Source: Candidatus Peregrinibacteria bacterium (lineage in GTDB: Bacteria > Patescibacteriota > Gracilibacteria > Peribacterales > Peribacteraceae). Taken from it: a stretch of DNA of 34,494 bases. Below are positions 1 to 34,494 of this stretch, one piece after another. The DNA is taken from assembly GCA_018648865.1 (NCBI GenBank), contig JABGQH010000007.1, positions 1-34,494 of the forward strand. Reading direction: 5' to 3'. Positions within the stretch are counted from its first letter, which is position 1. Every line of letters starts with the position of its first letter. The translations under genes were made by a program, and so were the position numbers. The notes beneath the pieces were generated by a model. It was not told where the DNA came from. It made no database searches and worked only from the letters and a program-made list of their open reading frames with translations.

Positions 1-1472
1 CGCAACCTCTCTGCTGTTATGTTTGATCCCTTCTGATACACATGATTACCAAGCACTTTCCTAAGTGCTGCACATAGTAAATGTGTAGCTGTATGCAGCT
101 TGGCAGTTTCTACAGAATTATCTGCCAGCCCCCCACTAAACTTTTTCTCGGCTCCTGCACGGCTTAAGTCTTGGTGCTCTTTAAATGCTTTATCAAATCC
201 TTTTTTATCTACTGTTAGATTATTTTCTTTAGCAAGCTCCTGAGTAATTTCTATTGGGAATCCATACGTGTCGTATAAATGGAATGCTGTTTTTCCATCC
301 AGTTCTTTTCCAGTTAATGATTGGATTGCTTTTGTAAAATGTTTAATTCCTTCATTTAATGTTTTAGAGAATTGAGTTTCTTCTGCGCTTAGGATGTCTT
401 TTATATGCTTTTGATCATCTAGTAATTTTCCGTACGTGCTTCCATATTGTTCTATTACAGTTTCTGCAATTTTTGGAGTAAAACTTCCATCATGCTCTAT
501 TTGTAATGCTCTGGCAGAGCGAATAGCTCTGCGAATAAGTCGCCTAAGCACATATCCTTGATCAACATTACTTGGTGTTACACCGTCTCCTATCATAAAT
601 ATTGCTGCTTTTATGTGGTCTGTAATTATTCGAGCATGTTTAACGGTTTCTGGTTTCAATTCCCCTCGTACTTCTTCTTCCATATTGTCATGCATCTTTA
701 GCACATGATCAAAAATTGGTTTAACAATATCTATCTCGTAAACATTGCTTACTTTTTGCATCATTGCAGCAGTCCTTTCTAGTCCCATCCCTGTATCTAC
801 ATTTTGCTGAGCAAGTGGAGTGAACGTTCCATCTTCGTTTTTGTTGTATTGCATAAACACATCATTCCAAATCTCCATCCAATCACTGTCATTTACCTTT
901 GGATTTCCTTTAGGTTCACCCTCTCCTACCCAATAAAACATTTCTGTATCTGGCCCGCATGGTCCTGTTAGTCCAGCTGGGCCCCACCAATTATCCTTCT
1001 TTGGTAAAAATGCGATTCTTTCCTCTGGGATTCCTAGACCAATCCAGATCTTTGCTGCTTCTTCATCTTTTGGTGCGTCTTTGTCTCCTTCAAAACAACT
1101 TACAGAAAGCATAGAAGGATCAATTTCTAAAACCTCTGTTAAAAACTTGTAACTTAATTTTATAGCATCCTCTTTAAAGTAATCACCCAAGCTCCAGTTA
1201 CCCATCATTTCAAAACATGTTAGATGTGTTTCGTCTCCTACCTCATCTATATCTTGTGTTCTTACACACCTCTGTACATCTACTAGCCTTTTTCCACCTG
1301 GGTGTGGTTCACCTAGTAAATATGGGACCAACGGATGCATCCCCGCAGTTGTAAATAAGACTGTTGGGTCATTCTCTGGTACCAATGGCGCTCCAGAAAT
1401 AACTGTGTGTCCATTACTCTGAAAAAAATCTAAATAAGCTTGTCGTATGTCGTTTGATAATAGTGGAGGCAT
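1..1472 (-). CDS. alaS: Alanyl-tRNA synthetase, N-terminal part (cut by window start)
   Basis: Alanyl-tRNA synthetase charges tRNA-Ala, and also tmRNA, with alanine in the cytoplasm. I translated the minus strand from the ATG at 1472. It begins MPPLLSNDIRQAYLDFF and stays open for about 490 codons to the window edge. The class II catalytic core is clear: GHTVISGAPLVP near the start, then RCVRTQDIDEVG, CFEMMGNWSLGDYF and GGLTGPCGPDTEMFY-like segments (here AGLTGPCGPDTEMFY), followed by NVDTGMGLERTAAMM. HTATHLL, close to the edge, matches the first zinc-binding His pair of the editing domain. The rest of the editing domain and the C-Ala domain lie outside the window. A -10 box lies only 6 nt before the ATG and there is no SD, so the mRNA is probably leaderless. 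Identification is very secure. Confidence 0.97.
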   Translation of the reverse strand, partial: MPPLLSNDIRQAYLDFFQSNGHTVISGAPLVPENDPTVLFTTAGMHPLVPYLLGEPHPGGKRLVDVQRCVRTQDIDEVGDETHLTCFEMMGNWSLGDYFKEDAIKLSYKFLTEVLEIDPSMLSVSCFEGDKDAPKDEEAAKIWIGLGIPEERIAFLPKKDNWWGPAGLTGPCGPDTEMFYWVGEGEPKGNPKVNDSDWMEIWNDVFMQYNKNEDGTFTPLAQQNVDTGMGLERTAAMMQKVSNVYEIDIVKPIFDHVLKMHDNMEEEVRGELKPETVKHARIITDHIKAAIFMIGDGVTPSNVDQGYVLRRLIRRAIRSARALQIEHDGSFTPKIAETVIEQYGSTYGKLLDDQKHIKDILSAEETQFSKTLNEGIKHFTKAIQSLTGKELDGKTAFHLYDTYGFPIEITQELAKENNLTVDKKGFDKAFKEHQDLSRAGAEKKFSGGLADNSVETAKLHTATHLLCAALRKVLGNHVYQKGSNITAERL

Positions 1473-1478
1473 GTGGGG

Positions 1479-1484
1479 ATTGTA
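1479..1484 (-). promoter_or_regulatory. -10 box of alaS (TACAAT), leaderless spacing
   Basis: Read on the minus strand, TACAAT lies 6 nt before the alaS ATG at 1472. With a normal -10 to +1 distance, transcription would start at or next to the A of the ATG. The -35 region is weak (TTATTG at 17 nt spacing). No SD-like sequence lies between. Confidence 0.5.
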
Positions 1485-1527
1485 TCAGTGAAGTAGTGAA
1501 GCAATAAAGCAGTAAAACAGTATAAAT

Positions 1528-1557
1528 AGCTTTAAGCTATAAGCTATAAGCTTTAAG
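1528..1557. repeat. Short tandem repeat, 7-nt unit (TAAGCTA type)
   Basis: Three to four imperfect copies of a 7-nt unit (TAAGCTA, TAAGCTA, TAAGCTT) follow each other between the divergent alaS and rpoD genes. AGCT-centred units make the stretch partly self-complementary. A looser AGT/AGC-rich repeat (1488-1520) precedes it. No function can be assigned. Confidence 0.5.
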
Positions 1558-1692
1558 TATAATATAAAGTGTATTTCAAAAAGAAGATTAGATCTCGTCT
1601 CCCCCTACAACCTGTTGTGGCGTAGTCTCGGAAAAACGTAGTGAAGCCGGACGAAGTTGGGTGAATAGAGAAAAAGTAATAAAACATACTAA

Positions 1693-1721
1693 TTGACAAA
1701 TAGCGCATTATTACGTATAAA
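1693..1721 (+). promoter_or_regulatory. Sigma-70 type promoter of the sigma factor gene
   Basis: TTGACA (1693-1698), a 17-nt spacer and TATAAA (1716-1721) form a near-consensus promoter. The ATG of the downstream gene is at 1731, 9 nt after the -10 box, so the transcript should begin within a few nucleotides of the start codon. No SD is present. Confidence 0.75.
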
Positions 1722-1730
1722 TGCTATTAA

Positions 1731-3680
1731 ATGAGTTCAAGTATTACCAGTGAATCTTATGAAGCTACTGAGGATCTTCCTTTAGGTATTTTTGCTGTAG
1801 ATGAAGAAGTAGAAGTGCCAATCATTTATAATGAGTTAATAGATGATTTGGATGCTCAGGCGGCCACTGAACAAGATGAAGAAGGGGAAACAGATGAGGG
1901 TGAAGCTGAAGAAACAAATGAGGATGAGAAATCTAATAAGAATGTATACTTACATGATCCTGTAAGAACATATCTAAACAGTATGCCGGAAACTCCTTTG
2001 TTAACTAGAAGAGAAGAAAAAATTACAGCAAAGATGATTGAGGTAAAAAGAGAAAAAATGGCTAGGCTTCTTTTATGTAATCCATACATTGCAGAAGAGG
2101 CACTGCAAATGTTAGAAACAACATATTTAGATTCAAAAGATGATTCATATGACAGCAACGTATCACATAGATTTGAAAGTGAATCCATCTCCATTATGGG
2201 GAGATCTTTTGATAATATTATTGATTCTTCTGACACTGCAGATAGATCATTGGAACAAGCAAAAGGTCGTTTACCAGAGAATACAAAAACAATACGTGCT
2301 TTGCTTGATCAGATCAGATCGTTAACCAAAGAATGCATCGTTACTATTGGAGAAAATCAAATTGAATTAAATGAACAAGAGGCAGAGGCACTAATAGAAA
2401 GTAAAAAAGAGAAAGTAGCTACGCTATTACTTGAGTTTGGAATGTTTAGATTCCCAATCAGAGAAAAATGGTTTAATGCACTGCAGCTTGCAGCCATGCC
2501 AGGGTTTAAAAGATCAAGAAAAAATATGGATCTTTCGGATCAGGAGCCATCCACAATAGAGATAGCTAAAAAAATTGCTGAATCAGAACCTATCAGTAAT
2601 TTAAGAAATCGTACAAAAAGTGCAAAGATTTCAGGAGACAAATATAAAAGAGCTAGACAAGAGCTTATAGACAGAAATTTAAGATTAGTTGTTTCTATCG
2701 CTAAAAAGTATAAGCATAGAGGGGTATCGTTTCTTGATTTAATTCAAGAGGGTAATGCGGGGCTAGCAATGGCGGCAGATAAGTTTGAATATAGGCGTGG
2801 CAATAAGTTTAGCACCGTTGCAACATGGTGGATAAGACAAGCCATGACTAGGGCTATTGCAGACAAAGGTAGAAATATTAGAATTCCAGTACATATTATT
2901 GATAGATTTAGTAAAATTTCGGATTTTGAATTATATTTTATGAACAATAATGACATGGCTCCTTCTCCACAAGAAATTGCAGAAGGGTTGGATATGGAAG
3001 AAGAAGAAGTGATACTTTTGATGAATAGTAGACAAAGAACCTTAGAACTTGATTGTAAAAAAGGCGGAGAAGAAGATGGTTCGACGTTTGGTGATATGAT
3101 TCCTGGTTCAGATGCGCAAGAAGAGCAATGGGGAGTTGATGTGAAAGATGCATTTGAGAGAGCCATAGAGAATTTAGATGATGAATGTAAAAGAATTTTG
3201 TATTTATTCTTCATTAAAGGTAAGACTTTGGAAGAAATAGGAAAAGAAATGAGCTTAACAAGAGAAAGAATAAGACAAAAAAAGGCAAGGGTTATTGATC
3301 AATTCTTGGCATCTGCAAAAGAATATGGAATATCTGCATTTGCTCCAGAGCTATCATGTAAATTAAATGATAGATTAACTTTGCGTTATTTGCGTATATT
3401 ATTAGAAATAGAAGATGTAAATAGAACACATAAAAAAGCATCACATATTTGTGGAATAGCTATGAGTATTGGAGAAGATTTAAGCAATCTCGATGTAGAT
3501 GCGCACTTATCTGAACTGTTAGTTAAGGGATTAGTTAGAGTTAAAATGGATGGAGTTAGATTTTATCATTTAACAGAAAAAGGAAGAGAAGAACTTAAGT
3601 GCTTAGAAATGGATGCACTCATGAATAATAGAAATTCCAATGGGAATGGCAATGGCAATGGGAGAGTGTGTAAGACTTAA
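1731..3680 (+). CDS. rpoD: RNA polymerase sigma-70 factor with extra C-terminal domain
   Basis: A primary-type sigma factor of 649 residues that directs RNA polymerase to promoters. An acidic N-terminal tail (about 1-70) is followed by region 1.2 (DPVRTYLNSMP), a long non-conserved insert, region 2 (DRNLRLVVSIAKKY to IRIPVHI, about 315-388), region 3 and region 4 with the helix-turn-helix SLTRERIRQKKARV (about 508-521). Q370 and T373, which match E. coli Q437 and T440 for -12 recognition, are kept, as are W366 and W367. Two region 2.3 aromatics are lost: N358 and V363 stand where E. coli has Y425 and Y430. After region 4, where most such factors end, about 110 residues follow. They look like a winged helix (LSELLVKGLVRVKMDGVRFY, then HLTEKGREEL) and end in an Asn-Gly tail. 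Whether it is the housekeeping factor cannot be decided here. Confidence 0.93.
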   Translation: MSSSITSESYEATEDLPLGIFAVDEEVEVPIIYNELIDDLDAQAATEQDEEGETDEGEAEETNEDEKSNKNVYLHDPVRTYLNSMPETPLLTRREEKITAKMIEVKREKMARLLLCNPYIAEEALQMLETTYLDSKDDSYDSNVSHRFESESISIMGRSFDNIIDSSDTADRSLEQAKGRLPENTKTIRALLDQIRSLTKECIVTIGENQIELNEQEAEALIESKKEKVATLLLEFGMFRFPIREKWFNALQLAAMPGFKRSRKNMDLSDQEPSTIEIAKKIAESEPISNLRNRTKSAKISGDKYKRARQELIDRNLRLVVSIAKKYKHRGVSFLDLIQEGNAGLAMAADKFEYRRGNKFSTVATWWIRQAMTRAIADKGRNIRIPVHIIDRFSKISDFELYFMNNNDMAPSPQEIAEGLDMEEEEVILLMNSRQRTLELDCKKGGEEDGSTFGDMIPGSDAQEEQWGVDVKDAFERAIENLDDECKRILYLFFIKGKTLEEIGKEMSLTRERIRQKKARVIDQFLASAKEYGISAFAPELSCKLNDRLTLRYLRILLEIEDVNRTHKKASHICGIAMSIGEDLSNLDVDAHLSELLVKGLVRVKMDGVRFYHLTEKGREELKCLEMDALMNNRNSNGNGNGNGRVCKT

Positions 3681-3696
3681 AAACGACAAATCAACT

Positions 3697-3770
3697 TTTG
3701 TAATACATTGTCACACAATTGTAATACATTGTATTACAAATAGGATGCTCTGTATTACATTGTAATACAA
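3697..3770. repeat. Cluster of TGTAATACA/TGTATTACA palindromes
   Basis: Between the convergent sigma and membrane-protein genes, the 10-mer TTGTAATACA and its inverted copy recur. One half-site is at 3698-3707. A perfect 21-nt palindrome lies at 3719-3739 (TTGTAATACA, T, inverted copy). A perfect 19-nt palindrome lies at 3751-3769 in the opposite order (TGTATTACA, T, inverted copy). It could be an operator array, a set of AT-rich hairpins ending both transcripts, or a small repeat element. Confidence 0.6.
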
Positions 3771-3776
3771 AAAATA

Positions 3777-4109
3777 CTACGGTTCTCTACCCTCAATCAT
3801 AAATATATGACCAATAACAAATGGAGGGACGGAGATAATTAAAAATGGAATTAAATGTTTATATGTGTGAAAAAAGAAAATACTAACGAATGCTAATAAA
3901 ATACACATTATGCCTGCTGTTTGTGGTCTCTTATTAGAAATGAAAAGTGGGATTAGCAGAAGTAATGCAGGGAATGAATGAATCGAAAAGCCAATAACTT
4001 TCTCTAATGTCGTACCTGGCATGCTAAACACATCCATACTCATAACTATAAAAAAACTAATTAGAAATATTAGTAATACGCGCGGCAATAGGTGAATTAA
4101 TCTCTTCAT
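3777..4109 (-). CDS. Small four-helix membrane protein
   Basis: A 110-residue hydrophobic protein with about four predicted membrane helices (roughly 8-26, 44-60, 66-82 and 86-103). It has a basic start (MKRLIHLLPR) and conserved-looking short loops. The layout resembles small conserved membrane proteins of unknown function (the DUF7670-like group), but I cannot confirm the family by eye. A -10-like TATGAT lies 8 nt before the ATG with no SD, so the mRNA may be leaderless. It lies 34 bp downstream of the PEP carboxylase start side is not relevant: the PEP carboxylase gene ends at 4144 and this gene begins at 4109, both on the minus strand, so they could share a transcript. Function unknown. 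Confidence 0.65.
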   Translation of the reverse strand: MKRLIHLLPRVLLIFLISFFIVMSMDVFSMPGTTLEKVIGFSIHSFPALLLLIPLFISNKRPQTAGIMCILLAFVSIFFFHTYKHLIPFLIISVPPFVIGHIFMIEGREP

Positions 4110-4143
4110 AGAAGGAAATCATACACCATATATATTAATATTT

Positions 4144-5691
4144 TTACCCTATGCTTCTACGTATTATTGCAGCTTCTATAATATCTTCTGTAATACGTTC
4201 TTTATCTATGCTGTCTTCCCTCATTCTATGGAAAATATTAGATGTTAGATTCCTATGGATCACATGATGTGGTTTCTTTGGTCCTAGTGGTTCACCTAGA
4301 TATTCTTCTATAGCTTTTAGATCTTTCTCTATTTCTTTAAACGTATCGCTAGTCTTTGCACCAATGTGTACGTTCTCGTAATTCAAATATTTACCTGCAT
4401 GCATTAGGTCATTACGCAGAGCTGGATAATATTTTTCTATTAAAGGAAGTAGCCCTTTCTCTGTTGCTTCTTTTAAACCTCTACCAGTAGAGATTAGTTC
4501 TGGTGGAATACCTTGAGAATATAAAGAGGCAGTAAACTTAATAGCTCTAGGTAGGGTTACATCCCCAACACCTCGGCTGTATCCAAATAAACCTATGTGA
4601 AGTAGTCGTTCCCTTCTACTTGGTACAAGTCCTGCAATTTGATTAATACTTTCTGCCAAAGATTCAATAGTGCTTTGCCAATGCTTGGTAAAGATTGCAC
4701 AGATTTCTCTAAGTCCTTGTATATCTGCTGCATCTACGTGTTGAACCTCTCTCTTTGGTGCCTCTTGTTTTATTAGTTTTATTGTTTTCTTCACATCCTC
4801 TAGAGGATAGTCATAACGGAACGCGGACTGGATTGAATATGTGCGTACCCCTGCGTATTGCTCCAAGAATGAATCTGTATACATTGGATTTACGCTTCCT
4901 CTAAATGGTAGAGAACCTGTTCCGATAACTGGGTACACAGGGTAGCCGAGTTCTTCACCAACTTCATAAGCAGAACTAAGCGCTGCTTTTATAGCTAGAA
5001 CTGCAGGAATAAGGCCAGAGTTAAGAGCAGGATCACTACGTGCTAGGAACAATCGGAATCCAGATGCCTCCAAACTCTCTTTGGTATGTTCCTGAGTTAG
5101 GAGTTTCCAATATGGTTCCAATATATTTCTAATATCAAACATGTTGTCTATGTCTTCTACTAGTGGAGTTACCCTAAATTCAGATAATAATTTTGTGTGG
5201 GCACCTTCTCCTCCATGGAAAGTTTGCCCATGTAATGAACAAACATTTTTAAATGCGTCACGAACAGTAGTCAGTTGGTCAGTAGATGTTGTAAGTGGTA
5301 AAAACATCTCGTGAACAGGTGAGCATGGCATTCCAATATCTTTAGAGAGATCAGAAAGAGACAGCATGTTCATAAATGCTCTAGCCATGTGATGCATTTG
5401 TTCACCACGAAAAGCTGGAATACGAAATGTTAGATTAAGTGTTTTACCTAATGGATGTGATTCAAAAAATTCTTTATCTAGTGAGTATGCTTTTTCTCCA
5501 ACTGCTTCATCTACGTACTTCCCTTCCCAGTCCCACATGTATTCATCTACTCCTAGATCCTTATACAAAAGGACTAATTCATTAATTTCATCTTGAGTAG
5601 AAATAAATGCACCGTCTTTCCACCATGGGGAAGATGCGTTGTCTGGATGTTGTGTGGCCATCGCGGCGGGTGGCCAATTAGTTTCAGTCAT
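4144..5691 (-). CDS. ppcA: Phosphoenolpyruvate carboxylase, archaeal type
   Basis: PEP carboxylase joins PEP and bicarbonate to give oxaloacetate and phosphate. The 515-residue length and sequence match the short archaeal-type family (PpcA), not the 900-residue bacterial type. Family landmarks are the N-terminal MATQHPDNA, the segment FRIPAFRGEQMHHMARAF, GQTFHGGEGAH, FRLFLARSDPALNSG and the Gly-rich GTGSLPFRGSVNP. The start at 5691 gives a short lead before MATQHPDNA; an internal start at that Met, ten residues later, is also possible. It is divergent from an aspartate-type aminotransferase across 60 bp, which suggests that oxaloacetate is made for aspartate synthesis. This enzyme type is known from archaea and a few bacteria such as Clostridium and Leuconostoc, so lateral transfer is plausible. 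Confidence 0.95.
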   Translation of the reverse strand: MTETNWPPAAMATQHPDNASSPWWKDGAFISTQDEINELVLLYKDLGVDEYMWDWEGKYVDEAVGEKAYSLDKEFFESHPLGKTLNLTFRIPAFRGEQMHHMARAFMNMLSLSDLSKDIGMPCSPVHEMFLPLTTSTDQLTTVRDAFKNVCSLHGQTFHGGEGAHTKLLSEFRVTPLVEDIDNMFDIRNILEPYWKLLTQEHTKESLEASGFRLFLARSDPALNSGLIPAVLAIKAALSSAYEVGEELGYPVYPVIGTGSLPFRGSVNPMYTDSFLEQYAGVRTYSIQSAFRYDYPLEDVKKTIKLIKQEAPKREVQHVDAADIQGLREICAIFTKHWQSTIESLAESINQIAGLVPSRRERLLHIGLFGYSRGVGDVTLPRAIKFTASLYSQGIPPELISTGRGLKEATEKGLLPLIEKYYPALRNDLMHAGKYLNYENVHIGAKTSDTFKEIEKDLKAIEEYLGEPLGPKKPHHVIHRNLTSNIFHRMREDSIDKERITEDIIEAAIIRRSIG

Positions 5692-5751
5692 AGATTAGGA
5701 GTTAGATATTGTGCAATACTGTAAGGCAGTTATATTTAACTTACGAGAATT

Positions 5752-6891
5752 ATGCAAAGAGAATCCCTACTAGCATCGCTTTCTGCGCTAGAACCAGACC
5801 AGATCTTCGAGTCGGCGAAGTCTGCAAAGGCCGCAGGCTCCTCTGCATTGAACGGAACTATAGGAATAATAATGAACGAAGAGGGGGGATTACTTAGGAT
5901 GTCTTCGGTAGAAAAGTCACTTAAATCTTTAGATGATAATGAGCCGATTGGTTATCCACCAATCTCTGGGATTCCAGAATTTTTGGATGCAGCAACCTCA
6001 CTTGTATTTGGTAAAGAGATCACAATTCCAAGAGTCGCAACATCAGGTGGAACAGGCGCACTTAATACCTTGTTAAAACTTGCAAGCTCAGCAGGAGTAA
6101 AAAAAGTATTACTGCCAACACCTACTTGGCCAAATCATTTAAAAGTTTGCAGCACTGTTGGTATCCATATCACAGAAACTCCATACTTAGCAGACTCACT
6201 GCCTTGCATAGATTCTATAATTGAGGAGGTTGCAGCTTTAACGCAGCCGCATGTATTACTAATGCAGGCTGGGTGCCATAATCCTACGGGGTTAGATCCA
6301 TCACAAGATCAATGGAAGGCTCTCGCTAAATCATTAAAAGGAACGTCTCACATCTTGTTACTAGATTTTCCTTATCAAGGGCTCGGCAAAGGAGTGCAGG
6401 AGGACGCAGAAGTAATTCAAATTTGCATGGATGCAGGGATTTCATTCCTAATTGCTTGGTCCGCATCTAAAAACCATGGAATTTACGGGCTGCGTACCGG
6501 TGTTGCTTTCGCAGTAGTCTCAGATTCAGAGACAGAAGTAATACAGCAGCATTTAGACATGATCAGTAGATCCACAATCTCTGTAGCCCCAGTTACAGGG
6601 CAATACGCTCTTTCTATCACTCAGTCTAAATTCAAAAAAGAATGGTTAGACGAGCTTGCAGAGCTGCGCTTAAGCTTAGATAAAAAGAGGGAAGTAATAT
6701 CTAAAATGCTTCCCACCCTCTCATGTATAAATACAAATGGACTCTTTATTAAACTCCCACTATCTGCAGATCAGATAGATTCACTTAAGTCTAAAAATAT
6801 ATTCTTAAATCCCAATGGCAGGCTAAACATTGCAGGGATTCCTGCAGAAAGAATAGAAGAACTTTGCAAAGCGATTGCGGAGGTTTTATAA
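5752..6891 (+). CDS. Class I aminotransferase, aspartate/aromatic (AspC/TyrB) type
   Basis: A pyridoxal-phosphate aminotransferase of 379 residues, close to the usual 396. It has the fold-type I motifs HNPTG (N177), the D205/Y208 pair in DFPYQGLGKG, the PLP lysine K240 in SASKN, R248 of the phosphate site and R357 in NGRLNIAG for the substrate alpha-carboxylate. R273 in ISRSTISVAP aligns with the Arg that binds the side-chain carboxylate in E. coli AspC, so aspartate/oxaloacetate specificity is plausible, though aromatic substrates cannot be excluded. Its head-to-head position with PEP carboxylase supports a role in making aspartate from oxaloacetate. The ATG at 5752 has no clear SD. A hairpin directly over the stop codon serves as terminator for this gene and the convergent TPR gene. 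Confidence 0.9.
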   Translation: MQRESLLASLSALEPDQIFESAKSAKAAGSSALNGTIGIIMNEEGGLLRMSSVEKSLKSLDDNEPIGYPPISGIPEFLDAATSLVFGKEITIPRVATSGGTGALNTLLKLASSAGVKKVLLPTPTWPNHLKVCSTVGIHITETPYLADSLPCIDSIIEEVAALTQPHVLLMQAGCHNPTGLDPSQDQWKALAKSLKGTSHILLLDFPYQGLGKGVQEDAEVIQICMDAGISFLIAWSASKNHGIYGLRTGVAFAVVSDSETEVIQQHLDMISRSTISVAPVTGQYALSITQSKFKKEWLDELAELRLSLDKKREVISKMLPTLSCINTNGLFIKLPLSADQIDSLKSKNIFLNPNGRLNIAGIPAERIEELCKAIAEVL

Positions 6892-6920
6892 AAACCCCGA
6901 TCCAAGTGGACCGAGGTTTT
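6891..6920. terminator. Bidirectional hairpin terminator
   Basis: AAAACCCCGATCC and GGACCGAGGTTTT form a 13-bp stem with two mismatches and a 4-nt loop. U-tracts are present on both strands (TTTTGTG on plus, TTTTTATAAAA on minus). It separates the convergent aminotransferase and TPR genes. Confidence 0.75.
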
Positions 6921-6931
6921 GTGTGTGTAGA

Positions 6932-7675
6932 TCACGGACCAGAAATAATCCGTGGCGGATAACGTTCGTAATGAACTTCATCCCCAGCTCTTCTTTCTCT
7001 AACGCCAATTGGTGGCGGGCTAGGGAGAGATTGGTAAGTTCTTTTATCGGCATCAGCTAGTTCATTTTCACCTTTGCTGCGATAAAGATTACTTCTGTTT
7101 AGATACGCGATATTGTTTTCTGGATCCAGCTCAATAGCTCGATTGAAATCCGAAAGCGCGCTATCGGAATCTCCGATTCTAGAATAAGCAAAGCCTCGAT
7201 TGCTGTACTGAGTCGAATTTTCGGGTTCGAGCTCCAAGGCTTTGGTGAAATCTTCTATCGCCCGAGTGTTTGACCCGACAATATCATCGGGAAACCCCAA
7301 TCTAGTTACGGCATGCGCCCGATCGATATAGGCGTATGAATTTGTTGGGTCCAAACGAATAGCTTCGTTCAGATCCAAGATTGCTTCTTCGTTTTTGCCT
7401 ATTCGGTGATACCGATGGCCGCGGTCGAAGTAGGCTTCGCCAGTTGGGTTTTGCTCGATTGCTTCGGTCAAATCTTCAATGGAAACGCTGGCTTCTGCCT
7501 CTTCGCCAGAGTCTTCTTCGTCGATAGTTACGGGCGCTTCTTCTTGTTGGTCGTAAACGACCTGCTCGGGTGTGGCATCCTCTGTGTACCACAGATAATA
7601 ACTAAAAAGTGTTACAAGGCATGTCAGCAAACAAACGATTACCAACGAAGGTAATACCAAATTTCGATTTCTCAT
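6932..7675 (-). CDS. Membrane-anchored TPR protein
   Basis: A 247-residue protein. The N-terminus (MRNRNLVLPS) leads into one membrane helix (about 7-30), then an acidic linker (about 31-65) and four or five tetratricopeptide repeats with the typical spacing (YFDRGHRYHRIGKNEEAILDL, AYIDRAHAVTRLG, YSNRGFAYSRIGDSDSALSDF, AYLNRSNLYRSKGENELAD). TPRs bind other proteins; the domain would face outside if the helix is an uncleaved signal anchor. I chose the start at 7675, not 7690, because the upstream ATG overlaps an AAGGAG Shine-Dalgarno site placed correctly for the second ATG. Codons are GC-richer than in neighbouring genes, and a leader and terminator are present. The partner is unknown. Confidence 0.85.
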   Translation of the reverse strand: MRNRNLVLPSLVIVCLLTCLVTLFSYYLWYTEDATPEQVVYDQQEEAPVTIDEEDSGEEAEASVSIEDLTEAIEQNPTGEAYFDRGHRYHRIGKNEEAILDLNEAIRLDPTNSYAYIDRAHAVTRLGFPDDIVGSNTRAIEDFTKALELEPENSTQYSNRGFAYSRIGDSDSALSDFNRAIELDPENNIAYLNRSNLYRSKGENELADADKRTYQSLPSPPPIGVRERRAGDEVHYERYPPRIISGP

Positions 7676-7743
7676 TTCTATCTCCTTCATGATGTTAAAG
7701 ATCTACACACGTACGCTAGAAAACAAATCCCAGCATTGTAAAT

Positions 7744-7772
7744 AATCTAGAACTGCTTTGTTCTGTGGTCAA
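7744..7772 (-). promoter_or_regulatory. Promoter of the TPR gene
   Basis: On the minus strand TTGACC (7772-7767), a 17-nt spacer and TAGATT (7749-7744) give a good sigma-70 promoter. The leader before the SD-led start at 7675 would be about 60 nt, unlike the leaderless genes nearby. Confidence 0.55.
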
Positions 7773-7790
7773 TTGTTATTTTCTAATTAT

Positions 7791-7817
7791 AAAAAGCCCC
7801 CAATTGTGATCGGGGGC
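7791..7817 (-). terminator. Intrinsic terminator of the 7842 gene
   Basis: On the minus strand GCCCCC, a 10-nt loop and GGGGGC are followed by TTTTT. It lies 25 nt after the stop of the small membrane-protein gene. Confidence 0.85.
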
Positions 7818-7841
7818 GATTTGCTCATTTCAGAACGACCT

Positions 7842-8120
7842 CTAGTCGTCTGTACGCATTGATTCTGCGTAGGCAAATGCCTTTAGAGCGTAGGGGATTC
7901 CAAACGGCACACTAGCTAAACTAGCTACCGTTACGCATATTGCGAATGGAATCCTTTGCTTCAACAATGCGAAGCAGATCCCCATGAGCGAACTCATAAA
8001 GATAATTACACCAAGGATCCGTCCTGTGTACTGCTCGCCGATAGCAAAATAATTGGGGTAGAAAAAGTATCCCCATGCGGCGAGAGAAATAGAAAGCAGA
8101 ACTACAATAAAGCACTTCAT
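7842..8120 (-). CDS. Small three-helix membrane protein
   Basis: A 92-residue protein with three predicted membrane helices (about 2-20, 33-52 and 56-76) and a polar C-terminus (AESMRTDD). No family is recognised. The gene is a complete stand-alone unit: consensus promoter, a leader of about 40 nt, an AGGAGA SD 7 nt before the ATG, and a strong terminator. This signal quality supports it being a real gene in spite of its size. Two similarly built tiny membrane-protein genes lie at 12567 and 12959. Confidence 0.7.
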   Translation of the reverse strand: MKCFIVVLLSISLAAWGYFFYPNYFAIGEQYTGRILGVIIFMSSLMGICFALLKQRIPFAICVTVASLASVPFGIPYALKAFAYAESMRTDD

Positions 8121-8164
8121 TGTTCTTCTCCTAGATGTGGGACATGATGTAAAGGAACTGGCGT

Positions 8165-8192
8165 ACTATACTATTATATTTAGATATGTCAA
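8165..8192 (-). promoter_or_regulatory. Consensus promoter of the 7842 gene
   Basis: On the minus strand TTGACA (8192-8187), a 16-nt spacer and TATAGT (8170-8165) lie about 45 nt before the ATG at 8120. A proper SD (AGGAGA) precedes that start codon. Confidence 0.75.
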
Positions 8193-8312
8193 GATAGGGG
8201 GTGGGGTATATCTATATTTATAATAAGAATATTGCAGAGGCATTAGAGCAAGCGTTACAATTACTCCCTATTAGCAGATTCATATGCTCAAAACCTCTTA
8301 CCAATCACAATT

Positions 8313-9536
8313 ATGAAGATAGAACACTCTCTAATAATAACCGTTTCACTAACATTGTTACTAGTTGCCTGTGGAGGAGGCGGAGGAGAGCCCACTGAAA
8401 CAAAAAAAGAATATGCACAATCTACAAAAGAAAGTACTTTTAAGGCACCAGACATAAAGGATGCATTCTGCGGGGTGAGTATTAAGTTCCAATATTGTAA
8501 ATGTGCCTTCCACAATGATTATTGTGATGATATTGGTATGACTAAAAGCTCAGCTAACTCTTATGTTCAATCTGAATATAAGAAATTTGTAGATGCACGT
8601 CGTGAAAAGTTTGATACGAACTGCGTATCCCGTAATGGATACTTAAATGGAAAGACATGTTACAAATGCAGTGCACCTGCAACAGTAGAAGGTAAGAAAT
8701 GCTTACTCCCAGAAGTGGAGGAAGAAGAGGAGGAAGATGAAGAAGAGGAGGAGGAAGATGAAACAGCCGCCAAAGAAGACTGTGGAGATTTAGATAAAAC
8801 TTGGGAGAAATACTCAGATTTTGATTACAGAATCCCAGTAAGCGAACGTAGTTTCGAAGCAAAGGAATATGCACGGGTACAAACAGATTTAGTGGATGTA
8901 TATGCAATGCAGGCAGAGCTTCTTTATGAAACAGAGCTTATGCGTGGGCAATTATCTTATATGCATGAATATAAGGCTGCGCTTGTAGATAACCTGCGTG
9001 ATAACTTAGTTAAAGCAACTCTTAGATTAACGTATACAACTTATTCTCAAATTAAAGGAGCCAAGGGAACAGGGGAATCATTTAGTAAATTCCTTACAAG
9101 TACAAAATCAATCGAGGTACTAGGTGCAGGCATGAAGACAGTTCAGGGTCTGATGCCTTCTGATTCTAGGCTTGCAATAGATACAACTACTGCAGGAGGG
9201 AAGGTAACAAGCATTGGATGGAATGCCACATTAGAAGCCATAGAAAGTATGGGGGACCCCGCTGCCATAGCTAAACAAGTTATGAAAGATTCACGTGGTG
9301 CAATATTGCCAAGTGCAGATATAACTCCAGAAGAAGTAGAAATCCTGCGTGTGCAAAACTTAGAGAACAATCTTCTAGATGATGCTATTGCAGAAGTAGA
9401 AGCAGAGATTGCAGATAATGAATCATGGCTAGGCATCGCAGAAGCAAGTATTGCTGAGCTGCAAGCAGAATCTGTTAAATGGAGTGCATCTGAAAAAGAA
9501 CGTGTGATTTTGATGCTAGAAGATGACTGCGAATAG
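8313..9536 (+). CDS. Putative lipoprotein with acidic and coiled-coil regions
   Basis: A 407-residue exported protein. Residues 1-20 form a lipoprotein signal peptide with lipobox LVAC; C20 would be lipidated and is followed by GGGGG. A Cys-containing segment follows (about 50-130, eight or more Cys in patterns such as YCKCAFHNDYC and CYKCSAP). Next come a run of about 20 acidic residues (near 135-150), then a long helical part with coiled-coil character, strongest near the C-terminus (NNLLDDAIAEVEAEIADNE). I do not recognise the family. The paired Cys suggest disulfides outside the cell. It lies on the same strand as the MFS gene 48 bp downstream, which has its own promoter. A surface or adhesion role is possible but unproven. 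Confidence 0.75.
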   Translation: MKIEHSLIITVSLTLLLVACGGGGGEPTETKKEYAQSTKESTFKAPDIKDAFCGVSIKFQYCKCAFHNDYCDDIGMTKSSANSYVQSEYKKFVDARREKFDTNCVSRNGYLNGKTCYKCSAPATVEGKKCLLPEVEEEEEEDEEEEEEDETAAKEDCGDLDKTWEKYSDFDYRIPVSERSFEAKEYARVQTDLVDVYAMQAELLYETELMRGQLSYMHEYKAALVDNLRDNLVKATLRLTYTTYSQIKGAKGTGESFSKFLTSTKSIEVLGAGMKTVQGLMPSDSRLAIDTTTAGGKVTSIGWNATLEAIESMGDPAAIAKQVMKDSRGAILPSADITPEEVEILRVQNLENNLLDDAIAEVEAEIADNESWLGIAEASIAELQAESVKWSASEKERVILMLEDDCE

Positions 9537-9538
9537 AT

Positions 9539-9573
9539 AATGTTTATGTTGATAAAAAGGGTTTAAACATTAC
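9539..9573. other. Inverted repeat between lipoprotein and MFS genes
   Basis: TAATGTTTA (from 9539) and TAAACATTA (ending near 9573) could form an AT-rich hairpin. It overlaps the MFS promoter, so it may be an operator rather than a terminator; there is no U-tract. Confidence 0.35.
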
Positions 9574-9576
9574 AAT
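9549..9576 (+). promoter_or_regulatory. Promoter of the MFS gene, leaderless spacing
   Basis: TTGATA (9549-9554), a 16-nt spacer and TACAAT (9571-9576) are followed by the ATG at 9585 after only 8 nt. No SD is present, so the mRNA is predicted to be leaderless. Confidence 0.65.
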
Positions 9577-9584
9577 TACGCTTC

Positions 9585-10823
9585 ATGAATAAAGCGAACT
9601 CAAAACAGATTTTATGGTTACTCTTTTTTACCACGTTCTTAGAGTTACTAGGCTTAAGTTTGGCAATCCCAATCTTTGCCCCACTACTCTTTAACAGTTC
9701 ACATGCACTGGCTGCAAATATTGGTGAACAATCTAGGCACATCGTCTATGGATTACTGATAGCCAGTTATCCACTGGCTCAATTCTTTGGTACTCCAGTC
9801 CTAGGTGCGCTCTCTGACAGATACGGTCGTAAGCCACTACTAATCTTCTCGCGTGCAGGTACGCTAGTTAGTTATCTAGTTATTGCGTATTCAATTGCCA
9901 CGGGGAACCTCCTCCTCCTCTTCATAGCTAGACTGTTTGATGGGTTTACCGGAGGAAACATATCTGTCGCACAATCAGCAATTGCAGATATAAGTGAAGC
10001 AAAAGATAAGTCTAAGAACTTTGGTTTTATTGGAATGGCTTTTGGTTTGGGCTTTATTGTAGGCCCAGCACTAGGAGGAATACTCTCTGATCCCGCTATC
10101 GTATCTTGGTTTAGTTACTCTACTCCGTTCTTACTAGCCGCTATTATTACAGCTTTAAACATAATCTGGGTAGCGTATAAATTGCCAGAAACATTAGCAG
10201 TTAAAAGTAAGCATGCCATACATCCGCTTGCGGGAATCGTGAACATACGACGTTCAATCTTGGACCCTGCGTTACGGATAATATTTATTGTCTTTTTCCT
10301 ATACACGTTTGGTTTCAACTTCTTCTCTCAATTCTTTCAGGTGTATTTAGTAAAAGCGTTTAGCGCTAACCAGAGGGACATTGGTTTTATCTTTGCATAC
10401 ATAGGAATATGGATTGCCTTAACTCAAGGTGTAACCAATCGCTTTGTTGCTAGTAGATTTGCACCAGATAAAATACTCCGAATCTCACTCTTTATGCTCG
10501 CAATGGTTTTGCCTCTGCTGGTACTGCCAAACAAAATGGTCTACCTGTACCTAATCATGCCATTTGTTGCCACTTTCTCTGGCTTAAGTATGCCAAATAG
10601 CACCGCAGTTATTTCTAACTGTGCTCCATCAGATAAGCAGGGTGAAATATTAGGTACAAGCCAATCACTACAAGCTGCTGGCATGGCTTTGCCACCACTT
10701 ATTGCTGGCTTCCTCTCTATCTTAGATACCAGACTCCCTATTATTACTGCAGGGGGATTAATACTAATTGCTTGGTTGATATTTGTAACAATGTTCAAGT
10801 CGCCAAAAAATGATGTTGTTTGA
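9585..10823 (+). CDS. MFS transporter, TetA/multidrug-like
   Basis: A 412-residue integral membrane protein with the length and hydrophobic pattern of a 12-helix major facilitator. The signature loop between helices 2 and 3 is GALSDRYGRKPLL, the classic motif A. A Gly-rich motif C-like stretch in helix 5 (GLGFIVGPALGGILSD) is typical of drug:H+ antiporters of the TetA group. The short loop between helices 6 and 7 and the repeat of the fold in the C-half (SGLSMPNSTAVISNCAP, GEILGTSQSLQAAGMALPPLIAG) fit. Substrate unknown. The gene has its own leaderless-type promoter. It ends in TGA 12 bp from the convergent gene at 10835. Confidence 0.9.
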   Translation: MNKANSKQILWLLFFTTFLELLGLSLAIPIFAPLLFNSSHALAANIGEQSRHIVYGLLIASYPLAQFFGTPVLGALSDRYGRKPLLIFSRAGTLVSYLVIAYSIATGNLLLLFIARLFDGFTGGNISVAQSAIADISEAKDKSKNFGFIGMAFGLGFIVGPALGGILSDPAIVSWFSYSTPFLLAAIITALNIIWVAYKLPETLAVKSKHAIHPLAGIVNIRRSILDPALRIIFIVFFLYTFGFNFFSQFFQVYLVKAFSANQRDIGFIFAYIGIWIALTQGVTNRFVASRFAPDKILRISLFMLAMVLPLLVLPNKMVYLYLIMPFVATFSGLSMPNSTAVISNCAPSDKQGEILGTSQSLQAAGMALPPLIAGFLSILDTRLPIITAGGLILIAWLIFVTMFKSPKNDVV

Positions 10824-10834
10824 GGGTTTAAAGC

Positions 10835-11113
10835 TTATCCCTCCCATAATTCAACACCAGATTCAAGAGTTCTTTGTATATCTGCAATTACATTATTAAT
10901 AACTTCTTCAATAGATAAATCTGAAGTTCGTTCACAATTCAAACAATCTGATAATCGTCCCAAAATGACGGAACAGCCGAATGTAGGTCCGTTCATCACT
11001 TTTAACGTCATAGTTTCACCATCTCTTTTGACACAAGTCTCGAAATTACCAACTCCACTTAATTCCTCTGGTAATGGATAATCTGTGCCGCCGATTGTAA
11101 CTTTTCCTGACAT
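10835..11113 (-). CDS. Hypothetical 92-residue Cys-containing protein
   Basis: A small soluble protein beginning MSGKVTIGGTDYPLPEEL. It has four Cys, two of them as a CxxC pair (DCLNCERT), with C27 and C47 upstream, a pattern that could bind a metal or form disulfides. No signal peptide or membrane helix is seen and no family is recognised. It is convergent with the MFS gene (12 bp apart). There is no SD; a weak TACCAT box 9 nt before the ATG would fit the leaderless style. The even codon pattern and length suggest a real gene, but evidence is modest. Confidence 0.55.
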   Translation of the reverse strand: MSGKVTIGGTDYPLPEELSGVGNFETCVKRDGETMTLKVMNGPTFGCSVILGRLSDCLNCERTSDLSIEEVINNVIADIQRTLESGVELWEG

Positions 11114-11222
11114 AGGAGAAATATGGTACTACTACTGTTACTTCCAATGAAACTTATAATTCACCTTTTTGAGGGTGGGATTAATAAATAGAACTGTTAA
11201 TAATTATAGACACCCCTTATTA

Positions 11223-11763
11223 ATGCGCATATCGTACGTCGCTATTCCTAATATTAACTATAGAACGTTTCGATGTTAACAAAGGCGACAAGCTAGATCT
11301 GCAAAGCAGGTACGATGTTGTACCAAAGGGAACTCGTCATACTACCTTTCATTTTAGATCTAAATTTGATGATACGGTTTTTGGTCAAATGAGTATGATA
11401 TGCCTCCCGCATATGAAAGATATGGTATATAGCGAATTTTATCCATTTGGAGAAAGTCATGATCCTGATTTTCGTAGCGAACTGGTTGGTGCTGGTATTG
11501 GTACGCTCTCTCATACTCTTGTTATTACTCAAATAGTTCCTCTCCTCTGTAATCCAGAAGAATATTCAATTAGGCATTTTTCTACAGGGGGAAAACATAA
11601 GGAAAGCGTTGAGCGAATGGGGAACGAAGCATCACTTACAGGAACTGTTCCACTTGCTCCGTATTTAGCCAATGCGCTAAAAGCATGTACGGATATTGGG
11701 TTTGATATGGCAGATGTTATAGCAGAAATGCGCACCCGCTTCGGGGATGCTTTTGGGGGTTAG
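11223..11763 (+). pseudogene. Unrecognised ORF, probably frameshifted near its 5' end
   Basis: The main reading frame is open from 11224 to a TAG at 11763 but has no ATG before 11389, although convincing coding sequence (IERFDVNKGDKLDLQSRYDV and onward) lies well upstream of that ATG. In the neighbouring frame an ATG at 11223 opens MRISYVAIPNINY before stopping at 11280. Skipping one base near 11261 joins the two into one protein of about 180 residues. The product contains a Gly-rich helix (ELVGAGIGTLSHT) and no membrane segment; I do not recognise it. It may be a decayed gene, a +1 frameshifted gene or a sequencing error. If the gene is simply intact, the ATG at 11389 (124 residues) or a non-ATG start would be used. 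It is convergent with ssrA. Confidence 0.45.
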
Positions 11764-11781
11764 GGGGGTTACCATGAGCGA

Positions 11782-11799
11782 ATCCCGAATTATCGGGAT
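11782..11799. terminator. Hairpin between the 11223 ORF and ssrA
   Basis: ATCCCGA (11782-11788), loop ATTA, TCGGGAT (11793-11799) form a perfect 7-bp stem 8 nt beyond the tmRNA CCA end. A U-tract is lacking, so it may be a processing or weak termination signal. Confidence 0.5.
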
Positions 11800-11807
11800 G
11801 AGTCGAA

Positions 11808-12256
11808 TGGTGGAGATGCCGAGAATCGAACTCGGGTCCAACGTGTAGAAAACGTGCCAGTACTGTTATGACTGCTCTAATACATTCGACCTACAAGAGA
11901 GCAGACAAGAAATGGTCAAATGGGTTGGCGATAGATTTAAAAGTACAGTACGCCAGATGTACTTCTGCCTCGCTAAGTGACGCCTTTTCCTCGTAGCGAG
12001 AATAAAAGGAGAGACGTGTTCGTGCTAGGACGAACTTAGGCCATTACAGGCACAAGAGCAGGACTCAAACGAGCCATGACACCTTCTGCGATTGAATTGG
12101 CTTTGCTAACAAGATTGTTTGCAATTAAATTTTGCAACATGTGGGTAACGGGAACCGTTGCGATCCCGAACAGAAGCTATCCCAAACCAAATGCTTACGC
12201 ATTGATATAGGACATGTCGATTACTAGAAATCACGATGTCGAAGCCTGTCATCCCC
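11808..12256 (-). ncRNA. ssrA: Transfer-messenger RNA (tmRNA)
   Basis: tmRNA frees stalled ribosomes and adds a degradation tag. On the minus strand the 5' end reads GGGGATGACAGGCTTCGACA, and the 3' end closes with a T-arm (CCGAG, loop TTCGATT, CTCGG), then CATCTCC and ACCA. The two ends form a 7-bp acceptor stem with a G3-U70 pair, the alanine identity element. The CCA is encoded. The total is about 449 nt in one piece, longer than the 363 nt of E. coli. The tag frame starts at a GCA resume codon at 12122 and ends with TAA at 12036, followed directly by a hairpin (GTTCGT ... ACGAAC), as is usual for tmRNA. An ORF of 98 codons covering this gene on the same strand is a chance frame. Confidence 0.96.
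12036..12122 (-). other. tmRNA tag reading frame, 28 residues
   Basis: Reading from GCA at 12122 gives a tag that begins ANNLVSKANSIAEG and ends ARLSPALVPVMA, then TAA. The Ala-Asn opening is the common tag start. The length (28) is well above the usual 8-15 residues, and the tag ends PVMA rather than ALAA. A second frame (AKFNCKQSC from 12137) is less likely because it lacks a hydrophobic end and its stop is not next to the hairpin. Confidence 0.8.
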
Positions 12257-12512
12257 AAAGCTTTAAATATACTAAACATAAAAACAATAAATAACTTTCT
12301 CCTCCTGCCCGTCCGTAGTTTCGGCGTAGCCGAACGAAGGCGGGTCATCCCCATCGGTGAATTGTAGATGAGCGCAAGCGCAAAGCGCGATGCGTGAGTC
12401 ACAAGATCCGTTGTTCCGTAGTATAAGCTAAGGAATAATCCAGTGGTTTTAATGAACGTATTACTGAATATAAATTATAACACATTCTGCTTACACTTTT
12501 TAGATTACTAAA
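12257..12512. other. Gene-free stretch upstream of ssrA
   Basis: This non-coding stretch should hold the ssrA promoter; TATATT about 9 nt before the RNA start on the minus strand is a weak candidate -10. It also holds two GC-rich hairpins (12308-12344 and about 12364-12398) that stand out against the AT-rich background. I see no protein-coding frame with support. Confidence 0.5.
12308..12344. repeat. GC-rich palindromic element
   Basis: The core TTCGGC, loop GTA, GCCGAA is a perfect hairpin. The outer arms CCCG...CC and GG...CGGG pair around an internal loop. A degenerate relative (CGTAGTCTCGG...CCGGACGAAG) lies at 1619-1656, between alaS and rpoD. Two related intergenic copies in one window suggest a dispersed palindromic repeat family. 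Confidence 0.5.
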
Positions 12513-12544
12513 TAAAAACCCCATCAATTAAGATGAGGCTTTTT
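12513..12544 (-). terminator. Intrinsic terminator of the 12567 gene
   Basis: On the minus strand CCTCATC, loop TTAATT, GATGGGG are followed by TTTTTATTT. A run of T on the plus strand as well (CTTTTTAG) makes it usable in both directions. Confidence 0.8.
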
Positions 12545-12566
12545 AGGGTGTTGCTCTGTTTCTCTA

Positions 12567-12767
12567 CTAGATTGGTGCATAGACCATCATGTAGACGATA
12601 CTAGCAATTGTTATGGCAATGGGAACTCTGCAACGGTACCTCCTTGGTGGAGGTTCATCGTTATGGGTTTCACGCCACTGGGTACATTTACCGTCGAGAC
12701 ATGCGACGATAAATACCGAAACAGATGCCATGACTATTGGCAGCCAAAACGAAATTGAATCCCACAT
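12567..12767 (-). CDS. Tiny two-helix membrane protein
   Basis: 66 residues from MWDSISFWLPIV. Helix 1 (about 6-24) is followed by a polar, basic loop rich in Arg and Pro (DEPPPRRYRCR) and helix 2 (about 48-66). A start 15 nt upstream also exists, but its ATGGAGGG contains the GGAGGG SD that fits the inner ATG, so the inner start was chosen. A TTGACA promoter and an intrinsic terminator frame the gene, which supports it as real. No family is recognised. Confidence 0.65.
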   Translation of the reverse strand: MWDSISFWLPIVMASVSVFIVACLDGKCTQWRETHNDEPPPRRYRCRVPIAITIASIVYMMVYAPI

Positions 12768-12863
12768 AGATCTTCCCTCCATCGCTTTAGAAAAGAGCAG
12801 ACTCTAACGAAAGCTAGAATCTATTCTTTTCTGATTAATTAGACGTTTCTAACCTTCATACAA

Positions 12864-12891
12864 AGCATACAATTATATACATTCATGTCAA
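12864..12891 (-). promoter_or_regulatory. Promoter of the 12567 gene
   Basis: On the minus strand TTGACA (12891-12886), a 16-nt spacer and TATGCT (12869-12864) lead to a transcript leader of about 90 nt before the SD-led start at 12767. Confidence 0.6.
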
Positions 12892-12908
12892 AAAATTCGA
12901 TTCTTACA

Positions 12909-12936
12909 GAAAAAACCCCGTCGCATAAGGACGGGG
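12909..12936 (-). terminator. Intrinsic terminator of the 12959 gene
   Basis: On the minus strand CCCCGTC, a 7-nt loop and GACGGGG are followed by TTTTTT. This is a textbook terminator 22 nt after the stop codon. Confidence 0.85.
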
Positions 12937-12958
12937 CTTTGGAAGGATCTGCATGTGA

Positions 12959-13138
12959 TCATATGTATTTGATAAGGCTAATCAGAGCCGCCCAACTAAT
13001 TAGGGACAACCCTAAGGGTACAGAGAAATTACGCTTCTCTGTAGTATTACCGCTTTTGCAAAGGTGGATACGACATGCCACTTGGAACGTTGTAAACACC
13101 GCAACAATCATGGCCGCAAAAAAAGCAGACTCAAACAT
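12959..13138 (-). CDS. Tiny two-helix membrane protein
   Basis: 59 residues from MFESAFFAAMIVAVF. Helix 1 (about 5-22) and helix 2 (about 40-56) are joined by a short basic loop with Cys (CRIHLCKSGNTTEKR). The start at 13138 has AAAGGAG 8 nt upstream; the longer frame to 13219 has no such site. TATACT (13187-13182) is the likely -10. An intrinsic terminator follows. No family is recognised; the build resembles the genes at 7842 and 12567. Confidence 0.62.
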   Translation of the reverse strand: MFESAFFAAMIVAVFTTFQVACRIHLCKSGNTTEKRNFSVPLGLSLISWAALISLIKYI

Positions 13139-13249
13139 AGCTATACTCCTTTTGTTTTGGGAAAGAACAAATCCTACTGCGAGTATAGAATATTTGACAC
13201 TCAATTTAAAATACATCATTGAGTTAATTGATATTTACCTATACACCAA

Positions 13250-13873
13250 TTAATTGGTGTAAGAATTTTTCCACCATAAATACATGTATCCCAATACATA
13301 AATTCCTAGATAGATGAAGGGTTCGTAGTGAATAGATCTATCTGATAGATAAGAGCTAAGACCAATGTGTAGTGCAGCAAATATAAATGCGACATGTGCT
13401 AGTTGTTGGATCCTTTTCCATGCTCTGTATCCGATTTGATTTATTACTACTTTGCTAGAAGAAAAAAGCATAAACAGAAGTATTGTAAAGGATAATGTCC
13501 CAAATATTATCGCTCTTTCCCTAGAAACTAACAAAGAAGAGATCGCATGTATGTTTGTAAATATTCCATTCTTATTTAGTAAAAAAGAAATGTGAGCTGT
13601 GACGATTAGTATTATCATTGCACCAACATGCTTACGCAAAGGTAATAGGTTTCTGATTATCCAAACACTAGGTAGTAACTTGTGTAATAGCCCAATGTAA
13701 ATAGTAAAAATAAGTAGCATCCATGCTAGTTCTCCTGATTCATGAATGGCTAGATAAGAATTAAAACTTTCTGGCTGACAGCTTTCAATAACAATAAATA
13801 TGAAACGAGCCGGTACCAAAGTAAGAAACATGTACCTAAGATTATTTGGTGATAGGATCGCTTTTATAGACAT
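13250..13873 (-). CDS. Ferric-reductase-like (MsrQ/YedZ-type) membrane protein
   Basis: A 207-residue protein with about six membrane helices. The pattern LPLRKHVGAMIILIVTAHISF, then YRAWKRIQQLAHVAFIFAALHIG matches the ferric-reductase-like transmembrane family, where His residues hold b-type haem. H94 and H169 fit expected ligands. The usual His in the W-(K/R)-R-L-H motif is Gln here (Q156), with H160 four residues on. MsrQ normally works with the periplasmic methionine sulfoxide reductase MsrP, but no msrP or NAD(P)H-binding partner is in the window. A 16-bp palindrome (CACCAATTAATTGGTG, 13243-13258) overlaps the stop codon. Confidence 0.75.
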   Translation of the reverse strand: MSIKAILSPNNLRYMFLTLVPARFIFIVIESCQPESFNSYLAIHESGELAWMLLIFTIYIGLLHKLLPSVWIIRNLLPLRKHVGAMIILIVTAHISFLLNKNGIFTNIHAISSLLVSRERAIIFGTLSFTILLFMLFSSSKVVINQIGYRAWKRIQQLAHVAFIFAALHIGLSSYLSDRSIHYEPFIYLGIYVLGYMYLWWKNSYTN

Positions 13874-14229
13874 ATATTAAGGGAAATCAAATATGCTATT
13901 TATGCTCTAATGTATAGCAATTTATACGTTATTAACAGATCGCATGCTACAAAAAATTGGCAAGTACAGTAATAATAATTTATGAGTAGGATAAAAGATG
14001 AGTTATACATAAATTATGAGGGCGATTAGACATCATTTATTCCTCTGCATATAAAGGAAAAACTGCCCTTAGACCCTTGATATTTTTACGTAAATCTGCT
14101 ATTTAATCCTGTCCTCGACAGATCGAGAGACGTTTTTTGGCGTATTTACGTTAAAGGATGCAATCTGACGAGGTTTAGGTCTTTCACATCACGGGTTTAG
14201 TAACTATTACTATTGGAAGGAGAAAGAGC
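13874..14229. other. Gene-free leader region of the ATPase operon
   Basis: No supported coding frame lies in these 356 bases between the ferric-reductase-like gene and the ATPase operon. They hold an 8-bp inverted pair, ACGTAAAT (14088-14095) and ATTTACGT (14144-14151), enclosing a smaller hairpin (CTCGA...TCGAG near 14114-14126) and a run of six T (14133-14138). The stretch ends in a strong SD (GGAAGGAG) before 14230. A long structured leader is possible; I could not match a known riboswitch. Confidence 0.4.
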
Positions 14230-16050
14230 ATGCAACAAAGGCATGGCACCCTAATCGGGTGTACAGACAACATTGTAGAGGTAGAACTTTCTGCCGATGC
14301 AATGCTCGCCCAAGGCGAGATCGGGTATATAGAATTGCCCGACAAAGATGTGACTGTACAGGTCATGGCAGAGGTACTAGAGGTCAGGGAAAACTCTTGT
14401 GTTATGCAAGTGTTTGAACCGACCGAAGGTCTTTGCAATGGTTTGAAAGTCACGTTTAGCGGAGATCCGCTTTCCATTCAAGTGGGTCCGGGCATGCTCG
14501 GAACCGTTTACGATGGATTGCAGAACCCGCTAAAAGAACTGGCTCATCGCGATGGGTTTTTCCTAAAGCGAGGATCCAGAGTCGATCCGTTGGATTCGAC
14601 TAAAATGTGGGATTTCGTTCCTACTGCAAAAATTGGTGACACCGTTGCTGCGGGTCAGGTACTTGGTTGCGTTAAGGAGTTTCACTTCGAACACAAGATC
14701 ATGGTTCCTTTTGACTTAAGCGGCGACTGGGAAGTCATTTCGATCGAGTCGCAAGGGGAGTGCTGCGTATCCGATACCATTGCTGTCATTAAGAATGAAG
14801 ACGGCAAAGAGGTTCCGGTAACAATGGTGCAACGTATGGTGGTAAAAAAAGGAAACACCACGTACAGGCGTCGTTTGCCGATCTCTGACTATCTGCCGAC
14901 TGGCATGCGCATCATTGATGCACTTATACCAGTCCCGATAGGTGGTAGCGCATCTATCCCTGGGGCGTTTGGAACGGGTAAAACCGTTCTGCAGCACGCA
15001 ATTGCCAAGCATGCAAGCATTGATGTTGTCATTGTTTGTGCATGCGGCGAACGTGCAGGCGAAGTCGTGGAAACAATCAAAGAGTTCCCACACTTAGCTG
15101 ACCCGCAGACTGGCAGTAAATTGTCAGATCGAACGGTCATCATTTGCAACACATCGTCTATGCCAACCGCAGCGCGCGAGGCATCGGTGTTCGTTGCAAG
15201 CAGTCTTGCTGAGTACTATAGAAATATGGGACTCAATGTGCTTATTTTGGCGGATTCAACGTCACGATGGGCACAAGGAATGAGAGAAGCTGTATCAGCT
15301 CGTGGCCAGATTCCAGGTGCGCGGGGATTCCCTGCTGACCTAGAAATGCTGGTTGCTAGCTTTTATGCTCGATCAGGAAAAGTAGAAACCGCAAACGGCG
15401 ACACCGGATCAATTACGATCATCGGTACTGTTAGTCCGGCCGGTGGAGACTTTAGCGATCCTGTCGTTCAGGCGACTCTCCCTCAAAACCAAGCCTTTTG
15501 GGGACTTGATCAACCGCGTGCGGATTCCAAAAAGTATCCTGCAATCGATGTGCTGCAAAGCTGGTCGAAAATTGATGGCAGTATCCCGCAAGAAAAAGTT
15601 GTTCGTGTACTAGAACTTCTTCGGAAATCGACTGAAACTCAGGAGCTTATGGTCATAACAGGCGAAGATGGGATTGGAATGGATGCGTTCCTCAATCTAC
15701 TACTCGCTGAACTGTTTGACGGTGTGTTTCTGCAGCAAAACTCGTTCCACCCTGTGGATGCGAGCAGCCCAGCCGAAAGGCAGGAAAAACTTTTCGATTG
15801 GTTGTATACTTTGTGTTTCGATACGGAACTGGATTTCGATCCAGTCGTAGAGAAAGACGAAAACGACCAACCGCGGGTTGTGCAATCCGAAAAAGAAGTT
15901 GCACGCAAATGGGCCAATCTTCTTGCGCAAACTCTGCGCAGTTGGAACTTGGCAGAACAAGAAACCGAAGAAGAAGGAGGCCTGTGGGCAGAAGCCATAT
16001 CTATGGTTGAGTCAGCAGTTTCTCTTGAAAAAGAAGGGATCGCAGTATGA
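14230..16050 (+). CDS. atpA: V/A-type ATPase catalytic subunit A
   Basis: The catalytic subunit of the peripheral V1/A1 sector, which hydrolyses or makes ATP. The length of 606 residues fits the family. The Walker A loop GAFGTGKT is at 245-252 (the usual form is GPFGSGKT), followed by CGERAGEVVE with the catalytic Glu, the long non-homologous insert typical of A subunits (about 110-200), Walker B-like NVLILADSTSRWAQ, and ARGFPADLEM. The start has GGAAGGAG 7 nt upstream. The stop overlaps the atpB start (ATGA), so the two are translationally coupled. It is the first gene of a seven-gene operon on the plus strand. Confidence 0.97.
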   Translation: MQQRHGTLIGCTDNIVEVELSADAMLAQGEIGYIELPDKDVTVQVMAEVLEVRENSCVMQVFEPTEGLCNGLKVTFSGDPLSIQVGPGMLGTVYDGLQNPLKELAHRDGFFLKRGSRVDPLDSTKMWDFVPTAKIGDTVAAGQVLGCVKEFHFEHKIMVPFDLSGDWEVISIESQGECCVSDTIAVIKNEDGKEVPVTMVQRMVVKKGNTTYRRRLPISDYLPTGMRIIDALIPVPIGGSASIPGAFGTGKTVLQHAIAKHASIDVVIVCACGERAGEVVETIKEFPHLADPQTGSKLSDRTVIICNTSSMPTAAREASVFVASSLAEYYRNMGLNVLILADSTSRWAQGMREAVSARGQIPGARGFPADLEMLVASFYARSGKVETANGDTGSITIIGTVSPAGGDFSDPVVQATLPQNQAFWGLDQPRADSKKYPAIDVLQSWSKIDGSIPQEKVVRVLELLRKSTETQELMVITGEDGIGMDAFLNLLLAELFDGVFLQQNSFHPVDASSPAERQEKLFDWLYTLCFDTELDFDPVVEKDENDQPRVVQSEKEVARKWANLLAQTLRSWNLAEQETEEEGGLWAEAISMVESAVSLEKEGIAV

Positions 16051-17393
16051 CATCGAACAACTCTGTAAGAATTTGCAATCCCGATAATGTTTCAGGGCTG
16101 AAAGGAAATATCTTGCGCATCGAAGCGCCTGGTATTAATCCTTTCGTAAACGAGTTGTGCGAGATTAGCTGGGGTGACGACAGTTTGTCTTTTGGTCGCG
16201 TTATCGCGTTCAAGAGGTCCGAAGTTGTCATTCAAGTCTATAACGGCACGCTCGGCGTTGCTCGCAATGCCACTGTGAAGTTCTTGGGTCATGCTCAGAA
16301 ACTCACGTTCAGTACGGAATCATTTGGTCGGGTGTTTTCTGGTGGCGGTGTGCCACTAGATGGATTACCTGTTCTGAAAGGAACTTCGGTAGACATTGGA
16401 ACGCCGTCGGTCAATCCCATCAAACGAGAGATGCCGTCTCAATTTATTGAAACCGGCATCCCTATGATCGATATTTTCAATTCCCTAGTTGGCTCGCAAA
16501 AGATTCCTATCTTTGCAGCCCAAGGGGAGCCTTATAACGATCTTCTGTTGCGCATTTCGTCTATGACGAGCGCAGATGTTGTCGTACTTGGTTGCATGGG
16601 AATGCCACCTGCTGAGTACGATAGAATCACTGCGGAGATGCAAACCAGTGGGGCGTCCACAAAAACTATTGTTTTCGCTCACACTACTGCAGACCCCGCG
16701 TCGGAATGCCTTATGGTACCCGACATGGTTCTGGCAACGGCGGAAAACTTTGCGTTAAAGGGCAAGAACGTGTTGGTCATGCTTACCGACATGACGTCTT
16801 ATGCCGACGCACTCAAGGCTCGCGAAAGCGACCTAGAGAAGATACCTGCAGAACGCGGGTATCCTGGAAACCTATACTCACAACTTGCACGGCTATATGA
16901 AAAAGCGTGTGATTTTGTGGGCGAGGGTGTTATTACCATTATTGGCGTCTCAACAATGCCAGATGGCGATGTAACACACCCCGTTCCCGATAACACGGGA
17001 TACATCACAGAGGGCCAATTCTTTTTGAAAGATGCCCGAATTGATCCGTTCCGTTCACTGTCCCGCTTAAAGCAGCAGGTCAATGATGATACTCGTGACG
17101 ATCATCGATCTTTGATGAATGCTATGGTCCAGCTATACGCTGAGGCACAAGGCGCTCGTGAAAAAGCTGCGATGGGCCACGATCTTACAAATCGTGACAA
17201 TTCGTTACTTGAATTCGCGTCGGATTTCGAAGTAGGGCTGATGGACCTTTCGGTTTCATTGTCTCTAAACGATGCGCTGGATACTTGTTGGACGATTCTG
17301 AAACATCATTTCTCACGAGAGGATGTTCCGATCGACCGGCGGGTACTGGATAATCATTGGCCACAAGAAGCTGTTGCGACAACAGCTAAATAA
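16047..17393 (+). CDS. atpB: V/A-type ATPase regulatory subunit B
   Basis: The non-catalytic subunit that alternates with A in the V1 hexamer. The 448-residue length is normal. It lacks a Walker A loop (PIFAAQGEPYND stands at that place, where other B subunits have GSGLPHN-like sequence). It keeps family landmarks such as RRGYPG-type ERGYPGNLYSQLARLYEKA, the stretch GVITIIGVSTMPDGDVTHPVPD, TGYITEGQF and SRLKQQVNDDTRDDH. It overlaps atpA by 4 nt and is followed after 15 nt by the subunit E gene. Confidence 0.96.
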   Translation: MTSNNSVRICNPDNVSGLKGNILRIEAPGINPFVNELCEISWGDDSLSFGRVIAFKRSEVVIQVYNGTLGVARNATVKFLGHAQKLTFSTESFGRVFSGGGVPLDGLPVLKGTSVDIGTPSVNPIKREMPSQFIETGIPMIDIFNSLVGSQKIPIFAAQGEPYNDLLLRISSMTSADVVVLGCMGMPPAEYDRITAEMQTSGASTKTIVFAHTTADPASECLMVPDMVLATAENFALKGKNVLVMLTDMTSYADALKARESDLEKIPAERGYPGNLYSQLARLYEKACDFVGEGVITIIGVSTMPDGDVTHPVPDNTGYITEGQFFLKDARIDPFRSLSRLKQQVNDDTRDDHRSLMNAMVQLYAEAQGAREKAAMGHDLTNRDNSLLEFASDFEVGLMDLSVSLSLNDALDTCWTILKHHFSREDVPIDRRVLDNHWPQEAVATTAK

Positions 17394-17408
17394 ATGGAGT
17401 AGTTGACT

Positions 17409-18008
17409 ATGAATGAACCGAATGAACCGGTCGTTAGTGCAGATGAATTTTTGCAAAATGTACACGACCGTACAATTGATCCCGCAAAACGGGAAGCAGA
17501 GCAATTACTTGCAGACGCCAAGGAAAGTGTTCGGTTTATAACCGAGCAGGCCAAGGCGGAAGCTGAGAGAATTGTAGAGGCAGCCAAAGAAAAAGAAGCT
17601 AGAGCGCGCGATCGAATTACTACTGGGCGTAAGCAAGCCGTTATTACGGCATGCGCACAGGTAATGAGTGCTTTGGAGCAGACTTTGCATCCGGAACTTT
17701 CAAAACTGGTGAAAGCCAGTGCGATATCTTCGGAACTTCTGAATGGCGTCCTCTCCACTCTTGTTGATCAAAAGATCGCGGGAAAAGAACTTCTAGTTTC
17801 AATCTCGCAATCAGAAGCCGATTCTTTGCAAGGAGAATTAGTTCGCAAGATTGGCGATACGGTTGTGAAAATGACTGTAGACAATCGCTTGAAAGATATC
17901 GCTGTGATCACATCGTCAGATGGAGAAATCCACCTCGCAATTGATTCAGACGAACTCACACGCGTGATCGAATCAGCGATTCCTCTTCCGAAGATCTTGG
18001 AGGAGTAA
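17409..18008 (+). CDS. atpE: V/A-type ATPase subunit E (peripheral stalk)
   Basis: A 199-residue protein of the peripheral stalk. The N-terminal half is a long charged helix (about 20-75: AKREAEQLLADAKESVRF, then AKAEAERIVEAAKEKEARA) and the C-terminal half is a compact domain ending SAIPLPKILEE, the known layout of subunit E. The ATG at 17409 was chosen because GGAG lies 9 nt upstream; a TTG six bases earlier is a poorer choice. The opening segment (VVSADEFLQNV) resembles that of the next gene (TVSTDEFLQRC), an odd shared motif. Confidence 0.85.
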   Translation: MNEPNEPVVSADEFLQNVHDRTIDPAKREAEQLLADAKESVRFITEQAKAEAERIVEAAKEKEARARDRITTGRKQAVITACAQVMSALEQTLHPELSKLVKASAISSELLNGVLSTLVDQKIAGKELLVSISQSEADSLQGELVRKIGDTVVKMTVDNRLKDIAVITSSDGEIHLAIDSDELTRVIESAIPLPKILEE

Positions 18009-18010
18009 CT

Positions 18011-18538
18011 ATGGCGTACGAATACCTCGCTGCGAACCTTCAGGTTTTGGCGTGGGGCGTGCAGCCAACAGTTTCAACTGATGAATTTTTGCAACGATGC
18101 GAAAATAGAATGTCAGCAGGGGATTTTCAGAATCTATGTGATCTCCTGCAGCAGTTTTCATCTCTCCTAACAGGGGAATGTCTGCAAACCTCGTATTCGT
18201 GGATGCAACAACTGAGTAATTTCGCGAGCATAATCCGAAAGGAAGTCGGCGAACTCAGAACTGCAAAACGAAGCGGACATGCGCACAAGAGTACTGTTCT
18301 GCCTCTTGAAGTCACAGAAGCAGATACTCCGTTGCATGCACAGCAGGCATTGTTGAAATGTTGGTGGGATGCATTATATATGTTTGAACATCATGAATGG
18401 TGGGCAAAGCTTCCACACTTTGTGTATTTCGGATGTAGGCTATGCATTCTAGAGCGAATGAATTCCTTCGATCATAATCAAGGAGAAGAGGTCTTTACTG
18501 CCCTCCAAACCTTAAACATTGAAGGAGGATCTTTATGA
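18011..18538 (+). CDS. DUF2764-like ATPase operon protein
   Basis: A 175-residue protein between subunits E and D. In Chlamydia, Bacteroidetes and spirochaete V-ATPase operons this neighbourhood is filled by a DUF2764 protein, and the size, Trp-rich C-half (KCWWDALYMFEHHEWWAK) and helical make-up fit. I could not check the family formally. It probably replaces or supplements the missing subunit C as the link between V1 and the membrane sector. The SD is GGAGGAG. Its stop overlaps the start of the subunit D gene (ATGA). Confidence 0.6.
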   Translation: MAYEYLAANLQVLAWGVQPTVSTDEFLQRCENRMSAGDFQNLCDLLQQFSSLLTGECLQTSYSWMQQLSNFASIIRKEVGELRTAKRSGHAHKSTVLPLEVTEADTPLHAQQALLKCWWDALYMFEHHEWWAKLPHFVYFGCRLCILERMNSFDHNQGEEVFTALQTLNIEGGSL

Positions 18539-19152
18539 GCTCCACTGCCCAACTGCCGAAGAACCGAGCAACTCTTAAGTTGTTACGATCAAAGGTTTCT
18601 ACATCAGAGGCTCAAGTTGCTACGTTGGATGCACAACGATTGCTTTTTACTGCGGAGGCCAAAAGGATCCAAGGTGAAATGCAAAAAGTGTCAAGCCAGC
18701 TAGCTGCTCACTCACAATTTGTTGATCAGTGGGTCGGGGTTTTCTCTGACACTTCTATCGACTTACAAGAGTGGGTAACTCCTGTAGAAATCATCACTTC
18801 CTGCACTCATGTAGGAAAAGTCGTAATCACCACTTTGGAAGAAGTCATTTTTCCAGAGGAGCTTCCGGATCCATTCTCAACTCCCTTGTGGGTAGACGAT
18901 GGGGTCGAAGCAGTTCGTACCACTGCAAGTCTTCGGATTCGTCTGAAACTCTTGAAGAAAAACTTTGACGCAGTTGAAGTGGAAAGGAAACGTGTTACAA
19001 GGCTGTACAATTATTTGGATAAGATATTGATTCCTGCACTTAGTGTGCAAATCCAAAAAACGTTCATCGCCTTGGACGACGCCCAACGTGAAGAAAGCAC
19101 GTTGGCGAAAGTGGCCAGTGACCTCCTAAAACGAAAGGTAATTGCAGCATGA
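18535..19152 (+). CDS. atpD: V/A-type ATPase subunit D (central stalk)
   Basis: The rotor shaft of the enzyme. The 205-residue length is normal. The N-terminus LPKNRATLKLLRSKV and the C-terminal segment VERKRVTRLYNYLDKILIPAL match the two long helices of the D family, with a globular tip between them. It has a strong SD (GAAGGAGG) and overlaps both neighbours by 4 nt, so its synthesis is tightly coupled to theirs. Confidence 0.93.
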   Translation: MSSTAQLPKNRATLKLLRSKVSTSEAQVATLDAQRLLFTAEAKRIQGEMQKVSSQLAAHSQFVDQWVGVFSDTSIDLQEWVTPVEIITSCTHVGKVVITTLEEVIFPEELPDPFSTPLWVDDGVEAVRTTASLRIRLKLLKKNFDAVEVERKRVTRLYNYLDKILIPALSVQIQKTFIALDDAQREESTLAKVASDLLKRKVIAA

Positions 19153-20987
19153 TCATACCCATGAAACATGTTACGGTTTTTTGCCTTCCGTCTAAGCGGG
19201 AGGCAACTCTGGAATCACTCAGAAAGCTAGGCATTTTGCATGTGCATCCTAGGCACAAAGGTTTTTCTGCCGAAACGCAGGAGATTGAAGACAAAATTGC
19301 CTTTGCAGAAGATGCGTTGAAAGCGATGCCATCTAGTGTGGCGCCGCATGAACATGCGTCCACTGACGAATCGCCAGAGACAGTTGTAAACGAAGTGTTG
19401 CGAACCAACTCAGAACTAGCAGGAGTTTCACAAGGCATAGAAGAGAAATCTTCTCTTGTTGGGTGGTACAAGCGCTGGGGAAAAGTGGATCGCAATACTG
19501 TAAATGCAATAGATAAAGAGAAAGGTATATGCGTATACTTCTTGCAGATTCCAACAAAGGAACTCGTAGAGTTCCTTGAAGGAGACTTGAGCAGTACTGT
19601 GCATACCAAGTGGGTCGGCGAAAATTCTAACGGCACCACTCTTTGTTGCATTACCGGAATCGATTTAGATCTAAACATACCAATCGGTTGGATCGATTCC
19701 ATTCCAAGCGAAAGCTTGGATGTCTTGCAAGATGAAATCGAGTCTCTTGAAGACAGAAGGGCTGATCTAGAATCAGACCTTGTGCGGTTATCGCATTCTA
19801 GAGCAGAGGTTGAAGGGTACATCCTGAGGCTACAAAACCTGCTCAAATTCCAGGTAGCCTATGAGGGGATGACGCGAGACGAAACTTGCGACATTTCAGC
19901 ATTTGCTGGATACCTTCCAGAAGAAGATGTTCCATCCGTTTTGACTCATGCAAATGAGAATGAATACGCGATTGTAGTTGAGGACGTAGATACTGACGAC
20001 AGTGATGTCCCAACGCTTTCGCGAGTTCCTAAATGGATTCGTCCCATCGAGTCATTGTTTTCCTTTTTCGGGATTCGTCCTGGATACAAAGAGTTAGACA
20101 GTCATTGGGACGCGATGATCATTATGCCAATACTTGTAGCGTTGCTTATCGGCGACGCGGGGTATGGGGCTTTGTATCTGATCGGAACATTGATCGCTAG
20201 AAGACAGTTTTCCGACATGAAACCAGAACCATTCCGATTGGGCTACATCCTTTCGATATCCTGTATCGTATGGGGTGCACTCACAGGGAACTGGTTTGGA
20301 TCAGAGGCTATTTCTGGATTGCCACTACTTCGCGACGTTGTATTCCAGCCAATTGCCACGCAGTTCGATCTTTCGAACCAAGAGGCAGTAAAAGCAGGAA
20401 TCTTCATGTCCATAAAGATCTCATTCTTTGTTGGATTGCTCCATCTAGGAGTTTCGCGAATACGTGCTGCAGTCCACGCGGTCTTTAGAGGAGACACTTA
20501 CCGTGCGATTACACAGTGCGGCTGGTGCGTTGTAGTAATTGGGAACTTCTTGCTTCTGCAAGCAATGTTTTTCCAGTTGCCAACTATCCCGGCAACACTC
20601 GCATGTATACTCACGGGCGGTGCGATCATTTGCTTCTTCGGAAGCACAGAAAAAAACATAGCAAAGCGTATTGCCTTTTCTTCGGTTGGGTTCTGTATGG
20701 ATCTGGTCGGAGTTTTCGGAGATATGCTTAGCTACATGAGGTTGTTCGCAGTGGGATTCACTGCTTTCATCCTCGCGATGCTATCCAACATGCTGCTCGT
20801 GCAGGATACTGGAATAGTATTAACTATACTGGGGGTCGCAATAGCGCTCTTCGGTCACACTTTGAATTTAGTATTGGGAATACTGGCTATTTTAGTCCAC
20901 GGTTTCCGTTTGCACCTGTTAGAAGGTAGCAAACATGCCGAGATTGAAAGCGCCGGAGTCCCTTATCAACCACTTAACGGAGTTTAA
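19149..20987 (+). CDS. atpI: V/A-type ATPase subunit I (a-subunit)
   Basis: The membrane stator that carries ions past the c-ring. It has 612 residues: a cytosolic N-half with coiled coil (about 180-230: VLQDEIESLEDRRADLESDL) and a C-half with about seven or eight membrane helices (from about 320). The essential Arg of the ion path is seen as R531 in DMLSYMRLFAVGF. The loop GDAGYG near helix 1 and the ending GILAILVHGFRLHLLE are typical of the family. It overlaps subunit D by 4 nt, and subunit K follows 4 nt after its stop. Confidence 0.95.
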   Translation: MIIPMKHVTVFCLPSKREATLESLRKLGILHVHPRHKGFSAETQEIEDKIAFAEDALKAMPSSVAPHEHASTDESPETVVNEVLRTNSELAGVSQGIEEKSSLVGWYKRWGKVDRNTVNAIDKEKGICVYFLQIPTKELVEFLEGDLSSTVHTKWVGENSNGTTLCCITGIDLDLNIPIGWIDSIPSESLDVLQDEIESLEDRRADLESDLVRLSHSRAEVEGYILRLQNLLKFQVAYEGMTRDETCDISAFAGYLPEEDVPSVLTHANENEYAIVVEDVDTDDSDVPTLSRVPKWIRPIESLFSFFGIRPGYKELDSHWDAMIIMPILVALLIGDAGYGALYLIGTLIARRQFSDMKPEPFRLGYILSISCIVWGALTGNWFGSEAISGLPLLRDVVFQPIATQFDLSNQEAVKAGIFMSIKISFFVGLLHLGVSRIRAAVHAVFRGDTYRAITQCGWCVVVIGNFLLLQAMFFQLPTIPATLACILTGGAIICFFGSTEKNIAKRIAFSSVGFCMDLVGVFGDMLSYMRLFAVGFTAFILAMLSNMLLVQDTGIVLTILGVAIALFGHTLNLVLGILAILVHGFRLHLLEGSKHAEIESAGVPYQPLNGV

Positions 20988-20991
20988 TCTT

Positions 20992-21435
20992 ATGACCGCA
21001 TTAGCATTCGGAATTCTATTGATGGCCGTTGCTGGAATTGGTTCTGCAATTGGAATGTCAAAGGCAGCTAACGCTGCATTAGGCGTAAAAGCAGAGAAGG
21101 GCAAAGAATGCCCCAATCTTGCGATTTACGTACTCATGCCATTTAGTCAGACCCTCTACGGCCTGGTATTGCTTGCAATGGCAGTATTCCTATTCAGCGA
21201 CAAGTTTCCAACGGATCCTGTTGGGATTACCATTACCATGATCTCGGCGGTATTCGCCGGCGCATGTATTGGCACATCCGCATTAACACAAGGAGCTGTG
21301 GGAGCACGTGCCTGCGACGCGATCGGCAAGACTGGACACGGAAAAGGCGAGGCAATCATGTTCATGGGAACGATCGAAACGGTCGCTCTGTTCATGATGG
21401 TCATGTTCATTGTCGGGATGTTCATTCTCCTATAG
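20992..21435 (+). CDS. atpK: V/A-type ATPase subunit K (c-ring), predicted Na+ type
   Basis: The proteolipid of the rotor ring: 147 residues, two hairpins, four membrane helices. The ATG at 20992 was preferred to one at 20935 because it lies after the subunit I stop and begins directly at helix 1 (MTALAFGILLMA). Only the second hairpin keeps the ion carboxylate, E129 in GTIETVALF. Around it the full Na+-site set of Enterococcus hirae NtpK appears to be kept: S52 (for T64), Q53 (Q65) and Y56 (Y68) in PFSQTLYG, and Q100 (Q110) in LTQGAVG. This predicts Na+ coupling with one site per four helices. Confidence 0.93.
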   Translation: MTALAFGILLMAVAGIGSAIGMSKAANAALGVKAEKGKECPNLAIYVLMPFSQTLYGLVLLAMAVFLFSDKFPTDPVGITITMISAVFAGACIGTSALTQGAVGARACDAIGKTGHGKGEAIMFMGTIETVALFMMVMFIVGMFILL

Positions 21436-21465
21436 TACTAAACCCTTAGAAGAAAGACCTCTCGG

Positions 21466-21498
21466 GCCCTGCATCATTCGTGGTGTAGGGCTTTTTTT
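21466..21498 (+). terminator. Intrinsic terminator of the ATPase operon
   Basis: GCCCTGCATCA and its pairing arm TGGTGTAGGGC (with a G-U pair) form an 11-bp stem around a short loop, followed by seven T. It lies 30 nt after the atpK stop codon. Confidence 0.9.
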
Positions 21499-21508
21499 AT
21501 AAATTAAA

Positions 21509-21901
21509 TCAGCCTGCTGCAATGTATACAAAATCATCTTTGTTTATCCAAAGGATAAACAGATTACAAGCCAAGAAAATGTAAGCAGGTGCAGCGCTTA
21601 CAGTTAGTGGATTTGGTTGTAAAAATATTTGGAACAGAACAACGTTAATAGAGATTGGTATCAATACCATAGTGGCTAGTGTTACAAATCGATTTATTAC
21701 ATAAAATATTCCAACGAACGCACATGCTACGCCTATTGTTTGCCATAAATAACCAGTATCAATAATAGCTTGAATTAGTGCATAGCCTTCTGTGCTGAAT
21801 AGGCTTTGGTCTGGCATTGGCAAGAATCCGAATGTAATTGCAGTTGCACATATCAAGATCAGTCCAAGCAAAGTGCGAATTATATGATAGATCAGAGTCA
21901 T
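21509..21901 (-). CDS. DoxX-like membrane protein
   Basis: A 130-residue protein with four membrane helices. The pattern LLGLILICATAITFGFLPMP, then DTGYLWQTIGVACAFVGIFYVINRFV, then LIPISINVVLFQIFLQP follows the small DoxX-type proteins (LPMP after helix 1, TGYLW before helix 2, NxxLFxxFL in helix 3). The function of these is poorly defined; some are tied to respiratory or stress membrane complexes. It is convergent with the ATPase operon and shares no signals with it. Its promoter predicts a leaderless mRNA. Confidence 0.75.
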   Translation of the reverse strand: MTLIYHIIRTLLGLILICATAITFGFLPMPDQSLFSTEGYALIQAIIDTGYLWQTIGVACAFVGIFYVINRFVTLATMVLIPISINVVLFQIFLQPNPLTVSAAPAYIFLACNLFILWINKDDFVYIAAG

Positions 21902-21907
21902 TTGGAT

Positions 21908-21935
21908 GTATTAAGTAGTTAGTATTACTTGTCGA
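21908..21935 (-). promoter_or_regulatory. Promoter of the DoxX-like gene, leaderless spacing
   Basis: On the minus strand TCGACA (21935-21930), a 16-nt spacer and TAATAC (21913-21908) lie only 6 nt before the ATG at 21901. No SD. Confidence 0.5.
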
Positions 21936-22015
21936 CCTAAGCCGTGGCGTAGGTTGATGTATTCAGTATGCCACTTACTGAATTACTAAAACTATCGTTA
22001 AACCCTATTTTGTGC

Positions 22016-22021
22016 TATAAT
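22016..22021 (+). promoter_or_regulatory. -10 box of the CheA-like gene (TATAAT)
   Basis: A perfect TATAAT sits 11 nt before the ATG at 22033, leaving a leader of about 4-5 nt at most. No good -35 box is seen 16-18 nt upstream and no SD is present. Confidence 0.5.
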
Positions 22022-22032
22022 AAACGGATTAT

Positions 22033-23664
22033 ATGGAACAAACCTATTACATTGATTTATATGTAGATGAGGCAAGAGACGAGCTAGACACTCTGAGTGT
22101 ACTACTAGTTCGTATGGAGAGAGATCCAGAGAATCAAAAGTCTGTGCTAGATGATGCATTGCAAGCTAGTCATACGTGCAAGAGCTCATCCTCTATTATG
22201 GGATTTGATAAAATGAGGCAGTTGTTTGCAGGGCTAGAAGATATTATAGATTCAGCTAGAAAAGAGGGATTTACAATAGAGAGGAATACGATTGATTTAA
22301 TGTTTCAGGCTGTAGAGTGGGCAAGACATGCAATTAATCAAATAGATGAAACTGGTAAGGAACCAGAAAAACTAGCGATTATTGAGCCACTAGAACATTG
22401 GAGGGACGGAGGAGCTATGGACTCAGATGAATTTGTTGCGCAGGCTTCTGAAGTGTCTTTGGAAGCTAATGCAGTTACTAGTATTCGTGTTAATACTAGG
22501 AGTTTGGATTCACTTATAGAAATGACTAGTGAGCTTTCTCAATTACATGGAGAAATGAAAAAAAGTTGTGACAAGAATCAATTAGAAAGGAGCAAGTCAC
22601 TAATAAGTGATATGGGTGGCTTAGTTTCATCTCTAAAGGATGAGGTTAATAGATGTAGACTAGTTCCTGTTGGGCAGATTGTTATGAACTTTCCTCAATT
22701 GGTTAGAGACATAGCCAATAAACAAGGTAAGGGAGTTAAGTTCTCTGTATTTAGTTCTGTAAGCCATATAGATAAGGGCCTTACAGAGAGGATTCATGGT
22801 CCGATTATTCACTTACTTAGGAACGCCGTTGGCCATGGGATAGAGACTAAAGAGGATAGGAAAAAGGCAGGTAAGTCAGAGGAAGGATCTGTTGTGTTAC
22901 GCATAGAAAGGATGCAACAAAGTATTCGTGTAATTGTAGAAGACGATGGAGAAATGATAGATATAGAGGAACTAAAAAAGGTTGCAAAAGAAAGAGGAAT
23001 ATCAGATGAAACGATTGCAACTATTACAGAAAAAAATGTTTTAACATTGCTAACTGATCCTAGATTTACATCTAGTAAAGAGATTACAGAGGTATCTGGT
23101 AGGGGAGTTGGATTGTCTGCAGTTAGAGCTTCTATTGAATCCTTTGCGGGGTCTATAGAATTTGAACAAGCGGATGGTAAAAAGAGATTTATTATTACAG
23201 TTCCTGCGCAGCTCTCTGTTATTGAATCGGTTATGATTGAATCCAATAGCAAGATATACGCAGTACCAGAAGCTTATGTTCAAAGGTTACGTCAGATAGA
23301 AAAGAACCAAATAGAAAACATAAATAGAGTTCCTACAGTTCTTTTTGATGATGGATCTATGCCGATTGCAAGGCTAAAAGATTTGTCTTCAGATGAACCA
23401 GCACTCTCTACTCTTGATTCATTTGGAGACGACCAAATAGATGTTTTGGTACTGGATGTCCAAGGAGCCAAGATGGCATTAGTAATTGATAAGTTGCTAC
23501 TAAAAGACACCATCATGATTAAACCAATGTCTGTTGGAGTATTAAATAATCCTTTGGTTTCTGGCTCTACGCAATTACCAAGCGGAACAGAAGTTAGATT
23601 ACTAGGTGTGCAAAAGCTTATGCGTAAACTGCAGAACCTTATGAAGGTACAAAAAAAGAAATAG
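22033..23664 (+). CDS. cheA: CheA-like chemosensory histidine kinase
   Basis: 543 residues with the CheA domain order: HPt domain (about 1-110, phospho-acceptor H47 in SHTCKSSSSIMGF), a short linker in place of the P2 domain, dimerisation helices (about 150-215), ATPase domain (about 220-390) and CheW-like domain (about 390-540). The N box is HLLRNAVGHGIE with N264 kept but the usual Asp replaced by G267. The G1 box reads DDGEMID, so its second Gly is M308. The G2 box GRGVGLSAVR is intact. These changes may lower ATP binding. No CheW, receptor or methylation gene is nearby. The pilus genes around it suggest a Chp-like pilus control role with the CheY-like protein at 27228. Confidence 0.88.
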   Translation: MEQTYYIDLYVDEARDELDTLSVLLVRMERDPENQKSVLDDALQASHTCKSSSSIMGFDKMRQLFAGLEDIIDSARKEGFTIERNTIDLMFQAVEWARHAINQIDETGKEPEKLAIIEPLEHWRDGGAMDSDEFVAQASEVSLEANAVTSIRVNTRSLDSLIEMTSELSQLHGEMKKSCDKNQLERSKSLISDMGGLVSSLKDEVNRCRLVPVGQIVMNFPQLVRDIANKQGKGVKFSVFSSVSHIDKGLTERIHGPIIHLLRNAVGHGIETKEDRKKAGKSEEGSVVLRIERMQQSIRVIVEDDGEMIDIEELKKVAKERGISDETIATITEKNVLTLLTDPRFTSSKEITEVSGRGVGLSAVRASIESFAGSIEFEQADGKKRFIITVPAQLSVIESVMIESNSKIYAVPEAYVQRLRQIEKNQIENINRVPTVLFDDGSMPIARLKDLSSDEPALSTLDSFGDDQIDVLVLDVQGAKMALVIDKLLLKDTIMIKPMSVGVLNNPLVSGSTQLPSGTEVRLLGVQKLMRKLQNLMKVQKKK

Positions 23665-23665
23665 T

Positions 23666-24124
23666 TTATTCTACTAGTCCTGCTGAATTAACAGATGCGC
23701 ACTGTGTAGTTATACCGCCGAGTGTTATAGAAACAGTGTCTACATAATCTGGTAGACCTGAGTATTTCTGAAAGTGAAATGTTTTTGGTGTGACAATTGT
23801 CATTGTACTTGGCAATGTAATTGTTTCATCTAAGTTTGTATCTCTTGTGGCATATGAATCACCTGCAAATAAGGTGTAGGAATCTCCACTTGCATATACC
23901 CCCCAAGACAAACCATTTTCCCCTGCGTTTGATCTATAGGATGCTCTGTAAATTGCCTGATTTAATCTTTTACAGTGAGCTTCTGCATTTTCATTTCTAA
24001 AAAAATCACCCAGATATGGCAGGCTTAAAGAAGCCATAACTAAGAATACTGCCAGTGTTATTAAAATCTCTGGCATTGTAAATCCAGAAGAATAATGCCT
24101 AATTTTTGAGTGGGTTTTTAGCAT
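23666..24124 (-). CDS. Type IV prepilin-like protein
   Basis: A 152-residue prepilin. The leader MLKTHSKIRHYSSG is cut after G14, followed by FTMPEILITL with the conserved E at +5 and a hydrophobic helix. The rest is a pilin-like globular domain with two Cys (AHCKRLN and TTQCASV) that could form a disulfide. The start at 24124 gives a normal leader; the longer frame to 24193 would run far into pilC. It overlaps the 3' end of pilC by a few bases fewer than fifteen (pilC ends at 24138 upstream, so the genes are 13 bp apart) and is likely the third gene of the pilB-pilC operon. It ends 1 bp from the convergent cheA stop. Confidence 0.85.
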   Translation of the reverse strand: MLKTHSKIRHYSSGFTMPEILITLAVFLVMASLSLPYLGDFFRNENAEAHCKRLNQAIYRASYRSNAGENGLSWGVYASGDSYTLFAGDSYATRDTNLDETITLPSTMTIVTPKTFHFQKYSGLPDYVDTVSITLGGITTQCASVNSAGLVE

Positions 24125-24137
24125 ATTAATATAAGAC

Positions 24138-25253
24138 TTAAAAACTATCTGTAAGACTATAGATAGGAGCGATAACAGCAAGAACAGCTCCACCTACCAA
24201 ACCTCCGACACCAATAAGGAGCACAGGTTCTAGTACAGCAAGCATAGACTTAATGGAATGTTCGGCTTCTGTTTGGCAGTATTCTGCCAAAAAATCACAT
24301 GTTTCAGTCATGCTTCCTGTTTCTTCCCCCACACTTATTAAAGAAATAACGAACGTAGGGAACAGGTGTCCACATCTTCTCATGCCGTCTGAAACTGTTT
24401 TACCTTCTTCTACCATTGGAATCATTCGTTTAAAGGCTCTCCTAAAAGGTCTAACACCAGTCGCTCCAGAGGCATTTTCCAGTGCTTCTTTTAGTGGAAC
24501 TCCACTCTGCATTAGCGATCCAAATGTGCCAAGTAGATTAACAATAGCTACAAATTTTATAACAGTTTTTAACAATGGAATCTTTAGCAAAAAAGAATGC
24601 TCCATGTATTTAATGATTTCAATTTTAGATACTAAAATAAATACTATTAGAAAAACTATAAAACCGATTCCCATGTGTAGGTAATATTCTTGTAATATTT
24701 CAGATCCAAGCATCATTATTCTAGTTGGCAGAGGAAGTTCTGCACCCATAGATTTAAATAATGGAGTAATCTGAGGCAATACGAATAGCCCCATAGCTAG
24801 CCCTAAAGCTGTAACCATAGAAAGAATCATAACAGGATACATCATGGCTCCAATTACCTTACCTTTTAACTCTTTTGAGCGTTTGATTCTGTGCATTACT
24901 CTATTAATACTCATCTCCAGTGTTCCACCAATTTCGCCTGTTCTAACCATTGTAACAACAAGATCAGGAAACTTCATTGGAGCATTTTCCATTGCATCTG
25001 CCAATTTGTGTCCTGCTTCTACGGATCTTTTTAAGTGTCCAAGTAATCTTTTTTTAGCTCCTTTTGCATCTTCTTCTAAGATCGATAGGGCCTTTAGAAG
25101 CGGCACACCAGCATGAATAGTCATACTCAAGTGACGTAACATTGTTAGCAGATCATTGGTTTTCATCTTTCCTCGTCCTATCTGCATATTAAGAATAGAT
25201 TTTTTCATACCTTTCTTCTTTCTGCCTTTTTTGCGATGAGAAATTAGATTCAT
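24138..25253 (-). CDS. pilC: Type IV pilus/type II secretion platform protein PilC/GspF
   Basis: The inner-membrane platform that couples the assembly ATPase to the growing pilus. It has 371 residues with two copies of the T2SSF domain: LLTMLRHLSMTIHAGVPLLKAL to VTMVRTGEIGGTLEMS, and GTFGSLMQSGVPLKEAL to ISLISVGEETGSMTE. Each copy is followed by membrane helices (about 140-165, 195-215 and 345-365). The N-terminus is unusually basic (SHRKKGRKKKGMKK); an inner Met (MKKS or MKTN) could be the true start. It lies 7 bp after pilB. Confidence 0.95.
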   Translation of the reverse strand: MNLISHRKKGRKKKGMKKSILNMQIGRGKMKTNDLLTMLRHLSMTIHAGVPLLKALSILEEDAKGAKKRLLGHLKRSVEAGHKLADAMENAPMKFPDLVVTMVRTGEIGGTLEMSINRVMHRIKRSKELKGKVIGAMMYPVMILSMVTALGLAMGLFVLPQITPLFKSMGAELPLPTRIMMLGSEILQEYYLHMGIGFIVFLIVFILVSKIEIIKYMEHSFLLKIPLLKTVIKFVAIVNLLGTFGSLMQSGVPLKEALENASGATGVRPFRRAFKRMIPMVEEGKTVSDGMRRCGHLFPTFVISLISVGEETGSMTETCDFLAEYCQTEAEHSIKSMLAVLEPVLLIGVGGLVGGAVLAVIAPIYSLTDSF

Positions 25254-25260
25254 ATTTTAA

Positions 25261-27171
25261 TTATGATTGTGAAACACGTAGCACTTCTTCTATTGTTGTT
25301 TCTCCTTGCATCACTTTTGCTATCCCATCTTGGAACATTGTTTTCATTCCAGATTTAATTGCTTCGTTTCTAATTGTGTCACTATCTGCTTTGTTCAAGA
25401 TCATATCTTTAAGTGAATCATCTACACGTAAGAATTCATGAATAGCCATTCGTCCACTGTATCCAGATCCATTACAACGATCACATCCTTTACCTCTAAA
25501 TAGAAGAGTAGGATCTCCACGTTGTTTCAGTGTTTCAATTGCAGACTTAGGTAGAAGAGGTGCATAGTCTTGTTCTTCAATTTTTATGCGTTCACTATGC
25601 CTACACCCAACACATATTTTTCGAACAAGCCTTTGTGCAATAATTACATTAACTGTGCTGTATATCAAAAATGCTTCTACATCCATATCCAAAAGCCTAG
25701 GGACTGCAGTAGGAGCATCATTTGTATGCAGGGTAGATAGCACTGTGTGTCCTGTCATAGCTGCATTAACAGCGATATTTGCCGTCTCTTTGTCACGGAT
25801 CTCTCCAACTAGAATGATATCTGGATCCTGACGCATTAGTGCTCTGAGTCCTTTTGCGAATGTGAGTTCAACTTTGTTATTTATTTGAATTTGATTTGCT
25901 CCACGCAATTCATATTCCACTGGATCTTCTACTGTAGAAATATTTACTTTCTCTTCATTCAAGCGTTGCAAAATTGCGTACAGAGTAGATGTTTTACCAG
26001 AACCAGTAGGTCCTGTTACCAAGATCATTCCCCATGCTTGTTTCATTTCTTCTTCCAATATCTTCATGTTATCTGCAGAGATTCCAAGTGCTTCTAGTGG
26101 CAACCTCATTTCTCCTGAGCGTAGCAACCTACATACAACTTTTTCACCGTATCTAGTTGGAACTGTAGAAACACGAATGTCTGTTTGAATACCACTTTCT
26201 CCTTCGTAAACAATTTTTCCATCTTGAGGGATCGAATGTTCATCAATAGCTAAATACGCAAGAAGTTTCATTCTTTGTGTAAGCCTCTCGTAAACATCAT
26301 GAGAAAACTCTAGTACCTTGTGCAAAATACCATCCACACGTTCCCGAACGATTACACTATGTTTTTGTGGTTCCATGTGGATGTCTGATGCGTTCTCTCT
26401 AAGAGAATGTTGTACCAATGCATCAAAGAGCTCAGAGATTGTTGTGTCTTCCCTCGATCCAATTTTGGATGTGGATTTTGACCTAGTTAAAATTTCTTCA
26501 CATTTCTCTTTAAAGTCTACGTCATACTGTGCAATTGCAGCATTAAATGAGCCAGTTGATGTTAGAAAGAATTTTGCATTATATCCAAACTTCTTCTGAA
26601 GAATTCTGTGAAAAGGATTTTTTCTAAAATCAAGGCATGCAATGTGCACAGCTCCTTCTTCTTTCGTATAAGGTATAGCTTGCTGAGCTTCAGCTACCTT
26701 TAAAGGTAGCTTATTCAGCAAATTTGAATTGAATGGCTCATTACTAATATCAATGAAATACCATTGATATGCATGCGCCTTTAGCATTCCAAGTTGCTCT
26801 TCGGATAACAGGCCATCACGCAAAATTATGCGTATAAGTGAATTCGCATCACCTCTACTTTCTGTGAATGCACGCTCAAGCAATTCTCTTTCTGCTAGGC
26901 CACTTTTCATTAGTAGTTTAATAAATTCTTTATCTTGATCAGAAATTATTAATTCATCATCCTCATCCTCTTCAAACTCCTCACTTTCATAAGATTTATC
27001 TTCAATATTTTCTACATCTGGCTCTTTTTGAGCAACATTTTGATCGTTTTGCACATCCTGAGTTTCAGGTGCTTTAGATTCCTCTGTTTCAGGTGCAGGA
27101 ATTTGCATAGAATCGCCCGTTATTTGCGGTTTATCTTCTTCTTCAGTAGAATTGGTTTTTGTGTCAGGCAT
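25261..27171 (-). CDS. pilB: Type IV pilus/type II secretion assembly ATPase PilB/GspE
   Basis: The hexameric motor for pilus extension. It has 636 residues: an acidic, disordered start (about 1-80), an N-terminal T2SSE domain (about 85-230: KSGLAERELLERAF, GLLSEEQLGMLKAH), then the ATPase core with SDIHMEP, Walker A GPTGSGKT (387-394), the Asp box, Walker B DPDIILVGEIRD, a His box (STLHTNDAP) and the two CxxC pairs of the zinc site (CVGC and CDRC). It is followed by pilC and a prepilin in one operon. Its promoter predicts a leaderless transcript. No retraction ATPase PilT is in the window. Confidence 0.97.
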   Translation of the reverse strand: MPDTKTNSTEEEDKPQITGDSMQIPAPETEESKAPETQDVQNDQNVAQKEPDVENIEDKSYESEEFEEDEDDELIISDQDKEFIKLLMKSGLAERELLERAFTESRGDANSLIRIILRDGLLSEEQLGMLKAHAYQWYFIDISNEPFNSNLLNKLPLKVAEAQQAIPYTKEEGAVHIACLDFRKNPFHRILQKKFGYNAKFFLTSTGSFNAAIAQYDVDFKEKCEEILTRSKSTSKIGSREDTTISELFDALVQHSLRENASDIHMEPQKHSVIVRERVDGILHKVLEFSHDVYERLTQRMKLLAYLAIDEHSIPQDGKIVYEGESGIQTDIRVSTVPTRYGEKVVCRLLRSGEMRLPLEALGISADNMKILEEEMKQAWGMILVTGPTGSGKTSTLYAILQRLNEEKVNISTVEDPVEYELRGANQIQINNKVELTFAKGLRALMRQDPDIILVGEIRDKETANIAVNAAMTGHTVLSTLHTNDAPTAVPRLLDMDVEAFLIYSTVNVIIAQRLVRKICVGCRHSERIKIEEQDYAPLLPKSAIETLKQRGDPTLLFRGKGCDRCNGSGYSGRMAIHEFLRVDDSLKDMILNKADSDTIRNEAIKSGMKTMFQDGIAKVMQGETTIEEVLRVSQS

Positions 27172-27179
27172 TTCATGTA

Positions 27180-27208
27180 ATAATAGCAGTAATTACGTGT
27201 TTTAACAA
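27180..27208 (-). promoter_or_regulatory. Promoter of the pilB operon, leaderless spacing
   Basis: On the minus strand TTGTTA (27208-27203), a 17-nt spacer and TATTAT (27185-27180) end 8 nt before the pilB ATG at 27171. No SD is present. It lies inside the 56-bp gap to the divergent response regulator gene. Confidence 0.65.
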
Positions 27209-27227
27209 GACCTATGCCCACTTACGT

Positions 27228-27605
27228 ATGAAAATATTACTTATAGAAGATAGCGATCTACAGGCTACAGTATTCACTTTTGAACTAAAAAATCAGGGTC
27301 ACGAAGTTTTAAGAGCGAGAGATGGAGCAGAGGGGATAGAAAAAATTAAGTCTGAAAAACCAGACATTGTTCTGCTGGATATAATTATGGAAGGTATGGA
27401 TGGATTTTCACTATTAGCTGAAAGAGAAAAAAATGAAGAATTACAAGGCGTACCAATAATTATGCTTACCGACCTTAGGGATCCTTCTGATATCGAAAAT
27501 GCAAAGGCAATGGGGGCTTCTGACTATTTTGTAAAAAATAAAATGCAAATAGATGAGCTAATTAAAAAGATGGAACAAGTATTAAGCGAATGGAAAAAAG
27601 CTTAA
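27228..27605 (+). CDS. CheY-like single-domain response regulator
   Basis: 125 residues, a receiver domain only. It has the acidic pair E7/D8, phospho-acceptor D51 in IVLLDIIMEG, T81 in IIMLTD and K103 in YFVKNK, so all key residues are present. The start at 27228 (MKILLIEDSD) was chosen because the longer frame to 27159 adds a tail that overlaps pilB and is not receiver-like. It is divergent from pilB and convergent with a prepilin gene (11 bp). It is a likely output partner of the CheA-like kinase at 22033, similar to PilG/PilH of pilus chemosensory systems. Confidence 0.93.
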   Translation: MKILLIEDSDLQATVFTFELKNQGHEVLRARDGAEGIEKIKSEKPDIVLLDIIMEGMDGFSLLAEREKNEELQGVPIIMLTDLRDPSDIENAKAMGASDYFVKNKMQIDELIKKMEQVLSEWKKA

Positions 27606-27616
27606 TAAGCTTACTA

Positions 27617-28138
27617 TTATCGAGTTATAGATATGTTCGGTGGAGTCCCATTTCCACCTGAGCCTTCTGATTCTGCATCGCAAGATCCTACTGTAATCAG
27701 TCCATATGAATCTTTATTTATAAAATATCTAGTGTCATTTGTAGATCCAGTTATTGGGTCCATTGGCATTGCATCTATATATGGTCGCAAGTCTGTGTCT
27801 AGCCCGCTAACTCCACATGGAGAAGTCACCACAGTTTGACTGGCACAAACACAGTTTGTAACAGATTCTCCTATTATTTGAACACTAGATTCATCTGAAT
27901 CTATAGCAATTGCAGTACCTGGGACTGCACTGTCATTATCAGCTTGGTATTCTTTTGTTATTTCTAAAACCAACAACACATCTGACCATCTGGTCGCATT
28001 ATGCGCTTCGTTTAGCCTTCTAATTGGATCTATTTGAATTAAAATTAAAGTCGAAAGTATACCAAGAATTGCAACAACAATAATTAGCTCAATAATAGTA
28101 AAACCTTTCTTGCTCTGTACTAAGGTACCGCTATGCAT
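27617..28138 (-). CDS. Type IV prepilin, GspG/PilA-like
   Basis: 173 residues. The leader MHSGTLVQSKKG is cut after G12; FTIIELIIVVAILGILS follows with E at +5, the canonical class III signal. After the helix come a segment with paired Cys (NCVCAS and SPCGVSG), the region YIDAMPMDPITGS typical of GspG-like pseudopilins near their calcium loop, and a Gly/Asn-rich tail. It could be a major pilin or a GspG/H-type pilin. It is divergent from the minor-pilin operon with 26 bp between start codons, so the two promoters must overlap each other or the genes. Confidence 0.9.
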   Translation of the reverse strand: MHSGTLVQSKKGFTIIELIIVVAILGILSTLILIQIDPIRRLNEAHNATRWSDVLLVLEITKEYQADNDSAVPGTAIAIDSDESSVQIIGESVTNCVCASQTVVTSPCGVSGLDTDLRPYIDAMPMDPITGSTNDTRYFINKDSYGLITVGSCDAESEGSGGNGTPPNISITR

Positions 28139-28164
28139 GGTTCACATGGTAACATAGTTTACCG

Positions 28165-30105
28165 ATGGATACTTGTAAGTATTTTTCTCTATCGGGCAGA
28201 TGCAAAAATGTAAATAAATTGACTTTTCAGTCTAGGAAAGGGGCAATGTTAGTTGAGGTAATTATTGCACTCGGACTTGGTATAATTTTTGCAGTATCTA
28301 TTGTTAAAATGGGGATTGGTACTATGAGCTCTGTAGAGCAAAGTAGAAATAGATTAGTAGCTTCTCATTATGCGACAGAAGGAATAGAGGCAGCTAGAGT
28401 AATTTCTAGACAAGGTTTTGAGCTATTAACAGATGGTAATCATGGCGTGTCTCACGATGGAGAGAATTATTATTTTTCTGGTGCAGGTGATACTTATTCT
28501 AAATACACTAGAACAGTATTAATAGATCCTGCATACAGAGATGAGAATGAAAGTATAATACTCGATCCTGCTGATCCAGAAAGCATTCTGGCAGCTGGTG
28601 GGTATTTAGATACGCAAGCAAAGATTGTTACATCCAGAATAACGTGGGGTATTGGATTGCAGCAACGTTCCATAGAATTGCAAACAGTATTATCTAAGTG
28701 GTTTGTTTATCCATTACAACCATTTTCAGTATCTACAGGAACTATTTTATTTGGAACAGAATGGTCTACAGGAACAGGAATAACACTAGCTCATCAACCT
28801 ACATATAATCCGCCAGCAGTTTTGGGTTCAGTTATAGTCCCATCTAATTGGACAGTTTCTAGAATAATTGTAGATAATGAAAGAAACAGAGTTTATGCAA
28901 TAACTAATCAGGGATATCTACTTACATTTAATGCAGAAAATTCATTTTCGGGGGAATTACCAATTATTAATTCATTAAATATTACAGGAGTACTAAGAGA
29001 TGCAGATTTATATGGAGATTATTTGTACATAGCTTCTGAAGCAGATAATGGAGAAGTTGTAGTAGTAAATGTAGAGTCTTTATCTATTGTTAGAACATGG
29101 GATCTAGCTGGCAGTTATAATGCGAATAGTATTTTAGTATCCACCGATGGACAGTCTGTATTTGTAGGACGTGAAAAAAATAGTGGAGATGAGCTTTATA
29201 TTTTAGGCTCCAATCCAGGCAACCCATTATCAGTCACAAGCCAATTCGAAATAGGCGGAGATATAAATATTATTGAGCCATATTCAGATGATTGGCTTTT
29301 CCTTGGAACAGATTTAACAAATGATGAAGTAGATATTTTTCAAATTTCTACTTCTACAATAACAAATTGTAATGTGCAAGGAGCTCAGCTGGCTTCGGAT
29401 ATTGAGATCGTAAATGAAACTTTAGCTATCAGTAGAAGAAGTGGTGTAGAGGACACACTGACTCTTTTCCAAATAGATTCTAATTCACCTTCTTCTTGTA
29501 CAGCATTCGATACACCACTTTGGGAAAATGGGATAACAGGAACAGACACAAATAGTATTGCCTTAGATCTATTTGATAATCGTGTTTATAGTGTAGTAGA
29601 AGGGGAATCATTACATTTCACCTATAGCCAGATAGATCCATCTACTGTCGATAAACACACACTAGATGATGGTTCGGAGTGTAGTCATATAACTGGAAAT
29701 AGTTCTTTGCTTTATGCAGCCTGTACTGAACCTGTGTCTGGAACTGACACTATATATATTTTGGATGGTGCTGGCACAGATAGAAATGGATATGTGTATA
29801 GGGGAGAATTTTTAATGGATCCTGTAGATGGAGGAACATTTGTAAAATGGAGAGGTATTTCTTGGACAGGAGTAGACGGTAATATAAAAATGCTAATACG
29901 AACAGCTCCAGATGAGTTGGGGCTAGAAAGTGCGACTTGGGTTGGTCCTACTGGAGAGGAAGATTCTTATTATATTGATTCAAATACAGTAATTGTTACT
30001 GACCCATTATCAGGAGGTGATAGATGGTTACAAGTAAAGCTAATTTTATCTGGCAATGGTTGGTCTTCCCCTACAATTGAATCTGTTTCAACATGGTACG
30101 AATAA
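28165..30105 (+). CDS. GspI/PilV-like minor pilin fused to a beta-propeller
   Basis: 646 residues, against 120-200 for an ordinary minor pilin. The prepilin leader ends at G26, followed by AMLVEVIIALGLGIIF with E at +5. A pilin-like part (to about 190) contains LVASHYATEGIEAARVISRQGFELL, typical of PilV/GspI. Then about 300 residues of repeats (RVYAITNQGYLLTF, YLYIASEADNGEVVVVNVE, VFVGREKNSGDELYIL, WLFLGTDLTNDEVDIF) look like blades of a beta-propeller of the LVIVD/YVTN kind. The last 100 residues (GGTFVKWRGISWTG, then DRWLQVKLILSGNGWSSPTI) resemble a beta-sandwich. It is the first gene of the I-J-K operon and overlaps the next by 13 nt. The ATG at 28165 has no SD. Confidence 0.88.
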   Translation: MDTCKYFSLSGRCKNVNKLTFQSRKGAMLVEVIIALGLGIIFAVSIVKMGIGTMSSVEQSRNRLVASHYATEGIEAARVISRQGFELLTDGNHGVSHDGENYYFSGAGDTYSKYTRTVLIDPAYRDENESIILDPADPESILAAGGYLDTQAKIVTSRITWGIGLQQRSIELQTVLSKWFVYPLQPFSVSTGTILFGTEWSTGTGITLAHQPTYNPPAVLGSVIVPSNWTVSRIIVDNERNRVYAITNQGYLLTFNAENSFSGELPIINSLNITGVLRDADLYGDYLYIASEADNGEVVVVNVESLSIVRTWDLAGSYNANSILVSTDGQSVFVGREKNSGDELYILGSNPGNPLSVTSQFEIGGDINIIEPYSDDWLFLGTDLTNDEVDIFQISTSTITNCNVQGAQLASDIEIVNETLAISRRSGVEDTLTLFQIDSNSPSSCTAFDTPLWENGITGTDTNSIALDLFDNRVYSVVEGESLHFTYSQIDPSTVDKHTLDDGSECSHITGNSSLLYAACTEPVSGTDTIYILDGAGTDRNGYVYRGEFLMDPVDGGTFVKWRGISWTGVDGNIKMLIRTAPDELGLESATWVGPTGEEDSYYIDSNTVIVTDPLSGGDRWLQVKLILSGNGWSSPTIESVSTWYE

Positions 30106-33100
30106 TTAAGTTCCACAAGAATAGGCCCGGTTTCAATCTAATAGAGATGATGCTATATACGCTTCTAACTGGAGCAATAATGGCTGGGCTAATGCAATCA
30201 ATGCTTATGGTTTTAGAGCATGATGAAGTTACGTCTTCTAGGGAAGCTGTTCAACAGGAGCTTAGAGTTGTTTTAGACAGGATAGTACATGATATAAATG
30301 AGGCTTCATCTGTAGATGAAGGTGTTCTGACAATATTAAATGACAACGAAGGATCAATAGCTTTGGAATTTAAAGAAGCTGAAAGAAATCCAACAGCATA
30401 TAAAATGGAGGATTCAGCTATAAAAGTATGGATAGGAGCAGGACCATGGGCAAGGATTACAAGTGAAGATGTAGAGATTGAAAGATTACTTTTCTCTAAA
30501 AAAACAGATTCCATTTTTGCAACAGCAATAAGCGTGTCGATAATTGGATCGGATACATTTAGTGATAGCGGAAATATAAGTAAAAAGTCAGTGACAGTTA
30601 AAGATATGGCATCAGTAAGAGAAAAATTTTCAGCAATTGATCCTAGATCTATATTCGGTCAGGAATATTTTAGTAGCGAAGCAATTATTGGTATTCCAAA
30701 TTCATCGGTGAGTTCTAGCTCTTCGTCTAGTGCAATTTCATCATCATCATCTTACTATTCCTCATCTGCGGCTGTATCAGTATGTGGAAATGGAGAAATT
30801 GAATTAGGTGAAGAATGTGACGATGGGAATGTTGTAAATGGCGATTCATGTTCATCTGACTGTTTAAGGGAAACAGTGACTGTAGATTCACAATATTGTC
30901 CTGCAAATGCTGCTTGTGATAACCATCCAGGTCCATCAGGAGGATATTGTCCGCCGGTTTCACTTGATTGTGCTACTCCAAATGATGATTGGGATTGTAA
31001 TTGGGAATGCCCGCATGATCCATTGGATGCAGGGGCATATGATCGCTGTATTTATGCATATCAATGTGCATGTGATAAAGGGGTAGGGCAAAATATCGAT
31101 GTAACTGACTACATGAATTGTTACGATAGCCACAGGGCTAGTTATCCAGGTACAAATCCTTCTGTTAGTTATTCTGAATGTAGTAGTTTTTGTGTGCCAG
31201 ATTCTTTATGCGGAAATGGTTCTTTAGACGGAGGAGAAGAATGTGATACAGGTGGCAATTCAGCAACATGTGATAGTGATTGCACTGCACCTTCTTGTGG
31301 GGACGGGTTAACTAATCCTCTTGCAGGAGAGGATTGTGATGATGCAAATATTATCGCTGGAGATGGATGTGATCTATGTGAACAAGAAGGATATTGTTGC
31401 ACTTATGGTACGTATACTTGTGCAGTAGGTGTTAGCGGAGACTGTACAGCAGGCGATCAAGAATTCTTTGGAGATGGAGGAGGATCTAATTCTTCTTCCT
31501 CTTATTCAGATTCCTCTTATTCAAATTCTTCTTATCCAGCTGGGTCTAATGATTGTGATTATTATTGCAGTGCCTGGTGCGGGAATGGATACATAGATGC
31601 TGGCGAAGAATGTGATGACGGAAACTATAATTACGGCGATGGGTGTTCTTACGATTGTACTCTTGAGTACTGCTGCGATACTCAGTCCCATTCTTGTGCA
31701 CTGTGGACTTCAGAATGTGATTATTATGATACGTACGATAATCAATCTGATTGTGATAATTCTTGTGCCTCATGTGGAGACGGGGTTACAGCTGGTTACG
31801 AAGAATGTGATGATGGGGGAAGTAATTCTGACTCAACTCCAGATGCATGTAGAACATCATGTGAAAATGCAGACTGTGGAGACAGTGTTGTAGATACAGG
31901 AGAATCCTGTGACACAGGTGGTAATTCAGCAACCTGTGATAGTGATTGCACTGCACCTGTTTGTGGAGATGGTATAAGAAACTATCCTGCAGGAGAGGAA
32001 TGTGACGATGGAAATGGTGATTCTGGTGATGGATGTTATTTATGCCAAAATGAAGGATATTGTTGCGAACTAGGTGTATACACTTGCGATTTTGGAATTA
32101 GTGGAGATTGCACAGCCGGTAATGAGGAATTCTATGAAGGAGAAGTATATTACTGTGCTTCTTATTGTACTGCTTGGTGTGGGAATGGTTATCTAGATGC
32201 TGGTGAAGAATGTGACGATGGAAACTATGATGATTGGGATGAATGCTCTTCTGATTGCAAAAATAATGTTTATTGTTGTGAAGATAATTATGGGTGCTGG
32301 GAAGATCCAACACCTCCTGATTATTGTGATAATGGATATTCTGATTTAGCGACTTGTAACTCTAGTTGTTCTATATGTGGTGATGGAATAAAGGCTGAAG
32401 GTGAAGAATGTGACGATGGAAACTATGATGATGGAGATGGTTGCTCCTATTATTGCTCTTTGGAATATTGCTGTGATGAACTTTCTCATTCATGCTCTGC
32501 AGGAGTAAGTGGATGTGATTATGAAAATATATATTCAACCCCTACATCTTGTGACATAGGTTGTGCATTTTGTGGAGATGGGGTTGTAGCTGGTTACGAA
32601 GAATGTGATGACGGAGGAAGTAATTCTGACTCAGTTCAAGATGCATGTAGAACATCATGTGAAAATGCAGACTGTGGAGATAGTGTTGTAGATACAGGTG
32701 AAACCTGCGATACAGGGGGTAATTCAGTAACCTGTGACAATGATTGTACAACTCCAGCTTGTGGCGATGGTGTAAGGAATTCTCCTGCAGGAGAGGAATG
32801 TGACGATGGAAACACTACAGACGGTGACGGATGTACTAGCTTATGCGAAGATGAAGGATACTGTCTTACTTATGGCGCATATACCTGCACAGCCAGTGTA
32901 AGTGATGATTGCATTGATGCTAACGAAGAATTTTTCGAAGATTATTGGGATTGCGAGTATGAAAGTTACGCATGGTGCGGCAATGGTTATACTGATACCG
33001 GTGCTGGAGAAGAATGCGATGATGGGAATTGGTACAATAATGATGGCTGTTCTAATTCATGTACTTTTGAATATTGTTGTAGAACTAATGGAACATGTGA

Positions 33101-33887
33101 TGCTGCTCTGCCAAGCACATGTGATAGCCCAGGTGAAATTTATTATTCTGGATACGATGCTGAAAATACTTGTACAACTGTATGTAATACGTGTGATGAT
33201 GGGATAGTAGATGCAGGAGAAGAGTGTGATGATGGAAATACTTCCAACACAGATGCATGTCTGAATACATGTATCTCTGCTACTTGTGGTGACGGATTTG
33301 TTAGAAGCGGCTCAGAAGAATGCGATGATGGGAATTCATACAACACAGATGCATGTCTGAATACATGTATCCCCGCAACATGTGGTGATGGGTTTGTTAG
33401 AAGCGGCTCAGAAGAGTGTGATGATGGGAATACTGTAGATGGTGATGGATGCTCTGATTGTACTTTGGATGTGTACTGTTGCGATGAAGCTTCTGCAAGT
33501 TGCCCTGGATCAAAAGTTGATCGTAGTACTTGTGCTAGTGGAATATATAATACAGATTCCACTATATGTGAATCACAGTGTGGGATTGTAGTCTCTGCAG
33601 ACTTCTGTCCTACTAATTCATGTTTTGGATATCCGGGGAACAGTAATTATTGTAGTAACCCAGTTAATTGTGGTGTTGTTGGACAAGCAGGATGGGATTG
33701 TAATTGGGACTGCAATGGTCTTGGTGCTTTAGATGATGGAAATTATGCGCGATGTATTGGAGCGTACAAGTGTGCTTGTATGATGGGAGGTGGCGATAGA
33801 AATGTTGCTGATTTCTTAAATTGTTACTCTTCTGGAAGTAATGATATGAGCTTATTGGAATCTTGTTTATCTGCTAATTGCACATAG
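30093..33887 (+). CDS. GspJ/PilW-like minor pilin fused to a giant Cys-rich repeat array
   Basis: 1264 residues, where GspJ/PilW proteins have 200-350. The leader MVRIIKFHKNRPG is cut after G13; FNLIEMMLYTLLTGAIMAG follows, then a GspJ-like domain (REAVQQELRVVLDRIVHDIN) to about 200. A Ser-rich linker (about 203-229) leads to roughly sixteen repeats of the type CGNGxxxxGEECDDGNxxxGDGCSxxC, the DUF4215/Myxococcus cysteine-rich repeat. Two copies of another Cys-rich domain (WDCNWxC, then RCIxAYxCAC) flank the array at about 262-370 and 1167-1264. It is probably exported to the pilus tip with many disulfides. It overlaps the previous gene and is followed after 33 bp by the third minor pilin. Confidence 0.92.
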   Translation: MVRIIKFHKNRPGFNLIEMMLYTLLTGAIMAGLMQSMLMVLEHDEVTSSREAVQQELRVVLDRIVHDINEASSVDEGVLTILNDNEGSIALEFKEAERNPTAYKMEDSAIKVWIGAGPWARITSEDVEIERLLFSKKTDSIFATAISVSIIGSDTFSDSGNISKKSVTVKDMASVREKFSAIDPRSIFGQEYFSSEAIIGIPNSSVSSSSSSSAISSSSSYYSSSAAVSVCGNGEIELGEECDDGNVVNGDSCSSDCLRETVTVDSQYCPANAACDNHPGPSGGYCPPVSLDCATPNDDWDCNWECPHDPLDAGAYDRCIYAYQCACDKGVGQNIDVTDYMNCYDSHRASYPGTNPSVSYSECSSFCVPDSLCGNGSLDGGEECDTGGNSATCDSDCTAPSCGDGLTNPLAGEDCDDANIIAGDGCDLCEQEGYCCTYGTYTCAVGVSGDCTAGDQEFFGDGGGSNSSSSYSDSSYSNSSYPAGSNDCDYYCSAWCGNGYIDAGEECDDGNYNYGDGCSYDCTLEYCCDTQSHSCALWTSECDYYDTYDNQSDCDNSCASCGDGVTAGYEECDDGGSNSDSTPDACRTSCENADCGDSVVDTGESCDTGGNSATCDSDCTAPVCGDGIRNYPAGEECDDGNGDSGDGCYLCQNEGYCCELGVYTCDFGISGDCTAGNEEFYEGEVYYCASYCTAWCGNGYLDAGEECDDGNYDDWDECSSDCKNNVYCCEDNYGCWEDPTPPDYCDNGYSDLATCNSSCSICGDGIKAEGEECDDGNYDDGDGCSYYCSLEYCCDELSHSCSAGVSGCDYENIYSTPTSCDIGCAFCGDGVVAGYEECDDGGSNSDSVQDACRTSCENADCGDSVVDTGETCDTGGNSVTCDNDCTTPACGDGVRNSPAGEECDDGNTTDGDGCTSLCEDEGYCLTYGAYTCTASVSDDCIDANEEFFEDYWDCEYESYAWCGNGYTDTGAGEECDDGNWYNNDGCSNSCTFEYCCRTNGTCDAALPSTCDSPGEIYYSGYDAENTCTTVCNTCDDGIVDAGEECDDGNTSNTDACLNTCISATCGDGFVRSGSEECDDGNSYNTDACLNTCIPATCGDGFVRSGSEECDDGNTVDGDGCSDCTLDVYCCDEASASCPGSKVDRSTCASGIYNTDSTICESQCGIVVSADFCPTNSCFGYPGNSNYCSNPVNCGVVGQAGWDCNWDCNGLGALDDGNYARCIGAYKCACMMGGGDRNVADFLNCYSSGSNDMSLLESCLSANCT
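30783..33470 (+). repeat. In-gene array of DUF4215-type repeats with higher-order periodicity
   Basis: The coding repeat (core GAATGTGATGATGGAAA and variants) occurs about sixteen times. Above this, a multi-repeat module starting at the CDTGGNS motif recurs at 31251, 31917 and 32715, giving long near-identical blocks such as 31796-31960 against 32590-32755. Near the end a 96-nt unit is tandemly duplicated (phase points 33225, 33321 and 33417). This shows growth by segmental duplication. Confidence 0.85.
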
Positions 33888-33920
33888 GATATTAACAATT
33901 TATTTAAGTATTTTTTTCCA

Positions 33921-34494
33921 TTGAACAGTATAGATAATTCTATTTACGCCCATAGGGAACGTCCTGGTATGACATTACTTGTATCTGTTTTGGTATTAGG
34001 GGCAGTAACCATTGTTGTTGGAGCAGGTATGGCTATTAGAGGTATAGAAGAAATAGATTTAAGCAAATCTACAGTTCAAACTGCAGAAACTTTGGCAATT
34101 GCAGACTCATGTTTAGACCATGCTTTAATAGAGTTAAAAAGAACACCATCTATTTTTACGGGGACAGTATTAAATGTAGGAGACGGACAATGTGAAGTTT
34201 CTGTGATTGGAACAGGGGACTATAGAACAGTGATATCAACTGGATCATTGCTTCAATGGACCAGAGAAATATATTCAGAAATTACATTATCTGGATCGTT
34301 TGTGATCCAAACAAAGTGGAGACATGGAACTCCAATATTCAATAGTTCATCAGCAATATCTTCTTCTACGCCCTCTTCAGATTCCTCATCAACATCCATC
34401 CCTTCATCAGATTCCTCTTCCTCTGAGCCATTGCCATCTTCTTCTCCACCTTCCTCTGACTCCTCTTCAACAATACCTTCCTCTTCTCCACCTT
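33921..34494 (+). CDS. GspK/PilX-like minor pilin with Ser/Pro-rich stalk (cut by window end)
   Basis: The third gene of the minor-pilin operon. There is no ATG far enough upstream; a TTG at 33921 gives a 16-residue leader ending RERPG, cut before MTLLVSVLVLGAVTIVVGAGM. The +5 position is Val, not Glu, as in GspK/PilX proteins, which lack this Glu. A pilin part (LAIADSCLDHALIELKR, typical PilX) continues to about residue 135. Then comes a Ser/Pro/Asp-rich stretch with repeated SSDSSS and PSSSPPSS units that stays open to the window edge. An unseen domain probably follows. ATT at 33891 is another possible start. Confidence 0.85.
   Translation, partial: MNSIDNSIYAHRERPGMTLLVSVLVLGAVTIVVGAGMAIRGIEEIDLSKSTVQTAETLAIADSCLDHALIELKRTPSIFTGTVLNVGDGQCEVSVIGTGDYRTVISTGSLLQWTREIYSEITLSGSFVIQTKWRHGTPIFNSSSAISSSTPSSDSSSTSIPSSDSSSSEPLPSSSPPSSDSSSTIPSSSPP

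Follow-up and report, generated by a model that had tools for sequence, protein, structure and literature searches.

In model bacteria, proteins tagged by tmRNA are mainly degraded by ClpXP. The tag of Mycoplasma is longer than most, with around 27 residues, and ends in FA. In Mycoplasma and Mesoplasma the extended tag is read by Lon (Gur and Sauer 2008; Ge and Karzai 2009, as related in passages of PMC8138137 and PMC11986505). Among 97,179 tmRNAs the commonest tag length is 10 residues (PMC11915505), and the known range goes from 8 to 35 residues (review, PMC8012679). On tag length, the part of the 2025 tmRNA database article consulted (PMC11915505) deals only with this overall commonest length and with very short tags, and in a literature search no report was found of ClpX loss or of a long-tag pattern in the phylum to which the genome described here belongs.

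The tmRNA gene and its resume codon

The DNA analysed (the window, 34,494 nucleotides in full) comes from a Candidatus Peregrinibacteria bacterium and carries an ssrA gene at positions 11808-12256 of the minus strand. ARAGORN and Infernal with the Rfam family RF00023 placed it identically, as a one-piece tmRNA of standard form, 449 nt long and with an encoded CCA end, in agreement with the length of about 449 nt originally proposed. The RF00023 match covers the whole model (1-374 of 374) with 78.7 bits against a gathering cut-off of 47 (E 4e-29), and it is the single tmRNA over the cut-off in this genome, which also has a gene for SmpB (G000:C9:251332-251748, E 8e-41). In a genome of the same genus (75% complete) no full tmRNA match was found. 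Elsewhere in the window there are a phosphoenolpyruvate carboxylase of the PEPcase_2 (archaeal) type (4144-5691, minus strand), an apparent V/A-type ATPase operon (14230-21435, plus strand), whose first gene has ATP-synthase alpha/beta domains according to Pfam and whose other subunits were recognized by eye, and a 1264-aa protein (30093-33887, plus strand) whose pilin-like N-terminal segment, also recognized by eye, precedes nine or more Cys-rich DUF4215 repeats.

The structure was studied on an alignment of 18 tmRNAs of the same family, counting the acceptor stem, the T arm, both helices of the pseudoknot PK1 and the hairpin after the stop codon. Across these helices 98.0% of the cells pair, and changes on both sides were detected at 11 pairs, compared with 3.6 in shuffles and 2-4 in slid controls. 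The 5' strand of the acceptor stem (12250-12256, minus strand) pairs with 11812-11818, a 3' strand followed by CCA; its seven pairs are kept in all 18 relatives, and in every one of them the third is a GU. Such a G3-U pair is typical of tRNA-Ala-like domains. PK1 (12134-12168, minus strand) is located upstream of the resume codon and is formed by CGGGA (12168-12164) with TCCCG (12153-12149) and by GCAAC (12161-12157) with GTTGC (12138-12134), and its two helices have 98.9% of their cells paired in the 18 relatives, with compensatory changes. By every feature tested, including a conserved in-frame tag with a stop, the gene belongs to the tmRNA family, and its sequence and structure predict that this Peribacteria/Peregrinibacteria bacterium makes a functional tmRNA in one piece.

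The length of this RNA is due to an insertion of around 38 nt between its 5' end and PK1 (roughly 12190-12229, minus strand), seen as a gap in the alignment and predicted to form part of a stem-loop. It is missing from all 17 aligned relatives and also from the nearest relative found, L223 (Ca. Peregrinibacteria), being specific to the window's genome among the sequences compared.

The tag frame (12036-12122, minus strand; RNA positions 135-221) starts at the resume codon GCA (12122-12120) and encodes the 28 residues ANNLVSKANSIAEGVMARLSPALVPVMA, followed by TAA, as ARAGORN called it. Directly 3' of this stop there is a hairpin, GTTCGT...ACGAAC (12018-12035, minus strand), also obtained by fold prediction, in which five of the six pairs show double changes among the relatives, in such a way that the helix noticed in the original prediction is real. 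In a weight matrix of resume sites trained on 113 other tmRNAs, with that of the window excluded, the GCA at 12122 scores 14.2, above the median of the training set (11.8), while the next-best site in this RNA reaches 4.8.

The possibility that the frame was miscalled, and that the actual tag is another, shorter one, was also considered, having in mind that ARAGORN miscalled the frame in several relatives (L017, L029, L035, L130, L194 and L204, all of them corrected with the resume-site matrix; two unclear tags, L092 and L214, were excluded from the tag counts). The best-defined candidate was the frame giving AKFNCKQSC, which the original prediction had named as its alternative. The upstream GCA of this frame is overlapped by GTTGC, the inner 3' strand of PK1, in a helix with double-sided changes at three of its five pairs, and for this reason translation is very unlikely to resume there; this GCA also scores lower in the matrix, and the frame yields unrelated peptides in the relatives. 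The covarying, conserved pseudoknot thus fixes the GCA at 12122 as the resume codon, as the proposed covariance-model check was intended to settle, and AKFNCKQSC was rejected. Together with the synonymous conservation of the 28-residue frame and with the stops that interrupt the other two frames in L223, described below, this makes a miscalled frame hardly credible.

Conservation of the tag and selection on its coding sequence

An open frame of 28 codons is by itself unsurprising by chance, and its significance comes from the conservation of the frame. The tag of L223 is ANSLVSKANAIAEGVLARLSSPVLAFA. Its first 20 codons share 46 of 60 bases with those of the window, and eight of the 11 changed codons are synonymous; both other frames of L223 are interrupted by stops. 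The C-terminal end was aligned less exactly, and it differs between both tags (PVMA in the window, LAFA in L223). The alignment of tags across relatives therefore bears out the conservation of the frame that had been anticipated but not that of the literal VMA end.

Further members of the family (Candidatus Peribacteria/Peregrinibacteria) were obtained by scanning GTDB contigs with a DNA pattern, and three of them match loci of the genomes already compared, which puts the window in this lineage; a scan of the genome contigs with a degenerate tag pattern gave 0 matches and was uninformative. To the window's family belong 18 tags, all of them with 24-31 residues, and the 33 tags of its class have 21-31 residues, in such a way that the idea of a tag unique to the window's genome was rejected. 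The tag of the window is inside the known range of lengths, and the description "unusually long" holds in comparison with bacteria at large but not within the lineage, where such a length is normal.

To study selection, long tags were compared in 16 independent pairs, each from within one family and mostly from other classes of the phylum. Of the single changes in the middle of the tags (codons 3 to -9), 33 were synonymous and 17 were nonsynonymous, when 28.7% of synonymous changes were expected (p = 5e-8), and in the whole tag the same pairs gave 61 and 29, respectively. The frames +1 and +2 of the same DNA showed no synonymous excess. These data support that the long tags are real coding sequences under purifying selection beyond the C-terminus. 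The amphipathicity of the middle segment at 100 degrees is modest (mean z 0.64, s.e. 0.14), and the signal at 180 degrees is weaker.

Loss of ClpX and the tags of the phylum

In the 40 relatives examined, neither the zinc domain of ClpX, which gave matches in 10 control bacteria, nor a match to the full ClpX model over its cut-off was found. Across the phylum 192 genomes were sampled, and ClpX was over the cut-off in three and missing in 189, while tmRNA and SmpB are nearly universal. Many of these genomes are MAGs, so single absences are weak, but the absence of ClpX in the phylum is strong because it is repeated over 189 genomes. The three positive genomes are all the sampled members of one small class, and their tags (AETTPLAIAA, ADNQSLRALPLAA and ADNTGLRALPLAA) are of the short classical type, with 10-13 residues and an IAA or LAA end. 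Since these genomes form a single small class, the association between ClpX and the type of tag rests on one evolutionary contrast.

In a combined set of 149 ClpX-less genomes from 84 families, tag length goes from 9 to 32 residues, with a median of 22 and quartiles of 20 and 26. The final residue is Ala in 143 of the 149 tags, almost all have F, A, L, V, Y, M or I in the penultimate position, and 104 have a Pro at positions -4 to -6, so the usual end is hydrophobic-Ala, often as Pro-Ala-hydrophobic-Ala (P-A/V-hydrophobic-A). The LAA end was found in only two. The window's tag, ending in VMA, departs from the LAA type, as had been noted from its ALVPVMA end, and what is conserved of this end is its hydrophobic-Ala class. 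In around 11 of the 84 families the tags have 13 residues or fewer, showing that the loss of ClpX does not require a long tag. These short tags also end mostly in hydrophobic-Ala, and for this reason the altered end is a more general feature than length, which varies more.

Candidate proteases and comparison with known systems

Profile searches of the window's genome detected ClpP, present also in 39 of the 40 relatives, an FtsH of 619 aa, and an ATPase of 872 aa with a Clp_N domain, two AAA domains and an IGF loop conserved in the relatives. This last protein, which reaches no NCBIfam equivalog cut-off, is called ClpC here for its architecture and its IGF loop. ClpX was not detected in the window's genome, and neither was Lon at a cut-off of E 1e-30; a weak Lon_C match corresponded to a YifB Mg-chelatase-like ATPase. 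Lon was also rejected as the cause of tag length, with medians of 21 and 22 residues in Lon-positive and Lon-negative genomes, respectively (p = 0.32). Another Clp-like ATPase with a double AAA module, of 814 aa (G000:C15:35104-37548; L082:1605-4049), has no IGF loop and shows apparent hydrophobic N-terminal segments, so a membrane-anchored Clp is possible; proteins of around 800 aa bearing a Clp D2 domain recur in the relatives. Within the ClpP matches of three genomes of the same class (G032, G034 and G036) there are 2, 11 and 1 in-frame TGA codons, a pattern that agrees with reassignment of TGA in part of the class, and the ClpP frame of the window's genome has none.

Because ClpX and Lon are missing, the reading that we favour, and consider fairly probable, is that of a functional tmRNA with a long tag normal for its lineage, most likely read by ClpC-ClpP and/or FtsH. 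The tmRNA and SmpB would enter the stalled ribosome, translation would resume at the GCA at 12122, and (A)ANNLVSKANSIAEGVMARLSPALVPVMA would be appended to the stalled protein. The tag would then be read by the remaining AAA+ proteases, which would recognize the hydrophobic-Ala end and engage the conserved middle as a longer tail. In this scheme the tmRNA-SmpB pathway is the established portion. The data show the gene, its resume codon, the conserved frame, the selection on long tags and the gene content; tagging, degradation and the identity of the reading protease are what we infer. The matching protease preference supposed in the original prediction gains indirect support from the missing ClpX.

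With respect to which of the two proteases is the reader, about equal weight is given to FtsH and ClpCP, and both may act. FtsH as the main reader, instead of ClpCP, is plausible at somewhat less than an even chance, the tag being then an FtsH-type C-degron with a nonpolar hydrophobic-Ala end and a tail whose length would let a weak unfoldase engage it. A genome of the same class rated as 100% complete (G038), where ClpP, ClpX and Lon were not detected, keeps a tag of 30 residues and a clear FtsH, which argues for FtsH and against ClpCP, although an assembly gap could explain why its ClpP is missing, and its tag, with an acidic start and a VAA end, is not a typical one. The sequence LAFKAPSAVLA, listed as the FtsH degron of E. 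coli LpxC in a table of PMC8138137, scores 10.9 on a matrix of tag ends, above all 369 cellular C-termini tested, whereas the E. coli ssrA tag scores 2.7; this likeness is partly one of composition, since 5.6% of end-fixed shuffles score as high. The FtsH relative YME1L degrades an extended ssrA tag of 20 residues faster than one of 11 residues, but it also engages tags of 10 residues (PMC5095350). The main role of ClpCP, through the pore or the N-domain of ClpC and possibly with an unknown adaptor, we put just a little under even. The ClpC found here bears the ClpP-docking IGF loop, the distribution of ClpP given above agrees with it, and ssrA-tagged proteins are substrates of E. coli ClpAP (PMC8012679); against this, no ssrA-tag activity is known for any ClpC of the phylum.

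It was also considered that the tag could have no role in degradation, having been lengthened by drift after the loss of ClpX, with ribosome release alone being of relevance. The variation of length between families (9-32 residues), some of them with short tags, would fit this explanation, but the purifying selection in the middle of the long tags disfavours it, as do the near-invariant final Ala and the strong compositional pattern of the end, and we regard it as improbable. The persistence of tmRNA and SmpB where ClpX is missing raises the question of which protease clears the rescued proteins and of whether the tag co-evolved with it, a question that a defined peptide and two or three recombinant proteases would allow to be addressed directly, and tags of this kind could serve as orthogonal degrons in synthetic biology.

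Compared with the standard tmRNA of RF00023, that of the window shares the tRNA-Ala-like domain with G3-U and CCA, PK1, the GCA resume codon, the stop-terminated tag and the presence of SmpB, whereas it differs in a tag of 28 residues instead of the commonest 10, in an end that is not LAA and in the extra 38 nt or so upstream of PK1. The LpxC degron is similar in its nonpolar end with Pro and hydrophobic-Ala and in its matrix score, a likeness that is suggestive only, and it differs in being the natural C-terminus of a protein and not a tmRNA tag. With the Mycoplasma case there are in common an extended tag in a genome without ClpX and an FA end that fits the hydrophobic-Ala class; in contrast, the present genome has ClpP and ClpC and showed no Lon, the two tags are unrelated in sequence, and the candidate readers are ClpC-ClpP and FtsH where the reader in Mycoplasma is Lon. 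Approaching an even chance, in our estimate, is a wider reading in which ClpX was lost early in the candidate phyla radiation and the tag was rebuilt throughout the phylum into a longer, conserved degron with a Pro-Ala-hydrophobic-Ala end, read by FtsH and/or ClpCP. If this is true, trans-translation would have been re-targeted a second time, independently of its re-targeting to Lon in Mycoplasma.
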